A stretch of DNA of 64,000 nt, taken from the NCBI GenBank assembly GCA_012517475.1, contig JAAYUV010000114.1, forward strand, positions 1 to 64,000, read 5' to 3'. Position 1 is the first letter of the stretch; the number at the start of each line of letters is the position of its first letter. The translations under genes were made by a program, and so were the position numbers. This document shows, one piece after another, positions 1 through 64,000 of this stretch. Source of the DNA: Peptococcaceae bacterium. GTDB lineage: Bacteria > Bacillota > Desulfitobacteriia > Desulfitobacteriales > Syntrophobotulaceae. Under the pieces are notes generated by a model, which saw only the letters and a program-made list of their open reading frames with translations, had not been told where the DNA came from and did no database searches.

Positions 1-12
1 AATGATAATAAT

Positions 13-140
13 ACCCCTTTAGGGGTGGCTTGAAAAAATGTGCGGCTGGAAGACCTTTCAGCGAGCCTTGAGGCTCTGCCAAGTAAAATGCCCTTATAGG
101 GCTAGAGCAAACCACCCGCTAAGCGGGTGGTGCTGATTTT
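13..140 (+). mobile_element. Chain of four hairpins, possible IS200/IS605 right end or guide-RNA scaffold
   Basis: Four compact inverted repeats follow one another: ACCCC/GGGGT (13-26), GAGCC/GGCTC (63-76), GCCCT/AGGGC (90-102) and a perfect ACCACCCGCT/AGCGGGTGGT arm pair (111-131) followed by a short T-run. A GC-rich terminal palindrome preceded by small stems resembles right ends of IS200/IS605 or IS1341 elements, where the same segment forms the guide RNA of TnpB. No tnpA or tnpB lies inside the window; any such gene would have to be to the left. The final hairpin could equally be an ordinary terminator of an upstream gene. The family assignment is a resemblance, not a match. Confidence 0.4.
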
Positions 141-383
141 CCTTAAAAGAATAGATAAATAGTGGAAAATGGTACACAATAAGGTTATTATCTTTTTAAG
201 ACTTTGTAATCACTCAAACATAAAGAAAATTAAATTTTTTTAAGAGAAGTTCAGTATTAAGCTAGTTTCAACATAGAAGGCGTTACTAAACTCCCGTAAG
301 CAGATAGTAGCGTCTTTATTTTTTTGTTTAAATACATCTGAAGAATTGGATGGTAAAATTCATTATAATTGGTTGTTTATTAA

Positions 384-428
384 TGATATAATTTTGAATA
401 CAATAATATTGGATTGATCCAAAAGGAG
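384..428 (+). promoter_or_regulatory. Extended -10 promoter, palindrome and RBS before the MocR gene
   Basis: An extended -10 (TG at 384-385, TATAAT at 387-392) lies 45 bp before the GTG start. Between them the palindrome TTGGAT-TG-ATCCAA (409-422) abuts the AAAGGAG ribosome site (422-428). A palindrome placed between promoter and RBS is a plausible autoregulatory operator; this is inferred from position only. Confidence 0.45.
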
Positions 429-436
429 AAATTGGC

Positions 437-1954
437 GTGAAAATAATACTGGATAGGGAGACTAATAAACCTTTATATTTTCAAATCTTTGAACAAATAC
501 GCCGGCAAATCCTATCCGGCGAGCTTTTACCCGGATATCTCCTGCCGCCGGAAAGGAAACTGGCTGAAAGTCTGGACGTGAATAGAACAACCGTATTAAA
601 CGCTTACCGGGAATTAAAAGCTGAAGGTTTGGTAGGATCCCAGGTAGGCAAGGGGACAATTGTTCTTTCTTATCCCGATCAGGAAATCAAGCCGGATTAC
701 ATTCTTATGCAGGAACCTACGTGGAATCAGCTATTCAGCCAATACTCCAATAAATTTGATTCTTATCTTGTAAAGGACTTGCTTACTTTGGCAAACAGAA
801 AAGATGTTATTTCTTTTGCCACCGGAATTGCTTCCCCTGAAACCGGTCCGATTCAAGTGCTCCGTGGAATTGAGCAGGAATTGGTTGAAAAGAAGAACTA
901 CAGGGCTTTGCTTCATACCCCGACGGAAGGCTTTACCTCTTTGCGGGAAGCCATATGCAACGTAATGCATAAAAGAGGCGTATATTGCGATTTTGAGGAA
1001 GTCATGCTCCTGTCAGGCTCTCAACAGGGAATTGATTTGGCTGCACGGGTTATTCTTGATCCCGGAGATATTGTTGTCGTAGAAGATCCTTCTTTTTTCC
1101 CGGCCATCCAAGCTTTTAAAACGATCGGGGCAAGGGTCATGGGCGTTCCGGTTGATGATCAAGGGATGAGGATAGATCTCCTTGAACAGCTCCTTCAAAG
1201 ATATAGACCCAAGCTGATCTATACTGTCCCAACCTATCAGAATCCTACCGGAACCGAAATGGCCTTGGAAAGAAGAAAAAAGCTCATCGAACTTGCTTAC
1301 CGTTACAAAGTCCTCATCCTGGAGGATGATGCATACGGCGATCTTTGCTATGATGGTTATCCGCTCCCGCTGCTGAAATCCATGGATAATGAAGGTTATG
1401 TCATCTACCTGAGTACTTTTTCCAAGAGTGTTTATCCGGGCTTGCGGTTAGGCTGGATGACTGCCCATAAAAAAGTGGTCAAAAGGTGTTCGGCTGTTAA
1501 ACAAATTAATGATTTGCATTCCAATAGTCTTTCCCAGTGGATTATCGAAAGGTTCATTGTAAGCGGAGAATATGAGGCGCATATTTCTAAAGTGATAGAC
1601 GAATACCGGTTGAGAAGAAATGCTATGTACGATGCGCTCATGCAATTTGCTCCTGCCGGTATGAGCTGGAACTCACCCAGAGGCGGATATTATATCTGGT
1701 GCAAACTTCCTGAGCATGTGCACGCTTCCAGGCTCATGGTCAAAGCTGCGGAATATAAGATTGTTTTTGTACCGGGAATGCCCTTTTTCACTTCAGACCA
1801 GGGAGAAAATTATATTCGCTTAAATTTCACCTATGCACCCCTCCAAGATATCCGGGAAGGTGTCAAACGGCTGTGCCAGGCGGTTAACGATTTGGTGAAA
1901 GGTTCCGGCAGGGAGGAAAGGGATAAGGAATTGGAAATCATTCCTATCGTTTAA
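437..1954 (+). CDS. MocR/PdxR-type GntR-family regulator with aminotransferase domain
   Basis: A 505-aa fusion of an N-terminal GntR winged helix (about residues 10-75) and a class I PLP aminotransferase domain (about 120-490). The PLP lysine is K330 in a STFSK motif, and the NPTG and EDDAY motifs that bind the cofactor are present. MocR proteins use the aminotransferase fold to sense PLP or an amino acid and regulate adjacent metabolic genes. The GTG start at 437 is chosen because AAAGGAG sits 8 nt upstream. The next gene, an aminotransferase, follows after 21 bp on the same strand and is the likely target or partner. The regulated pathway cannot be told from sequence. Confidence 0.85.
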   Translation: MKIILDRETNKPLYFQIFEQIRRQILSGELLPGYLLPPERKLAESLDVNRTTVLNAYRELKAEGLVGSQVGKGTIVLSYPDQEIKPDYILMQEPTWNQLFSQYSNKFDSYLVKDLLTLANRKDVISFATGIASPETGPIQVLRGIEQELVEKKNYRALLHTPTEGFTSLREAICNVMHKRGVYCDFEEVMLLSGSQQGIDLAARVILDPGDIVVVEDPSFFPAIQAFKTIGARVMGVPVDDQGMRIDLLEQLLQRYRPKLIYTVPTYQNPTGTEMALERRKKLIELAYRYKVLILEDDAYGDLCYDGYPLPLLKSMDNEGYVIYLSTFSKSVYPGLRLGWMTAHKKVVKRCSAVKQINDLHSNSLSQWIIERFIVSGEYEAHISKVIDEYRLRRNAMYDALMQFAPAGMSWNSPRGGYYIWCKLPEHVHASRLMVKAAEYKIVFVPGMPFFTSDQGENYIRLNFTYAPLQDIREGVKRLCQAVNDLVKGSGREERDKELEIIPIV

Positions 1955-1975
1955 AAACAAATTGAAGGTGATTGT

Positions 1976-3160
1976 ATGGAATTTAATTTTGCCAACAGGA
2001 TTTCTTATTTAACGGCTTCAGAAATCAGAGAAATCTTAAAGATTACCGAACAACGGGAAATTATATCTTTTGCAGGCGGTTTACCCGCACCTGAGCTTTT
2101 CCCGGTTGAGGAAATAAAAAAAGTAAGTCAGATTGTTTTGGAAGAGGAAGGTACAAAGGTTTTGCAATATTCAACTACTGAAGGCTACCTGCCTTTAAGG
2201 GAGTGGATTGCAGACAGGATGAACTCCAGACTGGGGACAAAACTGCTGCCCGACCACATCATTTTAACCCACGGCTCTCAACAGGGACTCGATCTTTCAG
2301 GAAAGGTGTTCCTGGACGAAGGGGATATTGTCTTATGTGAAAGTCCTACGTATCTTGCTGCGATTAGTGCTTTTAAGGCTTATGGCTGCAGGTTCCTGGA
2401 AGTACCGACTGATGATGACGGCATGCTTCCTGATGAATTGGAATATATCCTTGAAAATACCCCCCGCGTGAAAATGATTTATGTTATTCCGGATTTTCAA
2501 AACCCGACCGGCCGGACCTGGAGCCTGGATAGAAGGAAAAAGCTCGTTGATCTTGCTATGAAACACAAAGTAATGGTTATAGAAGATAATCCTTATGGAG
2601 AACTCCGGTTTGAGGGAGAAACTCTGCCTTCATTCCAATCGTTTGATCAAACCGGGTGCGTAGTTTTCCTGGGGACATTCTCTAAAATATTTTGTCCGGG
2701 ATACCGGATCGGTTGGGTTGCCGGCGATCCGAGAGTGATTGAGAAATATGCCATTGTGAAACAAGCAACCGATTTGCAGTGTAATACCCTGGCCCAAAGA
2801 GAAATAGCCAAATTTCTCGAAATGTATAATATTGAAGACCATATTGATAAAATACGAGAAGTATACAGGAAACGCCGGGATCTGACCGTTCACACCATGG
2901 AATCCGAATTTCCGGCAGGGGTTACTTTTACCAGGCCTCAGGGAGGACTGTTTTCCTGGGTTGAGCTGCCCGCTCAAGTCAATGCCAGAGATGTACTGGA
3001 AAGAAGTCTGGAAAGAAATGTTGCCTTTGTTCCGGGCGGTCCCTTTTTCCCAAACGGCAGCAACGAAAACACGCTGAGAATTAACTTTTCCAATATGCCC
3101 GAGGACAGAATTGTAATCGGACTTCACTCTCTGGCAGAAGTATTGCGCGAATTTATCTAA
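1976..3160 (+). CDS. PLP-dependent class I aminotransferase (2-aminoadipate/aromatic type)
   Basis: A 394-aa stand-alone fold-type I aminotransferase of the LysN/AroH-like subgroup. The Schiff-base lysine is K237 (GTFSK), the NPTG motif is near 177, D204 (IEDNPYG) should contact the PLP ring nitrogen, and the substrate-carboxylate arginine lies in a TLRINFS motif near the C-terminus. It transaminates an amino acid with 2-oxoglutarate or a similar keto acid in the cytoplasm. It resembles the catalytic half of the MocR protein before it, so the pair may have arisen by duplication plus gain of a DNA-binding domain. It is translated from an AAGGTG site 5 nt before ATG. Substrate unknown. Confidence 0.85.
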   Translation: MEFNFANRISYLTASEIREILKITEQREIISFAGGLPAPELFPVEEIKKVSQIVLEEEGTKVLQYSTTEGYLPLREWIADRMNSRLGTKLLPDHIILTHGSQQGLDLSGKVFLDEGDIVLCESPTYLAAISAFKAYGCRFLEVPTDDDGMLPDELEYILENTPRVKMIYVIPDFQNPTGRTWSLDRRKKLVDLAMKHKVMVIEDNPYGELRFEGETLPSFQSFDQTGCVVFLGTFSKIFCPGYRIGWVAGDPRVIEKYAIVKQATDLQCNTLAQREIAKFLEMYNIEDHIDKIREVYRKRRDLTVHTMESEFPAGVTFTRPQGGLFSWVELPAQVNARDVLERSLERNVAFVPGGPFFPNGSNENTLRINFSNMPEDRIVIGLHSLAEVLREFI

Positions 3161-3190
3161 AATTTTTAAGTTATCATATTAACCATGATG

Positions 3191-3238
3191 AAACTGTTCC
3201 GAAAATTTTTGAATTTTTCAGGGCAGTTTTTTTATTTA
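3191..3238 (+). terminator. Intrinsic terminator after the aminotransferase
   Basis: An imperfect stem of AAACTGTTCCGAAAA against TTTTTCAGGGCAGTT is followed by a run of seven T. It ends the MocR/aminotransferase unit. The rest of the 314-bp gap holds the promoter of the next gene. Confidence 0.6.
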
Positions 3239-3357
3239 ATGATTCAAGTATTGTATTATGAAATTTTTTTCTTCTTTTGTTATAACATTGTTATGAAATA
3301 TAATATTTTGACTTCTAAACTATAACACTATTTGCCAAATGTGGCTTTATGTTCAGA

Positions 3358-3387
3358 TTGACGCTCCAATTATGCTCATGCTATCAT
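3358..3387 (+). promoter_or_regulatory. Candidate sigma-A promoter of the TasA-like genes
   Basis: TTGACG (3358-3363), an 18-bp spacer and TATCAT (3382-3387) lie about 88 bp before the first TasA-like gene. A second candidate, TTGTTA with a 16-bp spacer and TATAAT (3299-3304), lies further upstream. Either could drive the locus. Confidence 0.4.
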
Positions 3388-3474
3388 GACAGCGAATTCA
3401 TTATTGCTTTTTTCTTTAAATAATTCGGTAATAAATTCACATTTTTTTGGTATTTTCTAAGACAGAGGTGATTT

Positions 3475-4440
3475 ATGAAGAGAATAGTTTTTTTGTTATT
3501 TCTATTATTAATCATAGTGAGTTCTATTACCGCGGGTACGCTTGCCATGTACACTGTTTCCATAGACACCCTGGCTGAAGGCAGTACCGTTGCAAAAGAA
3601 TTTATATTTACCGGTGAGGGAACCGATTCTTTTCAGCAGGGAATAAAAATCGCGCCATCCGAAACCGTAGACTGGCAATTCAAAATAAAAAATTACAAAA
3701 ACCAGGTTATAACCGAAACCGATTTATACTATAAGCTTACGTTTCAGGTGTCTGCTTCTGCAGGCAAGCAGGCAATCTCGCCATTAACTGTCAGCGTTAA
3801 GGATCTCAACGGGAATGTCCTCAACAGAGTCACAGGAACGGGTACGTTTGACATCCTTGGAACTTTTCCGCTTTCGTCCGTCGGACAGGAAAAAGACTTT
3901 ATGGTTGAAATACAATGGCCGGACAGCGGAAACTCCGATATCAACTACGCCGGCAATCGTTTCGGAACCACGATCAACGTCGCTGCTATCGCCTCACAAG
4001 TCCCTCTTAGCGGTTCCGGCTCGGGCAATCCTCCACAGCAAAAGCCCGTCAGCGTAAAGTATGAAACAACAGCTCCGTGGCAAAACGGGCAAGGCAACAA
4101 TTACCAGTATGCGTATAAAATCACGATTACCAACAATTCCAGCGAACCGATCAATAATTGGAACATTGCTCTTTCACTGCAAAATGATAAGCTGACGGAC
4201 GTTTGGAGCAACGCCAAACTCGTTTCTTATACTCCGCCGGGAAATTATTTATTTATTAATCCCGGTTATAACAATCAGTCCACTGACAATATTCTGCCTG
4301 GGGAGAGCGTATCATTCGGGGGGCCTGCTAAGGGAAGGGGAACCGAAGCTATACAAAATGTCAGTGTAGGAGGAAGCAACACAAATTCTATTACCAATGT
4401 GGATTTAACCTGTGAATTTGGCAAGGCATCACTGAACTGA
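3475..4440 (+). CDS. TasA/camelysin-like secreted protein with C-terminal CBM2-like domain
   Basis: 321 aa. Residues 1-26 form a SipW-dependent type leader: a short basic start, a hydrophobic core, then GTLAMYT. Residues about 27-175 match the mature part of the 176-aa paralogue encoded at 4726. A Gly/Ser/Pro linker (178-191) leads to a domain (191-285) with the beta-sandwich pattern of CBM2 cellulose-binding modules: W202, NNW (227-229), VW (243-244) and a final PGESVSFGG. The inferred role is a fibre-forming or fibre-associated matrix protein that also binds polysaccharide. A SipW-type peptidase encoded 2.6 kb downstream is the natural processing enzyme. The start follows AGAGGTG. The CBM2 call is by pattern only. 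Confidence 0.75.
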   Translation: MKRIVFLLFLLLIIVSSITAGTLAMYTVSIDTLAEGSTVAKEFIFTGEGTDSFQQGIKIAPSETVDWQFKIKNYKNQVITETDLYYKLTFQVSASAGKQAISPLTVSVKDLNGNVLNRVTGTGTFDILGTFPLSSVGQEKDFMVEIQWPDSGNSDINYAGNRFGTTINVAAIASQVPLSGSGSGNPPQQKPVSVKYETTAPWQNGQGNNYQYAYKITITNNSSEPINNWNIALSLQNDKLTDVWSNAKLVSYTPPGNYLFINPGYNNQSTDNILPGESVSFGGPAKGRGTEAIQNVSVGGSNTNSITNVDLTCEFGKASLN

Positions 4441-4498
4441 CTGTCATGATTATCAGGTTCATCGGTATAAGAATAGTTTCAGGCTGGAGGGGGGCAAG

Positions 4499-4630
4499 AT
4501 GAAAGCTAAAATATTACTCATATTCTTTTTATGCACTGCTGTTTTTGTATCCTTAGCTGTTGGAAGCCTTTCCAGCTATACAACCGTTTCCGGTTTCAGC
4601 GTAAGCATTACCCCGGATACCAAAAAGTAG
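4499..4630 (+). CDS. 43-aa micropeptide with SipW-type leader
   Basis: A short ORF of 43 residues with a strong GGAGG site (4486-4490) just upstream. It has a lysine-containing start, a hydrophobic core (residues 5-21) and a GSLSSYTT motif that parallels the GTLAMYT cleavage region of the two flanking TasA-like proteins. If cut at the equivalent point, it would leave a mature peptide of about 17 residues ending in two lysines. It lies between two genes with the same leader type, so it is probably co-transcribed and handled by the same SipW-type peptidase. No homologue is recognised. It could instead be the remnant of a third TasA-like gene, since the leader is intact but no globular domain follows. 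Confidence 0.6.
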   Translation: MKAKILLIFFLCTAVFVSLAVGSLSSYTTVSGFSVSITPDTKK

Positions 4631-4725
4631 ATATTAATTTGATCCATTACAGAAACGATTTGAGGATTCGTACTTGAGATAAGCAAATCTAAGAAAATCA
4701 TTAACTAACGTGGGGGTAAAATTGA

Positions 4726-5256
4726 ATGAAAAAAATATTAGTTCTTATTGCTCTGGTTCTGATTTTATCTACATCCGTTATTGCCGGAACCCTGGCTATG
4801 TATACGACCAAGATTGATAACCTCGCTGAGGGCAGTGCGATTGCAAAAGAATTCATCCTCTTAAAGGGCGGCACCGATACATTTACCAAGAATGTTAAAA
4901 TTGCCCCGGGCGAAACGGTAAACTGGCAGTTTAGTGTAAAAAACTATAACGGCACAGTTGTAAGCGAAACTGCCATGGACCTGAATTGCAGTATCAATGT
5001 AACAGCGACAGACGGTAAAAGCGCGATTGCCCCGCTTGTGGTCACCGTTAAGAATTCTGCCGGTACAACGGTAGGAACTGTTACAACGAGCGGCCAAATT
5101 CAATTTGCCGACGAATTTGCGCTGAATGCCAGCGGTCAGGAGAAAACATATACCGTATCTGTCAACTGGCCGGGCAACGGCACCAACGACGCCAGTTATG
5201 CAGGCGCCAATTACGGGACCGATGTCAAGGTATCGGTAACCGGTACGCAGAAATAA
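4726..5256 (+). CDS. TasA/camelysin-like secreted protein, SipW-dependent leader
   Basis: 176 aa. The leader (residues 1-26, ending in GTLAMYT) and the whole mature region parallel residues 1-175 of the CBM-bearing paralogue at 3475. Shared segments include NLAEGS, VAKEF-like, APGETV.WQF and a C-terminal NYGT.V.V strand. The mature domain is beta-rich with few charged clusters, as in TasA and camelysin, which build biofilm fibres or sit on the cell surface. It lacks the CBM domain, so it is the natural candidate for the main fibre subunit, with the longer protein as a minor, glycan-binding one; that is an inference. A strong terminator follows 25 bp later. Confidence 0.75.
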   Translation: MKKILVLIALVLILSTSVIAGTLAMYTTKIDNLAEGSAIAKEFILLKGGTDTFTKNVKIAPGETVNWQFSVKNYNGTVVSETAMDLNCSINVTATDGKSAIAPLVVTVKNSAGTTVGTVTTSGQIQFADEFALNASGQEKTYTVSVNWPGNGTNDASYAGANYGTDVKVSVTGTQK

Positions 5257-5281
5257 ATCATAAATACCATTGCTCAACCAG

Positions 5282-5316
5282 AAGGGGTTTGATCTGCAGC
5301 GATCAAGCCCTTTTTT
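5282..5316 (+). terminator. Strong intrinsic terminator of the TasA-like genes
   Basis: AAGGGGTTTGATC pairs with GATCAAGCCCTT around a 6-nt loop and is followed by TTTTTT. It closes the transcript carrying the three SipW-leader genes. Confidence 0.85.
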
Positions 5317-5540
5317 GGTTTATATATTTTTCTTATTTCTAAGTAATTTATTGTCTATTAGCAAAAATACATTGGATTTTCATTTCCTGCATTACCTGCG
5401 TGTTCTTTTACAGTTGATATTTATTTTTTATCACGAATACCTTGATCATTTTCCAGTAACCGTACTCAGGATGTCTGGAGTAAATTTCATCAATAGGCCT
5501 TTTAATATCCAGTTCTTCCTGGTTAATTAGGACACGCTTA

Positions 5541-5615
5541 TAATAAGGCTCGTCTTATTAGCCATTAAAAACACGTCAATACGGTCAGTCTTCAATAAAC
5601 CGTGTTTACGTGTTT
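5541..5615. other. Two adjacent inverted repeats in an otherwise empty gap
   Basis: TAATAAG/CTTATTA (5541-5560) is followed by a two-step stem, AAACACGT/ACGTGTTT with inner ACGGT/ACCGT (5569-5615). There is no clear U-run on the plus strand. They may be a second terminator or an operator for the gene at 5695. Nothing else is seen in 5317-5694. Confidence 0.35.
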
Positions 5616-5694
5616 CTTAGTATTTAGCCACCATATTTTATTCAAAATATGGTATATAATTACTATAAGAGAAGATGTTATGAGAGGTATTGAT

Positions 5695-6237
5695 ATGCAA
5701 AAAGAAAGAGTCCAAATGGAATCAGGGGAGGATTTACTTTCAATTAAGATATTCTCCAGAAAGAGTTTATTGCGATCAGTATTTCTTTATTTTTCTTTAG
5801 GACTTTGTATTTTTTTTATAATTTTTTCTTTTAATGCCTTTCAGATATATTCTTTGCCTCAAGTCTTATTAATTTTTTTACTCATTATACTTGCTCTTTG
5901 CGGGCTAAAAATATTAGATATGATAAAATGGAACATTAATGGGAAGGAAGTAATAACACTTTCTTCTGAAAAATTGAAAATCGAGAAAAGGTCACTAATA
6001 CGCAATAATAAGGAGTATTTATTAGAGCAAATAAAGAATATAAGAATCGAGCCGGAAAGTGATTCTGTTCTTCGATGGTATACAACTGGAGAATTTGTTA
6101 CATTTGTTACCGCAATATTAACTGCACCGGAAGGCTTAATAAAATTTGATTATGGAAGAAAGACAATAAGATTTGCATATGACATTAGAGAAGATGAGGC
6201 ATTAAAAATTATAGAAGAAATCAAAAAACGAATTTGA
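5695..6237 (+). CDS. Membrane-anchored hypothetical protein with two TM helices and a PH-like C-terminal region
   Basis: 180 aa from the ATG at 5695, which has GAGAGG 7 nt upstream; an in-frame ATG at 5602 would add 31 residues without an RBS and is rejected. Two hydrophobic helices (about 28-50 and 54-75) form a hairpin. They are followed by a soluble beta-rich region with alternating charged strands (NGKEVITLSSEKLKIEKR and later), ending in an acidic-basic helix. This order resembles small bacterial PH-like membrane proteins of unknown function. The gene is more AT-rich than its neighbours and stands alone between hairpins, so it may have been acquired separately. No function is assigned. 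Confidence 0.6.
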   Translation: MQKERVQMESGEDLLSIKIFSRKSLLRSVFLYFSLGLCIFFIIFSFNAFQIYSLPQVLLIFLLIILALCGLKILDMIKWNINGKEVITLSSEKLKIEKRSLIRNNKEYLLEQIKNIRIEPESDSVLRWYTTGEFVTFVTAILTAPEGLIKFDYGRKTIRFAYDIREDEALKIIEEIKKRI

Positions 6238-6313
6238 TTACCATCTCTTGCTATTAATTTGTTTTGAGTAAATATTTCGCTACCATTCTTCCATCTTTTT
6301 TTCTAAAGGAGTC

Positions 6314-6618
6314 ATGTATATTGTGGGAAACGTTATTGCGTATGATTTTTGGCCGTTAGGGATTATTGTTGAAATTAATGTTATGTATACGGTATAGAAT
6401 TTTAGAATAATATCAAGAGAGGAAGATAAATTAATGAATATAGCCAATGTTGAAAAGGGTTTCATTTGCACTTTGAGGAATCTGATTCTGGCCATAAAAT
6501 CTTTGATGTTTTTCACTTAATAAGAAGGAATGTAGGAGCAATTATAAAATCTAATCCTTATTGGTGGGGTAATAATGTACCAAGTAATGAACTGTATAAC
6601 CAGAATTTATGCGGTTAA
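6314..6618 (+). pseudogene. Probable remnant of a small decayed gene
   Basis: An AAAGGAG site precedes an ATG at 6314 that opens a 27-codon frame (starting MYIVGNVIAYDFWPLG). A second frame from 6434 (MNIANVEKGF) and a third from 6457 to the stop at 6618 (containing SGHKIFDVFHLIRR and PYWWGNN) read like successive pieces of one protein in shifted frames. The family is not recognised. Codon-like composition and a good RBS suggest a former gene, but the region could be non-coding. It lies inside a 777-bp gap with no intact gene. Confidence 0.3.
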
Positions 6619-6673
6619 GACAATCCCACAAAAGTCCGGAAATAAAGCTCGCTTGTATATTTTTATTTCATCT

Positions 6674-6700
6674 AAGGCCTCAACAAGGGGCCTTTTCTTT
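6674..6700 (+). terminator. Intrinsic terminator
   Basis: AAGGCC (6674-6679) pairs with GGCCTT (6689-6694) and is followed by TTCTTT. It probably ended the transcript of the decayed gene just upstream. Confidence 0.5.
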
Positions 6701-6789
6701 ATGAAAGGTTTCCTAGCCTATCTTGAAATCCGCTATTATCAAGGCTTTGCAAAAAGGTTCCAAATTCAGAAAATTCATTGGACCGGTTA

Positions 6790-6838
6790 GAGGGTGGTTT
6801 TTGGAAAAGTGGCTTAAATAAGCCAAAAAACCGCCCTC
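6790..6838. repeat. Long nested inverted repeat
   Basis: GAGGGTGGTTTTTGG pairs with CCAAAAAACCGCCCTC, and the enclosed GGCTTA/TAAGCC forms its own stem. At 49 bp it is too long for a simple terminator. It lies in the gene-free stretch before the signal peptidase gene and could be a MITE fragment, operator or bidirectional terminator. Confidence 0.45.
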
Positions 6839-7014
6839 ATATTTGTCCTGTAGGCTCCAAAATATTTTTGGGAAGGGGACAGTAGCCAAAAAGAAAAATG
6901 AGGCCCTTATAAGGTCAATAAAAAACTTAGCCAAATCTTACTTTTCGTTATCTGATTTTTTATCTTAACTAAGGACATAATATGAACAGAATCCATACAT
7001 AGGGGTCAGAGTGA

Positions 7015-7587
7015 ATGCCGTTAGCCAAGTATACTACTCAGGAACAAATTGATGAAATGCGCCGGGAAATACAGCGGGAGAAAGAAAAGTTTTTGAAGCA
7101 TTCCAAAAATCCCGGCAGCAGAAACTGGACAAGGCCCAAAGCAAAGCCAAAGCAAATTGGAAAAGTGGCAATAAAGATAACCGGATGGATGATCTTTATT
7201 GCCATTGTTGGACTGCTGGCATCGGCCATTGTCTCCATTAATATCGCGAAGAGCAGGGGAGAAGTCCCCAATTTTTTGGGTTTACAGGTTTTTTCCGTTG
7301 AATCGGGCAGTATGGAACCTACCTTAAATACAGGATCTATGATTATAAGCCGGATGCCAAAAGACCCTCAACGCCTTAAAGTAAATCAGATCGTAACTTT
7401 CAGGACATTATCCGGGTTAATTGTTACCCATCGGATTATTGAAGTCGTCACCACTTCAGACGGGGGAATCGCTTACCGAACAAAAGGGGATAATCCGATC
7501 AATTCACCAGACCAGGAATTGCTCTCTCCGGATCGGATTATCGGTGTTTTTATCGCAAAAATACCGTTTACCTCACATCAAACTTAG
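7015..7587 (+). CDS. sipW: SipW-type (ER-type) signal peptidase I
   Basis: 190 aa. A 50-residue, highly charged cytoplasmic extension (helical, rich in E, K and R) precedes one TM helix (about 55-78). The extracytoplasmic catalytic domain follows: nucleophile S99 in SGSMEP, H139 in VTHRII (the ER-type His in place of Lys), and D159 in TKGDN. SipW peptidases process TasA-like matrix proteins, and three leaders of that type are encoded at 3475-5256. Two oddities stand out. The N-terminal extension is not usual for SipW. The C-terminus stops at AKIPFTSHQT, where family members normally continue into a second TM helix; the stop codon lies in the left arm of the inverted repeat at 7584. It should still be catalytically complete. 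Confidence 0.85.
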   Translation: MPLAKYTTQEQIDEMRREIQREKEKFLKHSKNPGSRNWTRPKAKPKQIGKVAIKITGWMIFIAIVGLLASAIVSINIAKSRGEVPNFLGLQVFSVESGSMEPTLNTGSMIISRMPKDPQRLKVNQIVTFRTLSGLIVTHRIIEVVTTSDGGIAYRTKGDNPINSPDQELLSPDRIIGVFIAKIPFTSHQT

Positions 7588-7959
7588 ATATTTGAGCAAT
7601 TACCTGTCACCACGCGCCAATGACTGCTCTTTACCATCTATGGCATCCCGGCACGCGATACTAGCAGATCAATTCCAAAGTAGTGTGATAACAAAAAAGC
7701 TTTCACTAACCCCAGATTAGTCTCTGCAATGGATGGATAGCGTCAAGTGCGTTACGCATTCGTAACGGGATGCGGAGCGCGGCTGTTTCGAAGGCCAAGG
7801 ATGGCCTAGTGCCGCGATGCCATGGATGGCAGTGAGCGGCTCGCCACGGATGGCCGTAAAGGCCTAGCTGGCCTTTACGCTGCCGAAAGCGTCTATCCAT
7901 TACAGAGACCTGCCCGGATAAAACGAATTGATGTCAAATATCTGATGTCAAATATCTAA
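7584..7959. mobile_element. Segment bounded by 12-bp inverted repeats, possible MITE-like insertion
   Basis: TTAGATATTTGA (7584-7595) and its perfect complement TCAAATATCTAA (7948-7959) bound a gene-free stretch. The right arm is preceded by a tandem duplicate, so the 14-mer GATGTCAAATATCT occurs twice (7930-7943 and 7944-7957). The left arm supplies the stop codon of the signal peptidase gene. No target-site duplication was found, so insertion is only one explanation. A hairpin-rich 188-bp repeat lies inside. Confidence 0.35.
7721..7908 (+). repeat. Hairpin-rich 188-bp element with GGA loops (possible CsrA-decoy RNA or REP-type repeat)
   Basis: The ends are a 14-bp inverted repeat with one mismatch (TCTCTGCAATGGAT at 7721, ATCCATTACAGAGA at 7895). 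Inside are AGGCC-AAGGAT-GGCCT (7792-7807), TGCC-ATGGAT-GGCA (7818-7831) nested in GCCGC/GCGGC, GCC-ACGGAT-GGC (7843-7854), GTTACG/CGTAAC (7751-7766) and a perfect CGTAAAGGCC/GGCCTTTACG stem (7855-7879). Three short stems thus present ANGGAT in the loop, the known CsrA/RsmA recognition pattern. GC content is visibly higher than in the surroundings. No protein frame is convincing. It may equally be a chromosomal repeat family. Confidence 0.5.
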
Positions 7960-8008
7960 TGGAGAATAATAGCGGAATCAAATTTATCCGTTCTCAAGGA
8001 GAACCCCT

Positions 8009-8977
8009 ATGCCTCATATTGCCGAACACGTCGTATTTATGGAAAATGTCTCATCCGGTGAACACTTTTTAACAAGCGGTGGAAGCCCCCGGCGGGTGCT
8101 TTCAAATATCAGTCTGCTCATGAAAAGATCAGAAGCGTGGGGGATCACGGGAACTTCCCTTTATGAGATAAAACTTCTTCTGGAAATCATGGCGAATATC
8201 AGGCCCTATGACAGCGGACGGTGTGTGCTAATTGAGCAGGGAATGCCCAGGCGTAAAAGGGTGATTCTAAGACACGTCTTTTATATCGGAAATTCTCAAA
8301 TGATCTACAATAACATGAACGTTCTTGAATATCTCATGTTTGTAACAGGAAAGTTACAAAGGAATCAAGTTGAACTTCAGGAAGAAATATTTGAATTGCT
8401 GATTGGAATTGGGCTTGGTCCAATTTCTTTAAGTCCCAATAACCTTCTGACAAAGGAAGAAAAGGCTGTGGTCGCGTTGCTTGCAGCCGTATACTCAGGC
8501 AGCATAATCATCGTTTTTAATCTTCCGGAATACGAATTCGATCCGATTCTTTCCGACGCTATTGCCAAGCTATCAAATTTGATCAGAAAAATGGGGAAAA
8601 CTTTAATTCTCGGAACTAAAAGCTGTCTATTAATAGAGAAAGCCTCTACCCATTCCGCAGTGGTTGCGGGAGGAAAAGTCATATACAGCGGTACAGTCGA
8701 AAACTTCCGTTATCAGTACGATCATGTCATCGTCAAGATCAGGGATAAACAAGCCCTTAAAATCAAAGAAAGTCTTACCCCTTTGCTCCCCGGTTATCAA
8801 TTATCAATAAAGAATGACACCCTGATGATCAGCGGCAGCCCGGAGAGAAATGACCCCGAATTGATTTACAAAAAAGTGCTGGAATCGGGTTTTATCCCGG
8901 AACTGATGGAAATGAACCCCAAAACCGTGCAAAATGCCTATGAGGAGCTTATCCTTGAGCATGATTTACCGCAATAG
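8009..8977 (+). CDS. ABC-transporter ATPase homologue lacking catalytic motifs (pseudo-ATPase)
   Basis: 322 aa with the order of an ABC ATPase but degenerate motifs. The P-loop region reads GITGTSLYEI (45-54) in place of GxxGxGKST. The LSGGQ region reads LLTKEEKAVVALLAA. The Walker B region reads IIIVFNLPEYEFDP (167-179), with the catalytic D and E missing. The switch-histidine region reads LGTKS. The spacing, the following C-terminal strands (GGKVIYSGTVENF) and the downstream permease gene all fit an ABC-2 ATPase lineage. It should not hydrolyse ATP and may be a structural or regulatory subunit. The frame is intact and the RBS (AAGGAG, 7996) is good, so it is a maintained gene. It overlaps the permease gene by 17 bp. 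Confidence 0.7.
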   Translation: MPHIAEHVVFMENVSSGEHFLTSGGSPRRVLSNISLLMKRSEAWGITGTSLYEIKLLLEIMANIRPYDSGRCVLIEQGMPRRKRVILRHVFYIGNSQMIYNNMNVLEYLMFVTGKLQRNQVELQEEIFELLIGIGLGPISLSPNNLLTKEEKAVVALLAAVYSGSIIIVFNLPEYEFDPILSDAIAKLSNLIRKMGKTLILGTKSCLLIEKASTHSAVVAGGKVIYSGTVENFRYQYDHVIVKIRDKQALKIKESLTPLLPGYQLSIKNDTLMISGSPERNDPELIYKKVLESGFIPELMEMNPKTVQNAYEELILEHDLPQ

Positions 8978-10364
8978 TTATTTTAAAAAAGAACTTCGCC
9001 AGGCTTATTCGGAGAACCGGACAAGTTCAGGCCGAAAACTTGCTTCCGCACTTTTCCTGGGGCTGATTTCCTTTGCTCTTTTTTTCGTATTCCAGACACT
9101 TCAGGAAAGTGTACTTTCCGAGAGCGTGCCCCAAATTATGCAGCCCAGTTTCTTTTCTACCGTAACCATTTATATTCATGCAGCCTTTGTATTCTATACC
9201 CTGTATTTCATCGTCAATTATGAAACCTTGTTCTTCAGTGAAATCAGGAATAACTCCTGGTATCTGCTGATCCAAATGGGCTACCATCCTGTCATGATGT
9301 TCTTTTCCAAATTACTGGCCCTTTTGTACACCGCTTTTATGATTTATACGGTCGGCTTTCTTGTTACGGTTTTTCTAACCCTTTTTCTGAAATATACCTT
9401 TATCCTTTCCTATTTGCCGTCCCTTTACCTGGCAGGGTTAACCGACATCTTTCTGATCAGCATCCTGTCCATGATATTTTCACTTTTTACTAAAACCATA
9501 GTCAACGCCAGGTACTGGATTTTCTTTTCCGCCGTGATCATTGTCGTGTTGAAAATAATGCTTGGTGAATACACGATTTTATCCAACCGGGTTTCCATGC
9601 AGAACATCAATAACTTGTTTGCTTTAAATTATACTGCTTATATCCCAGCCGCTCTTGTGCTGATGATTCTATTCTGCTTCATCTGCCTGATCAAATCGGA
9701 TAACCTGGCCAAATATTATAATTATAATCCACCGTCTGACACCCCCTTCATTCCCGAAGGGGTTCAAGTCGTTCGTATCGATTCCTCCACGGGTAAACAA
9801 AAAATCCTTTGGAACAAGGACAAAAAAGGATGGCGCGGCAGGGTCTTCGATACGGTATCGACAGCCTTCCTGATTATTTTTATCTGTACGGCGCTGGCTT
9901 TTAATATTTTTATTATCTTGATCAATACGTCTACCCCCGGCCAGGAAGTATCTATCCGGGGGGTGATCCCTTTTGTTTTTCAGTCCAGGACGATGGAACC
10001 TGCCATTCAAATGAATGACCTGACTTTCTTTCGGAAAATCGATCCCTGGTTCCCGGTAGAAGCAGGCCAGATTATTTTATTTGAAGAAAATCATCTTATT
10101 TATGTGGAAAGAGTACTGGTAAAAGCGGGAGAGGAATTAAAAGCTGATATTGACAACTATCCGCCCCTGTCCCAGCCCGGGGCAATGCTCAAAACCGTCC
10201 CCAGGGAAGCCGTACATGGGGTTTATATCGGCAGAAACCGCTGGCTTGGCGCCTTGATTTTCTTTGCCAATACTATTGTGGGGAGAATTCTTTTTTTACT
10301 GGTCCCGGCCGTATTGCTTTTTTATTCCAAACAGATCAATGATTATCTAAAAAAGCAACGGTAA
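8961..10364 (+). CDS. ABC-2-like permease fused to a degenerate SipW-type peptidase domain
   Basis: 467 aa from the ATG at 8961; a TTG at 8955 has better spacing to GAGGAG (8942-8947). Residues about 30-245 hold six hydrophobic helices, as in ABC-2 permeases. After a charged loop (250-295), the rest copies the layout of a SipW-type signal peptidase: a TM helix (about 300-322), then RTMEP (343-347) where the active peptidase has SGSMEP, then a strand ending in IYVERV where VTHRII is expected, and a C-terminal TM helix (about 430-455). The nucleophile Ser is Thr and the catalytic His is Glu, so peptidase activity is unlikely. With the pseudo-ATPase overlapping it, it probably forms an inactive membrane complex that guides substrates to SipW. 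This fusion is not a family I recognise. Confidence 0.7.
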   Translation: MIYRNSYFKKELRQAYSENRTSSGRKLASALFLGLISFALFFVFQTLQESVLSESVPQIMQPSFFSTVTIYIHAAFVFYTLYFIVNYETLFFSEIRNNSWYLLIQMGYHPVMMFFSKLLALLYTAFMIYTVGFLVTVFLTLFLKYTFILSYLPSLYLAGLTDIFLISILSMIFSLFTKTIVNARYWIFFSAVIIVVLKIMLGEYTILSNRVSMQNINNLFALNYTAYIPAALVLMILFCFICLIKSDNLAKYYNYNPPSDTPFIPEGVQVVRIDSSTGKQKILWNKDKKGWRGRVFDTVSTAFLIIFICTALAFNIFIILINTSTPGQEVSIRGVIPFVFQSRTMEPAIQMNDLTFFRKIDPWFPVEAGQIILFEENHLIYVERVLVKAGEELKADIDNYPPLSQPGAMLKTVPREAVHGVYIGRNRWLGALIFFANTIVGRILFLLVPAVLLFYSKQINDYLKKQR

Positions 10365-10456
10365 CTATCTGCCTGATCTGCATCATGCCGAGCCGTGAGA
10401 CTGAAAATTTAATTAACCGCTTTGTGAAGAATCAGACGACAAATCTTTGATGATTG

Positions 10457-10465
10457 TGATATACT
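10457..10465 (+). promoter_or_regulatory. Extended -10 promoter of the ABC-F gene
   Basis: TGATATACT (TGN plus TATACT) lies 36 bp before the ATG at 10501. No good -35 is visible, as is usual for extended -10 promoters. Confidence 0.45.
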
Positions 10466-10497
10466 CTAGTTTGACTGCAAAAAAGAAGGATGGTTAA

Positions 10498-12120
<1,623 letters not shown>

Positions 12121-12122
12121 AC

Positions 12123-12142
12123 GATCTCTTTATCAAGAGATC
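12123..12142 (+). terminator. Short hairpin after the ABC-F gene
   Basis: GATCTCTT (12123-12130) pairs perfectly with AAGAGATC (12135-12142) around TATC. It lies 3 nt after the stop codon and is followed only by CTTTA, so it is a weak terminator. Confidence 0.5.
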
Positions 12143-12207
12143 CTTTAATGTTTAAGGATTTACTTGATTTTAAAAGGAGTATTTTTTCCCTTTTTTGCCA
12201 TTTGCAT

Positions 12208-13794
12208 TAAAGGATTTTAACAAAACAAATCGAATTTTTGTTTGAGGTAAAAGATACGGGTATCGGTATAGCAGAAAAAGATACGGGTAAACTGTTTGAA
12301 CCTTTTACCCAAGCAGATTCATCATCAACCAGAAAATATGGCGGAACAGGACTTGGATTAACGATCAGCAAAAAAATCATTGAAATGATGGAAGGAGAAA
12401 TTCTCCTGTCCAGTGAAGCCGGAAAAGGCACTTCTGTTTATTTTTGCGTTACTCTGCTTGTGGAAAATGCTCCAGATGCCCAGGACCTGAAGACAATTCG
12501 TCCAGATGAAATCAACCAGCCCAATGACCAAAACAACGACCTGAAAATACTGCTTGCGGAAGACAATGAAATCAACAGGTTATTCTTTTGCAAATTGCTT
12601 TATACCCTGGGATTTCAATGCGATCTGGCCAATAACGGGGAAGAAGCAGTTAACGCCTGCCAAGACAGATCCTATGATGTAATTTTTATGGACTGTCAAA
12701 TGCCTGTCATGGATGGTTTTGAAGCAACGAAAAAAATCCGTGAAGGGGAGAAAGATGGAAAACACACCGCCATCATCGCGTTAACTGCTTATGCCATGTA
12801 TGGCGATGAAACAAAATGTTTGGATGCCGGAATGGATGCCTATCTTACCAAGCCGGTAAATTCGGATGAATTAAAGAAACTCCTTAACAGCTATAGAAGA
12901 AAAGAATCAACTCCATCCCACTCAGAACAAAGTCTCTATTGCAAAACCGCAAGCGCACTGACGGAAGCATCCGGATTAGACGAAGAATCCTGTAAAGAAT
13001 TGCTCAATGAATTTATTATTCAGTCGGAGCGGCTCATTCAGGAAATCAGGAAAAATCGGGTTGTAAACAACACTCCGCAGGTCCTGAATCTCTTGCACCA
13101 GCTTAAAGGATCTGCCGGCAATCTGAGGGTCAACGAAATAGCCAAATGTGCGGCTGCGGCTGAAGAAGCCATGAAAATATCCCTTCCTCTAAAGGTGAGA
13201 AATGCCATAGACCTGATGAGAAGGAAAGAGGAGATTATCTATTTAAGTTATCGCGATAAATTAAAAGGCCTGTACAACAGAAGGTTTTTTGAAGAGGCGA
13301 TGGACAGAATAGACGATGGTCTTCATCTTCCTGTTTCCATTATCATGGGGGATGTCAATGAATTAAAGCTGGTTAACGATGCCTTTGGCCATAGCAAAGG
13401 GGATGAGCTATTAATCAAAGCTGCTGCCGCCATCCTCAAATCTTGCCGGACAGAGGATATCGTTGTCCGCTGGGGCGGGGATGAATTTGTAATCTTACTC
13501 CCCAGAATGTCAACCCAAAAAGCTGATATGCTGGAATTGGCGGATTATATCCTGTCCCATCACGAGCGCTGGGATGGACATGGTTATCCCAATAATTTAA
13601 AGGGAGAAGAGATTCCAAAAGTCTCCCGTATCATTGCACTGGCTGACAGTTTTGACGCCATGACCAGCAAACGGCCTTACCGTGAACCTTTTACAGAAGA
13701 AGAAGCTTGCCGCGAACTGCAAGCCAACGCCGGTACCCAGTTTGATCCTTATATCACAAAAATATTTCTGGAACAGGTTTTGGCAAAACAATAG
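12208..13794 (+). pseudogene. Remnant of a hybrid histidine kinase with REC, Hpt, GGDEF and partial HD-GYP domains
   Basis: The readable frame opens after a stop at 12208. It has only a TTG (12238) inside the HATPase domain, with no RBS nearby, so the sensor, HisKA and half of the ATPase domain are gone. What remains, numbered from 12238, is HATPase N/G boxes (DTGIG, GTGLGL), REC (about 100-215, phosphoacceptor in FMDCQMPVMDG), Hpt (about 245-320, HQLKGSAGN), GGDEF (about 335-430, WGGDEF intact), then abruptly the second half of an HD-GYP domain (HHERWDGHGYP to the end). The end of GGDEF and the HD half of HD-GYP are missing, as after an in-frame deletion. It once linked phosphorelay to c-di-GMP turnover. 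It might still make a truncated protein. Confidence 0.7.
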
Positions 13795-13800
13795 CTCCTT

Positions 13801-15432
13801 TTACTGAGAATGCAGCCAATCGTACGCCCGAATCGCCAGTTCCAAACAGAACCTGTTTTCAGGCAAAAAGCAGTTTTCCCCCAGCAGTTCTTCAATTTTT
13901 TTCAAACGGTGATACAGGGTCTGGCGGTGAATATACAAGACCTGTGCCGCAGCCTGTTTGGACAGGGATTGTTCCAGAAAAACCCTTAAGGTTTGCAAGA
14001 GTTCGCCGCCTTGATTTTTCTCATACTGCAGCAGCGGACCGAGATAGTCCTCAATAAAGGCGGAAAGTACATTTTGGTTTCTGACTTGAAGAAGAAGCCT
14101 GCTTACCCCAAGATCATTGAAAAAACAAATTGCGGATTCCTTGGAAAACTCCAGAGCTTGTTCGGCTTCCTGAAAAGCGTATCCGGCTTGGGCATAATGA
14201 TCAAAAACCGTACTTACTCCCAGCTGAATATTTGTTTCCGGGCCAAAGGTCTGGTCACAGGTCCGTTGAATTTCTTTTAAGGCCTGTTCCAAAAGCTCTC
14301 TTCTGTTTCCCAAATGGTTTTCAATTAAAAGCACATAAAGTCTTGGGCCTTTACTCAATAAAAGGGGACGAAATCCGTGACGGGTAAAAATGAACCGGAA
14401 AACTCCCAGCAAATCATGAAAAGAAAAGGAACTCTCATTTAAAGGTTTTTGCCCGTCAATGTCTATTTGCAGTATAGCCGCCCTATATGCCGGAATAGGG
14501 GAGGAATGAGGCGGGATGCCCAGCGCGGTGCGGAAATGCTCTTCGCTGTGGATCCGATCCTGCAAAATATCTTCCAGGAGACGGTTCTCGTTATCCAGAG
14601 AGCGTTCCTGGGCAAACATCCTGCGCAATAGCATTTGGGCCAGAGCCGTCGCTGTATAATCAAAAGTTAAATACAAAAACTCATCCGGAACACGGTCATA
14701 AAGAACAGCCCCCAGGTAAGCCAGGACATTTCCCATCGCCATGATCGGCTGATATAAGATTTGCTTTTTATCAGACAGGGGAAGAAGTCCGTTAGTCACC
14801 GGCAGGTTGTCTGCTGAAATCAATTTGGCTTCAAGCAAGCTGGTTAATTCCCGTTGTACCGAATGCGGCATCCCCGGATAGAAAAGCGTAGGCCCATCCA
14901 GGGAAATAAACAAGGTTTGGGTGTTGGTCATGCTTTGAAAGTGAGTCAAGACCCTTGATAAGCTCGAAGTCTGTAAAGTAAGCTGCTGTAATTCGCGGGA
15001 GTAGGCTTCTAATCTGCGTAAAGCTTCCGACTGCCGGTTAACGATATGTTGATGGAGGTCCTGTGTGATATCGACAAAACGTACGGGACGGGTAAAAATA
15101 ATCAACGGGAATTCATAATGATCGGCCAGTTCAATCATATTGGCAGGGATTTCAGGGATATGGGCGCCCAGTTCAATGCAGAGGCCGGATGCATTCCGCC
15201 GGACAAGTTCTTTCAAATAAGTAAGTCTTTTTTCGTCATTTTCGCCAAACCCAATTCCGGTGGATAAGATCAATTCCTCTCCATTCAAAAAAGAGGCATT
15301 TTCTGCGCTCTCCAAAACGTGCACCCAACGAAACGTACGTACCAAGCCCCGTTTGCCGGCAACGATTTCTGCATTTTGAAATAACGGACGTTTCAGGACT
15401 TGACCAACGGTAAAACTCCATTCACTCGTCAC
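13801..15432 (-). CDS. PucR-family transcriptional regulator
   Basis: 543 aa from the GTG at 15432, preceded by AAGGAG 9 nt upstream; a longer frame to 15585 has no RBS and would overlap the divergent gene. The N-terminal PucR domain (about 5-125) includes the WVHVLE and GEELILSTG motifs. A central GGDEF-like region and a C-terminal PucR helix-turn-helix (about 485-540, QTLYHRLKKIEELLG) follow. PucR regulators sense nitrogen compounds such as purines, pyrimidines or gamma/beta-amino acids and activate nearby catabolic genes. It is divergent from the aminotransferase/dehydrogenase/Liv genes, so it is very likely their regulator. The 139-bp divergent spacer holds repeated TGCA-centred sites. 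Confidence 0.85.
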   Translation of the reverse strand: MTSEWSFTVGQVLKRPLFQNAEIVAGKRGLVRTFRWVHVLESAENASFLNGEELILSTGIGFGENDEKRLTYLKELVRRNASGLCIELGAHIPEIPANMIELADHYEFPLIIFTRPVRFVDITQDLHQHIVNRQSEALRRLEAYSRELQQLTLQTSSLSRVLTHFQSMTNTQTLFISLDGPTLFYPGMPHSVQRELTSLLEAKLISADNLPVTNGLLPLSDKKQILYQPIMAMGNVLAYLGAVLYDRVPDEFLYLTFDYTATALAQMLLRRMFAQERSLDNENRLLEDILQDRIHSEEHFRTALGIPPHSSPIPAYRAAILQIDIDGQKPLNESSFSFHDLLGVFRFIFTRHGFRPLLLSKGPRLYVLLIENHLGNRRELLEQALKEIQRTCDQTFGPETNIQLGVSTVFDHYAQAGYAFQEAEQALEFSKESAICFFNDLGVSRLLLQVRNQNVLSAFIEDYLGPLLQYEKNQGGELLQTLRVFLEQSLSKQAAAQVLYIHRQTLYHRLKKIEELLGENCFLPENRFCLELAIRAYDWLHSQ

Positions 15433-15492
15433 AATCCTTTTCTCCTTTTCACCATTTTGTAAAACAATTATAAGATAAAACGTTACATTTTG

Positions 15493-15530
15493 TCTAATGC
15501 AATAGAGAACCTGGTTTGATATCATGCAAT
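15493..15530. promoter_or_regulatory. Repeated ATGCAAT motifs, candidate PucR operator
   Basis: ATGCAAT occurs at 15497-15503 and 15524-15530, 27 bp apart. The first lies in the near-palindrome TCTAATGCAATAGA (15493-15506, 12 of 14 positions symmetrical). The location in the divergent spacer between the regulator and the catabolic genes fits an operator. The link to PucR is inferred. Confidence 0.4.
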
Positions 15531-15571
15531 TAGAATTTTTTGTTATTGCCATAGTGATAAGGAAAGGATGA

Positions 15572-16936
15572 ATGAGAATGGACAAGGTAAATACAGGAAC
15601 AGGAAATAAAGAAAACCTGCTGGAAAAAGACCGGAAATATATGTGGCATCATATATCCCAGTACAATCCTGATCCGTTAATTATAACGGAAGGAAAAGGT
15701 TCCTGGATCACTGACATTGACGGGAATAAATACCTGGACGGAATGTCAGGGGTCTGGTGCGTCAATATTGGCTACGGGCGACAGGAATTGGCGGATGCGG
15801 CTTACGAACAGTTAAAGGTTTTACCCTATTACCCGTTAACCCAGAGCCACGTTCCCGCCATTGAACTTTCGAAAAAAGTCAGTGAATGGCTGGGCGGCGA
15901 ATACCGTGTTTTCTTTTCCAACAGCGGTTCGGAAGCGAATGAAGTAGCCTTTAAAATTGCGCGTCAATATCATTATCTGAAAGGACAGGCCAACCGTTAC
16001 AAAGTAATATCCCGTTACCGGGCTTATCATGGAAATACCATGGGTTCTTTGGCTGCAACCGGCCAATCCATCAGAAAAGTGACTTACGAACCTCTTGCTC
16101 CCGGCTTTTTACATGTTTCACCTCCGTATTGCTACCGCTGTCCATTCGGTAAGACCTATGGATCCTGTAATTTGGAATGCGCCGAAGTCTTTGACGAAGT
16201 AATCAACTGGGAAGGTGCGGAAACCGTTGCTGAAGTAATTATGGAGCCTGTCATTACCGGAGGGGGAGTGATTGTCCCGCCGCCCGAGTATTTGCCCAGG
16301 GTTCAGGAAATCTGCCATAAACACGGAGTCCTTTTGCATATCGATGAAGTCATCTGCGGTTTTGGACGGTTAGGCAAAAAATTCGGGTATCAGAATTTTG
16401 GAATCAAACCGGATATTGTATCCATGGCCAAAGGGATCACCAGTGCCTATCTACCTTTATCTGCCACTGCGGTTAAAGCTGAAATCGCAGATCTGTTCAA
16501 TGAACCCGGTGTCAATAAACATTTCCGTCATATTAACACGTTTGGCGGAAGCACTGCTGCTTGTGCTCTGGCTCTCCGCAACCTTGAGCTGTTTGAAAAG
16601 GAAGGACTGGTAGAACGGGCTGCTGAAATCGGCAACGAACTTCGGGCAAAGCTGGCCTTTTTGGAAGACCACCCGCTTGTCGGTGATATCCGGGGTATCG
16701 GCTGTATTGTAGGAATTGAAATGGTGGAAGACAGGGAAACCAAGGAAACCGCTTCCCCGGACAAAGTTCTGAAAGTTGTCTCCGAATGTAAAAAACGCGG
16801 TTTAATTATCGGCAAAAACGGGGATACCATCCCCAATTTCAACAATATCATCACCATTTCTCCGCCGTTTTCCACAACAAGCGAAGACATTGACTTCATG
16901 GTCGGCGTGATCAAAGAAACCTTTGCTGCGCTATAA
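15572..16936 (+). CDS. Class III aminotransferase (omega-amino acid/beta-alanine or taurine:pyruvate type)
   Basis: 454 aa of the class III PLP family. The Schiff-base lysine is K287 (SMAKG), the PLP-contacting DEV triad is at 258-260 (HIDEV), and SGSEANE is at 118-124. The Cys cluster near 187-203 (CYRCPFG...C...C) is typical of the Tpa/omega-aminotransferase subgroup. It would move an amino group from an omega-amino acid to pyruvate, giving alanine and a semialdehyde. The CoA-acylating semialdehyde dehydrogenase 48 bp downstream suggests beta-alanine or 3-aminoisobutyrate as substrate, not taurine. The start may be the ATG at 15578, which has better spacing to GGAAAGG (15561-15567). Confidence 0.8.
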   Translation: MRMDKVNTGTGNKENLLEKDRKYMWHHISQYNPDPLIITEGKGSWITDIDGNKYLDGMSGVWCVNIGYGRQELADAAYEQLKVLPYYPLTQSHVPAIELSKKVSEWLGGEYRVFFSNSGSEANEVAFKIARQYHYLKGQANRYKVISRYRAYHGNTMGSLAATGQSIRKVTYEPLAPGFLHVSPPYCYRCPFGKTYGSCNLECAEVFDEVINWEGAETVAEVIMEPVITGGGVIVPPPEYLPRVQEICHKHGVLLHIDEVICGFGRLGKKFGYQNFGIKPDIVSMAKGITSAYLPLSATAVKAEIADLFNEPGVNKHFRHINTFGGSTAACALALRNLELFEKEGLVERAAEIGNELRAKLAFLEDHPLVGDIRGIGCIVGIEMVEDRETKETASPDKVLKVVSECKKRGLIIGKNGDTIPNFNNIITISPPFSTTSEDIDFMVGVIKETFAAL

Positions 16937-16984
16937 GCGCCTTTGAAAAGTATGCTCAAAAACATATTGAAAGGGTAGGTAAGA

Positions 16985-18502
16985 ATGACAGTAAAAAGAT
17001 TGCAATATTGTGTAAACGGGGAATGGAAAGATTCCAAAACCTCCGTTTATACTCCGGTAACGGATTCCAATACCGGCAAGGTTATTGCCGAAGCCCCGAA
17101 TTGTACCATTGACGAAATCCACGAAGCCATTGCAGCCTGTAAGGCTGCTTTCCCGGCTTGGTCCGATACGCCTGTAACCCAAAGGGCAGAACAGATGTTT
17201 AAGTTTAAAGCGAAGCTGGATGAGCATTTAGACGAACTGACCAGATTGGTTTGCACTGAACTGGGTAAAAATGTCGGTGAAGCCAGGGGAGACGTCCTAA
17301 AAGTGATTGAAGTAGTGGAATTGGCTTGCGGTACTCCGACTCTCATGCAAGGCGATTCTTTAATGAACGTAGCCGGTGGCCATGATACCGTGATGTACCG
17401 TGAACCTTTAGGTGTCTTTGCCGGAATCGTTCCGTATAATTTCCCTGCCATGATTCCTTTTGGCTGGATGCTTCCTTTGTGCATCACCACAGGAAACACT
17501 TTTATGCTGAAAGCAAACAGCCAGGTACCTTTAACCGGAATGAGGATGCTGGAACTATTAATGGAAGCCGGTCTCCCCAAAGGAGTCGTGAACCTGATTA
17601 CCTGCAGCAATGAAGATGCTGAAATCCTCTTGAAACATCCCGATATCAAAGGGGTTTCCTACGTTGGTTCTACCAGGGTAGGCAGGCATGTTTACGCAAC
17701 TGCCGCAGCCAACGGAAAACGGATTCAGGCTCTCTGTGAAGCCAAAAATCATGCGCTGGTTCTCAAAGATGCTCCTTTGGAAGTCTCCGCCCGCAGAATC
17801 ATTAACTCCAGTTTTGGCTGCGCCGGTCAGCGTTGTATGGCTTTACCGGTGATCTGTGTGGAAGAAGAAGTGGCTGATGAATTTGTCGCTCACCTCAAAA
17901 AATTTGCCCAGGAACTGAAAGTCGGACCGGGATATGACCCAACCACGGATTTAGGTCCTGTTGGTTCTTTGGAGCATAAGAAACGGGTATTGAACTGGAT
18001 TGAAAAAGGAATTCAGGAAGGTGCAGAGCTCATTCTGGACGGCCGGAATGTCGTTATAGAAGGATATGAAGACGGATTCTTCATTGGAGCTACCATTTTT
18101 GACCATGTCAAACCGGGAATGTCGATAGGAGAGAACGAAATTTTCGGACCGGTAGCCTGTATCAAACGGGTCAAGAATTTTGAAGAGGGCTTGGCTATCA
18201 TGAATGCCAGTGCTTTTGCCAACGGATCTTGTATCTTTACCCAAAACGGTTATTATGCCAGAGAATTTACCAAAAGAACCCACGGCGGTATGGTTGGAGT
18301 CAATGTCGGAATTCCGGTTCCAATTTCCGTATTCCCGTTTTCCGGCCATAAGGACTCCTTCTTTGGAGACCTTCATGTGATGGGTAAAGACGGAGTGGCC
18401 TTCTATACCGAAGCCAAATGCGTAACTTCCAGGTGGTTTAGCGACGAAGATATGGGAATTACCAAGATCAGTACATGGGATGGAACGATCGCCCGCAGCT
18501 AA
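16985..18502 (+). CDS. mmsA: CoA-acylating (methyl)malonate-semialdehyde dehydrogenase
   Basis: 505 aa of the aldehyde dehydrogenase superfamily. The catalytic cysteine is C284 in GQRCMAL, the signature of the MmsA/IolA branch, and the oxyanion N152 lies in YNFP. As in that branch, the usual general-base Glu motif is absent and CoA takes its place. The reaction is malonate semialdehyde + NAD + CoA to acetyl-CoA + CO2 + NADH, or the methyl form to propionyl-CoA. It sits directly behind the aminotransferase and completes a two-step route from beta-alanine to acetyl-CoA. It is translated from an AGGGTAGG site. The specific substrate is inferred from context. Confidence 0.85.
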   Translation: MTVKRLQYCVNGEWKDSKTSVYTPVTDSNTGKVIAEAPNCTIDEIHEAIAACKAAFPAWSDTPVTQRAEQMFKFKAKLDEHLDELTRLVCTELGKNVGEARGDVLKVIEVVELACGTPTLMQGDSLMNVAGGHDTVMYREPLGVFAGIVPYNFPAMIPFGWMLPLCITTGNTFMLKANSQVPLTGMRMLELLMEAGLPKGVVNLITCSNEDAEILLKHPDIKGVSYVGSTRVGRHVYATAAANGKRIQALCEAKNHALVLKDAPLEVSARRIINSSFGCAGQRCMALPVICVEEEVADEFVAHLKKFAQELKVGPGYDPTTDLGPVGSLEHKKRVLNWIEKGIQEGAELILDGRNVVIEGYEDGFFIGATIFDHVKPGMSIGENEIFGPVACIKRVKNFEEGLAIMNASAFANGSCIFTQNGYYAREFTKRTHGGMVGVNVGIPVPISVFPFSGHKDSFFGDLHVMGKDGVAFYTEAKCVTSRWFSDEDMGITKISTWDGTIARS

Positions 18503-18565
18503 AGAATAGTTATCATGAATAGTTATACGGAAAGATGAATAATACAATATTCTTTAAAAAAACTG

Positions 18566-18595
18566 TGGACGTTCGGGCGCTTTCTGTTGTATAAT
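18566..18595 (+). promoter_or_regulatory. Candidate promoter just ahead of a terminator
   Basis: TGGACG (18566-18571), an 18-bp spacer and TATAAT (18590-18595). Transcription from here would meet the intrinsic terminator at 18609-18654 almost at once, which suggests either an attenuated leader for the Liv genes or a very short RNA. Confidence 0.4.
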
Positions 18596-18608
18596 ACACC
18601 TAAAGAAC

Positions 18609-18654
18609 AAAGGAGTTCTCGAAGATAGATTTATCTCGGAAGCTCCTTTTTTTT
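18609..18654 (+). terminator. Intrinsic terminator between mmsA and the Liv operon
   Basis: AAAGGAG/CTCCTTT, TTC/GAA and AGATA/TATCT stack into one long stem followed by eight T. It ends the aminotransferase/dehydrogenase transcript and may also attenuate readthrough into the importer genes. Apart from this and the promoter candidate, nothing else is seen in 18503-18861. Confidence 0.85.
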
Positions 18655-18861
18655 GCAAACTCCATTTTTGCAAGATTATAAAAATTCATATTATTAGTAA
18701 ATAATTTTATTTTTTCATAATGATTCTTCACATAGGTCACATCTTTTCCAAGAGAAGAAGTGGAATATAACAAAAAATACGGGAGGTGGAAATTGAACAT
18801 CCATTTTCACTTTTACTGTAACTAAAAATTTTTTTGACTAATTCAATAGGGGGGTAAAATT

Positions 18862-20025
18862 TTGAAAAAACTACTCGGTATTTTACTAATTACGGCTCTT
18901 GTGGCAACAGGATGTGCCAGCGGCTCTTCAGCAGGCGGCAGCAGTGCTGCACCGGCCGAAATTAAAATTGGCTTATCCGGCCCAATGACAGGCGATATCT
19001 CGGATATTGGCCAATCTTCAAAGAACGCTGCAGAGATGGCCGTTGAAGAAGTCAACGCTGCCGGCGGTTTAAAAATCGGAGATAAAAAGATTCCGGTAAA
19101 ACTCGTTGTCGGCGATGATGAAAACAAACCTGAATCTGCTGCGAATGTATTCCAAAAACTGATTAATCAGGATAAAGTTCTCGGAATCATTGGACCTCCG
19201 ACCTCTAAATGTGCTAATGCCGGCGCACCGATTGCTGAAAGTGCCGGAACCGTTATGGTTAGTTCTTGGGCCACCAATGTGAACGTAACCAAAGACAAGA
19301 AGTTTGTCTTCCGCGCCTGCTTCATTGATCCGTTCCAAGGATTGGTAAACGCCAATTTTGCCGCGGATACTTTAAAAGCTAAGAAAGCAGCTGTTCTTTA
19401 CGATGTTGCCAGTGATTACAATAAAGGGTTAGCAGAAGTTTTCCGCGATGAGTTTAAGAAAAAAGGCGGAGAGATTGTCGCTTTTGAAAGCTATTCAACC
19501 GGAGACAAAGATTTTGCTTCCCAGTTGACCAAAATCAAAGCAGCTAATCCGGAAGTACTGTTCCTCCCCAACTACTACAACGAAGTCGCCCTTCAGCTGC
19601 AGCAAGCGAAAAGACTTGGAATCACCGCCAAAGTGTTAGGCGGAGATGCTTGGGATTCACCGAAGATTTTTGACCTTGCCGGCAAAGACCTGCTGGAAGG
19701 AACCTACTTCAGCAATCACTATGCTGCGGATGCCGACAATGCCGATTTGCAGAAATTCATCACCAAATATAAAGAAAAATATAAATTAGTTCCGGACGCT
19801 ACAGGCGCTTTAACCTATGACGCCATCAGAATTCTGTTCCAGGGTATCGAAAAAGCCGGAAGCACGGACAAGAAAGCTATCCGTGATGCTGTAGCCGCCA
19901 CCACTGATTTCAAAGGAATTACCGGTACTATCTCCTATAAAGGAAGCGGAGATCCAGTCAAGAGTGCGGTTATGATCCAGATAACCGAAGGAAAATATAA
20001 ATATGCTGCTACTGTAAATCCGTAA
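18862..20025 (+). CDS. livK: LivK-like substrate-binding lipoprotein of a branched-chain amino acid type ABC importer
   Basis: 387 aa. A lipoprotein signal ends at C18 (lipobox VATGC), then comes a Gly/Ser-rich tether, then a type I periplasmic-binding fold (IKIGLSGPMTG near residue 35 onward). The TTG start is supported by AGGGGGG 7 nt upstream. It captures an amino acid outside the cell and hands it to LivHM. It is the first gene of livKHMGF and lies downstream of the omega-amino acid catabolic genes, so beta-alanine or a relative is a plausible ligand. A hairpin after the gene probably keeps its expression higher than that of the permease genes. Confidence 0.85.
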   Translation: MKKLLGILLITALVATGCASGSSAGGSSAAPAEIKIGLSGPMTGDISDIGQSSKNAAEMAVEEVNAAGGLKIGDKKIPVKLVVGDDENKPESAANVFQKLINQDKVLGIIGPPTSKCANAGAPIAESAGTVMVSSWATNVNVTKDKKFVFRACFIDPFQGLVNANFAADTLKAKKAAVLYDVASDYNKGLAEVFRDEFKKKGGEIVAFESYSTGDKDFASQLTKIKAANPEVLFLPNYYNEVALQLQQAKRLGITAKVLGGDAWDSPKIFDLAGKDLLEGTYFSNHYAADADNADLQKFITKYKEKYKLVPDATGALTYDAIRILFQGIEKAGSTDKKAIRDAVAATTDFKGITGTISYKGSGDPVKSAVMIQITEGKYKYAATVNP

Positions 20026-20050
20026 AGGTTTCTTAATAACAAAGTAAGTC

Positions 20051-20079
20051 CAGGGGAATCATACTGTTTGATTCCCCTG
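20051..20079 (+). other. Intercistronic hairpin between livK and livH
   Basis: A perfect 11-bp stem CAGGGGAATCA/TGATTCCCCTG with a 7-nt loop and no U-run. Hairpins of this kind after binding-protein genes commonly stabilise the upstream mRNA and lower downstream expression. Confidence 0.6.
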
Positions 20080-20101
20080 TTCCCCTAGGAGGTAGAACCA
20101 A

Positions 20102-20980
20102 TTGAGTTATTTTATTCAGCAATTACTAAATGCACTTCAGTTGGGCAGCATCTATGCATTAATTGCTCTAGGCTATACCATGGTTTACGGTGTTCTGGGT
20201 TTAATCAATTTTGCGCACGGCGATATCTTTATGGCCGGAGCGTTTTTTGGATTTTTTACGGCATACTTATTAAAACTGCCTTTAATCCCAACACTGATTC
20301 TTTCCATGCTGCTCGCCAGTGCCTTGGGTATCATGATAGAGAGAATCGCATACAGGCCTTTACGCAAGGCCCCTCGTATGTCCCTGATTATTACCGCGCT
20401 CGGCATCAGTCTTTTTTTGGAAAACTTTACGCGAGCCACTCTTGGAGGTCAACCCCGCAGCTTCCCCAAATTATTGGAAATTCAGGACTTTACCTTTTTG
20501 GGAGCTTCGGTGACCAATCTTCAGGTCGTTATTATTCTGGTATCCATTTTCCTCATGCTCGTTTTGCGTTATATCGTACAAAATACTATGATCGGCAAAG
20601 CCATGCGGGCTGTATCGGACAATAAAGAAGTTTTGGCCCTTATGGGAATAAGCCTTGATACGGTGATTATGGTTACATTTGGTTTGGGTTCGGCCCTGGC
20701 CGCCACCGCCGGAATTCTGGTCGGTCTGGCTTATCCGGTTATAGACCCGTACATGGGTATAACGGTGGGCTGGAAAGCCTTTATTGCTGCAGTACTCGGC
20801 GGTATCGGATTAATCAATGGTGCTTTGGTGGGCGGATTTATCCTCGGGTTCATTGAGATTTTTGCAGCAGCACTATTACCCTCAACCTACCGGGATGGAA
20901 TTGCCTTTACCATTCTGATTATCGTATTACTGCTTAAACCAACAGGCCTTCTGGGTCGCCCGGTTATCAAGAAAGTGTAG
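20102..20980 (+). CDS. livH: LivH-type branched-chain amino acid permease
   Basis: 292 aa, about eight hydrophobic helices. Typical LivH features include ALGYTMVYGVLGLINFAHGD near residues 21-40 and the cytoplasmic RAVSDNKEVLALMGI loop (about 173-187) that docks with the ATPase. It forms half of the membrane channel with LivM. The TTG start has AGGAGG 9 nt upstream. The stop is 12 nt before the LivM ATG. Confidence 0.9.
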   Translation: MSYFIQQLLNALQLGSIYALIALGYTMVYGVLGLINFAHGDIFMAGAFFGFFTAYLLKLPLIPTLILSMLLASALGIMIERIAYRPLRKAPRMSLIITALGISLFLENFTRATLGGQPRSFPKLLEIQDFTFLGASVTNLQVVIILVSIFLMLVLRYIVQNTMIGKAMRAVSDNKEVLALMGISLDTVIMVTFGLGSALAATAGILVGLAYPVIDPYMGITVGWKAFIAAVLGGIGLINGALVGGFILGFIEIFAAALLPSTYRDGIAFTILIIVLLLKPTGLLGRPVIKKV

Positions 20981-20992
20981 GTGAGCAGGATC

Positions 20993-21970
20993 ATGAAAAT
21001 AATAAAAAGTATCGCCTTCTGGACCGTGATTCTGGCTCTGGGTATACTTGTTGAGATGCTGGGCCGGTTTGAATATATCAATCCGTATGTCATCCAAGTT
21101 TTAGAGTTAATTGGGATTAACATTATCCTGGTAAGCAGCTTGAATATTATTAACGGTTTTTTAGGCGAGTTTGCTATCGGACATGCAGGTTTTATGGCAA
21201 CAGGAGCTTACTTGTCTGCAATTTGCACCGTTAAGTTTCATATGCCTTTTGCATTGGGATTTTTAGCAGCCGGTTTATTATCCGGACTTATTGCTTATCT
21301 CATAGGAGTACCGGCTTTTAAAACATTTGGTGATTATCTTGCGGTTATCACCCTTGGTTTTAACATGATTATCGTGAACCTTTTAAATAATCTGGAATAT
21401 GTAGGTGCTGCCCGAGGTATGGTTGGCTTGCCCAAAAGTACGAACTTTATCTGGGTATTCTGTGCTACCATACTCACCTTAATTATATTCAGAAACATCA
21501 TCTTTTCTAATTACGGCAGAATTTGGACCGCGATTCGGGAAAATACGCTCGCTGCCGAGATGATGGGAATTAACGTGGTTCGTTCTAAAATGGTTGCTTT
21601 TGCGATTGCCGGTTGTTTTGCAGGTCTGGCCGGAGCACTGTGGGGACATATGCTTCAGTATATTAATCCTTCCAGTTTTACGTACTTAAAATCAACGGAT
21701 ATGCTGACTATGCTTTATCTGGGCGGGGTAGGAAGTCTTACCGGTTCGGTTTTAGGCGCAGTCCTTATGACCGGACTGTTGGAAATCCTGCGTGATCTGG
21801 GTGTATGGCGTATGGTTATCGGTCCTGTGATTCTGGTACTCATTATGCTGACCAAACCTTTGGGACTCTTCGGCAGCCGCGAGTTAAAGATTGTCCAACC
21901 AAAATCAGACCGGGAGGAGGTGCAGAAATATGTCTCTCATGCAGGTAGAAAACATAACAATGAACTTTGA
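20993..21970 (+). CDS. livM: LivM-type branched-chain amino acid permease
   Basis: About 325 aa, eight or more hydrophobic helices. It has the LivM pattern GFLGEFAIGHAGFMATGAY and the EAA-like loop AIRENTLAAEMMGINV. The ATG at 20993 is chosen because AGGTGA lies 8 nt upstream; a GTG at 20981 would add four residues. It pairs with LivH. The 3' end overlaps livG by 41 bp, typical of translational coupling. Confidence 0.9.
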   Translation: MKIIKSIAFWTVILALGILVEMLGRFEYINPYVIQVLELIGINIILVSSLNIINGFLGEFAIGHAGFMATGAYLSAICTVKFHMPFALGFLAAGLLSGLIAYLIGVPAFKTFGDYLAVITLGFNMIIVNLLNNLEYVGAARGMVGLPKSTNFIWVFCATILTLIIFRNIIFSNYGRIWTAIRENTLAAEMMGINVVRSKMVAFAIAGCFAGLAGALWGHMLQYINPSSFTYLKSTDMLTMLYLGGVGSLTGSVLGAVLMTGLLEILRDLGVWRMVIGPVILVLIMLTKPLGLFGSRELKIVQPKSDREEVQKYVSHAGRKHNNEL

Positions 21971-22700
21971 TGGACTCAGGGCCGTTCAGAATTTTAATTT
22001 AGACCTTCAGGAAGGGGAACTGATCGGCTTAATCGGTCCCAACGGGGCAGGGAAGACTACCGTATTCAATATCCTGACCGGGGTTTACATTCCTTCCCAG
22101 GGAACGGTTACGTTTGCAGGAGAGAATATTACCAAGCACGCTCCCTGGCAGATCAACCGTTCCGGTATTGCCCGTACATTCCAGAACATCCGTCTCTTTG
22201 ATAACATGACGGTACTGGATAATATCAAAGTGGCGATGAACTACCAAATGAAATATAAAATGTTTTCAGCTGTCCTGCGTACCCCCAAGTATCGTCAGGA
22301 AGAGTCCATGGTTTTGAAAGAAAGCCTGGAAATGCTCCAGCTCTTTAATCTGGTGGAGAAATATAATTTCCTGGCGAAAAACCTTTCTTATGGTGAACAG
22401 CGCCGTTTGGAGATTGCCAGGGCTTTAACCACTAAACCCAGGTTATTACTCCTGGATGAGCCGGCTGCGGGGATGAATGCCAAGGAAAGCGAAGAACTGA
22501 TGCACCTGATCAGCTGGATTCATAAAAAGTTCAATTTGACCATTCTCCTTATTGAGCACCATATGCCGGTTGTTATGGGAATTTGCCAAAGAATCAAAGT
22601 CCTTGACTTTGGACAGACCATCGCTGAAGGAACGCCTGATGAGATCAAAAATAACCCAAAAGTGATTGAGGCGTACCTGGGTGAGGAGGTTGATCATTAA
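21930..22700 (+). CDS. livG: LivG ATPase of the branched-chain amino acid importer
   Basis: 256 aa, complete ABC ATPase: GPNGAGKTT, the LivG-specific ARTFQNIRLF, signature LSYGEQRR, Walker B LLLLDEPAAGMN, and switch His in LLIEHHM. The ATG at 21930 follows GGAGGAGG by 9 nt; the frame runs further upstream inside livM but without an RBS. It powers LivHM together with LivF. Confidence 0.92.
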   Translation: MSLMQVENITMNFDGLRAVQNFNLDLQEGELIGLIGPNGAGKTTVFNILTGVYIPSQGTVTFAGENITKHAPWQINRSGIARTFQNIRLFDNMTVLDNIKVAMNYQMKYKMFSAVLRTPKYRQEESMVLKESLEMLQLFNLVEKYNFLAKNLSYGEQRRLEIARALTTKPRLLLLDEPAAGMNAKESEELMHLISWIHKKFNLTILLIEHHMPVVMGICQRIKVLDFGQTIAEGTPDEIKNNPKVIEAYLGEEVDH

Positions 22701-23410
22701 TGGCCATGTTGGAAGTAGAAGGCTTGGAAGTAACCTATGGCAACATCAGGGCTTTAAGAGGAATTTCTTTTAAGGTGGAAAAAGGGGAAATCGTCACCCT
22801 GGTGGGGGCCAACGGAGCCGGAAAAACAACCACATTACGGACTATTTCCGGTATGACTTCCGCAGCCAAAGGAAAAGTGACCTTTAACGGAAAAGACCTC
22901 TTAAAAACGAAGGCCCACCATATCGTGCGCTATGGGATAACCCATGTACCCGAAGGAAGGGGGATGTTCGGGAACCTGACCGTAAAAGAAAACCTGGAAC
23001 TGGCCACCTGGACCCGCAAAAGCAAAGCGGAGGTCAAAAAGAATTTTGAGAGAGTCTTTTCGTTATTTCCAAGACTCTCGGAGCGCATCAACCAGAAAGC
23101 GATGACACTGTCCGGCGGTGAACAGCAGATGCTGGCGGTAGCACGGGCCCTGATGTCGCAAGGGGAATTAATCCTTTTGGACGAACCTTCCATGGGTCTG
23201 GCTCCGATTCTGGTCAAAGAAATATTCAGGATCCTGGAAGAAATCAATAAGGAAGGGACAACCATTCTCCTGGTCGAACAAAATGCGCATATGGCCTTAA
23301 AAATAGCCACCCGGGCCTATGTTCTGGAAACGGGTACCGTGGTCATGGAGGGTTCCGGGCAGGAACTTAGTAAAGATATGAGAGTGAAGGAAGCTTATCT
23401 TGGAGGTTGA
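22700..23410 (+). CDS. livF: LivF ATPase of the branched-chain amino acid importer
   Basis: 236 aa. Walker A GANGAGKTT, VPEGRGMFGNLTV typical of LivF, signature LSGGEQQM, Walker B LILLDEPSMGLAP, and VEQNA at the switch region. Its ATG overlaps the livG stop (TAATG), so the two are translationally coupled. It is the last gene of the importer; a strong terminator follows after about 60 bp. Confidence 0.92.
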   Translation: MAMLEVEGLEVTYGNIRALRGISFKVEKGEIVTLVGANGAGKTTTLRTISGMTSAAKGKVTFNGKDLLKTKAHHIVRYGITHVPEGRGMFGNLTVKENLELATWTRKSKAEVKKNFERVFSLFPRLSERINQKAMTLSGGEQQMLAVARALMSQGELILLDEPSMGLAPILVKEIFRILEEINKEGTTILLVEQNAHMALKIATRAYVLETGTVVMEGSGQELSKDMRVKEAYLGG

Positions 23411-23468
23411 TTTTTTCAGCGAAGATTCTGATTACCAGGGAAGAACCATCGAGAAGTAAGCATAAGGA

Positions 23469-23509
23469 AAGCTAACTTTAGGCATTGACCGAGGAGTTAG
23501 CTTTTTTTT
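23469..23509 (+). terminator. Intrinsic terminator of the Liv operon
   Basis: AAGCTAACT (23469-23477) pairs perfectly with AGTTAGCTT (23495-23503) and runs into eight T. Confidence 0.85.
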
Positions 23510-23589
23510 GGACAAAATGTTAGCAATATGTATGGACAAAGCATAAAATAAATTGGAAATAATTTCTAGAAGAAAGGAGTTGACATGTA

Positions 23590-23697
23590 ATGGCGGTTGT
23601 TGGTGGTTTTGAACCAGAAAAACATGAAAAGGTTGAAGGTATTGCAATTGTTGTAGTGATTATTCTTCTCTTGATTGCTTTAGGCATCGTTTTCTAA
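23590..23697 (+). CDS. YjcZ-family small sporulation-type protein (35 aa)
   Basis: A 35-residue protein: a short polar N-terminus with GGFEPEKHEK, then one TM helix (about 17-35) ending in IALGIVF. The size and single C-terminal hydrophobic helix match YjcZ-type proteins, which in Bacilli and Clostridia are small membrane or spore proteins. AAAGGAG lies 10 nt upstream. A second gene of the same design follows within 40 bp. Confidence 0.65.
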   Translation: MAVVGGFEPEKHEKVEGIAIVVVIILLLIALGIVF

Positions 23698-23733
23698 TTC
23701 TTCAATAATCAATTGGAAGGGAGGGAATTATTT

Positions 23734-23859
23734 ATGCTTACCAGAGGTGGTTGTTGCTGTAGACCAGCGGTATACCCCGTGATGTATCAGCGTCGTGATG
23801 GAGCTGCAATTATTGCTATTGCCATCTTGATTCTTATAGCACTTGGCGTAATTTTTTAA
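23734..23859 (+). CDS. YjcZ-like small membrane protein with Cys cluster (41 aa)
   Basis: 41 residues with GGCCCRP at the start, a Tyr/Arg stretch, and a C-terminal TM helix (about 24-41) ending in IALGVIF, nearly the same end as the preceding 35-aa protein. GGAGGG lies 8 nt upstream. The Cys-Cys-Cys motif could be crosslinked in a spore coat. The two probably share a transcript and arose by duplication. Confidence 0.6.
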   Translation: MLTRGGCCCRPAVYPVMYQRRDGAAIIAIAILILIALGVIF

Positions 23860-23902
23860 TCCAAAGAATCATTTAAGTTAATTAAACTGAAAAGTTTCAC
23901 GC

Positions 23903-23936
23903 TAAGCCCGGAGAGAAATCCCCGGGCTTATTTCTT
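23903..23936. terminator. Terminator between convergent genes
   Basis: TAAGCCCGG (23903-23911) and CCGGGCTTA (23922-23930) form a perfect stem followed by TTTCTT. It separates the YjcZ genes from the uracil-DNA glycosylase gene on the other strand. Confidence 0.65.
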
Positions 23937-23964
23937 AGACCTTGGGCAATTTTTTGTTTAGAAA

Positions 23965-24498
23965 TTAGGGGAGTTCCATAACCTCTTTAACCTTCCGGAA
24001 ATCTTCCCGGATTGCTTCCATCTTTTCCTGATCATGAAAAACGGAAGCAGGATGATAGGTCGGCATCATTTTCATGCCGTTTTTCTCCACCCATTTACCC
24101 CGCATTTCGGTAATCTTGAGTTTCGGATCGATAATGGTCTTGGCTGCAAGGGATCCCAGACACACGATAATCTTAGGCTTGATCGACTCGATTTGCTTTT
24201 CCAGGAAAGGAAGGCAGGCGGTTACTTCGGCTTTCTTCGGCATCCTGTTTTTGGGAGGCCTGCACTTGATCACACTTGTGATGTAAATGTCCTCCCGGCT
24301 GATACCGTTTTCCTCCAGGATTTTATCCAGGATACGGCCGGCCTGGCCGGCAAAAGGCTTCCCACTCTCATCTTCTTTCTCCCCGGGTGCCTCTCCGACC
24401 AACATCAATTTGGCCTGAGGAGGGCCTTCTCCAAAGACTACCGAACGCCTGGTTTCACCCAATTCACAGCGCCGGCAGGTCGCGGCTTCCGTATTCAA
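23965..24498 (-). CDS. Type 4 uracil-DNA glycosylase (Fe-S)
   Basis: 177 aa. It removes uracil from DNA in base-excision repair. Four cysteines (C8, C11, C79, C95) are placed as in family 4 enzymes to hold a 4Fe-4S cluster. The active-site motifs are GEAPGEKED (35-43) and YHPAS near residue 148. Length is normal for the family (about 170-200). Its ATG overlaps the stop of the decayed DUF72 gene (ATGA), so it was probably the last gene of an operon with DUF72 and the dnaE-like gene, under the LexA boxes at 27119-27170. Confidence 0.88.
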   Translation of the reverse strand: MNTEAATCRRCELGETRRSVVFGEGPPQAKLMLVGEAPGEKEDESGKPFAGQAGRILDKILEENGISREDIYITSVIKCRPPKNRMPKKAEVTACLPFLEKQIESIKPKIIVCLGSLAAKTIIDPKLKITEMRGKWVEKNGMKMMPTYHPASVFHDQEKMEAIREDFRKVKEVMELP

Positions 24499-25162
24499 TG
24501 AACATCCATCCCTTCTTCCAGCAAAAACTCGCGCAGCATTCTCCCATTAATAACGGCCTGTCCCCGGTAATGATTATTCATACTGATAAAGGTTTTTTCA
24601 GTCCTGTCGCCAAGTTTGCTGATATGGGGGACCCATTCTTCCAATTCATTTTTTGAATAAAGATAGTCATAACGCTCATGGGTCTCTTTGTGCTGCCACC
24701 ATTTTTGGTAGTTTCGCCCGTGAAAACGAACGTACCCGACCCGGCCTGTTGCTCTGACTTCCGGGGGTACCAGGGTTTTAAATTGCGGCTCATCCACACA
24801 TACATAACCAAACCCTTCATCTTCCAGAAGTTCGAAGATGTTTTCGTTGATCCATCAAACTTATTAACCTCGCATAAAGGCTTGAGAGCGGCTTTAAATT
24901 CCTCAAACTGCTTTTCATTATTTTCCCGCTCATGCGTCAGGCTCTTATGGGCTTTAATCACAAATTGAAAGGTTTCAGGGGTTTTGGCCTGCATGTTGTA
25001 GAACATAAACCGGTTCGGCATCCGGTAGTAGCTTGAATTGATCTCGGTAAAGGAAAATTCCTTGGCGTAAAACGAAAGCATCTCCTTTTTGTCGATCCCC
25101 TCAGGATAATAAGGACCAATCCAATCTTCGTAATGATAACCGGCGGTTCCGACAAGAATCAC
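24495..25162 (-). pseudogene. Decayed DUF72 (YecE-like) gene
   Basis: The N-terminal part (GTAGYHYEDWIGPYYP and SFTEINSSYYR motifs) reads from a GTG at 25162 to about residue 100. After CEVNKFDG the frame changes, and the C-terminal part (VDEPQF, YVRFHGRN, YDYLYS, NNH) continues in another frame to the stop at 24495. The middle of the domain, about 60 residues normally between these parts, is also missing. So there is a deletion near 24850 that also shifted the frame. DUF72 proteins have a TIM-barrel-like fold and unknown function. The GTG overlaps the stop of the upstream dnaE-like gene. Confidence 0.8.
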
Positions 25163-27093
25163 GTGATGTCACCTTCTCCGATCCTTTCCACCATGCCGCT
25201 GTCCCAGGGTCCGGGACGGTATAAGGCAAGAACGGCAATGAGGTCCTCCAAACTGTTTGGTTTTAATTTTTTTAGTAGGCTTCGTATCCCGCTGCTTTCC
25301 AACTGGAAACAACCCAGGGTCTCACCTTTCTGCAGCAAAAGGGTTGTGGCCGGATCATCAAGGGGTATCGATTCCGGAGTTAGTTTTATCACTCTGGTAT
25401 TGATTAAAAATTTCAGGGTGCTATCGATAATGGTTAGGTTCCTGAGCCCAAGCAAGTCAATCTTTATTAAACCAAGGGCTTCCAGGCTTTCCGGACCATA
25501 CTGGGTTACCGTTTCTCCCCCTGAAGCGAATTGAAGAGGGACTATTTTGCTTAAATTTCCCTGACCGATCACCACGCCTGCGGCATGGACGGAGGTATGC
25601 CTGATTCTTCCTTCGATACTTTTGGCTTTTTCGATCAATGTCCGGAAAGGTTCTTCTTGCAAGGGGAGTTCCTTAAATTCCGGCAGGGTGGACAGAGCGT
25701 GCTCGATCCCTCCCAGTCCCGAAAAACGGGGCAGGTTTTTGGCCACCAAATCAATTGCCTGTTCCGGGATGCCTAGGGCTTTTCCTGCATCCCGGATAGC
25801 CCCTCTGGCCCCTAGCGTGCTGAAAATTCCAATCTGGGCCACATTGCCTGCTCCGTATTTTTCCGTCAGGTAAGAAAGCACCTCGTTCCTGCGCTGCTGA
25901 CAAAAATCCAGGTCGATATCCGGAAGATCAGGTCTTTGGGGATTTAGAAAACGCTCAAAAAAGAGGTTATGTTTGATCGGATCTACATGGGTAATGCCCA
26001 GGGAATAGGTGACCAAACTTCCCGCGGCCGAACCCCTGCCCGGACCGGCAGGAATCCCTTTCCGCCGGGCAAAGGCCATTAAATCGGCTACAACCAAAAA
26101 ATAGGGGGCAAGTCTCATTTTTCTGATGGTTTCTAATTCTTTCTCCAGGCGTTCTTCAATTTGAACTGTTAACGGATGGTAAAGAGTTGCTAAACCTTCC
26201 CGGCAAAGATGGAAGAGGAAATCATCATGGCTGATCCCCTGATCCAAGGGAAAGTCCGGCAAACGGACAGAACCGAGACCCAGCTCCAGGTTGCATTTTT
26301 CGCTGATTTTCAAAGTATTTTCCATAGCTTCGGGAATTTCTCCGAAAAGGTCTTTCATTTCTGAAGAAGATTTCAGGTAGAGTTCTTTCTGCGGAAATGG
26401 GATGGGATCATTGTTCTTTTGCAGCCTCCGGATAGCCGCCATCAGTTCCTGCACGGTACTTTCCCGGGAGTCGGTGTAGTGGACGTCATTCGTTGCAACC
26501 AGGGGAATCCCGGTTTTTTGAGCCAGTTTCCGGAGTAAGAGGTTGGACCTGTTTTCTTCCTTTAACCCATGATTTTGCAATTCTATATAAAAATCAGGAC
26601 CAAAGAGTTCCCGGTATTCAAGGGCTTTAAGCTCTGCCTGGCAGTAATTGTCCTGCAGGAGCAACTGGGGGATTTCTCCTGATAAACAGCCGCTTAAGGC
26701 CACGAGTCCTTCCGCATAGGCGGAAAGAAGCTCCCAGTCGATTCTGGGTTTATAGTAAAACCCTTCTAAATGAGACCTGCTGACCAACTGGACAAGGTTC
26801 TCATAACCTTTACGGTTTTTTGCCAGGAGGATTAAATGATAATTTTTTCTCTGCTCCTTAGCTTTTTCCAGCCTGCTGCCGGGAGTCAGGTAAACTTCAC
26901 AACCGATGATCGGCTTTATCCCGTTTTCACGAGCTAATTGATAGAATTCCACAGCTCCGTGCAATCCCCCGTGATCGGTAAGCGCTAGCGCAGGCATTCT
27001 TAATTCCCTGGCACGGCTGACAAGGTTTTTCAGCCTGCAGGCTCCGTCCAGGAAACTATATTCAGAATGGACATGCAGGTGTACAAAAGTCAT
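25159..27093 (-). pseudogene. C-terminally truncated DNA polymerase III alpha subunit (DnaE-like)
   Basis: 644 aa against about 1,050-1,150 for full DnaE. The PHP domain (HLHVHSEYSFLDG, TDHGGLHGA) and the start of the polymerase palm (GPGRGSAAGS, LPDIDLDF with two catalytic aspartates, then KIDLLGLRNLTIID with the third) are present. The frame ends after YRPGPWDSGMVE, so fingers, beta-binding and OB domains are absent. The end runs straight into the DUF72 start codon, as after a deletion. Three spaced LexA-like boxes lie upstream, suggesting this was an SOS-induced translesion polymerase, not the main replicase. Whether the fragment has activity is doubtful. Confidence 0.75.
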
Positions 27094-27118
27094 AAAAATG
27101 CTCCCTTTCCCGGTAAGG

Positions 27119-27170
27119 ATACATGTTTCAAAATAAGGACATATGTTTCAACACAAGAACATATGTTCTG
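27119..27170 (-). promoter_or_regulatory. Three LexA-type boxes spaced 20 bp
   Basis: AGAACATATGTTCT (27156-27169) is a perfect palindrome matching the Gram-positive LexA consensus GAAC-N4-GTTC. GGACATATGTTT (27137-27148) and ATACATGTTT (27119-27128) are weaker copies exactly 20 bp apart, two helical turns. They lie 26-77 bp before the dnaE-like start, so SOS control of that operon is likely. Confidence 0.75.
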
Positions 27171-27366
27171 CCTTCATTATATCCGGGGCAGGGAGCATAG
27201 ATATAGCTGTAAATTGTGGAAAAAGCATTCGTCCATCCTTGTCAAAACGGGGGTTTTTTAGCATAAGTGCTATTTCTCTAGGCCTTTTGATGGGAACGAC
27301 TACGGAAAGTGGGTTCAGTATAGGAAATAGTATCTTTCAGCATAGATGACAATGGAGGATATTAAG

Positions 27367-27404
27367 TAGTATAATAATTATATAATAAGTATAAAATTAT
27401 ACTA
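27367..27404 (+). promoter_or_regulatory. Inverted repeat over the toxin-antitoxin promoter
   Basis: TAGTATAAT (27367-27375) and ATTATACTA (27396-27404) are perfect inverted copies with an AT-rich centre containing TATAAT-like hexamers, 17 bp before the antitoxin GTG. This is the usual place of the autoregulatory operator of Phd/YefM antitoxins. Confidence 0.55.
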
Positions 27405-27420
27405 CCACGGAGTGATTATC

Positions 27421-27704
27421 GTGAATATCAAGCCTTCTGCTGCTATTCGAAAAAACTATACTAAAATCTCAGAATTGTCAAAGAAACGGGTGAACCTATC
27501 TATCTTACCAAAAACGGTGAGGGTGACTTGGTGGTGATGGATATTGAAGCATTTGCCAGACGCGAAAGCATGCTGCGTTTAAGAGAAAACCTGGTAGCTG
27601 TGGAAGAAGAAAGACTAAGCGGCAATCAAGGTTATTCCGCTGATGACGTAGCATCTATGATGCAAAAAGCGGTTAACGAGGTCATCAATGGAAAACGCAG
27701 ATAA
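27421..27704 (+). pseudogene. Frameshifted Phd/YefM-type antitoxin
   Basis: The GTG start with CGGAGTG upstream opens a typical Phd start (NIKPSAAIRKNYTKISEL). A one-base loss near 27479 throws it into a 39-codon dead end. The other frame then continues the family motif ETGEPIYLTKNGEGDLVVMD and a C-terminal helix region to the stop at 27704. The complete protein would be about 94 aa. The adjacent toxin gene is also broken, so the module is inactive. Confidence 0.8.
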
Positions 27705-27768
27705 AAAATATATCGTGTACGTGGATTTTGTTCTCGATTGCAGACAAGATTATGGTTGGCTGTTATAA
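27688..27768 (+). pseudogene. Toxin gene of the ParE/RelE type with internal deletion
   Basis: The 26-codon frame joins a toxin start (MENADKKYIVYV) to a typical toxin end (DFVLDCRQDYGWLL) with the core of about 80 residues missing. Full-size relatives of about 105 aa begin and end in this way. The joint lies at GTGTACGTG, and the same residues (VYVDFV-like) precede the end motif in intact toxins, which suggests recombination at a short repeat. It overlaps the antitoxin frame by 17 bp, as in intact modules. Confidence 0.7.
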
Positions 27769-27795
27769 AGGTATGAATTTATGAGATAAATTCTT

Positions 27796-27832
27796 TATCC
27801 CTTCTGCCCTTTAGGCAGAGGGGATATTTTTT
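27796..27832 (+). terminator. Intrinsic terminator after the toxin remnant
   Basis: TATCCCTTCTGCC pairs with GGCAGAGGGGATA and is followed by TTTTTT. Confidence 0.8.
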
Positions 27833-27959
27833 GTTCTAATTTATTTGTAAATAATTGGATTTGTATTCCTTTCTTTTCCCCCAATATAATAAAATTGTAA
27901 ATACCGAAATTTTTAATTATAGAAATAGAAAAACAAAATGCAGAAAAGAGATTGTTCAA

Positions 27960-29444
27960 ATGAAATTATTGCAGCTCAAGTCATGGATAGCGCGCTTGGT
28001 TATCGTTAGCTTCTTTTTTCTGATAAAATTCCCAACCCCTTTTTATGCCGATAATGGCAATATCGACAGGTTAGAAGGGACAGACAGGTATAAAACGGCC
28101 GCTGCTATATCCCGAAAAGGCTGGGATATCTCAGATTACGCCGTCCTGGCCCGGGGAGATGATTTTGCCGATGCGCTTTGTGCCGGACCGTTGGCGGCAA
28201 AATACAATGCTCCTATTCTGATGACAGAGCCCAATGAATTAAACACAGCCACTCTGGATGAAATGAAAAGACTCGGAGTAAAACACCTCTATAAGGAGAT
28301 TACAGTCAAAACATTATCAGACTTGCCAATTAGGAAATAACAGTAACGATGGCTCATCGATTCCGGTCCAGGTTCAGGGGCTTGCCGATGTAAAGAAAGT
28401 ATCTGCGGGATGGGCCCACAGTCTTGCTGTCAAAACCGATAACACCCTATGGACATGGGGAGACAATTGGGTAGGACAATTAGGCAACCGGTCAAAAATA
28501 TCCAGCAACATTCCGCTTAAGGTTGGAGAAGGTATTCAAAATCTGAAGCAGGATACTATCATAACCTCGCAGTCGGTATCAACGGGGCAAGTGCTTGGGG
28601 AAGCAATGCCCTTGGTCAACTGGGAGAACTCAGTGAAAAAGAATCTGATTTTGTAACATTAAGCGGAAGTTTCTATATGGGAAATTCCAGCGATTTTTCG
28701 GCAGGAGGCGGACACAATCTTTTTGATCCGGATAATAAAATAAGCGGCTGGGGACTTAATAATGACGGCCAGATCGGAGATGGCAGCACGTATCATTGCA
28801 GTCAGCCTCAAACTGCTGTACTTGAAGACGGATCCATTTATTACCGGTTAGGCGGCAGCAACCGAATTGAAACAGCGAATATGGTATCACTTGAAAGATG
28901 GAATTATGGCGCGAATGCTGTGGTATTAGCGCGTGATGATGATTTCCCGGATGCTTTAACCGGAGCCCCATTGGCTAAAGCAGTTGATGCTCCAATTCTG
29001 CTTACTAACAAAGAAAAGCTCACGCCGGAAACCAAGTCGGAAATAGAACGATTAAATCCGGTCGTAATATATATTCTTGGATCAACAGGGGCAGTTTCGG
29101 ATCAGATAGAAAAAGAGCTTACCGTAAATTACAAGGTGATCCGCCTGGGCGGCAATGACCGCTATGAAACATCAGCTAATATTGCCAAATACCTTGATTG
29201 GAATAAGCTTAATACAAAAGGACAAGCTATTATTGCTTACGGAGGAAATTTTCCCGATGCCCTTGCTGTATCTTCTGTGGCGGCCTTTCAAAAAATTCCG
29301 ATACTAGTAAAACAGTCTCATGTAAAAATTGGAAAATCAGGCAAAAAACAATTGCTTTTAGGAATGATGAGATATACCATGGACATAAATGATACAAATA
29401 TTTTTTCCTTTGAATATGCCATGAAAATCAACTTATCTTTCTAA
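27960..29444 (+). pseudogene. Decayed cell-wall protein: CWB2 repeats flanking RCC1-like repeats
   Basis: The ATG at 27960 starts a signal peptide (about 30 aa) and a CWB2 repeat (RLEGTDRYKTA, ARGDDFADAL). Near 28320 the frame shifts into RCC1-type repeats (GQLGNNS, LWTWGDNWVGQLG). Near 28553 it shifts again into more RCC1 repeats (AWGSNALGQLG, GWGLNNDGQIGDG) and two CWB2 repeats (YRLGGSNRIETA, IRLGGNDRYETS). The last part departs from CWB2 after ILVKQS. CWB2 domains anchor proteins to the Clostridial cell wall, and RCC1 propellers are binding platforms. At least two frameshifts and one internal loss make an intact product impossible. Confidence 0.8.
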
Positions 29445-29464
29445 GGTATTAAGGGTGAATTTTT

Positions 29465-30307
29465 CTGTTAAAAACAAAACTCCGCCCCGATCACGAAAAG
29501 TGGTCCGATCTTGAAGTCACTGTCGCTTGGCTTGGCCATGCCAGCTTTCTCATTAATTTTTTCGGAACAAGAATTTTGATTGATCCGGCCCTGGAAACAC
29601 GAATTGGACTCACCCCGTTAGGCAACTATACTATCGGGCCAAGACGTTATGTTTCTGCCGCTTTGCAGAGCAGAGAGGTTGGACCTGTCGATTTACTCCT
29701 TGTTTCCCATGCCCATACCGATCATTTCGACTATCCCACTTTGCGCCGGCTCCAATCGACAAACACCATTGCCGTAACTGCCAGGAATACAGTCCGCCTA
29801 TGGCAGGGTTTGAAATTCCGTTCCATAGAGGAAATGCATTGGAATGACAGCAAGTTACTCTCCGGGGTCACCGTGAGAGCCATTGAAGGGAAACACTGGG
29901 GAGCCCGTCTGCCTTGGAACCGCGGAATGGAAGCCAACAGCTTTCTCCTGTCAAAAAACGGGGTCAACATTTTTTACGGAGGGGATACAGGGTACACCGG
30001 GTTAATTCAACAACAGCTTCAAGGAATACCCATAGACTTGGCGGTTATGGGAATTGCCGCCTATTCTCCCAAGTCCTTCGAGGCAAGCCATGCTACCCCG
30101 GAACAAGCGTGGAAAATGGCGGAGGAAATATCCTCCAAATGGGTTATTCCCATGCACTGGGGAACTTTCAAACTATCCCATGAACCGATGGATGAACCCA
30201 TTGTCCGTTTCCGGCAGGCTTGTTCAGAAAAAATGGAAAGGGTTATTATTTTGGAACCGGGAGCTTCCTGGGTACTGCCTCAAGAAATATCAAAAGAAGA
30301 GTTATAA
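29465..30307 (+). CDS. MBL-fold metal hydrolase (UlaG/NAPE-PLD-like)
   Basis: About 280 aa. Metallo-beta-lactamase motifs are present: first strand VAWLGHASFLI, HAHTDHFD for metal binding, YGGDTGY, and MHWGTF near the end. The subgroup includes UlaG-like and NAPE-phospholipase D-like hydrolases that cut phosphoester or lactone bonds. Start choice is odd: the first in-frame TTG/GTG/ATG is the TTG at 29576, inside the domain, but the reading frame needs residues back to about 29465. A CTG there has AAGGGTGA 6 nt upstream and is the best candidate; otherwise the 5' end has been damaged. The ABC exporter genes follow on the same strand. Confidence 0.7.
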   Translation: MLKTKLRPDHEKWSDLEVTVAWLGHASFLINFFGTRILIDPALETRIGLTPLGNYTIGPRRYVSAALQSREVGPVDLLLVSHAHTDHFDYPTLRRLQSTNTIAVTARNTVRLWQGLKFRSIEEMHWNDSKLLSGVTVRAIEGKHWGARLPWNRGMEANSFLLSKNGVNIFYGGDTGYTGLIQQQLQGIPIDLAVMGIAAYSPKSFEASHATPEQAWKMAEEISSKWVIPMHWGTFKLSHEPMDEPIVRFRQACSEKMERVIILEPGASWVLPQEISKEEL

Positions 30308-30371
30308 TTTGAACTTCAGAATCGAAAAAAACTTTTTTGGAAAAATTGGGTTCTGAAAGGGTGCATATAAT

Positions 30372-31145
30372 ATGGAGAAGGTCCTTATAAAAACAAATCA
30401 GCTGCAAAAGAGATACGGGTCTGTCCAGGTGGTCAAAGGTCTGAATTTAGAGGTGAAAAGCGGGGAAATATTCGGTTTCCTTGGACCTAACGGCGCCGGT
30501 AAAACCACCACAATCAAAATGTTGACCGGATTGCTGGAGCCCAGCGAAGGAGAAGCTTTTATCTGCGGTTATGATATCAGAAAACAACCGGCTGAAGCGA
30601 AGGCTTTAATGGCTTATGTTCCTGACCAGCCGAAATTATACAATAAGCTTTCGGCCAGAGAATTCCTGCATCTTATTTGCGCCCTGTACCGGGTGCCTAA
30701 AGATATTGCCCGGGAAAGATCGGAACAGCTTCTTTCTTTATTTGGACTTCAGGATCGGGCTGACGAGTTGTTGGAGGGGTATTCGCATGGCATGCGGCAA
30801 AAGGTCGTATTGGCGTCAGCCCTTATTCACCAGCCTCAAGTCATCTTACTGGATGAACCTACCGTTGGTCTTGATCCTGCCAGTGCCCGCCTATTGAAAG
30901 ACATTCTGCAGGAAATGGCCAGGCAGGGAGCGGCTGTTTTTATTTCTACCCATATTTTGGAGATTGCCGAAAGAATGTGCGACCGTGTCGCTATTCTCAA
31001 GGACGGACAGCTGATTGCCCAAGGCAGCCCCGAGGAATTGCGCCGCAAGACAGGGCATGGGGGAGAAAGCCTGGAAGATATCTTCCTGGAGCTTACCGGC
31101 GGTCAGGAAAATGCGGAACTGATCAAGAGTCTTGAGGAGGAATAA
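30372..31145 (+). CDS. ABC-2 type exporter ATPase
   Basis: 257 aa. Walker A GPNGAGKTTT near residue 40, Q-loop region VPDQPKLYNKL, signature YSHGMRQK, Walker B VILLDEPTVGLD, and switch His in STHILE. This is the CcmA/EcsA type of exporter ATPase. The permease gene starts 5 bp after its stop, so the pair forms one exporter. Substrate unknown. Confidence 0.88.
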   Translation: MEKVLIKTNQLQKRYGSVQVVKGLNLEVKSGEIFGFLGPNGAGKTTTIKMLTGLLEPSEGEAFICGYDIRKQPAEAKALMAYVPDQPKLYNKLSAREFLHLICALYRVPKDIARERSEQLLSLFGLQDRADELLEGYSHGMRQKVVLASALIHQPQVILLDEPTVGLDPASARLLKDILQEMARQGAAVFISTHILEIAERMCDRVAILKDGQLIAQGSPEELRRKTGHGGESLEDIFLELTGGQENAELIKSLEEE

Positions 31146-31150
31146 AACAG

Positions 31151-33007
31151 GTGAAGATTGTATTGCCTCCGCCTCTGGCTAACCCGCCACAAAGGCAATC
31201 ATTCACTTCGGATTTTATATTATTGTTGAAAAACGAAGTGCGTGTTGCCTGGAACACCATACGTCAGCGTCCGGTAAAGACTTTTATCGGAGTGGTTATA
31301 CTCTTGCTTCTGGCGATTTCCCTTATTGGTTCCCTGGGTTATTTTGCTTACGGCGCTTTAAAAACCATGCCGCTGCAAATTGTTCAGATGTTTCTTTCCC
31401 TGCTTTTTTTGGGAGGACTGACCGGCCAGATATTTTTCGGCGTTACAGCAGCCTTTGCTGCCCTTTATATGTCTGATGATTTAGAGCTTCTTTTCATGGC
31501 GCCCGTTCCTCTTAAAGTTGTTTTTGCTGTCAAGTCCCTTTCCGTTCTCGTCAGCAACTTTCTGATTGCTCTTTTGTTTGTTTTCTTGCCGGGAATATTT
31601 TTCGGGATTCTCTTTCATGCCGGGGCGACCTTTTACATCCTTTCCGTTTTGGTAGGGTGCGGGTTGTGGATAACCGGAACAGCCATTGCAGAGTTGATTA
31701 ATCTTCTGGTAATGCGTGTAGTACCGCCTCACCGCAGTAAGGAAGCAATAGGCTTTATCGGGGCATTGACGGGAATTCTCATTGCCCTTTTATTTCAGCT
31801 TCCCGGTTTGCTTGCAGGAAGCCGGGGAAAACTGAATCTGGCCGATTGGCTTTCTGGTCAGGAGCAGTCCCTTCGTATTATGGACATTTTTCCGTGGGGA
31901 TGGGGTTCACTGGCTTTAATGAAAGGTATTTCCGGGAATTTTCTTACCGGTCTGGGGTGGAGTCTTCTCCTGCTTGTGGTAGGTGTGTTCCTTTTTATGG
32001 GTGCCTTCGTTCTGCTTGAACGGGGATTTCGGTTCATTACTCTGAAGGAAGGGGAAGGGGGCAGACGTCGTAAGCCCCGGTCTCAGACAGTAAATTCAGA
32101 CAAGAAACATCCTCCAAAAAATCTGTCTTATATATTTTCTGATATATTTTCTGATCAAACAGCCTATCCCGCTTCGCTTTGGTCAGGAGCATGGGCAGTG
32201 GCCAGGAAAGATTTGCTCTCCTTTAAGCGTGATGCCCGGGAATGGTTCAGTTTTTTAATCCCTCTGATTCTCATGGCCTTTTTTGCGGGTCAATATTTAT
32301 TATCTCCCTCCGTTTCCAGCCGTTCTTCCCTGATCACCGTATTAATCATGTATACCGTCATGTTCAGCGGCAATATGGCTCTGGGGGCTTTTGGCCGGGA
32401 AGGAGAATCCGACTGGCTTTTAAACAGTGTTCCCCTGGCAGGATGGCCCGTAGTATGGGGAAAATTGCTTTCTGCGGTTCTGCCTACTTTGATCCTGATG
32501 GAAGCATTGCTGGTTGGCACCGCTTTTGCCTTAGGTATTTCTCTAAACGTAATCATCATCCTTGTCCCTTCGGTAGTACTCCTCAGTATGGGCTCCAGCG
32601 CAATCGGACTCTACTATTCCATTAATAACTGCCGTTATAATCCGGACAGACCTCAGGTTCGAATTTCTCCCGGGGCCTCCCTGGTAATGTATGTGGTGAA
32701 CCTTCTTTTTCTGCTCTTCTTAGCCTTCGGTCTATGCTATCTTTTTCCACCGGCAGAACTGGTTTCCATCGTAAAAAACCTCCCGCCCGCAGCTTTCAAA
32801 GGTGGATTTCGTTCAGGCATTGTTTATGGTCTGTATTATTTAAGCCGGCCGCTCTTGTGGCCGGCACCCTGGCGTACCCTGGTTGGAATCATGATGGCCG
32901 GCGGGGGATGGTCGCTGATTTTCTTCGGTTTTATGGCTGCCACGGTTCGGCAGAGCAAAAAAGGCTTTCGGGTTGAGCTTGTCACCGGCGTTAAGAAAAG
33001 ACGCTGA
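31151..33007 (+). CDS. ABC exporter permease, large
   Basis: 618 aa with about 12-14 hydrophobic helices in two halves, separated by a basic cytoplasmic loop (about residues 305-340, rich in R, K and S). It partners the ATPase just upstream. Large two-halved permeases of this kind occur in Firmicutes next to EcsA-like ATPases. The GTG start follows GAGGAGGA by 9 nt. No specific substrate can be named. Confidence 0.75.
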   Translation: MKIVLPPPLANPPQRQSFTSDFILLLKNEVRVAWNTIRQRPVKTFIGVVILLLLAISLIGSLGYFAYGALKTMPLQIVQMFLSLLFLGGLTGQIFFGVTAAFAALYMSDDLELLFMAPVPLKVVFAVKSLSVLVSNFLIALLFVFLPGIFFGILFHAGATFYILSVLVGCGLWITGTAIAELINLLVMRVVPPHRSKEAIGFIGALTGILIALLFQLPGLLAGSRGKLNLADWLSGQEQSLRIMDIFPWGWGSLALMKGISGNFLTGLGWSLLLLVVGVFLFMGAFVLLERGFRFITLKEGEGGRRRKPRSQTVNSDKKHPPKNLSYIFSDIFSDQTAYPASLWSGAWAVARKDLLSFKRDAREWFSFLIPLILMAFFAGQYLLSPSVSSRSSLITVLIMYTVMFSGNMALGAFGREGESDWLLNSVPLAGWPVVWGKLLSAVLPTLILMEALLVGTAFALGISLNVIIILVPSVVLLSMGSSAIGLYYSINNCRYNPDRPQVRISPGASLVMYVVNLLFLLFLAFGLCYLFPPAELVSIVKNLPPAAFKGGFRSGIVYGLYYLSRPLLWPAPWRTLVGIMMAGGGWSLIFFGFMAATVRQSKKGFRVELVTGVKKRR

Positions 33008-33036
33008 TTAACTTATAAACATAAGGAGTGATTCAA

Positions 33037-33597
33037 ATGCAGGCAATCCTTATCTCAGATAAAGAGTATCAAACAGAAGCCTATAAACGCCTGAATCAAT
33101 TGGTAACCATTTTTCTTACGGAAAAAGGCATGAAACTAACTGAAACCCAACTCGACAGAAATGATCTCGCTTTTTGTAAGGGCTGTTTTGGTTGTTGGAT
33201 AAAAAAACCGGGAGAATGCGTCATTAGTGATGCAATGGCTCAAATTAACCATGGTTTTATCAACAGCCAGCTGGCAATATATCTCTGTCCTGTGATCTTC
33301 GGACAATTCAGTTCGAATATAAAAAATGCTCTGGATCGCTGTATTCCGAACATTCTTCCTTTCTTTGAGACAAGACCTGACGGCTCTACCATGCATCCGG
33401 CAAGATATCGCTCTTATCCAAAGCAGATTATCATTGGGTATGGCGACGATCTTTCAGAAGAGGACAGGAACTTATTTATTGATATTACAAAAAAACACCG
33501 CCGAAATGTGGAGGTTCTGATCTACCAGGGCAATGACGCTGAAATATCTCAGGCTTTGTCCCAAATGGAACTTAAGAAAGCAGGTGACGAGCTGTGA
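33037..33597 (+). CDS. Flavodoxin-fold NADPH-dependent FMN reductase-like protein
   Basis: 186 aa from the ATG at 33037 (AAGGAG 9 nt upstream; a GTG at 33028 lies inside that RBS and is rejected). The flavodoxin-like fold carries CKGCFGCWIKKPGEC (positions about 49-63), the Cys pattern of the iron-sulfur flavoprotein/multimeric flavodoxin group. It likely transfers electrons from NAD(P)H through FMN. A second flavodoxin-like protein is encoded with a 4-bp overlap, so the two may act as a pair. Confidence 0.7.
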   Translation: MQAILISDKEYQTEAYKRLNQLVTIFLTEKGMKLTETQLDRNDLAFCKGCFGCWIKKPGECVISDAMAQINHGFINSQLAIYLCPVIFGQFSSNIKNALDRCIPNILPFFETRPDGSTMHPARYRSYPKQIIIGYGDDLSEEDRNLFIDITKKHRRNVEVLIYQGNDAEISQALSQMELKKAGDEL

Positions 33598-34286
33598 ATC
33601 AGGATGCCAAACAGGTTGTCCTTATCAAATCCAGCCCCAAGATGACGGAGGAAAGCACCTCAGGACTATTGACAGATAAACTGGAGAATCTGATGAAAAC
33701 CGAAAGACTGGAGATTTATCGGATTAATGTACGCAAAAGCCTGATCCAGGGGAAAACCGAAGCCGATTTTGAAGCCATGCTGAAAGCGGACGCTCTGGTG
33801 TTTGTATTTCCGCTTTATGTTTTTTGCCTCCCCGGAATGCTGATGCGCTTTCTTCAGGACTATTATGCGTTCGGGCTCAACCGTCCGGATCGGAAAAAAA
33901 CAAGGGTTTACGCCGTTGTGAACTGCGGATTTACCGAAGCAGGTATTAATCAGGAAGCAGTCCGGGTTATAAAGAGCTTTAGCCAAAAAACGAATTATGA
34001 TTTCCGTTTCGGCATTATGATCGGGGGAGGGGGACTGCTCCTCGGAGCCCAGGAAGCGCCATTTATGAAAAAGACCATGACGGAGCTGGGCAATTCTTTG
34101 AAACAAATAGTTTATGATATCAAGAACTGCCCCGACGACCGGGTTGAAAATATCTCCATCACCATGAATTTTCCCCGGAGATTATATCATTTCATGGGTA
34201 ACAGGGGATGGTTTTCCATGGCTAAAAAAAATGGCCTTCAAAAAAAGGATTTATACCGGAAACCGTACGAGCGTTATACTGATTAA
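33594..34286 (+). CDS. Flavodoxin-fold NAD(P)H-dependent oxidoreductase
   Basis: 230 aa. The N-terminal strand and phosphate loop (IKSSPKMTEESTS) and the FPLYVFCLPGMLMRFLQDYY segment match the NAD(P)H-quinone/FMN reductase group. The C-terminal 60 residues are an extension with a basic end. The GTG start overlaps the stop of the preceding reductase gene, with AGGTGA upstream, so translation is coupled. Confidence 0.7.
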   Translation: MNQDAKQVVLIKSSPKMTEESTSGLLTDKLENLMKTERLEIYRINVRKSLIQGKTEADFEAMLKADALVFVFPLYVFCLPGMLMRFLQDYYAFGLNRPDRKKTRVYAVVNCGFTEAGINQEAVRVIKSFSQKTNYDFRFGIMIGGGGLLLGAQEAPFMKKTMTELGNSLKQIVYDIKNCPDDRVENISITMNFPRRLYHFMGNRGWFSMAKKNGLQKKDLYRKPYERYTD

Positions 34287-34359
34287 GCAAACGGATGGAA
34301 CTCATCCGCTTGTTTATGTGCTATACTAAGGATAAAAACCGCGTCATCGGAGGTAAGAA

Positions 34360-34722
34360 ATGAACTTTATCGGCAACATCATTTGGTTGTTATTGGGCGG
34401 AATTATCGGAGCGGTATTTTGGTTTATCGCCGGTCTGATCCTATGCGTGACGATTATCGGCATACCTTTCGGATTACAATGTTTTAAGATTTCCCAGCTT
34501 GTTTTGTGGCCTTTCGGTCAGGAAATCGAGCTTGGCGGTTTTGGTGTGGGCGGGTTACTTTTAAATATTCTTTGGATTATTTTTCTGGGCTGGGAGCTGG
34601 CTGTCCACCATCTGATTATCGGCCTTATTTTCTGTATTACCATTATTGGCATACCGTTTGGGATGCAGCATTTTAAATTTGCGCAGCTGGCCTTGATCCC
34701 TTTTGGAGCAAAAATTCATTAA
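34360..34722 (+). CDS. YccF-family inner membrane protein
   Basis: 120 aa of two repeated halves. Each half has a hydrophobic hairpin and the motif TIIGIPFG(L/M)Q followed by a helix ending in PFG. This internal duplication is the hallmark of YccF (DUF307). It is an integral membrane protein of unknown function. It stands alone, with an AGGTAAG site before ATG and a terminator 40 bp after the stop. Confidence 0.85.
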   Translation: MNFIGNIIWLLLGGIIGAVFWFIAGLILCVTIIGIPFGLQCFKISQLVLWPFGQEIELGGFGVGGLLLNILWIIFLGWELAVHHLIIGLIFCITIIGIPFGMQHFKFAQLALIPFGAKIH

Positions 34723-34760
34723 CAACTGATGAAGTCAAATCAATTTATCTTAAAAGAAGG

Positions 34761-34794
34761 CAGCCGGTGAAAATATTTCCGGCTGTTTTCTTTT
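34761..34794 (+). terminator. Intrinsic terminator after the YccF gene
   Basis: CAGCCGG (34761-34767) pairs with CCGGCTG (34779-34785), with TTTTCTTTT after it. Confidence 0.75.
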
Positions 34795-34892
34795 GTGTCG
34801 CATTTTCTTTACATCTTTCTGCACTGAAGCAGATATAAGCACATATCATGAAGCATAAATTTGCTCCGAAAGGATGTAAGGATGTGTAACTC

Positions 34893-35750
34893 ATGGATAA
34901 AAAAATTTCTGTGGCTCTGTTAAGCGGCTTTATCATGGCCTTTGCCAACTGGGGTATCCTTTTTCAATCCGGGCTTAAGAGCGATCCCGCCAAAGCCTTT
35001 AGCCTGCCCCCGCAGGAAAACTCCCAAACAGTACATAAAGTAATAGCCCAGCTGCAAGAAAATGAATCCAACTCCGGACAACCTGTCAATAACCCGCAAA
35101 TGGATGGCCTGCAATACGGTCAGATAACAAAACCGGTTTCTAACCTGTTGTGGTCTGTTCCCACAGCTGATAGGGTTGTTTTTCTGACCATAGATGACGG
35201 GTGGTATCCAAGTGAATCGATTCTGGAGATCATGCGCGAAAAGCATATTCCGATATCGGCTTTTATTACCGTGGAAGCTGCCGAACAGCATCCCGGTTTT
35301 TGGCAGGCTTTTCTGGCAGCCGGAGGAGATATTCAGAATCACACAGTATCCCATCCCAATTTGAAGAAGCAATCCCTTACCGGTATAGAAAGCGAAATTG
35401 AAACAGCCCAGGAATATTTAACTTCATTGACCGCCATACCACCAACACTCTTCCGCCCCCCATACGGGAACTATAATCAGAGCGTCTGCCGGGAAGCCTA
35501 CCGGGCCGGAATAAAACATGTGATATTATGGAATGCCACAATGAGTGACGATGGATTACAAACCTATAATGGAAAATCCCTCGAACCCGGAAGTATTATT
35601 CTTTTGCACTGGGTACCGGACCTGGCGGCTCAATTGGAGGAATTACTCGATATTTTGAATCGGGAAGAATTAGGAGTCGCATCACTTCCATATGCTTTAG
35701 CACACCCGGAGAAATTTCCGATCATACTGCCGCTAAACCGGAAAATGTAA
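34893..35750 (+). CDS. Polysaccharide deacetylase (NodB-type)
   Basis: 285 aa. An N-terminal membrane anchor or signal (5-24) and a variable linker lead to a NodB homology domain from about residue 85. It has TIDDG with the catalytic Asp pair, the metal-binding H...H of NHTVSHP, RPPYGNYN with the conserved Arg, and a final LLHW motif. It removes acetyl groups from cell-surface glycans outside the membrane, often for lysozyme resistance or sporulation. It is a single gene. Confidence 0.85.
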   Translation: MDKKISVALLSGFIMAFANWGILFQSGLKSDPAKAFSLPPQENSQTVHKVIAQLQENESNSGQPVNNPQMDGLQYGQITKPVSNLLWSVPTADRVVFLTIDDGWYPSESILEIMREKHIPISAFITVEAAEQHPGFWQAFLAAGGDIQNHTVSHPNLKKQSLTGIESEIETAQEYLTSLTAIPPTLFRPPYGNYNQSVCREAYRAGIKHVILWNATMSDDGLQTYNGKSLEPGSIILLHWVPDLAAQLEELLDILNREELGVASLPYALAHPEKFPIILPLNRKM

Positions 35751-35848
35751 GATGATCAAATTTATCCTTTCCCCTTCATCACGAATAATTGCCGCTTTAA
35801 CAGGCAAATTAAGAATCAAAGATATGAAAGGGAAAAGAATAAACTTCC

Positions 35849-36607
35849 ATGAATAAAGGATATAAGGTCTTACTTGCTCTGTCACTCGGTTTAAATATCC
35901 TGATGTTCCAAAACTATTTTCAATCCGTACTCCATAAAGAAAGTTTGATCAATAAGTCTTTCATAGAAGACAAAGGTATTCAAGCCGGAAGTACGGAGCT
36001 TGGATTCAATGAAAGCAAGCTTGATGAATACAAAAAGTATAAAAGTACGGAAAATGATATTATTTTTCTGGGAGACAGTATTACCCAACGGGGATCATGG
36101 AGTGAATATTTTCCGGGCTTATTCGTGCGAAACCGGGGAATAGACGGAGACGGAACGGAAAATATACTTCATCGCCTGGACCCTGTTGTAAATGGCTGTC
36201 CCAGTAAAATTTTTCTTTTAATAGGTATTAACGATTTGGCTGCTCAGTTCGATAATGAAAAAATACTGGCTAACTATGAAAAAATCATTCTGACTATTCA
36301 AGAAAAAACGCCGAAAACAAAAATTTATGCGGGAAGCATACTTCCGGTCAACTCTTATAAATTGAAGGATATTCTTGAAAGAGAAACCAATACGACCATT
36401 CCAATTACCAATCAAAACATCCAAGCACTAAATACCCGGCTTCAAACTCTTTGTGAAAAAAACCGGGTTATATACATTGACTATTATACCCACGTTATTG
36501 AAGCCGGGGAGCTTAAACCCGAATTAACAAAAGACGGTCTCCATTTAAATTCTGACGGATATATTGTATTAAGTACTGTCCTCCAGCCTTATCTTACGGA
36601 GAAATGA
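35849..36607 (+). CDS. Membrane-anchored SGNH/GDSL hydrolase
   Basis: 252 aa. An N-terminal hydrophobic segment (about 6-24) anchors it outside the membrane. SGNH blocks are present: I with the nucleophile in FLGDSIT, II Gly in NRGIDG, III Asn in LIGINDL, V Asp/His in DGLHLN. Substrates of this family are esters or acetyl groups on glycans, so it may act with the deacetylase encoded just upstream on the same strand. Confidence 0.85.
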   Translation: MNKGYKVLLALSLGLNILMFQNYFQSVLHKESLINKSFIEDKGIQAGSTELGFNESKLDEYKKYKSTENDIIFLGDSITQRGSWSEYFPGLFVRNRGIDGDGTENILHRLDPVVNGCPSKIFLLIGINDLAAQFDNEKILANYEKIILTIQEKTPKTKIYAGSILPVNSYKLKDILERETNTTIPITNQNIQALNTRLQTLCEKNRVIYIDYYTHVIEAGELKPELTKDGLHLNSDGYIVLSTVLQPYLTEK

Positions 36608-36638
36608 ACCTGATGCATTAATAAAAACCGGATAGTTT

Positions 36639-36683
36639 AAAGCCCCGACACACGAATAAATTGTTTCGGGGTTTGATTTTTTA
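36639..36683 (+). terminator. Intrinsic terminator after the SGNH hydrolase
   Basis: CCCCGA pairs with TCGGGG, extended by AA/TT across one bulge, followed by a TTTTTT run. It is the only clear element in 36608-36860 apart from AT-rich sequence before the next gene. Confidence 0.7.
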
Positions 36684-36860
36684 TTGGACCTTAAAACTCA
36701 AAGAAATTCAAATAATAAATCATTTATATTAATTTTTTAAAACTTCTTGTAATTGTGATAATTTAGTGGTAGAGTGGTATAACCCCCACAACCCTGAGAT
36801 TAAGAAGCCTTATATAAAACTCCCGAAAATATTAGAAAATAAAATTGTTGATGAACAGGA

Positions 36861-37778
36861 GTGATTGAAATATACCTGGTAACTTTTCAACATAACGGAA
36901 AATTAAAATTCGGCTTTAGAACAAAAGACGGAGCTTCCGTCGTGGATGCCGTCCAAGCAGAAAAAAAATTATTCTCCCAAAGCATCCTGCCGGACAACTT
37001 ACAGGGAATTATCGAAAATCCTCAGGCGCTGGCGCGCTTAAAAGAAATAAGCGGCAGGGAGTCCGAAGTTGGCAGTAATTCCATTCTCGCTATTTCCGGC
37101 ATCGTTATTCAAGCGCCAATTCCACAACCCAAACGGGACATCATATGTTTAGGTTTAAATTACCGGGAACATGCGACGGAGTATACTTCGGCCATGCAGG
37201 AAGAACAAAACCTGCCCAAGCATCCGATTGTCTTTACCAAAGCAACGACAACAGTCATTGGACCCAATCAGAAAATAAAAAGCCACCGTCATGTGACAAA
37301 TAAAATCGATTATGAGGCCGAATTAGCCATTGTCATTGGGAAAGAAGGAACAAACATCTCCAAGGAAGAGGCCTATGATTATATTTTTGGTTATACCATT
37401 ATCAATGACGTGTCCGCGCGCGATCTTCAGAAGCAGCACGGCCAATGGTTTATGGGAAAAAGTCTTGATACCTTTGCACCCATGGGACCGTTCCTGGTAA
37501 CGGAAGACGAGATCGGACGCCCGGTTAAGCTGAATGTTCAATGCCGGGTAAATGGCGAGTTAAGGCAGAATTCCAATACGGAGCTTCTCATTTTTGATAT
37601 CCCTACAATTATACAAACCATTTCCGGCGGTGTAACACTCAAACCGGGAGATATCATTGCAACAGGAACCCCCAAAGGGGTAGGGCTTGGTTTTGATCCG
37701 CCTAAGTTTTTAAACGAAGGGGACGAGGTGGAAATAGAGATCGAAAAAATCGGGGTATTAAAAAACACGCTGTCCTGA
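36861..37778 (+). CDS. Fumarylacetoacetate hydrolase-family protein
   Basis: 305 aa. After a short N-terminal domain, the FAH core starts near residue 92 (DIICLGLNYREHA) and holds the metal-ligand acids in DYEAELAIVIG, the NDVSARDLQ motif, and GTPKGVGLGFDPP near the end. Members hydrolyse or decarboxylate beta-diketo acids, or act as oxaloacetate decarboxylases. The GTG at 36861 lies directly on the AGGAG site, so the real start is uncertain; the usual family start (VTF...G) would correspond to about 36876. It is monocistronic. Confidence 0.78.
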   Translation: MIEIYLVTFQHNGKLKFGFRTKDGASVVDAVQAEKKLFSQSILPDNLQGIIENPQALARLKEISGRESEVGSNSILAISGIVIQAPIPQPKRDIICLGLNYREHATEYTSAMQEEQNLPKHPIVFTKATTTVIGPNQKIKSHRHVTNKIDYEAELAIVIGKEGTNISKEEAYDYIFGYTIINDVSARDLQKQHGQWFMGKSLDTFAPMGPFLVTEDEIGRPVKLNVQCRVNGELRQNSNTELLIFDIPTIIQTISGGVTLKPGDIIATGTPKGVGLGFDPPKFLNEGDEVEIEIEKIGVLKNTLS

Positions 37779-37809
37779 TTCTAAAAATCACATAGAACTT
37801 TTTACATGA

Positions 37810-37843
37810 ATCTCTGTTTACGTTTAGGCAGAGGTCTTTTTTT
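37810..37843 (+). terminator. Intrinsic terminator after the FAH-family gene
   Basis: ATCTCTG pairs with CAGAGGT (one G-U pair), followed by TCTTTTTTT. Confidence 0.7.
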
Positions 37844-38021
37844 ATTTGGCAAGAGAATTTCCTGATGAGATTTTTCCCTTCAGCTGCATCTGTTAGCGGG
37901 TAATTTATTTTTTCAAACATTGAATGCTCTAAAATTTTTTATCTTCTGTCAAAAATCCAAATTTATCTGAACTTGTTAGTCTTCCTTAAGAATCATCATA
38001 ATTCATTGTAATTCATTATTA

Positions 38022-38104
38022 ATTCATAATATTTGAATTGTTAAAATTGTTAAATTGTTGAGAATTTTAAACTGTAGTATAGTTGAGTCGAAATTAAAGG
38101 CAAA
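38022..38104 (+). promoter_or_regulatory. Shared promoter block P1 of acyl-CoA redox cluster A
   Basis: TTGTTG (38055-38060), a 17-bp spacer and TATAGT (38078-38083) form a promoter. Just upstream, ATTGTTAA-like units repeat about every 11 bp. The whole block is nearly identical, with only one single-base indel near its 3' end, to 44863-44945, which precedes cluster B. That makes it a functional control region and not random AT-rich DNA. Confidence 0.8.
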
Positions 38105-38142
38105 GAATGCGGAAAAAAATATGATGAAAGGTTGTTGAAAAC

Positions 38143-39288
38143 ATGGGCATTGACATATCCCTAACTCCTGAACAGCAAAAAATCCAGCAAGCGGCTCGGG
38201 AATTTACAGCCAAGTATGTTATTCCCAATGCCGGAAAGTATGACCGGGCAGGTGAATTCCCCGAATTTCTCGGACCGGAAGCCGTAAAAGCCGGAATCTA
38301 TCCGCCGGCTGTTCCCAAAGAATATGGCGGACCGGGTCTGGATTTATTGTCCCAGGCCATTATCGCGGAAGAAATCGGTTATGGCTGCGGATCATTTGCC
38401 AATATTCTTTGCGGTAATATGATGAGCGCAAAATTAGTTCTGTTAGCCGGAACGGAAGAGCAAAAGAAATTATACACCAAACCTTTGGTTGAAGGCGGGT
38501 ATGCCGGGTTTGCCTTAACTGAACCAGGCTCCGGGTCCGACGCCGGTTCCATTTCAACACAAGCCAGACCAGACGGTGATGAGTATGTTTTAAACGGCAG
38601 CAAATGTTTTGCTTCTTTTTGCGGTTATGCCACAAACATCGTTGTATTCGCTTCAACCTCACCCGGTAAAGGGGTAAAAGGACTCAGTGCTTTTATCGTG
38701 GAAATGGAACGGGAGGGCATGACCGTTGCTTCTGTCGAGCATAAATTAGGTATTCGCAGTTCCAACTCTGTTGAACTGGTATTAAAAAATGTAAGAGTTC
38801 CCAAAGATCATTTAATCGGCTCAGAAGGCGAAGGCTTTAAATACGCAATGAAAGCACTGGACACCGGTCGTGCCGCAGTGGGTTATGTCGCAGTCGGGGT
38901 TGCTCAAAGAGCATTGGACGAAGCCGTAAAATACTGCAAGGAATATATCGATGTAAACGGTCAGCCGCTTTCCGCACATCAATCGATTGCCTTCAGGCTG
39001 GCGGATATGGCGATTCAGGTTGAAGCAGCCCGTCAGTTGGCGCGCAGGGTTGTCCGTCTTCAGGAGTCGGGCGCCCCCTATACCACGGAATCCTGTATGG
39101 CAAAAACTTTTGCCACCGATACGGCGATGCGTGTTTGCGCCGAATCTGTGACCTTGCTGGGACCCTACGGCTATTCACAAGACGGGGTCGTAGAAAAACT
39201 GATGAGAGATATTAAGATTTTCCAAATCTTCGAGGGAAGCAATCAGATTCAGCGGTTGGTTATTTCCAGAAATCTGCTGGCAAGATAA
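38143..39288 (+). CDS. Acyl-CoA dehydrogenase
   Basis: 381 aa, full length for the family. FAD and substrate motifs include FALTEPGSGSDAGS and the C-terminal block LLGPYGYSQDGVVEKLMRD.KIFQIFEGSNQIQ, where E near 363 (FEGSNQ) is the expected catalytic base of the short/branched-chain group. It oxidises or, with a strong donor, reduces a C2-C3 bond of an acyl-CoA and exchanges electrons with ETF. It is the first gene of a cluster with a second dehydrogenase and both ETF subunits. The substrate chain cannot be told. Confidence 0.88.
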   Translation: MGIDISLTPEQQKIQQAAREFTAKYVIPNAGKYDRAGEFPEFLGPEAVKAGIYPPAVPKEYGGPGLDLLSQAIIAEEIGYGCGSFANILCGNMMSAKLVLLAGTEEQKKLYTKPLVEGGYAGFALTEPGSGSDAGSISTQARPDGDEYVLNGSKCFASFCGYATNIVVFASTSPGKGVKGLSAFIVEMEREGMTVASVEHKLGIRSSNSVELVLKNVRVPKDHLIGSEGEGFKYAMKALDTGRAAVGYVAVGVAQRALDEAVKYCKEYIDVNGQPLSAHQSIAFRLADMAIQVEAARQLARRVVRLQESGAPYTTESCMAKTFATDTAMRVCAESVTLLGPYGYSQDGVVEKLMRDIKIFQIFEGSNQIQRLVISRNLLAR

Positions 39289-39314
39289 AACAATCAGGAA
39301 GGAGAGGAGAAAAA

Positions 39315-40454
39315 ATGAGTTTCCAATTAAATGAGATCCAGGAATTGATTCAGCAAAATACCCGTGATTTTGCCAAGGAATACATTGAACCTATAGCCGG
39401 ACAAACAGATAAAGAGAACTCTTTTCCCCAAAAAGTTGTAGAGCAATTAGCAGGAAATGATTATTTCGGACTTTTTTTACCTGAAGAATTTGGCGGATCT
39501 GAAGCCGGTTATTTAAGTTTTGTTCTTGCCGTGGAAGAAATGGCAAAGGTAAGCGCCGGAGTTGCGGCGATTCTAATCAACCAGTCTGCTCTAGCAGGGT
39601 ATGCGCTAAATAAATGGGGGACACCCGATCAGAAAAAAAGCTATTTATCATCTTTAATAACCGGAGAAAAGCTTGGAGCATTTGCGCTTGCAGAACCCGG
39701 TGCCGCACCGGGAGCCGGGCCCAATAAATTGACCGCAGTAAAAGACGGCGGCGATTACATCTTAAACGGACGGAAATCATACGTTGCCAACGGCGGACAA
39801 GCCGATTTCTACCTGGTATTCGGCGTGACAGATGAGGAAGACCCTTCACGCAGGATGAGCTCATTTATTATCGAAACCCAAACACCCGGATTTTCCGTTA
39901 CCCGCACGATCGGCAAGATGGGCCAAAGAGCTTGCCCATGGGCAGAACTAAGTTTTGAAAATGTCAGAGTAACCGCCGGCCAGCTCCTGGGGAACGAAGG
40001 AGAAGGCAGCATCATTGCGCAAGAAGCAAAAGCGGTTGCCAACGTGGCGGAAGGGGCTTTGGTAATCGGAGTTGCTCAGGCCGGTATGGAAGAAGCGGCA
40101 AACTACGCCAAGCAAAGAATTCAATTCGGCCAGCCTATTGCCAATTTCCCCGCTATCCGGAATATGCTGGCGGAGATGTCCACCAATATTCATTTAGCCA
40201 GGCTGGCCGTATACGATGCAGCCAATATGATCGAACAAGGCAAAAACATCTTCACGGAAGCCGCCATGATTAAATTGTTTGTTTCACGCATAGGGCAAAA
40301 TTCCTTGATTGATGCGGTACAGGTTCACGGTGGTTATGGTTTTAGTGAAGATATGGTCGTATCGCGTTATTACCGTGATGTAAAAGGATCATTGCTTATT
40401 GACGGTTCCGCGGATCTGCCGGAAAGTTTCATCGCAGCAGATTTGCTTGACTAA
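39315..40454 (+). CDS. Acyl-CoA dehydrogenase, second paralogue
   Basis: 379 aa, N-, middle and C-terminal acyl-CoA dehydrogenase domains. FALAEPGAAPGAGPNK replaces the common EPGSGSD motif, and the end block VHGGYGFSEDMVVSRYYRDVKG..IDGSADLP has D-G-S where family members carry the catalytic E-G(T/S). So the catalytic base may be altered. A GGAGAGGAG site precedes ATG. It follows the first dehydrogenase by 26 bp and is followed by EtfB. The two may form a hetero-oligomer or act on different acyl-CoA esters. Confidence 0.85.
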   Translation: MSFQLNEIQELIQQNTRDFAKEYIEPIAGQTDKENSFPQKVVEQLAGNDYFGLFLPEEFGGSEAGYLSFVLAVEEMAKVSAGVAAILINQSALAGYALNKWGTPDQKKSYLSSLITGEKLGAFALAEPGAAPGAGPNKLTAVKDGGDYILNGRKSYVANGGQADFYLVFGVTDEEDPSRRMSSFIIETQTPGFSVTRTIGKMGQRACPWAELSFENVRVTAGQLLGNEGEGSIIAQEAKAVANVAEGALVIGVAQAGMEEAANYAKQRIQFGQPIANFPAIRNMLAEMSTNIHLARLAVYDAANMIEQGKNIFTEAAMIKLFVSRIGQNSLIDAVQVHGGYGFSEDMVVSRYYRDVKGSLLIDGSADLPESFIAADLLD

Positions 40455-40478
40455 TGACAATCATAAAGGAGGTAAATT

Positions 40479-41267
40479 ATGCCCAGAATACTCGTTTGTT
40501 ACAAGTGGGTTTTAGATGAGCAGGATATTAAAATTGTTTCTTTGGGTCTTTCCCTTGACGTAAGCAGAGCCAAGTACAAAATCAGTGATTATGACAAAAA
40601 TGCCATTGAAGAAGCAGTCCGAATTGTAGAAAAAAACGGTGGCAGTGTAGAAGCCATATCCTTCGGCACTTCATTAAAACAATCCTTTAAAGACGTCCTT
40701 TCCAGAGGAGTTGACAAGGTATACGCCATTGATTCCTCCATCGCGGAAAATGCGGATGCGTATGTAACGGCAAATGTTCTCGCGGCAGCTATCCGTAAAA
40801 TCGGACCTTATGATCTGATCCTGTGTGCCGACGGAAGTTCCGACGTGTATAATCAACAAATCGGATCCAGGTTGTCCGCTCTGTTAGGATTGCCGGGGAT
40901 TACCTCAGTAAGCCAAATCAACTGCGAAGGGGACCGGATTTCAGCCACGAGAAAATTGGGAGATTGCACAGAAGTGGTACACATCAAAGGTCAGGCTGTT
41001 ATCAGTGTGCTCCCTGAAATTAACTCCGTGCGAATTCCTACCATGAAGCAAGTATTGGCGGCAGCAAAAAAACCGAGCGAAGAAATCAAAATAGACGCTC
41101 TGGGTCTCTCAGACGCAGAACTATTACCCAAAGTTACCAAGGTATCGGTAAAAGGGTTTGTCATGAACAGGAAAAATATTGTCTTCAAAGATGCAAATCA
41201 AAAGGATAATGTCTCCAAGCTTGTGGCAAGCCTTGCTAAGGAAGGCTTGTTAAAGGAAAGGGGTTAA
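40479..41267 (+). CDS. fixA: Electron transfer flavoprotein beta subunit (FixA-like)
   Basis: 262 aa. It matches the EtfB/FixA family: ILVCYKWVLDEQDIK start, DKNAIEEAVRI, CADGSSDVYNQQIGSRLSALLGLPG (AMP/FAD-binding region) and SVLPEINSVRIPTMKQVLAA. It forms a heterodimer with the alpha subunit encoded 4 bp downstream and carries electrons from or to the acyl-CoA dehydrogenases. FixC and FixX are encoded in cluster B under a matching promoter, so a FixABCX bifurcating complex is likely. Confidence 0.9.
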   Translation: MPRILVCYKWVLDEQDIKIVSLGLSLDVSRAKYKISDYDKNAIEEAVRIVEKNGGSVEAISFGTSLKQSFKDVLSRGVDKVYAIDSSIAENADAYVTANVLAAAIRKIGPYDLILCADGSSDVYNQQIGSRLSALLGLPGITSVSQINCEGDRISATRKLGDCTEVVHIKGQAVISVLPEINSVRIPTMKQVLAAAKKPSEEIKIDALGLSDAELLPKVTKVSVKGFVMNRKNIVFKDANQKDNVSKLVASLAKEGLLKERG

Positions 41268-41271
41268 GAAA

Positions 41272-42201
41272 ATGCCGGGAATACTAATTTATTCTGATAA
41301 CATCACGCTTACCAAACAGTTAATTACTGCCGGACTCCTATTAAAAGAAAAAATGAATCAGCCTGTCTATGTGATACTCACCGGAGAACAAGATTTAACC
41401 GGCATTGCCAATACTGCAGCAGATGAAGTATTTGTTTTAAAGGGATCAAACCCTTGGCCGGAGAGTTATGCGGATGCCATAGCCAATTTTGCTTCAACCG
41501 AACAAATCAGCGCCGGACTGTTCGGCGGGACTCCACGCGGGAAAGACATTGCTGCCAAAGTTGCTGCGAAGTTAGGGGCCGGACTGGTTACCGAGGCTCA
41601 AAGCGTTGAGTTTGATGATGGCTGCCTTTTGACCACCAGGTTATTGTACGGGGGTTTAGCTGTTGCCACGGAAGAGGTTAAACTGCCGGCTTTGGCGACA
41701 ATCGCCCCTAAAACTTTTGAAGAAGCCGGTTCTTCGGATAAACAGACAGAAGTGATTACAATCGAAGCAGCGAACGAACTGAATCAAATAACCATTGGAG
41801 AAACCTGTCCTGTCGTCCGGGAAGGAGTAGAGCTATCTGCTGCAAACCGTATTGTCAGTGTCGGGCGCGGAGTAGGCAAGAAGGAAGATTTGAGTATGAT
41901 CGGGGAACTTGCCCAGGCCTTTGATGCGGAAATCGGCTGTACCAGGGGAATTGCCGAAGATTATCACTGGCTGCCGGTCGAACGTTATATTGGAATATCC
42001 GGACAAAAAGTTAAGCCCGATATGTATTTTGGTGTCGGGGTATCCGGTCAGGTTCAGCATTTAGCCGGGATGCGCGAATCGAAAGTGATTGTTGCCATAG
42101 ACATGAATGAAAACGCTCCCATATTTGAAGCTGCGGACTATGGTATTGTCGGCGACCTTTATGAGGTAGTGCCTCTGCTGATAGAGGCCTTGAAAAGCTG
42201 A
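41272..42201 (+). CDS. fixB: Electron transfer flavoprotein alpha subunit (FixB-like)
   Basis: 309 aa. The C-terminal FAD-binding domain is recognisable by RIVSVGRGVGKKEDLSMI, GCTRGIAEDYHWLP, YIGISGQKVKPDMYFGVGVSGQVQH and IVAIDMNENAPIFEAADYGIVGD. The N-terminal half is the ETF alpha/beta sandwich. It is the last gene of cluster A, followed by a perfect 14-bp stem terminator. Confidence 0.9.
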   Translation: MPGILIYSDNITLTKQLITAGLLLKEKMNQPVYVILTGEQDLTGIANTAADEVFVLKGSNPWPESYADAIANFASTEQISAGLFGGTPRGKDIAAKVAAKLGAGLVTEAQSVEFDDGCLLTTRLLYGGLAVATEEVKLPALATIAPKTFEEAGSSDKQTEVITIEAANELNQITIGETCPVVREGVELSAANRIVSVGRGVGKKEDLSMIGELAQAFDAEIGCTRGIAEDYHWLPVERYIGISGQKVKPDMYFGVGVSGQVQHLAGMRESKVIVAIDMNENAPIFEAADYGIVGDLYEVVPLLIEALKS

Positions 42202-42233
42202 ATGAAAACCAAATGCCTATAGCGGGTTAATAA

Positions 42234-42281
42234 AATAAACCCTCCTGCGTTAGTGTATGTTCCAATACAGGAGGGTTTATT
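42234..42281. terminator. Bidirectional terminator between EtfA and the LysR gene
   Basis: AATAAACCCTCCTG (42234-42247) and CAGGAGGGTTTATT (42268-42281) are perfect 14-bp complements. Confidence 0.75.
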
Positions 42282-42327
42282 CCCAAAGATACAGGCTAAA
42301 TATAATTGTTCTTGAGCTTATCATAAA

Positions 42328-42360
42328 TAAAAAAGCACTCACCCGGATCCGGGAAGTGCT
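42328..42360 (-). terminator. Terminator of the LysR gene
   Basis: On the minus strand AGCACT/AGTGCT with an inner self-complementary CCCGGATCCGGG forms a long stem followed by TTTTTTATTTAT. Confidence 0.8.
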
Positions 42361-42413
42361 GATTTATAAATAACCTAACCATATTCTTTCTTTATATGCT
42401 TTATATGTTTTAT

Positions 42414-43337
42414 TTACGTTCTTTCTTTTTCGCTGTTTTGCTTACACTCTTGGGTCCAGTGAACAAAGTAATTTTTAAAATTCAATAGGACAGGGGAAAT
42501 TTGCTGTTTCTTTGGATATACAATATAAAGGGTTCTGGGAACACATTTCTTTAACTTAATAATAGCGATATTTTTCCATAAAGTGTTGGTTACGGACCGG
42601 GAAGTGAGCAGGGCGACCCCAACTCCTTCCGCTACGAGTCCCAGACAGGTGTCCACGTACGAGGTTTCATAAACAAAATTAGGTTCGAATCCGGCCTCTT
42701 TACAGGCGTCCATTGTATCAACAAAAAGTCCTGCCGTTTTGCACAAACAGATAAAATTCTCCTGGGCCGCTTCGGATAGGTCAACTTCTCCTTTTAAGGC
42801 AAAGGGATGGTTAAGACTCGTGACCATGACCAATTCGTCGTCTAATATCGGATACGACGCGAGGGGGATTTTTGGCGGCGGAAATTTATTAAATGCCGTA
42901 AGAAGAGCTACATCAATTTTTCCGGAACAGATTAACGGGTATAAATCAAAACACTCCGCTTCATGAAGTGTCAGAGATATTTTGGGATAGGTCTTTTGAA
43001 ATGAAGCCAATACGGGGATTATTCCAAAAGCTTTTAGAGCCGGAATCCCTCCAATTGTTAAATGACCGTTTTCTCCGGCAATGTATTTTTGCATGGAGGT
43101 ATGAATCTTTTCAATACTCGACACCGCTGCTTTTGCATTTTCAACAAATTCAATGCCCGCGGGGGTCAAATGGACTGAACGTGTTGTTCGGCCAAAAAGA
43201 ATAACCCCTAATTCATCCTCCAGTTTTTTAATTTGTTGGGACAGGGAAGAAGGGGTAACACAAACTTCATTTGCTGCCAGAGTAAAATTTTGATGCTTCG
43301 CTACTGCCAGTACATACTTCAGTTGATAAATCTCCAT
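42414..43337 (-). CDS. LysR-family transcriptional regulator
   Basis: 307 aa from the ATG at 43337 (GGGAGGG 8 nt upstream; a longer frame to 43355 lacks an RBS). The N-terminal winged helix (about 1-60) has NFTLAANEVCVTPSSLSQQIKKLE. The C-terminal substrate-binding domain has a pattern typical of CynR/CysB-like sensors. It lies between the two acyl-CoA redox clusters, which share a promoter block, and is therefore the best candidate for their regulator; this is inferred from position. The region upstream, 43338-43521, is very AT-rich with no gene seen. Confidence 0.85.
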   Translation of the reverse strand: MEIYQLKYVLAVAKHQNFTLAANEVCVTPSSLSQQIKKLEDELGVILFGRTTRSVHLTPAGIEFVENAKAAVSSIEKIHTSMQKYIAGENGHLTIGGIPALKAFGIIPVLASFQKTYPKISLTLHEAECFDLYPLICSGKIDVALLTAFNKFPPPKIPLASYPILDDELVMVTSLNHPFALKGEVDLSEAAQENFICLCKTAGLFVDTMDACKEAGFEPNFVYETSYVDTCLGLVAEGVGVALLTSRSVTNTLWKNIAIIKLKKCVPRTLYIVYPKKQQISPVLLNFKNYFVHWTQECKQNSEKERT

Positions 43338-43521
43338 ATGTGGCCCTCCCTTCAAAACTCTTACGATTCAGCAAACAAATAAAATGCCCTATAAATTTGT
43401 GAAAAAGATTGCATAAATGTTAAAAAATTTTTTAAATTTTTAAAAAAATAATTCACACAATTAGTTTATCAGAAAATAGAATCCATTTCTATTGTGAAAT
43501 ATATTAAAAATACTAATTTAA

Positions 43522-44057
43522 TCATATTAAGTTTCTAATCATATGGAGAGCATTCAATCGAAAAGCAAAGATTGGCTGCTCTTTTTTACTGTATTCATCC
43601 TGGAATTCTTTTTCATATTCCATAAGGATTTGGTCTTCTTGATATCCCTGTTCAACCAGATGTAGAACAAAGTTTCTGCTTTTATTTGCCGCCTCCATAC
43701 AATTGGCCCAGTAGTCGCTGACTTGACATCTGCTGATCAGGCCAAAGTGAGGGGATACAATTGTTTGCGGATTAATTGCCTGACATTTCAGGATGGATTC
43801 TACAGCCTGATGATAACTCGTGAGAAAAGAGGAGTAGAGGATGCCGGATTGGCATAGGGTATTGCCCCGATATGATCGTAGTGGGAATGGCTGATCAAAA
43901 CAAAATCCAGATTTTTTTTGCCTAAAACTTGCCGGATATTTTTAATCAGACCGGCTTGGCAATAGGCCATCCCGCAATCCAATAAGGCCGTCTTTTTTGC
44001 CCCTGCTATTAAAAAGGCCGTGCCGCCTTTTCCACCGGATACATCATACAGATTCAT
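43522..44057 (-). pseudogene. Decayed MBL-fold hydrolase
   Basis: The N-terminal part has TAFLIAGAKKTALLDCGMAY and the metal motif HSHYDHIG, then leaves the family pattern after IPYANP. From about 43830 a different frame continues with YHQAVESILKCQAINPQT, SPHFGLIS and a long charged helix to a stop at 43522. The central third of the domain is missing and the frame has shifted, so one deletion explains both. No functional product is expected. Confidence 0.7.
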
Positions 44058-44096
44058 CTTAGCAAAACCCTTTGTTTGTCCATTTTACATCAGAGA

Positions 44097-44624
44097 TTAC
44101 ATCTGGAACCTTGAGAACCCGTGAAGATTACAAAACGCATAGGCGGTAAAACCCCGTTTACAGTTAAACATGCAATGCGCCTTTCCCATTTTGCAGACCG
44201 GCCGGTCACAATATACATAGGCATCCGCTTCCGTTAAACCAAAAATCGTTTCAGGTTTTTGTCCCGGTTCCAAGTATTTTAATTGTCCGCCTTGAAAGGT
44301 ACGGAGGTAGATCCATTCAACATGATGGTTTTCCTCCATTGGATGGGGAATCTCGCCGACGTTAACCGTAATGATATTCGATTCGAATCCCCCGGAAATC
44401 GTGATGACGGGAAGATGTTCCTGAACAGGGAAGCCGGGCATGTCTGGAATCAGCTCTTCCATTGGCTGATCACAGCAGACAAGTTGAGGGCTCGTAACCT
44501 GTTTTTTTGAATATATGATCAGGTTGCCGCATTGCCGGCAGCGGTAAAAAACCGGTTCGGCACTTAAAAACCTGGGCCTGATACTGTTTTTAGAACGGGT
44601 TTTCGTTTTAGGCTGAATACTCAA
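44097..44624 (-). CDS. Desulfoferrodoxin-type superoxide reductase with extra Cys-rich insert
   Basis: 175 aa from a TTG at 44624 with GGAAAGGGA upstream; an ATG at 44666 has no RBS. The N-terminal desulforedoxin centre has C29, C32, C50 and C51 (YRCRQCGN...CC). The superoxide reductase domain has H70 (EHLP), H94 (HPM), H100 and the C165/H168 pair of CNLHG, the usual iron ligands. Between the last two strands sits an insert with C139, C144, C151 and C155 (CX4CX6CX3C), not part of the standard fold, which may hold another metal. It reduces superoxide to peroxide in anaerobes. It is a single gene next to the decayed MBL gene. Confidence 0.75.
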   Translation of the reverse strand: MSIQPKTKTRSKNSIRPRFLSAEPVFYRCRQCGNLIIYSKKQVTSPQLVCCDQPMEELIPDMPGFPVQEHLPVITISGGFESNIITVNVGEIPHPMEENHHVEWIYLRTFQGGQLKYLEPGQKPETIFGLTEADAYVYCDRPVCKMGKAHCMFNCKRGFTAYAFCNLHGFSRFQM

Positions 44625-44862
44625 GCCGCCATCCCTTTCCCCAAAGCGGATTACTATGTATATCATTTCGATTTGTTTAATAATTGCGATTTCATTCTAA
44701 CGCACAATATATTGAGGCGCAATGAGGTCAATGATTAATAATACTATCTAATTGTTAATATTTAGATTGAGAAACGCTAAAACACCTGCAAAACCTCTAA
44801 AATAGCAGATTATTAAGTTTTACTTATTAGTACAGCTTAAAAATAAAACCAATTTATTTTAT

Positions 44863-44945
44863 ATTCATAATATTTAAATTGTTAATATTGTTAAATTGTT
44901 GCGAATTATTAACTGGTGTATGCTGAAGTCAAATTACAGACAAAG
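44863..44945 (+). promoter_or_regulatory. Shared promoter block P2 of acyl-CoA redox cluster B
   Basis: TTGTTG (44896-44901), a 17-bp spacer and TATGCT (44919-44924). The block matches P1 at 38022 in order and spacing, including the ATTGTTAA-like repeats and the downstream AAGTC-AAATTA-CAAAG part. The mRNA leader to the first gene would be about 255 nt, and no gene is seen in that leader. Confidence 0.8.
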
Positions 44946-45187
44946 CCTTGGCGAAAGAATCTGGGTATCATTTCACCGGTTATACCTACAATAAACTTCC
45001 GGAATATCCTAGACCAATTAACTGTAATTTAAAAACTTTTACATGTCTGGAGAAATTGGTCATAACGCCAAGCAGAAGGGGGTGCTTAAGCAAGGGGTAA
45101 GGGATTATCAAACAACTTAACATTCCAAAACACTTCATTGCTACACATTGTTCAAAAAAACACAAATCTAGGAAGGGACGATCTTTC

Positions 45188-46351
45188 ATGTTACTAAGTG
45201 AAAAAGAATTAAAAGACTTATGTTTAAGAACAAGAAAAGCCGTTGAAACAGAACTTGAAGCATTACAGCCAGAAATCGAAAACACCCACGTTTTCCCGGA
45301 CGAATATTTTGATATTTGTCGTAAATATGATCTTTTCAGATTTGCCATTCCTGAAGAATACGGCGGTTTGGGATTAAATTGCGAACAGTTCTTCATGGTA
45401 ATGGAAGAGTTCTGCCGCGGACCGGGAGGAATGAGAATGAACCTCCATCATGCCAACGGTTTGAACTGGCGTATTCTCTATGACCATGGGGCAGAAGATT
45501 TAAAAGCTAAATTTTTACCGAAACTTGCCAATGCAGATTATTACATCAACTTTGCCCTGACCGAGCCTGGCTGCGGTTCCGGTGCGGATATCCGCATGAC
45601 CGCAGAAAAGAAAGGCGACAAGTATATCTTAAACGGAACGAAAACGCTGATTTCCCACACCGATATTGCCAATGCCTCCTACATCATTGCCGTTACAGAT
45701 GAAAGCAAACGCAAAAAGGGCGGTCTTACTGCATTCTTTGTAGAAACGAATACTCCCGGATATTACCTTGATCCAATGCCCCATATGATGGGTTGCCGCG
45801 GAGCCGGTCATGCGATGGTCAGACTGGAAAACTGCGAAGTTCCCGCCCATAATATCATGGGTAAAGAAGGCGACGGTCTGGACATCTTTATGAACGCGCT
45901 TGCTCATTCCCGCGCTATGATCGCCGTAACCTGTTTGGGTATGTCCCAACGATTCCTTGAAATCGCCATTGCCAGGGCTAAAGAAAGAGTCACTTTCGGA
46001 AAACCGTTGGCTTCCCGCCAGGCAATTCAACAAACCATTGCAGACATGGCAACTCAAGTTCATGCTCTCCGTATGATGCTTTGGGATTGTGCCAGAAAAT
46101 TCGACCGTGGCGAAGATATTGAACTGGTATCTTCGATTTGCAAACTTCACGGAATTGACACCGTACGCACAGTATCCGATTCCTGCCTGGAAATTTGCGG
46201 CGGTATCGGCTACTTTGAAGAATTCCCGCTGGGCCCGGTTGAAAGAATGTACCGTGACGCCAGAGCACTATGGTTTGAAGAAGGTCCGCGTACTGTTCAA
46301 CGTCTTACTGCAGCAAGAGTCCTTATCAATAACGGCGGAGTAATTGAATAA
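45188..46351 (+). CDS. Acyl-CoA dehydrogenase (CaiA-like)
   Basis: 387 aa. Motifs: FALTEPGCGSGADIRMTAEKKGDKYILNG-type FAD/substrate region, GMSQRFLEIAIARAKER, and an end block CGGIGYFEEFPLGPVERMYRDARALWFEEGPRTVQ. The context (CaiB-type transferase, CaiC-type ligase, FixC, FixX) parallels the carnitine operon, in which CaiA reduces crotonobetainyl-CoA. Here it likely reduces a 2,3-unsaturated acyl-CoA with electrons from FixABCX. First gene behind promoter P2, preceded by GGAAGGGA. Confidence 0.85.
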   Translation: MLLSEKELKDLCLRTRKAVETELEALQPEIENTHVFPDEYFDICRKYDLFRFAIPEEYGGLGLNCEQFFMVMEEFCRGPGGMRMNLHHANGLNWRILYDHGAEDLKAKFLPKLANADYYINFALTEPGCGSGADIRMTAEKKGDKYILNGTKTLISHTDIANASYIIAVTDESKRKKGGLTAFFVETNTPGYYLDPMPHMMGCRGAGHAMVRLENCEVPAHNIMGKEGDGLDIFMNALAHSRAMIAVTCLGMSQRFLEIAIARAKERVTFGKPLASRQAIQQTIADMATQVHALRMMLWDCARKFDRGEDIELVSSICKLHGIDTVRTVSDSCLEICGGIGYFEEFPLGPVERMYRDARALWFEEGPRTVQRLTAARVLINNGGVIE

Positions 46352-46497
46352 TAAGATCTTATCGTCTTCCGGTAGGGGGTTAGCTCCTGCCGGAAGGCCA
46401 TCAATCATGAGTATGCATGTTACTTATGGTACAAAGCCTACCTCCATAAGGAAAGTTTTTTGAATATTAAGGGAATTATCGAAAGGGCGGTACATTT

Positions 46498-47796
46498 ATG
46501 AGCATTGATAGGGCGGAAAGACTTTCAGGGTTAAATAAATATTTCGCCACCTCCATCGGAGTATACATGAATTACTTCGTTCATGGGATGCAGGCGATCG
46601 TTATTGCTCAGAACAAAAATGCGTTTGCAGCGCAGTGGGGAACAGACGCAGCCGGTATTATGTCAGTCATAGCCTGGACAGGTCTGGGTAAATTCTTGAC
46701 CGTCTGGATCTCGGGTGAATTATCCGACAGGTTTGGCAGAAAGCCACTGATCCTGTTGGGTATGCTCAGCTATATTCTTTTCTTTGCTGGTCTGGTCACC
46801 TGCCACAATCTTGTACTGGCTTCAATCCTCGCTTTCCTGGGCGGAGCTGCCACATCATTCTTAGACGGCGCTTCTTATCCTGCTTTACAGGAAAGTTATC
46901 CGAACTCTCCGGGATCCGCGGTTGTTGCCGTAAAAGGATTTATCTCTGTTTCCCAAATGCTTTTCCCATTGTTCATTGGGATGCTGGTTGTAAATAAAGC
47001 CTGGTTTGGCTGGTCACTCATCGTTCCTCTGGTTATCGTCGTCATTAATACTCTCTTCATGCTGAGAGCGCCATTCTCCTATGATTCGGAACTGAAGGAA
47101 AACAAATCCGGTTCCGGTTCCGCATACGAAGAAAGAAAAGCCGCAAAGGCTAAAGCTGAAGCTGAAGCCGCCGCTTTAGCTGAGAAAAGATTTGTTACCA
47201 GACCTAAGTTCGCAGTGGAAGGAATCTGCTGCCTGATCTACGGTTTTGTCTCACTCACTACGTTCTATCTGATCAGCCAGGTCCTAACCATGTACGGCAA
47301 AGATTATATCGGTATGGCCGAGATGTCCTCCAGAGCTCTCATGACTTACTATACATTCGGTTCACTCGCAGCAGTATTTTTAGCCTCCGTTGTCATGGCT
47401 AAAGGGTTAAAGACCATCGCCGTATTACTCATCTACACTTGCGGCTCAACGATCTCACTATTTGCCCTGGCTGCAATTCCAACCCCCTTTGTTGCCAATA
47501 TCACCTCCTTTACCATTGGTTTCTTTGCAGCCGGCGGCGCTCTTCAGGCCGGAATTGCCATTATGACCGAATTCTTCCCCGGTAAAAAAGGCAGAAATCT
47601 TGGAATTTATTATACTTTCATGGGCCTTGGATCTTACGTTGCTCCGGTAGTAGCCTCCTACCTTATGAAGATCGATTTTAAATACGTGCTATACTTTGAT
47701 GCTTTCGTTGCCCTTGCTGGGATTCTTCTCATGTCAATCGTAGCGGTAAGATATACCAAAGTATTCGGCAAAAAAATATTCTCCTTAAAAGACTAG
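46498..47796 (+). CDS. MFS transporter
   Basis: 432 aa, about 12 hydrophobic helices. The family signature between helices 2 and 3 is ELSDRFGRKP. A long cytoplasmic loop (about 200-235) is Ala/Lys/Glu-rich. It lies inside the acyl-CoA redox cluster, so it most likely imports the carboxylate that is activated to a CoA ester, or exports the reduced product. The start follows AAAGGGCGG. Confidence 0.8.
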   Translation: MSIDRAERLSGLNKYFATSIGVYMNYFVHGMQAIVIAQNKNAFAAQWGTDAAGIMSVIAWTGLGKFLTVWISGELSDRFGRKPLILLGMLSYILFFAGLVTCHNLVLASILAFLGGAATSFLDGASYPALQESYPNSPGSAVVAVKGFISVSQMLFPLFIGMLVVNKAWFGWSLIVPLVIVVINTLFMLRAPFSYDSELKENKSGSGSAYEERKAAKAKAEAEAAALAEKRFVTRPKFAVEGICCLIYGFVSLTTFYLISQVLTMYGKDYIGMAEMSSRALMTYYTFGSLAAVFLASVVMAKGLKTIAVLLIYTCGSTISLFALAAIPTPFVANITSFTIGFFAAGGALQAGIAIMTEFFPGKKGRNLGIYYTFMGLGSYVAPVVASYLMKIDFKYVLYFDAFVALAGILLMSIVAVRYTKVFGKKIFSLKD

Positions 47797-47882
47797 ATTT
47801 GCAGGTAAACAGGATGATATGTAAGCAATCCGCAGTATGAGTCAATTTCAATATGACGCAGGAGAGGGATTGTTACCAGACG

Positions 47883-47938
47883 GCTAAGGGGCTGTTGCAC
47901 AACGACTCTCTTAAGTAGTGTTGCGACACTCCCTTAGC
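47883..47938 (+). repeat. Inverted repeat enclosing two small hairpins
   Basis: GCTAAGGG (47883-47890) and CCCTTAGC (47931-47938) enclose GTT/AAC and AGTGT/ACACT stems, so the RNA could fold as a three-way junction. GGGGCTGTTGCACAA resembles ends of some insertion sequences. It sits 45 bp before the CaiB-type gene and could be a small MITE or an mRNA-processing element. Confidence 0.4.
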
Positions 47939-47982
47939 TGTTCAAAATTATTCAATGCGAAACGAAAGGAAGAAATATCTGA

Positions 47983-49191
47983 ATGAAACCACTAGAAGGG
48001 ATAAAAGTTGTAGATCTTACCTCATTCCTGGCAGCTCCTACGGTTCAAAGAGTACTGGGCGACTGGGGCGCGGATGTCATTAAAGTTGAACCTCCTATCG
48101 GGGATCCCGCCAGGACACAGGGATCGGTATTCAAGATGCCGTATAGTGATGAAGAAAATCCAGCCTTTGATATCCCGAATGCCAACAAAAGATTCTTATG
48201 CTTAAACCTGAAAAAAGAAAAGGGAAAAGAAGTTCTTTATAAGCTTTTGGAAACGGCAGATGTCATCGTCACAAATTATAGAACAAAAGCCTTGGAGAAA
48301 CTTGGATTTTCTTATGAAGAACTGAGCAAACGGTATCCCGGACTGATTTTTGCCCAAATTCTGGGTTACGGTGAAAATGGGCCGGAAAAAGATACGGCGG
48401 GTTTTGATGCCACAGCCTATGTCTGCAGGGGAGGCATCCTGGGGTCAACCAATGAAAGAGGCGAGTCTCCGATTAACTCGGTAAACGGCTTCGGTGATTT
48501 TCAGGCTTCCATGTGCCTGGCGGCAGGAATCTGTGCTGCGCTTGTTGCTAAGTCCAAAACGGGTAAAGGCGATAAAGTGACGGTCAGCCTGCATCATACT
48601 GCGCTTTTCATGATGAGCATCGCGGTTGTTTCTTCCCAGTTTGGCAACCAGTATCCGAAATCCAGAAAAGAAGTCGTCAATCCCTTTAATAATACGTACA
48701 AGTCAAAAGACGGCAGGTGGATGGTTTTCTGCGCCCCGGAATATGACAGGGATTATCCCAAAATCATGAAAATGCTCGGCAGGGAAGACCTGGTGGATCA
48801 TGAGGATTATAAGAACTGCGATGAATTAAACAGACGGGGCAAAAACAGGGAAATTATCGAGATTATCAGCAAGCAAATGGAACAAAAAAACTTGGACGAA
48901 CTGCTTAAGCTCTTCAAAGAAAATGATATTGCTTGTGAGAAGGGATATACCCCTGATGAGATTCTTCTGGATGAACAAGCCTGGGCCAACGACTGCCTTA
49001 GAAAAATTCAATATCCGACAGGCAATGAATGGACTCTGACAACCAATCCCGTCAGAATCAAAAGTCTGGGCGAACGTCCGGAAATTAAGCTTTCCAAGCC
49101 ATTGGGTTTCCATACGGAAGAAATCTTAACCCAGTACGGATATGGCAAGGACGAAATCAAACTCATGAAAGAAGACGGCGTTGTCAAATAG
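47983..49191 (+). CDS. Class III CoA transferase (CaiB/BaiF family)
   Basis: 402 aa. N-terminal LEGIKVVDLTSFLAAPTVQRVLGDWGADVIKVE is the family hallmark, and the catalytic Asp is expected in GFGDFQAS (about residues 167-174). Family III transferases move CoA between carboxylates without phosphate. Together with the ligase encoded at 50826 it would recycle CoA from the reduced product to incoming substrate, as CaiB does in carnitine metabolism. The substrate may differ from carnitine because no CaiT or CaiD is present. Confidence 0.88.
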   Translation: MKPLEGIKVVDLTSFLAAPTVQRVLGDWGADVIKVEPPIGDPARTQGSVFKMPYSDEENPAFDIPNANKRFLCLNLKKEKGKEVLYKLLETADVIVTNYRTKALEKLGFSYEELSKRYPGLIFAQILGYGENGPEKDTAGFDATAYVCRGGILGSTNERGESPINSVNGFGDFQASMCLAAGICAALVAKSKTGKGDKVTVSLHHTALFMMSIAVVSSQFGNQYPKSRKEVVNPFNNTYKSKDGRWMVFCAPEYDRDYPKIMKMLGREDLVDHEDYKNCDELNRRGKNREIIEIISKQMEQKNLDELLKLFKENDIACEKGYTPDEILLDEQAWANDCLRKIQYPTGNEWTLTTNPVRIKSLGERPEIKLSKPLGFHTEEILTQYGYGKDEIKLMKEDGVVK

Positions 49192-49206
49192 AAGGGGAGA
49201 AATGCT

Positions 49207-50490
49207 GTGGCTGAAGAAAAATTTCAAGTCATCATTATCGGTGCCGGCGTTGCCGGATCCGCAGCGGCTTATCGTTTGGCAAAAGCCGGGCGGGAGGTAG
49301 TACTCATTGACAGAGGAGATACGCCGGGCAGAAAAAATATGACCGGCGGACGCCTCTATACCTATGCACTCGAAGAACTCATGCCTGGTGAGTGGTCCGA
49401 TGCTCCGCTGGAAAGGGAAGTAACACGGGAAATCATGATGTTTATGACCCGGGAAGACAGTGTTTCTATCGATACCACCCTTAGTTCACAGAAACAGCAA
49501 TCCTATACCGTGTTGCGTGCACGATTTGATGCCTGGTTAGCCTCAAAGGCAGAAGAAGCAGGAGCCATGTTGATTCCCGGAAGTACGGTGGACGGACTTA
49601 TTATCAGGGATGGAAAAGTTGCCGGAATTAAGACCGGAGATGAAGAACTGGAAGCGGACCTGGTGATTAGTGCGGAAGGGGTCAATCCGATTGTCGCCGA
49701 GCGGGCAGGATTAATTAAACCGGTAAATGTAAAAGATGTTGCAGTGGGAGTTAAATACGTCTACAAGCTCCCGGAACAAACCATTAATGAACGATTTAAC
49801 ACGGTCAGCGGCAAAGGTACCGCCATGCTGTGCGTAGGGGAATGCAACAAAGGCATCAGCGGAGGCGCCTTCCTTTACACCAACAAGGAGAGCATTTCTT
49901 TGGGCCTGGTCGTTGACACCCATAGCTGGAAGGAATCAAAACTTCCCCTGGTGGACGTTGCCGAAGAACTCAGACAGCACCCTGCATTAGGCAGGTATAT
50001 CGAAGGCGGCGAACTTGTTGAATATTCCGCACACCTCATTCCCGAAGGCGGATATAAGTCTCTACCCCAGCTTTATTCGGACGGTTTCCTGATAGCAGGG
50101 GATGCCGCGGGGATGGTTGTCAATCGTGGATTTACCGTACGCGGAATGGATTATGCCATTCTCTCCGGGATTGCCGCTGCGGAGACCGCGGACCAGGCCA
50201 TCGAAGCCGGAACCTTTACCAAGAGTTTTCTGCAGAATTATGAGACCAAACTGAAAAAAATGGTGCTGAAAGATTTGGAAAGCTTTAAAGATTCTCATGA
50301 TTATATCGCTCATACCCAGCACTTATTTACCACTTATCCCAACCTCGCTGTCGATATGATGAATCATTTATATAAGGTGGACGGAAACCCTGCCAAGAAG
50401 ATTCCGGGCATTGTGAAAGAGACGATCGTTGGTAAACTCCCGTATTTCAGCGTATTAAAAGATATTCTGAAAGGGGGTAAATCCCTATGA
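49207..50490 (+). CDS. fixC: FixC-type flavoprotein (ETF:quinone oxidoreductase family)
   Basis: 427 aa. Rossmann FAD site IIGAGVAGSAAAYRLAKAG at residues about 10-28, RRGFTVRGMDYA-like segment (MVVNRGFTVRGMDY) near 300, and GDAAGM for FAD. FixC takes electrons from EtfAB and passes them to a quinone or ferredoxin. A GTG start follows GGGGAG. It overlaps fixX by 4 bp. EtfAB partners are in cluster A. Confidence 0.88.
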   Translation: MAEEKFQVIIIGAGVAGSAAAYRLAKAGREVVLIDRGDTPGRKNMTGGRLYTYALEELMPGEWSDAPLEREVTREIMMFMTREDSVSIDTTLSSQKQQSYTVLRARFDAWLASKAEEAGAMLIPGSTVDGLIIRDGKVAGIKTGDEELEADLVISAEGVNPIVAERAGLIKPVNVKDVAVGVKYVYKLPEQTINERFNTVSGKGTAMLCVGECNKGISGGAFLYTNKESISLGLVVDTHSWKESKLPLVDVAEELRQHPALGRYIEGGELVEYSAHLIPEGGYKSLPQLYSDGFLIAGDAAGMVVNRGFTVRGMDYAILSGIAAAETADQAIEAGTFTKSFLQNYETKLKKMVLKDLESFKDSHDYIAHTQHLFTTYPNLAVDMMNHLYKVDGNPAKKIPGIVKETIVGKLPYFSVLKDILKGGKSL

Positions 50491-50789
50491 AAAAATTAAC
50501 GATCGACGAACGGTTGTCCAAAAACCGCTTTGAAACGGATGACCATAATCCGCATATTGTCATTGATAAAGATGCTTGTAAAACCTGTTCGCACCGGGCT
50601 TGTACCTATTGCTGCCCGGCTGAAAGATATAAGTGGGATACTGCCAACGATAAATTAAGTTTTGACCACGTCGGATGTCTCGAATGCGGTAATTGTCGCC
50701 TTATTTGTGAGCGGCTGAATCAGGGTGTTCCCGGCTATTCCTGGAATTATCCTATACAGGGTATGGGTGTTATTTTCAGAGAAGGTTAA
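50487..50789 (+). CDS. fixX: FixX-type ferredoxin-like protein
   Basis: 100 aa with nine cysteines (C31, C34, C39, C42, C43, C64, C67, C70, C74) in the arrangement of FixX, which holds two 4Fe-4S clusters. It begins with the family motif LSKNRFETDDHNPHI. Its ATG overlaps the fixC stop, so FixC and FixX are made together as part of FixABCX. Confidence 0.9.
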   Translation: MKKLTIDERLSKNRFETDDHNPHIVIDKDACKTCSHRACTYCCPAERYKWDTANDKLSFDHVGCLECGNCRLICERLNQGVPGYSWNYPIQGMGVIFREG

Positions 50790-50825
50790 AGCAACAAAAA
50801 AGCTCACGTTTAAGGAGGCAGACCA

Positions 50826-52481
50826 ATGTCTTTGGGAATCAAATTGAACGAAAGAAATAAACAGGAATATTACAGGAAAGGATATTGGGGGGAGGCAACG
50901 CTGGCCGATTATTGGCAGAAAGCAGTTTTATGCGTTCCGGACAAGGTAGCCGTTGTCGATCAGCAGGGAACGTCTTATACGTACAGCGAACTGGATCAAG
51001 CGGCTTCCCGGATTGCATCCTTTCTGAAAGAAAAAGGCGTCATTCCTGGAGATTTCATATCGTTTCAATTGCCCAACTGGGCCGAATTTTTCGTCATATA
51101 TATCGCAGGCCTTAAAGCTGGGGCTGTTGTAAATCCTATTCTGCCCGGGTATCGCGCCGATGAAGTATCCTATATCCTAAATAAATGCGAGTCAAAGGTA
51201 TTATTTATCCCGGCGGAATTCAGAGGTTTTGAATACGTGCCAATGGTGAAATCCCTTTCTTCCCAAATTCCCAGCCTCAAAGAAGTTGTAGTCGTAGAAA
51301 AAGGAGTAAAAGCTGCCGAAGGGATTAATACTTTTGATGCCGTGATTAAAAATTGTTCTCCGTTGGCTGTAAACTGTACACGCAGTGCCGATGACCTCGC
51401 GGCAGTGTTGTTTACCTCCGGGACCGAAGGTTCAGCCAAAGGGGTTATGCTGACCCATAACAACATCATCGCCAGTGAAAAAGCCTTTACTTCATGCCTG
51501 CACCTCACGCAAAACGACGTCATGTTAATGCCTGCCCCTGTAACCCACGCAACCGGTTTTCACCATGGTGTAACTGCGGCTTTTTTGGTGGGAGCCAAAT
51601 GTGTTCTCCAGGATATTTTCAAGCCGGATTTCAGTCTCGAATTAATTGAGCGGGAAAAATGTACCTGGAGTATGGGAGCTACCCCCTTTGTTTATGATAT
51701 ATTGCGTTCTTTACAAAAAAAGAAACGGGACATTTCTTCTCTCCGTTTCTTTTTATGCGGCGGGGCGCCTGTTCCCAGACATATGGTGAAAGAGGCATTG
51801 GAAGTCGGCATAAAAGTGATGGGTGTGTATGGCTCTACCGAGAGCGTACCTCATACCATGCCCTGTATGGATGATTCTTTGGAGAAAATCGTTTGTACGG
51901 ACGGCAAGCCTGTGCCCGGAGTTGAAATAAAAGTGGTGGATGAACTTCGCCAATTGGTTGCTCCGGGGGTCCAGGGCGAAGAAGCATCCCGCGGTCCGAA
52001 TGTATTTGTCGGCTATCTGAAGGAACCGGAATTGACTAACTGGGTGCTGGATGATGAGGGATGGTACTATAGCGGGGATTTATGTACAATGGACAATGAA
52101 GGATATATTCGGATTACAGGCAGAAAAAAAGACGTCATTATCCGGGGCGGAGAAAATATCAGCAGCATTGAGATCGAAAATATTCTGCTGCAGCATCCGA
52201 ATATCCGGGAAGCAGGCGTTGTGGCCATGCCCGATCCCAGATTGGGAGAAAGGATCTGTGCCTACGTCGTGCTTCAAAATCATGAAAGAGAAATTACCCT
52301 GGAAGAAGTGAAAACCTTTTTTGCCTCCAAGAATGTTGCCAAATGCAAAACTCCGGAGCGCATGGAAATCGTAGATAAACTCCCTCGAACGGCATCCGGG
52401 AAGATCTGCAAATATGTATTGCGTCAAGACATAAGAAGCAAACTGGAAAGAGATTTAAAAAATCAGTGCCATGCGGTATAA
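50826..52481 (+). CDS. Acyl-CoA ligase (CaiC/AMP-dependent synthetase family)
   Basis: 551 aa. P-loop-like AMP-binding motif FTSGTEGSAKGVMLTH (about 196-211), YGSTES, YSGDLC, and the C-terminal RKKDVIIRGGENIS and TASGKICK with the catalytic Lys. It activates a carboxylate with ATP and CoA. It is preceded by AAGGAGG and follows fixX by 36 bp, giving the cluster a complete activation system. Substrate not determinable; similarity to CaiC is from context and overall pattern. Confidence 0.85.
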   Translation: MSLGIKLNERNKQEYYRKGYWGEATLADYWQKAVLCVPDKVAVVDQQGTSYTYSELDQAASRIASFLKEKGVIPGDFISFQLPNWAEFFVIYIAGLKAGAVVNPILPGYRADEVSYILNKCESKVLFIPAEFRGFEYVPMVKSLSSQIPSLKEVVVVEKGVKAAEGINTFDAVIKNCSPLAVNCTRSADDLAAVLFTSGTEGSAKGVMLTHNNIIASEKAFTSCLHLTQNDVMLMPAPVTHATGFHHGVTAAFLVGAKCVLQDIFKPDFSLELIEREKCTWSMGATPFVYDILRSLQKKKRDISSLRFFLCGGAPVPRHMVKEALEVGIKVMGVYGSTESVPHTMPCMDDSLEKIVCTDGKPVPGVEIKVVDELRQLVAPGVQGEEASRGPNVFVGYLKEPELTNWVLDDEGWYYSGDLCTMDNEGYIRITGRKKDVIIRGGENISSIEIENILLQHPNIREAGVVAMPDPRLGERICAYVVLQNHEREITLEEVKTFFASKNVAKCKTPERMEIVDKLPRTASGKICKYVLRQDIRSKLERDLKNQCHAV

Positions 52482-52580
52482 ACAGATTTTCTTTCCGGAA
52501 AGCATTGAAATAAATACCCTAAAAAATAAACAATTAAATAAATAGAAAATAGATTATGGATGGAACACAAGGAGGGTAAT

Positions 52581-53882
52581 ATGAACTCATACGTAGGAAA
52601 CAGACGATGGGGAATTGTCTTCTTGCTGGCATTATGTTATTTAGTTTTGTTTATGGATAGATCCTGTATGTCCATGGCCGGTCCTGCCATGATGAAATAC
52701 TATAACTGGACCCCTTCTCAGTTTGGCCTGGCTTCCACAGCATTTTTCATTGGCTATGCCATTATGCAAATGCCGGGAGGACGGCTGGCCGACCGGTTCG
52801 GCGGCGGCAAAGTCATGGTGGCCGGAGCTCTTTGGTGGGGTTTATTTGTATACCTGACACCTTATGGACCTACTCTTTTTGCGGTCATGATCATACGCAT
52901 GTTAATGGGACTCGGTGAAGGGGTGACCATGCCTGCCATTCATTCCACCGCGGCCAGGTGGTACCCGAAGAAAGAAGCGGGAAAAGCGATTGGAATCGTG
53001 CAGATCGGCTGTCCGGCGGGAATCGCCTTGACCATGATCCTGGCAACCTGGGTTCTGCAGACCTGGAATTGGCAAAGTGTATTTCATTCCTTTGCTTTTC
53101 TTGCTCCCCTCTGGTGTTTGGTTTGGTGGAAATACGGAAAGGACAGGCCGGATAAAGACTCGAGAATCAAAAAGGCCGAATTGGAGTATATATTGCAGGA
53201 TAAGACCTTAGACCTCGCCGTTCATTCCGGTGAACAAGCATTGACCAAAAAGGATATCTTTTTAACCCCTTCGGTTTGGTGCTGTGCTTTATCCTATTTC
53301 TGCGCAAACTACCTGTTTTTCTTATTTATGACCTGGCTGCCAACCTATTTTGTTCTGGGGCGCGGTATAAACCTGAATCAGAGCGCCATTTATTCCATGC
53401 TTCCTTACCTGGTCGCGATATTCACGTATCCGTTAGGCGGTTTCTTTGCGGATGCAGCCTCCAAAAGATTCGGACAAAATATCGGCCGCAAACTGTTCCC
53501 GATGGTTGGTCTGATCTCAGCCGGAGTTTTCTTAATCCTTGGGGCCCATGCTACCAGCGCGGGTTACGCGGCAGCCTTGATATCCGCTTCCAATGGTTTT
53601 CTAACTTTGACAATGGGTGGATTTTTTTCTATGCCGGTGGTTTTCTCAGATAAAAATGTCGGCCTGATTACCGGTATTTTTACAACTTTAGGCACATCCG
53701 CCGGAATACTCGCCCCCATGATCACAGGCTTTATTGTGGACTATACCGGGAAATATGAAAATGCTTTATTTACCGGCGCCGGTGTGGCCATGGCGGGTGC
53801 GATCATCTTGATGACCATATGCCAGGTAAAACCGATCATCAGGAAAGCGGGGCAAGCAGAAAATCTGGCAGCCGAGCATTAA
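52581..53882 (+). CDS. MFS transporter, anion:cation symporter (ACS) type
   Basis: 433 aa from the ATG at 52581 (AAGGAGGG just upstream). About 12 hydrophobic helices. ACS-type features include FMDRSCMSMAGP near the start, MQMPGGRLADRFGGGKVM and LGEGVTMPAIHSTAARWYP. This family carries organic anions such as sugar acids and aromatic acids. It differs from the MFS protein at 46498, so import and export roles may be split between them. The 3' side abuts a fabK remnant directly. Confidence 0.82.
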   Translation: MNSYVGNRRWGIVFLLALCYLVLFMDRSCMSMAGPAMMKYYNWTPSQFGLASTAFFIGYAIMQMPGGRLADRFGGGKVMVAGALWWGLFVYLTPYGPTLFAVMIIRMLMGLGEGVTMPAIHSTAARWYPKKEAGKAIGIVQIGCPAGIALTMILATWVLQTWNWQSVFHSFAFLAPLWCLVWWKYGKDRPDKDSRIKKAELEYILQDKTLDLAVHSGEQALTKKDIFLTPSVWCCALSYFCANYLFFLFMTWLPTYFVLGRGINLNQSAIYSMLPYLVAIFTYPLGGFFADAASKRFGQNIGRKLFPMVGLISAGVFLILGAHATSAGYAAALISASNGFLTLTMGGFFSMPVVFSDKNVGLITGIFTTLGTSAGILAPMITGFIVDYTGKYENALFTGAGVAMAGAIILMTICQVKPIIRKAGQAENLAAEH

Positions 53883-53885
53883 TAA

Positions 53886-54263
53886 AGGCTGACAAAAAAA
53901 CCTTTTGGAGTCAATATCGTTCTCGATGATTCCAATAAAGATGATATTGTAGAAATCGTCTGCAGGGAAAAAGTTTCCTTTGTTACCATGGGTGCAGGAA
54001 ACCCTTATATTGATATGATTCATGGGGCGGGAGTCAAAGTAATTCCTGTTATTCCTAACGTAAGACTGGCTAAACGGGTGGAAAACGCGGGCGCGGACGC
54101 GATCGTCATTGAAGGGATGGAGTCCGGTGGTCATATTGGAACTTTGACTACCATGGCTTTGCTTACCAATGTTATTCCCGAAGTGAAACTACCGGTCATT
54201 GCGGCAGGCGGTATTGTTGACGGCCGTGGTATGGCTGCAGCTTATACAGGAAGTGATAATTGA
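53886..54263 (+). pseudogene. Remnant of FabK/nitronate monooxygenase-type enoyl reductase
   Basis: The readable frame starts right after the stop of the MFS gene, with LTKKPFGVNIVL, TMGAGNP, VIPVIPNVRLAKRVENAGADAIV, EGMESGGHIG and PVIAAGGIVDGRGMAAAYTG. It ends abruptly, with no family C-terminus. These are the central segments of the FMN-dependent TIM-barrel enzymes FabK/NMO. Both ends (about 40 and 150 residues) are lost and there is no usable start, so it is a deletion remnant. Confidence 0.8.
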
Positions 54264-54376
54264 AGCCATTCAAACCCTGAAAGCCGCGCCGGATTTGATA
54301 TAACCGTTGTTGCCGGTTGTTAAGAGTTGTCCTTTATAATAATTAAGAATTTTTCTTTATATTAATAAAGAAGAAA

Positions 54377-54410
54377 AAAAATATCCATCGAACTCAAGAT
54401 GGATATTTTT
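54377..54410. terminator. Bidirectional terminator
   Basis: AAAAATATCCATC (54377-54389) and GATGGATATTTTT (54398-54410) are perfect complements with A- and T-runs on both sides. It serves the fabK remnant and the convergent cysteine desulfurase-like gene. Confidence 0.8.
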
Positions 54411-54441
54411 TATCATATTATGAAATCAATCTTAAAAACAA

Positions 54442-55545
54442 TTATTTATACATTAATGCCCGCACAGCCTCTACAGCCAGTTCCGTTTCTTCCTGCGTGT
54501 TAAAATGGGAGAAAGAAAACCGGACGGAACCGCAAATATTTAACGTATCATGCATTAATGGCGCGCAATGTGCTCCTGCCCGTACAGCAATGCCATACTT
54601 CTCAAAAAGCAGGCCGGCCGCCTGGGCCGGATCATATCCTTCAAGGTTGAGAGAAACCACAGGAACCCGGAGAGGTGCATGGACATCACCGTAAAGTGTA
54701 ATGCCGGGAATATCCGCCAGAGATTCAACAAAAAACCTGGCTAACCCGTCCGCTTTTTTGTGAATCTCTTCTATCCCGGTGGATTGGATATATTGTACGC
54801 CGGCCAGAAGTCCGGCAATTCCATGGGCGTTTTGCGTACCGGCTTCGAGCGCATCGGGCAATTCCCTGGGATGATCAGAGTCAAACGAATGGTGGCCGCT
54901 TCCTCCTACAACGAGCGGTTCAGGCATGAATCCTTCCCCCAGACAAAGCCCGCCGGTGCCCTGGGGTCCATAAAGCGATTTATGTCCGGTAAAACAAAGC
55001 GCCGAAATATTTTTCATTTTGACCGGCAAAAGCCCGGCGCTTTGTGAGGCATCCACAATCAAATGCACCCCGCGCCCTGCGCATAATTCACCGGCAGATT
55101 CTATGTCGAACACGTTTCCTGTCACATTGGAAGCATGGGAGAGGACGACGGCCCCGGTGTCCTCCCGGATCGCGGAAGAAATTTCCTCCACCTGAACACG
55201 CCCCAGCGCATCACAGGGAACAACGGTATAATTTCCGCGCCGGTAAACCGGGCGCAGTACCGAATTATGCTCGGCGGAGGTCATCACAATATGTCCGCGG
55301 ACACCGGAAATCGCCATATTCAAGGCAACCGTGGCATTCGGCGTAAATACAATGCGCATCGGGTCATTGACCCCGAAGAGAGAGGCCAGGGCTATTCGCG
55401 CTTCCATCAATACACGAAGGGCATTGAGTGCCGGTGCGTGCGCGCCCCGCGAAGCGTTGCCGAATGTATCCATCGCCCGTATCACAGCTTCTTTCACGCT
55501 GTCAGGTTTTTTTAAGGTCGTTGCAGCGTTGTCCAAATAAATCAT
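54442..55545 (-). CDS. Cysteine desulfurase-family protein
   Basis: 367 aa from the ATG at 55545. It starts MIYLDNAATT, has SAEHNSVLRP near 90, the PLP lysine in CFTGHKSLYGPQGTGGL, and the C-terminal RAGAHCAPLMHD with the catalytic Cys. It belongs to a class V aminotransferase subgroup often found with selenium genes. It removes S or Se from cysteine or selenocysteine. YedF and DUF3343 are encoded divergently next to it, so delivery of selenium or sulfur is likely. Confidence 0.85.
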   Translation of the reverse strand: MIYLDNAATTLKKPDSVKEAVIRAMDTFGNASRGAHAPALNALRVLMEARIALASLFGVNDPMRIVFTPNATVALNMAISGVRGHIVMTSAEHNSVLRPVYRRGNYTVVPCDALGRVQVEEISSAIREDTGAVVLSHASNVTGNVFDIESAGELCAGRGVHLIVDASQSAGLLPVKMKNISALCFTGHKSLYGPQGTGGLCLGEGFMPEPLVVGGSGHHSFDSDHPRELPDALEAGTQNAHGIAGLLAGVQYIQSTGIEEIHKKADGLARFFVESLADIPGITLYGDVHAPLRVPVVSLNLEGYDPAQAAGLLFEKYGIAVRAGAHCAPLMHDTLNICGSVRFSFSHFNTQEETELAVEAVRALMYK

Positions 55546-55680
55546 AGTTTTTCTCACCACATGATTATGTTATGATTATCAGTATAGTACAATTATTCCG
55601 ATATGGGAATTATACAATAATAGGTGAAATAACTGCGCTTTAAAATTACCGGACTACATGAACATAAGGGGGAAGAAAAG

Positions 55681-56292
55681 ATGACATATATTGATGCCGT
55701 CGGTCAGGCCTGTCCAATTCCGGTTATCCGGGCGAAAAAAGCACTGGAGGCTTTAGGGGAAGCAGGCGGTGTAGTCACTGTTTTAGTGGACAGTGATATC
55801 TCCAGGCAAAATCTTGAGAAGCTGGCTCAAAGTTTGGGTTACCAAAGCGAATATCTCTCAAAAGAAAACGGAACGATCGAAGTCACGATTGTTGCCGGCG
55901 AAGGCTGTGCCGTAACCGGCGGCGATGCTGCGGATAAGGAATCCCCGGACGATGATTCCGGTTTGGTTGTCGCAATTGGCCGGGATACCATGGGGGAAGG
56001 CAGTCAGGAGCTGGGCCGGATTTTGCTGAAAGGTTTTATTTTTGCCCTTAAAGAACTGGCGCCGGCGCCCAAAGCCATATTGTTTTTCAATTCGGGCGCA
56101 ACCCTTACCAGCAGTGATTCCAACAGCCTGGAAGACCTTCGTTCTTTGGAAGCAGCCGGAACAGCTATCCTAACCTGCGGTACCTGTACCAATTATTACG
56201 GGATTACAGAAAAACTCGCAGTCGGGGAAATTACCAATATGTACGGCATCGTCACTGCGATGGCCGGTGCCAAAAAACTTATCAATATCTAG
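55681..56292 (+). CDS. yedF: YedF selenium/sulfurtransferase-like protein
   Basis: 203 aa with two parts. The first (about 1-75) is TusA/SirA-like, with the active Cys C11 in GQACPIPV. The second (about 95-203) is a DsrE-like domain, with CGTCTNYYGITEKLAVG near residues 165-180. This fusion is the YedF family linked to selenium metabolism, thought to accept and carry sulfur or selenium. AAGGGGGAAG precedes ATG. The DUF3343 gene starts 9 bp after its stop. Confidence 0.88.
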   Translation: MTYIDAVGQACPIPVIRAKKALEALGEAGGVVTVLVDSDISRQNLEKLAQSLGYQSEYLSKENGTIEVTIVAGEGCAVTGGDAADKESPDDDSGLVVAIGRDTMGEGSQELGRILLKGFIFALKELAPAPKAILFFNSGATLTSSDSNSLEDLRSLEAAGTAILTCGTCTNYYGITEKLAVGEITNMYGIVTAMAGAKKLINI

Positions 56293-56301
56293 GAGGATCC
56301 T

Positions 56302-56553
56302 GTGTCATATATTCTTACTTTCCCCAACACCCATGCGGCGATCATCGCTGAAAAAAAGCTGCTGCAGTCGGGATATCCTGTCGGGGTAATGCCTATGCCC
56401 ACCACTATCCAATCCGGATGCGGTATTGCGCTTCGGGTAGAAGACTATTATTCTTCCCATGAGCTTTTAAAGAAAAACAACATCTTGGTTGAGGCGGTCT
56501 ATGAGGTATCGGCCAATAACCAGGGTACGGTGTACCGGAAATTATCGCTATAA
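56302..56553 (+). CDS. DUF3343 putative Se/S carrier
   Basis: 83 aa. Motifs FPNTHAAIIAEKKL, VGVMPMPTTIQSGCGIALRV (with the conserved Cys near 39) and an end domain are typical of DUF3343, a small protein found beside YedF. GTG start with AGGAGGA upstream; it forms an operon with yedF. The conserved Ser-Gly-Cys-Gly suggests a thiol carrier role; this is inferred. Confidence 0.85.
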   Translation: MSYILTFPNTHAAIIAEKKLLQSGYPVGVMPMPTTIQSGCGIALRVEDYYSSHELLKKNNILVEAVYEVSANNQGTVYRKLSL

Positions 56554-56648
56554 AAACATCTTCATATCATCAAATAATCATCAAATAAAGTATAAAATAC
56601 AGTATCAAAAAAGGATCAAATAAAGTCAAAAATATTGACAAAAGCCTA

Positions 56649-56676
56649 TTGACAATTTCAAAATTAGGTATATAAT
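56649..56676 (+). promoter_or_regulatory. Strong sigma-A promoter before the riboswitch
   Basis: TTGACA (56649-56654), a 16-bp spacer and TATAAT (56671-56676), consensus at both hexamers. Transcription would start near 56683 and run into the riboswitch. Confidence 0.8.
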
Positions 56677-56699
56677 CACTTCTTGTAATCACATATTAC

Positions 56700-56840
56700 C
56701 TTGACTTCGAGTTAAGGGGAGTAGCAACGGTTTAACAAACCGCAGATAGAGTCGACTAAGACGGTTCTGAAAAGAGCCCGGCCCTATCACCACGCAAACT
56801 GGTTGCAAGACCTTACCCAAAAATGGTAAGGTCTTTATTT
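56700..56840 (+). ncRNA. yybP-ykoY (manganese) riboswitch with terminator
   Basis: GGGGAGTAG (56716-56724) and the 3' segment GCAAGACCTT (56805-56814) are the conserved ends of the yybP-ykoY family, with a CGGTTT/AAACCG stem and CACGCAAACTGG between. The 3' segment is also half of a terminator, AAGACCTTACC/GGTAAGGTCTT (56807-56835) followed by TTTATTTAT, so metal binding would compete with termination. Members sense Mn2+ and control exporters or metal proteins. Here the first ATG after it (56928, behind AAAGGAGGAAG) is followed at once by TAA, and no gene remains before pspA. Confidence 0.75.
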
Positions 56841-57042
56841 ATAGAACTTTACCTGATTTGGGAATCCGGAGTCAGAGATTTTACCTGTGAACGTTCCTGG
56901 TAGAAATTCTAATAAAGGAGGAAGAACATGTAAAGGAAAGTACCCATTTGCATCATTGGTACAAGCAAATAAAAAATTTCACATGGAATATGCTCAAAAT
57001 TTGCGCCTATAATTAAGTAAGAATTGAAAGGGGATTTTGATG

Positions 57043-57723
57043 ATGGGATTATTTAGCCGAGTAAAAGATTTATTAGAAGCAAATATTATGGATATCGTGA
57101 AAAAAGCGGAAGATCCGGAAAAAATGCTTAATCTATATGTTGACCGCGCTACGGAAGAAGTCCGCAATTTTCAAATCCAGGTGAACCGCGCTGTTGCCGA
57201 TAAGATTCTTTTGGAAGAAAAGATTGAAGAATTGACCAAGCAGGTCGCCCAGCGTTCCGAACAAGCAGCCTTAGCCGTGAAACAGGGAAAAGACGACCTG
57301 GCGCGGACGGCACTCTCCCTGAAAAAAGATGCCGAATCCGCAATCATGGATTATCAGGGACAGCTCGCCGAGCAAAGCCAGGCGGTTCAAGATTTGCAGG
57401 AGAATTTGAAAATTCTCACAGAAAAATTGGAAAAAGCGAAATTGGAGCGTAACAATCTGGTCATGCGCCAGCGCCGTGCCGAGACCATGAAAAAGGCTAA
57501 CGAAGCCGTTTCCGGCTTATCTTCTCATGATCCGATGGCAGATATTGACCGCATGAGAGACCGGGTCGAGAACATGGAAGCAGAAGCCAAAGCTTCCAAG
57601 GTGATGATGACCAGCGCCAATACCCTTGAAGATCAATTTGCCGAATTGGAAAAAGGTAAAGCATCGCAAGAGATTGAAGACGAACTGGCTAAACTGAAAG
57701 CGGAACTGAACCAGGACAAATAG
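57043..57723 (+). CDS. pspA: PspA/IM30 family protein
   Basis: 226 aa, almost all alpha-helical coiled-coil: MGLFSRVKDLLEANIMDIV... with the conserved EDPEKML near 25 and ends in acidic helices. PspA/IM30 proteins coat stressed membranes as ESCRT-III-like assemblies. The ATG at 57043 has AAAGGGG 9 nt upstream and gives the usual family start. A Tim44-domain membrane protein follows by 54 bp and likely acts with it in envelope stress. Confidence 0.88.
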   Translation: MGLFSRVKDLLEANIMDIVKKAEDPEKMLNLYVDRATEEVRNFQIQVNRAVADKILLEEKIEELTKQVAQRSEQAALAVKQGKDDLARTALSLKKDAESAIMDYQGQLAEQSQAVQDLQENLKILTEKLEKAKLERNNLVMRQRRAETMKKANEAVSGLSSHDPMADIDRMRDRVENMEAEAKASKVMMTSANTLEDQFAELEKGKASQEIEDELAKLKAELNQDK

Positions 57724-57777
57724 GTAAAGCCCCGGCCTTCCTGGGGCCAAAGTGAAAAAAAGTAAGGGTGACAAATT

Positions 57778-58716
57778 ATGAAAACGTGGACAAAAACATT
57801 AGGGATTCTTCTCACGACGCTGACATTATGGATCGCTCAGACCTCTATCGCTTTGGCCCGGGCCGGCGGGGGCAGGGGTGGAAGCATAGGCGGAAGCTCA
57901 GGAAGCGCCGGAAGGTCTTTCAGCGGGGGAGGATCCTTTAGCGGAGGTTCAAGCGGAGGAACATTTTTTGGCGGATTTCCCTTCTTCTTTTGGGGAGGCG
58001 GCGGATGGGGTTATGGCAGTTCCTTTGGCGGGATTATCACGCTTATCTTCATCATCGTGATCATCTACATCGTGTATAAAGCCTTAAAGTCAAAAAATAT
58101 GATCAAAGGGTACCGCAGCAAAGATAATAAACCCCGGATGGAAGACCTGCCGCCGGATACCCCGGTTGATTTGAACGGGGAAATCATCAGCAATGATTCC
58201 AATGACCAGCGTTTTACCAAAGCCATTTCCTATACGCGGGAGAACATGCGCTATTTTGCCGAGACCTTTCCGCGCTGGGATAGGGACTACCTGATAGGCA
58301 GGGTACGTCAAGTGTTTTTCTGGTTCCAGGATGCCTGGACCCGAATGGACTTGTCTGAAGCCGGCGAATATATAACCCCCGATTTGCTTAAACATTACCA
58401 ATCAGATCTCGCGGGTATGAAAAGCCGCGGTGAACGGAATATGATCAAAGATCCGGTTCTGCATGCGGATGACATTACATTCATTCACAGTCACCTGAGT
58501 GAAGATAATGAACATTTCGTGGTAATGATCTGGGCCAATCTCATTGATTATACGATTGACTCCCAAGGCCGCGTTGTTTCGGGTGATGACACCAACCGCC
58601 TCTATTTCACCGAATTCTGGGAATTCAAATGGGAGAATGAAAATTGGCTTCTCTCTAAAATCCATCAGGAAGACGCCCTGGAAATTGCTAAAATTGCCAG
58701 AGGGGACGAACAGTAG
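57778..58716 (+). CDS. Secreted/membrane protein with Tim44-like domain
   Basis: 312 aa. A signal peptide (1-25) is followed by a Gly/Ser-rich segment (about 28-75), a TM helix (about 82-100), then a Tim44-like domain (about 140-305) with RQVFFWFQDAWTRMDLSE, EYITPDLLKHY, FVVMIWANLIDY and FTEFWEFKWENENWLLSKI. The Tim44 fold binds peptides or membranes. Proteins of this type commonly lie next to PspA. A bidirectional terminator follows. Confidence 0.82.
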   Translation: MKTWTKTLGILLTTLTLWIAQTSIALARAGGGRGGSIGGSSGSAGRSFSGGGSFSGGSSGGTFFGGFPFFFWGGGGWGYGSSFGGIITLIFIIVIIYIVYKALKSKNMIKGYRSKDNKPRMEDLPPDTPVDLNGEIISNDSNDQRFTKAISYTRENMRYFAETFPRWDRDYLIGRVRQVFFWFQDAWTRMDLSEAGEYITPDLLKHYQSDLAGMKSRGERNMIKDPVLHADDITFIHSHLSEDNEHFVVMIWANLIDYTIDSQGRVVSGDDTNRLYFTEFWEFKWENENWLLSKIHQEDALEIAKIARGDEQ

Positions 58717-58727
58717 TTATTCAAAAC

Positions 58728-58765
58728 AAGCCGCTTAAAACGCATCGTTTTAGGCGGCTTTTTTA
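58728..58765. terminator. Bidirectional terminator
   Basis: GCCGCTTAAAACG pairs with CGTTTTAGGCGGC (one mismatch), flanked by AA and TTTTTT. Confidence 0.8.
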
Positions 58766-59263
58766 TTTGCCCCGGTTATTCATTCCGCGCTTTCCGATTA
58801 AAAAGCTCAGAACAAGGAAGAGCAGAACAAGCAAAGGCAAGAGGGAATAGTATTTTAACGGCGGCCATAAAAAGGGGATAGCATTGGCTACACCGAGCTC
58901 AGCCGACAGAAGTCGAGATTGGACGAGCTTGTCCTTGTAATAAATATTGAGCGTTCCTTGTAATTCTCCGTTATTTTGTAGTTGTTCCTGATTCACACCT
59001 TCGACTTTCAGCCGGAATTCCTCACCCTCGCCATTGGGAATTGTTTCGTAGACATCCTGTAATGGCGAGAGCTTCAAAGTTTGCCCGTTTTGGAGCGTGA
59101 CTGATTCCAGGATCTGACCTTTTGGGGCCAACAGCTTATCGCTGAACCGGGTGAAGCCGTAGTCCAGCAATTCTTCCGCTTCCTTATATAATGAAGCGTG
59201 AGATGACGCTTTTAAAACGACCGCGATAATCCGGCGTCCATTCCGGGTAGCCGAAGCGACCAT
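58763..59263 (-). pseudogene. 3' remnant of a D-Ala-D-Ala carboxypeptidase (DacA-like) gene
   Basis: The frame begins at MVASATRNGRRIIAVVLKA, which in intact DacA is the end of the transpeptidase domain. It continues with YKEAEELLDYGF, the C-terminal beta domain and a TM helix (about 135-157) with a basic tail. The whole catalytic part (SxxK, SxN) is missing, and the upstream sequence on this strand is unrelated AT-rich DNA. It is therefore a 5'-deleted remnant. Confidence 0.8.
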
Positions 59264-59468
59264 GGCTAAAATTGAATATCTTGATAATCTTATTATTTAG
59301 GGAAATTTGGGGAAAAATGAAGAATTTTAGTAAAATTTCTCTAAGGCCAAGTGAAATATTGGAAGGAATTATACTATTAATGTTGAATAAGGATGGAATA
59401 ATAATTTGGCATAAATGATCTTCCATTCAAAGAAAAGATAAATTTTTACATAAAAGAGGGGTAAGAAT

Positions 59469-61463
59469 ATGAGTTTAAGCAAAAAAATAATTATTCCGGT
59501 TATTGTCATCATGTTTCTAGGCGTTCTGATCATAGGCTTAAGCACCTACAACACCATCAATAAATCCCTCGACGAATTTTTTCAGGACAGTGTGGATCAT
59601 AAAAGCACGATTGTTACGAACGAAATAAATAAGATGGAAAATAATGCGCTGAACTCTTTAAGCTGGTTAGAGGGTTCTGCCCGGCTTATCCAGGCTTATC
59701 AGTCCAATGACCGCAACGCGGCAATAGAACTGGGCAAGCTGGCAATGAAATCCTTTGGGATGGATATCTTTGTTATCACCGACCTGCAGGGAAATGTTTT
59801 TGTCCGGGCCCACCAGCCTGAAGCTTTCGGAGACAGTATTGCCAATCAGGTCATTATTCAAAAGGCACTGAAAGGGGAAAAGAGTGTAGGCATTGAGGAA
59901 GGAAAAACAGACCGGTTTATCATTATCGCCGGCTGTCCTTTAAAAGATGCGAATGGCCAAACCATTGGAGTAATCTCCATGGGCAATATTATCAGCAATG
60001 AGGCCTTTGTGGACAGGTTAAAAGCCCTTCTTGACTCTGAGGTCACTGTTTTTACCGGTAATGAAAGAGCCATGACAACCGTATTGGACAGCCAGGGAAA
60101 ACGCATTATCGGAACAAAACTGGAAAGCAAACAAATCCTGGAAACCGTCCTGCAAAAAGGGGAAATCTATTACGGGGAAACAACCATTCAAGACCATTTA
60201 TATTTAGCGGCTTATCTTCCCATTGTTGATGTCAACCAGAAAATTGTCGGGATGTTTTTCGTAGGAGATAACAGCGATATCATCAGCAGCCTGGTTAAGA
60301 CCACGAGTCAGCGTTTGGGACTCGTTACCATAGGAATTGCCATTGTCATGATTTTCCTAATTATTGGCATCGTTCGAAGAGTCATTACCAAACCGTTAAG
60401 CCAGCTGCTAGCCATTCTGAAGGGAGCTGCCGAAGGGAAAGGAAATCTGACCCTTAAAGTTCAGGAACAATCCAAAGATGAATTAGGTGAACTGGGAAGG
60501 TATTTTAATATCTTCCTGGAAGAAATACGGGACTTAATCCGTAAGGTAACCCATTCGGCAGACCTTGTAAGCAGTTCATCCAGACAAGTGGCAGTCACGA
60601 CGGAGGAAACCAGCAAAGCTGTAGAAGAAGTGGCCATGACCATTTCCAATATGGCAGTAGGCGCCGAAACCCAATCATCTTCGATTCAAAACGGCAGAGA
60701 GATGATTGAATCCATGAGCAGGGAAATTGTTTATATCAATAAAAGTATTGAAAACTATTTACGTATCACCGGGAAATCGCAAGAGGCCGTGGACAAAGGG
60801 CTTCAGTCCATTGTCAGTCAGTTCAGCGCCATGGAAGAAAACAAGAAAACTTCTGCGGCCGTGGTCGAACAGGTTAATTTATTGGCCGGTAAATCTCAGG
60901 AGATCGGGCAGATCATTGAAGTCATTAACTCGATTGCCAATCAAACCAATTTGCTTTCCCTCAATGCAGCCATTGAAGCCGCCAGGGCAGGCGAGCAGGG
61001 GAGAGGGTTCGCGGTGGTGGCCGATGAGGTTCGAAAACTGGCTGAACAGTCGGCGGATTCTACCAAAGAAATCGCCGTCATTATCAATCAAATTCAGGAT
61101 ATGGTGGCGAAAACCAAGGCAGATGTGGAACGCTCCAGCAAAGCTGTTCTTACTCAAGAGGCGGCAGTCAACGAAAGCAAACAGCATTTTGATATGATCC
61201 AGACTTCATTCCAACATGTAATCGAAGAAACGGATATCATTTCCAACGCGGCGAAAAAGCTGGAGACCAATGTGCAAAACATCGTCGAAAACATTAATCA
61301 AATTGCAGTGGTTTCTGAGCAAAGTGTAGCCATAACCCAGGAAGCTTCCGCCGCAACCCAGGAACAGACCGCTTCCATGGAAGAAATCGCCGCCAGTTCC
61401 CAGCAAATGAACCAGCTGGCAGATGATTTGCTGAGGGACGTCAGAAAATTCATTGTTGATTAA
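59469..61463 (+). CDS. Methyl-accepting chemotaxis protein (Cache-type sensor)
   Basis: 664 aa. TM1 (8-27), an extracytoplasmic Cache-type sensor (about 30-285, with [17 protein letters not shown] and GVISMGNI), TM2 (about 288-308), HAMP (about 310-365), then the signalling domain. The hairpin tip is [18 protein letters not shown], nearly identical to the universal MCP motif, flanked by methylation helices. It binds a small ligand and controls CheA. The start follows AGAGGGG. No che genes are seen nearby, so it works in trans. Confidence 0.9.
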
Positions 61464-61498
61464 TTTCAAATGACAATAAAGTAAAGGTCGTGGCTTTT

Positions 61499-63634
61499 TT
61501 GAAAAAAATTGTGATTGCAGTAATGGTTTGTTTCGCTTTTCTATGGAATGCCCCGGCGAGCACCTCAGCCAGCCCGTTGGTTTATTTAACGGAACGCATA
61601 TCCGGCCAGGACCGGATAGAAACTTCTATCAGTATTTCACAAAAAGGATGGACCTCGGCCCAAACGGTTATCCTGTGCGAATACGCCGACTATCCCGATT
61701 CCATTGCCGCAGCTCCTTTTGTCTCCAGCCTGGATGCACCCATCCTGCTAACCGGAGGCAAAACGCTTGATCCGCGAGTAATCAGTGAATTGCAGCGTTT
61801 GAAACCGCAAAAAATAATTCTTTTGGGCGGAACAGGTTGTCTGACCCCATCTATTGAAAAAGAAGCAGAAAGATATACGTTAAGTTGGGAACGAATCGGC
61901 GGCTCAAATCGTTATGAAACTTCTGTCCAGCTGGCTTCCAAACTCACCAGTGATTCCCTGATTATTGCCAACGGAGATAATTTTCCCGATGCTTTATCCG
62001 CGGCAAGCTATGCCGGGATTCAAAAGATTCCCATGGTGCTGACCTCTAAAACCCTGCCGTCTTCCGTTGCAGAATATTGTAAAAAAACGCTGCCCAAACA
62101 CATCATCGTGATAGGCGGCGAGCAAGCTGTCCCCACCTCATCTTTAAGCCAGCTTAATCTGACCATAGAAACCCGTCTGGGCGGCCAGGACAGGTATGAA
62201 ACCAATGCCAAAGTGGTTTCGTATATGGCAAGTTCCATTGAAGCCAATGATTTATTTTTGGCATCCGGGTTGAATTTTCCGGATGCCATAGCGGGAACGG
62301 TGCTTGCTGCCAAGCTCAAAGCCCCTTTGTTGCTGACGGAAAAAGAAGATATTCCGCCTGCTGTCTACACGAAGATGCGTGAACACATGCAGGTTGAACC
62401 GTCTGCCGCTATTGCCAAAAGCGGGCAGGGGAAAATAACCGCTTCCGGCGGACTGAACCTCCGGGATACCCCCTCCGCATCGGGAAAAGCGCTGCTCGTC
62501 ATCCCGCAGGGAACAACGGTGGAAATCACCTCCCAGCAGGGTCAATGGTATCAAACAACGTATCAGCAAAAAACCGGTTGGATATCGGTTAATTACGTAA
62601 ATATCACGCAGACATATAAACAAGGGAAAGTCACCGCTTTCGGCGCATTAAATCTAAGGGGAAATCCTTCGCTGACAGCAGAGATTCTGACCACTATCCC
62701 ACAGGGAGCAGTCATCCCCATTACCGGGGAACAAAATGAATGGTACAAGACGATTTACCAGGGAACGTCCGGATGGGTCTCCAAAGAGTTTGTCAGTATT
62801 TTATCCACAGACAGTACCGGTACGGAAACCATCGATTTGACTCCGAACGGAAAAGTCTATGTCTTAGGCGGATCGGGCGTGATCAGTGAGAATACGCAGC
62901 GCATCATCGAGGGGAAAGCTGTTTCCAAATACCAGGATAATCTGAGGGATTTTCCTTCTTTACCCTCTTCTCTTGACGGACCGGCATCAACCTATGACCC
63001 TGCTAAGGAAGTACTGCTTGACCCCTTCCAGGGAATTACGGCCAATATTCTGAAAGGGAAGAAGATCCTCATCGATCCGGGACATGGCGGTCCGGATAGC
63101 GGAGCCGTTGGTCCGTCCGATACCTATGAGAAAAACAATAACCTGGCAATCGCCTTGTATTTGAACGATATCCTCACAGAAGCCGGGGCAGCGGTCAGCA
63201 TGACCAGAAATACGGATATTTCACCGGCCCCTGCTTATTCGGAAGCTGCAGATTTGGAAGCCCGGGTAACCCTGGCCAATAACACAAATCCGGACTTGTT
63301 TATCTCCATCCATAATAATGCGCTGTCCAATTCGGAAGTCCGGGGTACAGCAACGTATTATTCCGATGAAAACCCGCAGGTAAGCAACTGTGCCAAGCTG
63401 GCGGAAATCATGGAAAATACGGTTGTCACAACATTAAACACGGATAGGGAAGGCGTCAAAGAGGCAGATTTTTATGTGCTGGCTGCTACCAAAATGCCCT
63501 CGGTATTAGTGGAAGTAGGCTATATCTCCAATCCCTATGAGGAAGCCCGCCTGCAAAATCCGGTATTCCAGAAAAATGCAGCAACGGCTGTCTTCCATGG
63601 AATTATTGAGTACTATGGACTGGCAGGGAAGTAA
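61499..63634 (+). CDS. N-acetylmuramoyl-L-alanine amidase with CWB2 repeats and two SH3 domains
   Basis: 711 aa from the TTG at 61499 (AAAGG 11 nt upstream; a GTG at 61490 lies too close). A signal peptide is followed by three CWB2 repeats, recognisable by RISGQDRIETS, RIGGSNRYETS and RLGGQDRYETN. The third is interrupted after LLLTEKEDIPP...: two SH3b domains (GLNLRDTPSASGKAL...GWIS; ALNLRGNPSLTAEIL...GWVS) come next, and then the expected CWB2 ending GKVYVLGGSGVIS. The C-terminal Amidase_3 domain has DPGHGGPDSGA, the metal Glu, SIHNNA, and VLVEVGYISN. It cleaves peptidoglycan at the cell wall. All catalytic motifs are intact. Confidence 0.88.
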   Translation: MKKIVIAVMVCFAFLWNAPASTSASPLVYLTERISGQDRIETSISISQKGWTSAQTVILCEYADYPDSIAAAPFVSSLDAPILLTGGKTLDPRVISELQRLKPQKIILLGGTGCLTPSIEKEAERYTLSWERIGGSNRYETSVQLASKLTSDSLIIANGDNFPDALSAASYAGIQKIPMVLTSKTLPSSVAEYCKKTLPKHIIVIGGEQAVPTSSLSQLNLTIETRLGGQDRYETNAKVVSYMASSIEANDLFLASGLNFPDAIAGTVLAAKLKAPLLLTEKEDIPPAVYTKMREHMQVEPSAAIAKSGQGKITASGGLNLRDTPSASGKALLVIPQGTTVEITSQQGQWYQTTYQQKTGWISVNYVNITQTYKQGKVTAFGALNLRGNPSLTAEILTTIPQGAVIPITGEQNEWYKTIYQGTSGWVSKEFVSILSTDSTGTETIDLTPNGKVYVLGGSGVISENTQRIIEGKAVSKYQDNLRDFPSLPSSLDGPASTYDPAKEVLLDPFQGITANILKGKKILIDPGHGGPDSGAVGPSDTYEKNNNLAIALYLNDILTEAGAAVSMTRNTDISPAPAYSEAADLEARVTLANNTNPDLFISIHNNALSNSEVRGTATYYSDENPQVSNCAKLAEIMENTVVTTLNTDREGVKEADFYVLAATKMPSVLVEVGYISNPYEEARLQNPVFQKNAATAVFHGIIEYYGLAGK

Positions 63635-63736
63635 GAGTATGCTTATCAGGTATCCGCTTGTGTCAATTCGGCCAAGACCGATTCAGCGGAGTGTATCCAA
63701 GCAGTAAATGGGCAGGGGACATTGTTTGATTAACAT

Positions 63737-64000
63737 CTATTGAACACTTACATTCGGAAAAACAACCTTGGATATCATAATTCCGCTGACAATGATATAC
63801 CCCATCGTGATCAAAAGAAGCAGGTCCACGATATATCCAATTCTTGTTTTTATGGAGATTTTCTTAAACATGTTGACAGTGACCTGTTTTAACCCATCTC
63901 CAATTGATGGCCAGGTGGATGATGAAGGCCATTCCCAGCGATAAACCTGCAATTTCATGGAAGGACTGGCCTCCGAAGGCCATCTTGTTGAATAATAGTG
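63737..64000 (-). pseudogene. Frameshifted DUF4405-type membrane protein, partial at window edge
   Basis: From the window edge one frame reads HEIAGLSLGMAFIIHLAINWRWVKT, and a shift in the run of A near 63890 joins the other frame reading VNMFKKISIKTRIGYIVDLLLLITMGYIIVSG. Together they are the two repeated hairpin halves of DUF4405 cytochrome-like membrane proteins. The gene starts outside the window on this strand. The end after VVFPNVSVQ may also be shortened. A single sequencing error in the A-run could explain the shift. Confidence 0.6.

Follow-up and report, generated by a model that had tools for sequence, protein, structure and literature searches.

A co-inherited six-gene locus of Clostridia as a candidate donor-strand fibre system with a pseudo-ABC membrane platform

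Results

We describe here six genes that form one co-inherited unit and that may constitute a donor-strand fibre system resembling TapA-SipW-TasA, in which a micropeptide would be the starter and a pseudo-ABC pair would add a membrane platform, a reading to which we assign a probability of roughly 45%. In the window, which means the whole stretch of 64,000 nucleotides that was analysed, the genes lie on the forward strand in the order TasA1-CBM, micropeptide, TasA2, SipW, pseudo-ATPase and fusion permease, with the following features.

3475 to 4440, + strand: TasA1-CBM, with a SipW-type leader, a beta-rich domain and a C-terminal CBM2 (CBM_2, E 1.7e-7)
4499 (ATG) to 4630 (TAG), + strand: micropeptide gene, 43 aa, consisting of a SipW-type leader and about 18 mature residues (strong ribosome-binding site, conservation)
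4726 to 5256, + strand: TasA2, 176 aa, a beta-sandwich protein with a SipW-type leader, the probable main fibre subunit (leader, predicted fold)
5285 to 5316, + strand: terminator-like hairpin with a T run, 3' of TasA2
7015 to 7587, + strand: SipW, an ER/archaeal-type signal peptidase with intact Ser99/His139/Asp159 (TIGR02228 match)
8009 to 8977, + strand: pseudo-ABC ATPase of the GldA/DrrA type, every catalytic motif lost (GldA model, PDB 1vpl profile)
8961 to 10364, + strand: ABC-2-fold permease (residues 16-254) with a pseudo-SipW domain (residues ~306-456) carrying Thr344 and Glu383 (fold match, SipW model)

The permease probably starts at the ATG at 8961, not at 8934. The hairpin separates the fibre genes from the machinery genes, and its stable form was found in about half of the loci. 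The window also contains two insertions outside the conserved unit, a PH-like open reading frame (5680-6237) and a dispersed repeat (~7720-7930).

The six-gene order was found again in 17 of the 74 genomes of the bacterial order, and precisely these 17 contained the fusion permease, the cognate SipW at E<1e-80 and two TasA2/TasA1 matches each, by which a chance neighbourhood was ruled out. Several genera include both carriers and non-carriers, indicating that the gene set is gained or lost whole. The same order was also observed in Anaerobacterium, one Clostridiaceae MAG and HGW-Firmicutes-7, which are distant Clostridia, and, minus the micropeptide, in one further locus (G082). The carriers are some soil and groundwater Clostridia, among them the culturable Desulfosporosinus. 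The pairwise distances of the five proteins correlated at 0.76-0.92, with the highest value for the pseudo-ATPase with the permease, the genes of which overlap by 11-26 nt at every locus. In a wider survey of the phylum, orthologues of this pair were found in only 4 of 398 genomes, the next ATPase matches being far weaker (E 6e-17 or worse), and no pair orthologues without SipW/TasA-like genes were found in the 74 genomes of the order or the 398 of the wider phylum. The preliminary description, made from the window alone, had proposed a search for co-occurrence of the two degenerate proteins with SipW and TasA-like genes and had regarded their wide occurrence without such genes as evidence against a joint role; the conserved order was thus recovered and the independent occurrence was not. 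It had also known of no described system with this combination, and the open-access literature yielded no description of ABC-like partners at a SipW or TasA locus.

The SipW of the operon scored 71.1 bits against TIGR02228, above the cut-off of 51.85, and 92.9 against the Bacillus SipW equivalog, below the cut-off of 190. Its active-site Ser99, His139 and Asp159 were invariant in 13 orthologues, in agreement with the initial impression of an active-looking peptidase. The nearest solved structure to the SipW of the window was SEC11, and the operon SipW was the only clear SipW in the carrier genomes.

The pseudo-ATPase was assigned to ABC ATPases by the GldA model (E 7e-10) and by comparison of its profile with PDB 1vpl (E 1e-13), the latter covering the nucleotide-binding domain (residues 27-239). 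Among 22 orthologues, the P-loop Lys was replaced by Ile/Val/Leu, the Walker B Asp by Asn, the catalytic Glu by Leu/Phe/Val and LSGGQ by an LTKEE-like sequence, and the H-switch His was missing, whereas the Q-loop region was conserved at 0.88 against a protein mean of 0.73. The loss of the motifs in 22 of 22 orthologues indicates that the decay is ancient and that the pair has been maintained. That an exporter had decayed only recently, in this strain, was ruled out, as the loss is common to orthologues with pairwise identities down to 49%; relatives with intact ATPase motifs, named at the outset as a sign of such decay, were looked for, and none were found among the 22 orthologues. The ABC ATPase homologue without catalytic motifs of the preliminary description was thus borne out.

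The fusion permease was modelled with low confidence (pLDDT 55.9). In this model, residues 16-254 resembled ABC-2 membrane domains (Z ~12), and the best 40 rows (VIA) of the fold comparison, low-confidence model as it was, all belonged to the ABC-2 superfamily (Z 9-12). A Foldseek search with the same low-confidence model returned no significant match, the fold search did not recover the pseudo-peptidase half, and a PDB sequence search with the fusion-permease profile gave nothing useful. At the C-terminus, all 15 members matched the SipW model (best E 9.7e-12), and hhalign aligned this region with the cognate SipW (E 3e-6). Thr344 in place of Ser and Glu383 in place of His were invariant in 22 orthologues, so that the Ser plus His/Lys dyad is absent. 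In the same 22 orthologues, the coupling segment was conserved at 0.90 against a protein mean of 0.75, and boxes B, D and E of the pseudo-SipW domain, at 0.83, 0.79 and 0.87, also lay above the mean. These results agree with an ABC-2-like permease whose SipW-like C-terminus lacks Ser and His, and the nucleotide-binding domain homology together with the ABC-2 membrane fold supports the suggestion that the pair was built from a former exporter.

For the secreted subunits, the Tyr at P2' of the SipW-type leader was invariant in TasA2 (19 sequences), TasA1 (12) and the micropeptide (19), and the beta-rich domain of TasA1 was ~50% identical to TasA2. The label "TasA-like" was left unconfirmed by sequence profiles and by the fold search. 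The TasA/camelysin profile PF12389 gave no match above cut-off in 19 TasA2 members, the best value being 0.013 in one of them, and no match anywhere in the own genome; Pfam and NCBIfam scans yielded scattered chance-level hits only, and no sequence profile assigned TasA1 or TasA2 to the TasA/camelysin family. Profile comparison of the subunits with camelysin-like proteins of relatives was weak (probability 29%, E 6e-4), and a PDB sequence search with the subunit profile gave nothing useful. The TasA2 model was a beta-sandwich of moderate confidence, the best fold matches of which were other beta sandwiches, with no TasA chain among the matches.

All three SipW-type leaders seen initially were present, but the third, counted then as a leader only, belongs to a complete gene for a 43-aa micropeptide. 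It recurs in 19 loci, where it is under purifying selection (dN/dS ~0.16) and has an invariant Tyr and Phe in the mature part; the leader was as conserved as the mature part. It is a stand-alone gene of 40-65 residues in nearly all loci, ending in most of them ~15-22 residues past the cleavage site, with no folded Ig-like domain after the strand; one locus (L059) carries a long acidic tail. In leader and length it corresponds to the TapA 44-57 unit, and such a separate conserved gene suggests a donor-strand starter. The locus that has the pair without the micropeptide indicates that the starter is not indispensable.

Discussion

The proposal builds on the gene order, leaders, motif loss, nucleotide-binding domain and ABC-2 assignments, purifying selection and co-inheritance described above, and its mechanism, including all binding events and the starter and platform roles, is modelled on TapA 44-57 and streptococcal SipA. 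All three secreted products, whose SipW-type leaders have Tyr at P2', would be cleaved by the operon SipW. In the fibre, TasA2 would serve as the main subunit, and TasA1-CBM, with its carbohydrate-binding end, may cap or anchor the polymer. The micropeptide could act as a natural "minimal TapA": its beta strand, donated to the first TasA2 subunit, would start the fibre in the manner of TapA 44-57. The pseudo-ATPase may attach to the ABC-2 permease and clamp it structurally without ATP hydrolysis. The permease would position its pseudo-SipW domain next to SipW, where the retained peptide cleft may capture either leaders or released N-terminal tails and thus bring cleavage and strand exchange together at one site. 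It is possible, though less likely than not, that the locus is a Gram-positive counterpart of the usher, in which a platform made of pseudoenzymes only couples SipW cleavage to donor-strand polymerisation, with a free-standing donor-strand peptide as the starter.

The pair might instead restrain or switch fibre production as a brake or sensor, with the pseudo-SipW domain either competing with SipW for leaders or binding SipW itself, and the pseudo-ABC core relaying a signal from the membrane or envelope. The fusion of an enzyme paralogue to another module is a common inhibitor design, substrate competition would fit the retention of boxes B, D and E, and the hairpin after TasA2 may keep expression of the machinery genes below that of the subunits. 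The conserved unit, however, contains no signalling domain or regulator, and an assembly part would account at least as well for the strict co-inheritance with structural subunits. We consider this role unlikely. It is more doubtful still that the pair remains a transporter or channel, through which the micropeptide or a glycan, for example, would pass, with ATP-independent gating or with power from an ATPase outside the locus. In favour are the retained ABC-2 membrane fold and the export of small amphipathic peptides by certain ABC-2 exporters, PmtCD among them. Against it, the adjacent, overlapping partner gene encodes a dead ATPase, the unit contains no other ATPase, and the micropeptide needs no exporter, as it carries a Sec-type leader itself.

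A similarly small chance is given to the Thr344/Glu383 site being a working second processing peptidase of altered chemistry or specificity. Its invariance in 22 orthologues exceeds the expectation from neutral drift, but it equally fits a binding role like that of SipA; moreover, the general base (His or Lys) is missing at the known position, and a Ser-to-Thr change in the signal-peptidase fold is expected to cause inactivity. As for the micropeptide, its position just upstream of TasA2 and the equal conservation of leader and mature part would also suit a regulatory or coupling reading frame, such as a SipW competitor or a leader for translational coupling to TasA2, instead of a starter. We consider this improbable, though not strongly so, because coupling would not require the mature part to be conserved residue by residue, as it is (dN/dS ~0.16, with Tyr and Phe the same in all 19), and because the peptide corresponds in size to the functional TapA 44-57 unit.

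The platform and starter reading can be compared with known systems. With tapA-sipW-tasA of Bacillus subtilis, the locus shares a dedicated SipW, secreted subunits (here predicted beta sandwiches), SipW-type leaders with an aromatic P2' and a starter, here putative, with an N-terminal strand resembling that of the subunit; here, in contrast, the putative starter is a stand-alone gene, one subunit carries a CBM2, the subunits have no TasA profile match, and the pseudo-ABC/pseudo-peptidase pair is extra. The N-terminal strand of TapA is donated, and biofilm forms in a strain secreting TapA 44-57 alone (PMC10151520; PMC9674648). The sipW-bsaABCRSD operon of Clostridium perfringens and sipW/tasA/calY with CapP of Bacillus cereus also combine SipW with polymerising secreted proteins, but lack ABC-like genes, their accessories being secreted proteins, a two-component system or CapP (PMC13082335); in the C. 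perfringens operon, a terminator with read-through follows the main subunit (PMC7395162). Pilus polymerisation in streptococci requires SipA, a signal peptidase that is catalytically dead but has kept a conserved cleft (PMC4049620). The fusion domain shares with it the conserved cleft and a signal-peptidase fold that lacks the catalytic dyad, whereas SipA serves sortase-built pili, has no permease fusion and, in the dyad, carries Asp/Gly where the fusion domain has Thr/Glu. ABC-2 exporters (GldA/DrrA-type ATPases; NosFY, CcmAB, PmtCD) have in common with the pair the nucleotide-binding domain homology, the ABC-2 membrane fold and adjacent overlapping genes, and differ in that the present pair lacks the ATPase motifs and bears the C-terminal pseudo-SipW fusion. 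In the eukaryotic signal peptidase complex, an ER-type peptidase (SEC11) likewise stands beside non-catalytic membrane partners, but those partners are different proteins, and here one of them contains a peptidase paralogue.

How donor-strand fibres are assembled at the membrane beyond chaperone-usher systems is a question of its own, and the assembly of archaeal threads has been ascribed to a "yet unknown" pathway (PMC9715654); the present locus represents a compact, co-inherited candidate machine. As a natural minimal TapA, the micropeptide could offer a means of testing the idea of a donor-strand starter. A whole exporter and a peptidase appear to have been converted here to non-catalytic parts and to have been kept so across distant Clostridia.

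Layout of the locus

In this 3.7-Mb genome the locus is on contig C22; it is also present in G001, the genome of a relative of the same genus. It consists of the following genes.

3475-4440: TasA1-CBM, 321-aa; SipW-type leader, CBM2 at the C-terminus (E 1.7e-7)
4499-4630: micropeptide gene, 43-aa, preceded by GGAGGGGGG
4726-5256: TasA2, a 176-aa SipW-leader protein
7015-7587: SipW
8009-8977: pseudo-ATPase, an ABC ATPase homologue
8961-10364: fusion permease

The preliminary description had proposed TasA-like proteins and SipW accompanied by a pseudo-ABC ATPase and a dead-SipW permease; all of its listed elements were correct, except that the third leader is a complete gene, not a leader alone. 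Placement of the two subunits in the TasA/camelysin family was unsupported by any profile or fold test; they may work like TasA. SipW and the pseudo-ATPase gene are separated by 421 nt, compared with 20-90 nt in relatives. This gap holds, at 7720-7930, a dispersed repeat of which the genome has dozens of copies, full or partial (50 matches). Between TasA2 and SipW, a small membrane-protein ORF (5680-6237) showed a weak STM3941 family match, with no counterpart at the other loci examined.

Degeneracy of the accessory pair

The locus SipW belongs to the SipW family, has SEC11 as its nearest solved relative and retains the Ser, His and Asp. The C-terminus of the fusion permease was a SipW homologue in 15 of 15 members (hhalign E 3e-6), in which Thr344 replaces the Ser and Glu383 the His, both invariantly. 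Residues 16-254 resemble ABC-2 membrane domains, including NosY (Z 12.1), CcmB (Z 12.0), ABCA, ABCG and PmtC, in a low-confidence model (pLDDT 55.9) for which the E-values of Foldseek itself were not significant.

In the pseudo-ATPase, as read from the alignment with 1vpl and across 22 orthologues, the P-loop Lys is replaced by Ile, Val or Leu, the Walker B Asp by Asn, the catalytic Glu by Leu, Phe or Val and the signature by an LTKEEKAV-like sequence, and none of the orthologues has a His at the H-switch. The pseudo-ATPase and the fused peptidase are homologues that lack the catalytic features of the enzymes. Apart from the lost motifs, the orthologues were well conserved (mean column identity 73%), and the Q-loop region and the permease coupling segment, which form opposite faces of the NBD-membrane contact in established ABC structures, were among the best-conserved stretches. 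The two genes overlapped by 11-26 nt at all loci. The pair is unusual, and we found no description of a SipW/TasA-like locus containing it in the open-access papers searched.

Distribution of the locus

Among the 74 genomes searched in the order Desulfitobacteriales, the full-length fusion permease was found in 17; two other matches were short, each of 50 residues: a remnant in a Desulfosporosinus and a weak hit. The cognate SipW (E<1e-80) was present in exactly these 17 genomes, each of which also had two proteins matching the TasA2 profile, with zero matches elsewhere, and the gene order was constant. Because the carriers are related, the Fisher value for this co-occurrence is not readable as a probability; several genera mix carriers and non-carriers, and the set is therefore gained or lost whole. 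At L110, the Desulfosporosinus locus concerned, only the permease remnant is left (9008-9160) with no trace of the other locus genes in its vicinity, suggesting that this genome has lost the entire locus.

In a phylum sample, the pair was detected in 4 of 398 genomes, of which three belong to this order. Carriers of the operon beyond the order were Anaerobacterium chartisolvens, HGW-Firmicutes-7, a Clostridiaceae MAG, a MAG of Lutispora with a contig that ends before TasA1, and genome G082, which has no micropeptide. Some related genomes lacking the pair had different SipW loci, in which the accompanying genes encode regulators and ordinary camelysin-like proteins. A few kilobases from an ordinary SipW/camelysin locus, a dense short-repeat array (L114, 1-1800), reading as repeated AYHIKICQGTVT or SIPYQDLSGNCN in ORFs, is for that reason probably a CRISPR array. 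In two genomes of one genus (L049, 4265-8419, and the corresponding region of L050), the fibre genes and SipW are separated by opposite-strand genes resembling a gerABC-type operon for spore germination.

The micropeptide

The micropeptide was found at 19 loci, nearly always behind a clear ribosome-binding site, and was 40-65 residues long except in A. chartisolvens (L059, 6418-6744), where a 108-residue form has a long acidic tail beyond the conserved strand. Nonsynonymous difference was lower than synonymous difference in 171 of 171 pairs, with a median dN/dS of 0.16 (48 unsaturated pairs). The P2' residue of TasA is aromatic (PMC10269814); if the invariant Tyr occupies this position, the mature micropeptide would be ~15-22 residues in most loci and would follow the pattern [SN]Y-T-S-V-S-x-F-G-x-S-I. 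TasA2 subunits start MYTTxIDNLAEGS. In Bacillus subtilis, the first residues of TapA are nearly identical to those of TasA, and a strain secreting TapA 44-57 alone forms a proper biofilm (PMC10151520; see also PMC9674648). The micropeptide appears closely analogous to TapA 44-57.

Possible function and expression

We favor the reading of the pair as a non-hydrolyzing membrane platform. The pseudo-ATPase would serve as a clamp without hydrolysis, the pseudo-SipW cleft of the ABC-2 permease would hold leaders or donor tails next to the active SipW, and fibres would be started by the micropeptide. The best precedent for this pseudo-peptidase is streptococcal SipA, a dead signal peptidase with a conserved cleft that is essential to pilus polymerization (PMC4049620). 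The main rival to the platform is that the pair brakes SipW.

As for expression, a hairpin with a trailing T run was predicted directly after TasA2 (5285-5316), and its stable form was predicted in about half of the 22 loci. This resembles sipW-bsaA of Clostridium perfringens, where a terminator with read-through lies behind the main subunit (PMC7395162). Such a layout, with read-through, would yield many subunits and few copies of the machinery.

What the first reader, a model, noticed from the sequence alone, without database searches (positions are those of the whole stretch)
8961..10364. Permease with a degenerate signal peptidase domain
The C-terminal 170 residues keep the SipW layout (TM, catalytic strand, TM) but have RTMEP for SGSMEP and an IYVERV strand where the THR catalytic His should be. 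The six-helix N-terminal half is ABC-2-like. A pseudo-protease fused to a transporter suggests a substrate-binding role.
Basis: partly seen in the sequence, partly recalled or inferred. Interest (0 to 1): 0.72.

Follow-up and report, generated by a model that had tools for sequence, protein, structure and literature searches.

The report
Dead peptidase-transporter beside fibre genes
A membrane protein that joins a transporter-like half to a signal peptidase with its cutting residues replaced is always found with an ATPase that has lost its ATP-handling motifs, an intact cutting enzyme and likely fibre proteins, so it probably helps assemble surface fibres rather than cutting or pumping anything.

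Summary
Residues ~300-467 of the 467-aa protein (8961-10361) are a complete SipW-type signal peptidase, second membrane helix included: profile match probability 98.6%, E 9.5e-16, and 95.9% against an independently collected SipW set; column-shuffled controls fail. In 18 of 18 aligned orthologues the nucleophile Ser is Thr (T344) and the catalytic His is Glu (E383). Six hydrophobic segments precede it; their ABC-2 relationship is only weakly supported. The overlapping upstream gene is an ABC-2-type ATPase lacking Walker A, Walker B, signature and H-loop motifs in 18 of 18. Both belong to a five-gene module: two TasA-like proteins with SipW-type cleavage sites, an intact SipW without its second helix, the dead ATPase and this fusion. 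In its order the five occur together in the same 17 of 73 genomes; flanks vary. Low dN/dS argues against decay. Best explanation, inferred: a silent membrane platform that holds TasA-like subunits (through the non-cutting cleft) beside SipW and seeds their polymerisation, comparable to streptococcal SipA for pili and TapA for TasA. Structure prediction failed (pLDDT 38 and 55), so the fold rests on sequence profiles. No experiment supports the function.

The parts
8961..10364 (+). Fusion protein 'PERM', 467 aa: six hydrophobic segments (27-45, 67-85, 125-143, 155-173, 189-207, 226-244), basic linker (245-302), then a SipW-type pseudo-signal-peptidase (TM 303-321, soluble 322-429, TM 430-448)
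9984..10001 (+). Former nucleophile box (residues 342-347, S-R-T-M-E-P): T344 replaces the catalytic Ser, 18 of 18 orthologues
10101..10115 (+). Former T-H-R box (residues 381-385, Y-V-E-R-V): E383 replaces the catalytic His, 18 of 18
10146..10166 (+). DIDxYPP (residues 396-402) at the place of the KGDN box; D396/D398 invariant, but nothing conserved and acidic at the second invariant Asp (D166) of the intact SipW
8009..8977 (+). Dead ABC-2-type ATPase, 322 aa: no Walker A lysine, Walker B D/E, LSGGQ or H-loop His in 18 of 18; overlaps the PERM gene
7015..7587 (+). Intact SipW-type signal peptidase (SGSMEP / THR / KGDNP...D), one TM only; second C-terminal TM missing in 18 of 18
3475..4440 (+). 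TasA-like protein 1, 321 aa, with C-terminal CBM2-like domain (Pfam E 1.7e-7)
4726..5256 (+). TasA-like protein 2, 176 aa; signal peptide expected to end GTLA|MY (aromatic at P2')
5280..5315 (+). Terminator-like hairpin with T tail after TasA-like 2; a comparable hairpin (E <= -15 kcal/mol) stands after this gene in 17 of 18 loci

Best explanation
Shown by sequence: the fusion is a SipW-family domain with Ser and His replaced, attached to a six-segment membrane domain; its partner ABC protein has lost its ATPase motifs; both are inherited with an intact SipW and two TasA-like proteins. Inferred: the ABC protein and the fusion form a static membrane platform. Subunits come out through Sec, SipW cuts after GTLA, and the pseudo-peptidase cleft, which cannot cut, holds the same region of the chain, i.e. 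the new N-terminus, which in TasA fibres is the donor strand. It thereby keeps subunits from polymerising early, hands them to the growing fibre and anchors or seeds it, the job TapA does in Bacillus subtilis and SipA does in some way for sortase-built pili. The second helix lost by the module's SipW and kept in the fusion suggests that the two pair in the membrane. The CBM2-like domain of TasA-like 1 would let the fibre bind polysaccharide.
For: Homology of the C-terminal part to complete SipW with invariant T344/E383. ATPase motifs lost in 18 of 18, best profile match 1vpl, E 8e-13. Fusion, ATPase, TasA-like pair and module-type SipW present in the same 17 of 73 genomes of the order; the five genes are the only ones conserved in all 18 loci, in one order and strand, with varying flanks. 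The soluble pseudo-domain is as conserved as the working SipW's (mean pairwise identity 72% against 69%). dN/dS 0.09-0.19 for the fusion in 5 of 5 pairs. TasA-like 2 against a TasA/camelysin set: prob 96.7, without signal peptide prob 90.0. Aromatic residue at P2' (Y26) in 36 of 36 TasA-like proteins; Phe at P2' and Trp at P2 are linked to poor LepB cleavage of SipW-cleaved TasA (PMC10269814, abstract). Terminator after TasA-like 2 in 17 of 18 and ABC/fusion overlap in 18 of 18 fit many fibre subunits per platform. Precedents: SipA (PMC4049620, abstract and first part of discussion), TapA (PMC10151520, passages), donor-strand assembly (PMC9674648, abstract).
Against: No experiment; no usable structure (searches with the poor second model inconclusive). 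ABC-2 nature of the N-terminal half is weakly supported. Nothing shows binding to TasA-like subunits or SipW; even for SipA, binding to pilins could not be detected. The TasA-SipW systems whose passages I read have no such platform, and BsaA polymerises when expressed in E. coli (PMC7395162, passages). In G061, which has only a scar of the module, a classical SipW and TasA-like genes are present, so the platform is not generally needed for TasA.
Confidence: 0.5

Rival explanations
1. Regulator: the pseudo-peptidase binds SipW or uncut subunits and restrains or reports on processing (inactive relative controlling the active enzyme, or a surface-sensing receptor), with the dead ABC protein passing the state to the cytoplasm.
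For: Dead homologues often regulate live ones (general knowledge, recalled); strict co-occurrence with an intact SipW; ABC protein with a conserved C-terminal extension.
Against: No regulator or kinase gene is conserved in the flanks of all loci. Regulation and scaffolding are not exclusive, so this is not strongly excluded.
Confidence: 0.2
2. A transporter after all: the dead ABC protein pairs with a working ATPase encoded elsewhere, as in heterodimeric exporters with one degenerate site, and the fusion extrudes or presents the subunits.
For: The ABC gene overlaps the fusion gene and its product resembles ABC-2 ATPases (GldA, 7e-10); heterodimeric exporters with a degenerate site are known (recalled).
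Against: Walker A, Walker B, signature and H-loop are all lost; no second ATPase or permease is conserved near the module in all loci; Sec-type signal peptides make an extra exporter unnecessary (inference).
Confidence: 0.12
3. The domain is an active protease with a new Thr/Glu/Asp centre.
For: T344, E383 and D398 are invariant in 18 of 18, which mere loss would not require.
Against: No signal peptidase with such a centre is known to me (recalled); the module already holds an intact SipW; SipA's replaced residues proved unimportant.
Confidence: 0.06
4. Decaying genes without function.
For: Catalytic residues of two enzymes are lost.
Against: Open frames at 51-73% identity in 18 other carriers (17 aligned here plus G519), identical replacements, dN/dS 0.09-0.19 for the fusion. 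The one decayed copy, G061, looks quite different: a rearranged scar.
Confidence: 0.02

Closest known systems
SipW, ER-type (S26B) signal peptidase of Bacillus
   Same: TM - beta domain - TM layout; profile match over nearly the whole length
   Different: Ser replaced by Thr and His by Glu in 18 of 18; fused to a six-segment membrane domain; far below the NCBIfam cut-off
SipA/LepA of streptococcal pilus clusters (PMC4049620)
   Same: Signal-peptidase homologue without its catalytic residues, encoded with surface-fibre genes, essential for their polymerisation
   Different: SipA is a Ser-Lys type relative with Asp and Gly replacements, is not fused, and works with a sortase; here SipW-type, Thr/Glu, fused, with a dead ABC protein, and no sortase in the module
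TapA-SipW-TasA operon (B. subtilis), sipW-calY (B. cereus), sipW-bsaABCRSD (C. perfringens)
   Same: Dedicated SipW next to TasA-like proteins
   Different: Those have TapA, CapP or further secreted proteins; none of the passages or abstracts read mentions an ABC protein or a second, dead signal peptidase
ABC-2 exporters of the DrrA/GldA kind
   Same: ATPase with ABC-2-type relatives plus a six-segment membrane partner, overlapping genes
   Different: No ATPase motif is left; the membrane partner carries an extracytoplasmic pseudo-peptidase

Membership tests
SipW / S26B signal peptidases | Sequence homology over the domain, two flanking TM helices | tested here: met
   hhalign prob 98.6, E 9.5e-16; prob 95.9 against L108-L110 alone; shuffles at most 21.7 and 20.8; TMs
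SipW / S26B signal peptidases | Catalytic Ser in SGSMEP | tested here: not met
   Thr in 18 of 18, also in G519
SipW / S26B signal peptidases | Catalytic His in THR | tested here: not met
   Glu in 18 of 18, also in G519
SipW / S26B signal peptidases | Catalytic Asp in the KGDN...D box | tested here: inconclusive
   Intact SipWs of the module keep two Asp (D159, D166); the fusion keeps D396/D398 but has Q, L or E at the second place; alignment of this stretch is uncertain
SipW / S26B signal peptidases | Signal peptide cleavage | not testable with these tools
   needs an assay
ABC-2 type exporter | Six-TM permease related to ABC2_membrane families | tested here: inconclusive
   six segments; hhalign prob 25, score 31.7 against shuffles at most 20.8 and two LIV permeases 17.7 and 16.7; no Pfam ABC2 hit in 18 of 18
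ABC-2 type exporter | ATPase with Walker A, Walker B, signature, H-loop | tested here: not met
   none kept in 18 of 18
TasA-SipW fibre system | Intact SipW-type peptidase encoded with TasA-like proteins | tested here: met
   18 of 18 loci; TasA-like 2 against PF12389 set prob 96.7, mature part prob 90.0. No Pfam or NCBIfam TasA model hits directly
TasA-SipW fibre system | SipW-type cleavage site with aromatic P2' | tested here: met
   Y26 in 36 of 36; cleavage itself not shown
TasA-SipW fibre system | Fibres by donor-strand exchange | not testable with these tools
   needs microscopy
SipA/LepA pilus chaperones | Signal-peptidase homologue without catalytic residues | tested here: met
   inactivity is inferred from residues
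SipA/LepA pilus chaperones | Works with a sortase on LPXTG-type pilins | tested here: not met
   the only genes common to 18 of 18 loci are the five described, none a sortase

The most novel reading that the evidence does not exclude
A new kind of fibre-assembly machine: an ABC exporter and a signal peptidase that have both lost catalysis and been merged into one static membrane port whose non-cutting cleft loads donor strands into TasA-like fibres, working as a pair with a one-helix SipW.
Probability: 0.3. Interest if true: 0.85.

Novelty: new variant of a known kind. Interest (0 to 1): 0.7.

Why it matters
How TasA-type fibres are started and anchored at the cell surface is not settled outside Bacillus, where TapA does part of it. 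This module offers a dedicated, conserved candidate in anaerobic Bacillota whose module holds no TapA-like gene that I recognised. It would also be a natural case of two enzymes turned into scaffold parts of one machine, and a second, independent instance (after SipA) of a dead signal peptidase tied to surface-fibre genes, which makes the idea that such clefts serve as chaperones testable.

Tried and rejected
Foldseek with the second model: no match at E <= 0.001; LexA first (E 0.034), SipA fourth (E 0.066), among unrelated folds. VIA-align: signal peptidases 3s04, 4wvg and 9nlo are in the 50 rows (Z 6.0-6.2), tied with or below Tudor domains (best Z 7.1). I count both as inconclusive, and the input alignment held SipW rows.

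The first hhalign against classical SipW contained one wrongly extracted frame (L025); repeated without it. Five of the eight in that set (L021-L024, L047) had been brought in by similarity to the fusion, so the three SipWs found through the SipW profile (L108-L110) were tested apart. Decay was rejected by dN/dS; some dS values are near saturation and one of 25 could not be computed. ABC-2 permeases singly and as a short set gave nothing clearly above controls. From the TasA/camelysin set two of twelve extracted frames (L120, L121) were dropped as wrong frames or unrelated before the comparison; single members of the set mostly gave weak scores (best L113, prob 91.5), so the result rests on the pooled profile. 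Mobile element: no match among 72,556 plasmid and 50,697 phage records. A duplication of the module's own SipW is not favoured: the domain matches classical SipWs better (score 101.8; 59.8 for L108-L110) than its neighbour (40.7), though the larger set was partly chosen by likeness.

Search for earlier descriptions: (search listings and abstract starts only; one search listed 25 of 57 papers) showed no paper on this fusion or module; the library holds open-licence papers only, so this is not proof. A paper search for the SEC11A catalytic residues found nothing, so catalytic roles are recalled.

Full report
The finding. The ORF at 8961-10364 (467 aa) starts inside the end of the upstream ABC gene (8009-8977). 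The genome is a 3.68 Mb draft (G000); its nearest named relative with the gene is Candidatus Dichloromethanomonas elyunquensis (L001, 72% identity; Peptococcaceae in NCBI taxonomy).

The C-terminal domain. Pfam gives only a sub-threshold Peptidase_S26 hit (E 0.11). NCBIfam's SipW model matches 18 of 18 orthologues, best E 9.7e-12, window protein 1.4e-5 and 24.7 bits against a cut-off of 190. Profile-profile comparison of residues 290-467 with the module's own SipWs gives prob 83.0, score 40.7 (60 column shuffles at most 22.7; N-terminal half 16.1); with eight intact SipWs from other places prob 98.6, E 9.5e-16, score 101.8 over 152 columns, including the second membrane helix. Five of these eight had come in through likeness to the fusion; with only the three found by the SipW profile the result is prob 95.9, E 5.8e-9, score 59.8, shuffles at most 20.8. 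So it is a whole SipW. In 18 of 18 sequences the box is S/T-x-T-M-E/Q-P with T344 at the nucleophile position, and E383-R384 where H-R of T-H-R stands; D396 and D398 are invariant, while the second Asp that the intact SipWs keep has no conserved counterpart (placement of this last stretch is uncertain). Roles of Ser, His and Asp in SipW are recalled knowledge.

The N-terminal half. Family-mean hydropathy shows six segments, then a basic linker (10 K+R in 58 residues) and two more segments; with the N-terminus inside, the peptidase-like part lies outside, like a real signal peptidase (orientation inferred). Against 23 ABC-2 permeases: prob 25, score 31.7, aligned over residues 90-188, shuffles at most 20.8, reversed 17.1, two LIV permeases 17.7 and 16.7. 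No Pfam ABC2 model hits. I call it ABC-2-like, weakly supported.

The partner. The 322-aa ABC protein matches ABC-2-type ATPases (GldA 7e-10; family profile to 1vpl 8e-13), yet 18 of 18 sequences lack the Walker A GKS/T, have Asn followed by a hydrophobic residue for the Walker B Asp-Glu, Glu-Glu where the signature glycine and its neighbour are expected, and no H-loop His (motif placement by eye on the alignment to relatives). Only 3 of 18 reach Pfam ABC_tran at E 0.1.

The module. In 18 of 18 loci the order is TasA-like 1, TasA-like 2, SipW, ABC, fusion, same strand, while no other gene is conserved in the flanks of all (L001 and G001 are the same contig and counted once); L040 and L041 have a three-gene insert between the TasA-like pair and SipW, the window an extra gene. 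A nineteenth carrier, G519 from another family, has SipW-ABC-fusion together with the same replacements, and a TasA-like gene in reverse on the same 5-kb contig. Among 73 genomes of the order, a full-length fusion is in 17 (19 matches, of which G061 is a fragment and G003 a short weak match with a stop), the ABC protein in 17 (E <= 1e-40), two TasA-like copies in 17, the module-type SipW (over 260 bits; next best 89) in 17: the same 17 genomes. Relatedness makes these not independent, but carriers are scattered over 5 of 22 genera, and the gene tree does not follow the families. Outside the order: one more carrier (G090) among 398 genomes sampled from the phylum and G519 among 119 searched as relatives of G090. 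G061 keeps a rearranged scar.

The TasA-like proteins. Neither Pfam nor NCBIfam nor PDB profiles name their N-terminal domain; TasA-like 1 carries a CBM2-like domain (E 1.7e-7). Against a pooled TasA/camelysin (PF12389) set of ten, TasA-like 2 gives prob 96.7, E 3.1e-10 (score 67.4, shuffles at most 22.9) and without its signal peptide prob 90.0 (score 44.0, shuffles at most 22.9). All 36 have Tyr two residues after the expected cut. The abstract of PMC10269814 states that TasA has Phe at this place and is cleaved by SipW, and that the Trp at P2 blocks LepB; the TasA-like proteins have Leu at P2.

Selection and expression. dN/dS of the fusion is 0.09-0.19 in 5 of 5 pairs, SipW 0.15-0.22, ABC 0.09-0.43. 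The pseudo-domain's soluble part has 72% mean pairwise identity, against 69% for the intact SipW's and 68% for the fusion's N-terminal half. A hairpin with T tail (E <= -15 kcal/mol) follows TasA-like 2 in 17 of 18 loci, against 2 of 90 shuffles and 0 of 18 after TasA-like 1; ABC and fusion genes overlap by 11-26 bases in 18 of 18. This fits plentiful fibre subunits and a scarce, 1:1 membrane complex (inference).

Mechanism (inferred). With both enzymes silent, a scaffold is the economical reading. In TasA fibres each subunit donates a strand to the next (PMC9674648, abstract), the N-terminal one, and TapA, whose first residues are nearly identical to TasA's, starts fibres with its N-terminus (PMC10151520, passages). 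A signal-peptidase cleft binds the chain next to this part; a cleft that cannot cut could hold it. SipA is the precedent: cleft kept, catalysis lost, essential for pilus polymerisation, although binding could not be detected (PMC4049620, abstract and discussion part 1). The SipW here has lost the second helix that the fusion kept, which suggests pairing. None of these steps is shown.

Verdict. The fold still needs a structure, and the function an experiment.

Noticed in passing
window 7584-7959: 376-base insert between SipW and ABC genes with 12-nt perfect terminal inverted repeats, beginning at the SipW stop codon; its core has 49 further matching stretches in the genome, like a MITE or REP-type repeat. 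The other 17 loci have 20-88 bases between these genes.
   Followed up: partly
L043:10002-10273 (G061): Rearranged scar with pieces of the fusion and ABC genes in opposite orientations; this genome instead has a classical SipW and TasA-like genes on another contig.
   Followed up: partly
window 12238-13794: ORF reading as kinase end, receiver, Hpt, GGDEF and HD-GYP pieces with parts seemingly missing: possibly a decayed or rearranged signalling gene (read by eye).
   Followed up: no
window 5692-6234: Small membrane protein gene between TasA-like 2 and SipW, not found in the other loci fetched; only weak STM3941-family and DUF2244 hits.
   Followed up: no
window 437-3160: Two neighbouring paralogous aminotransferase-type genes (38% identity), the first with a GntR/MocR-like front part (read by eye).
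   Followed up: no
L040 and L041: Three reverse-strand genes sit between the TasA-like pair and SipW in both genomes of genus g16, so the pair and the membrane trio can be separated.
   Followed up: no
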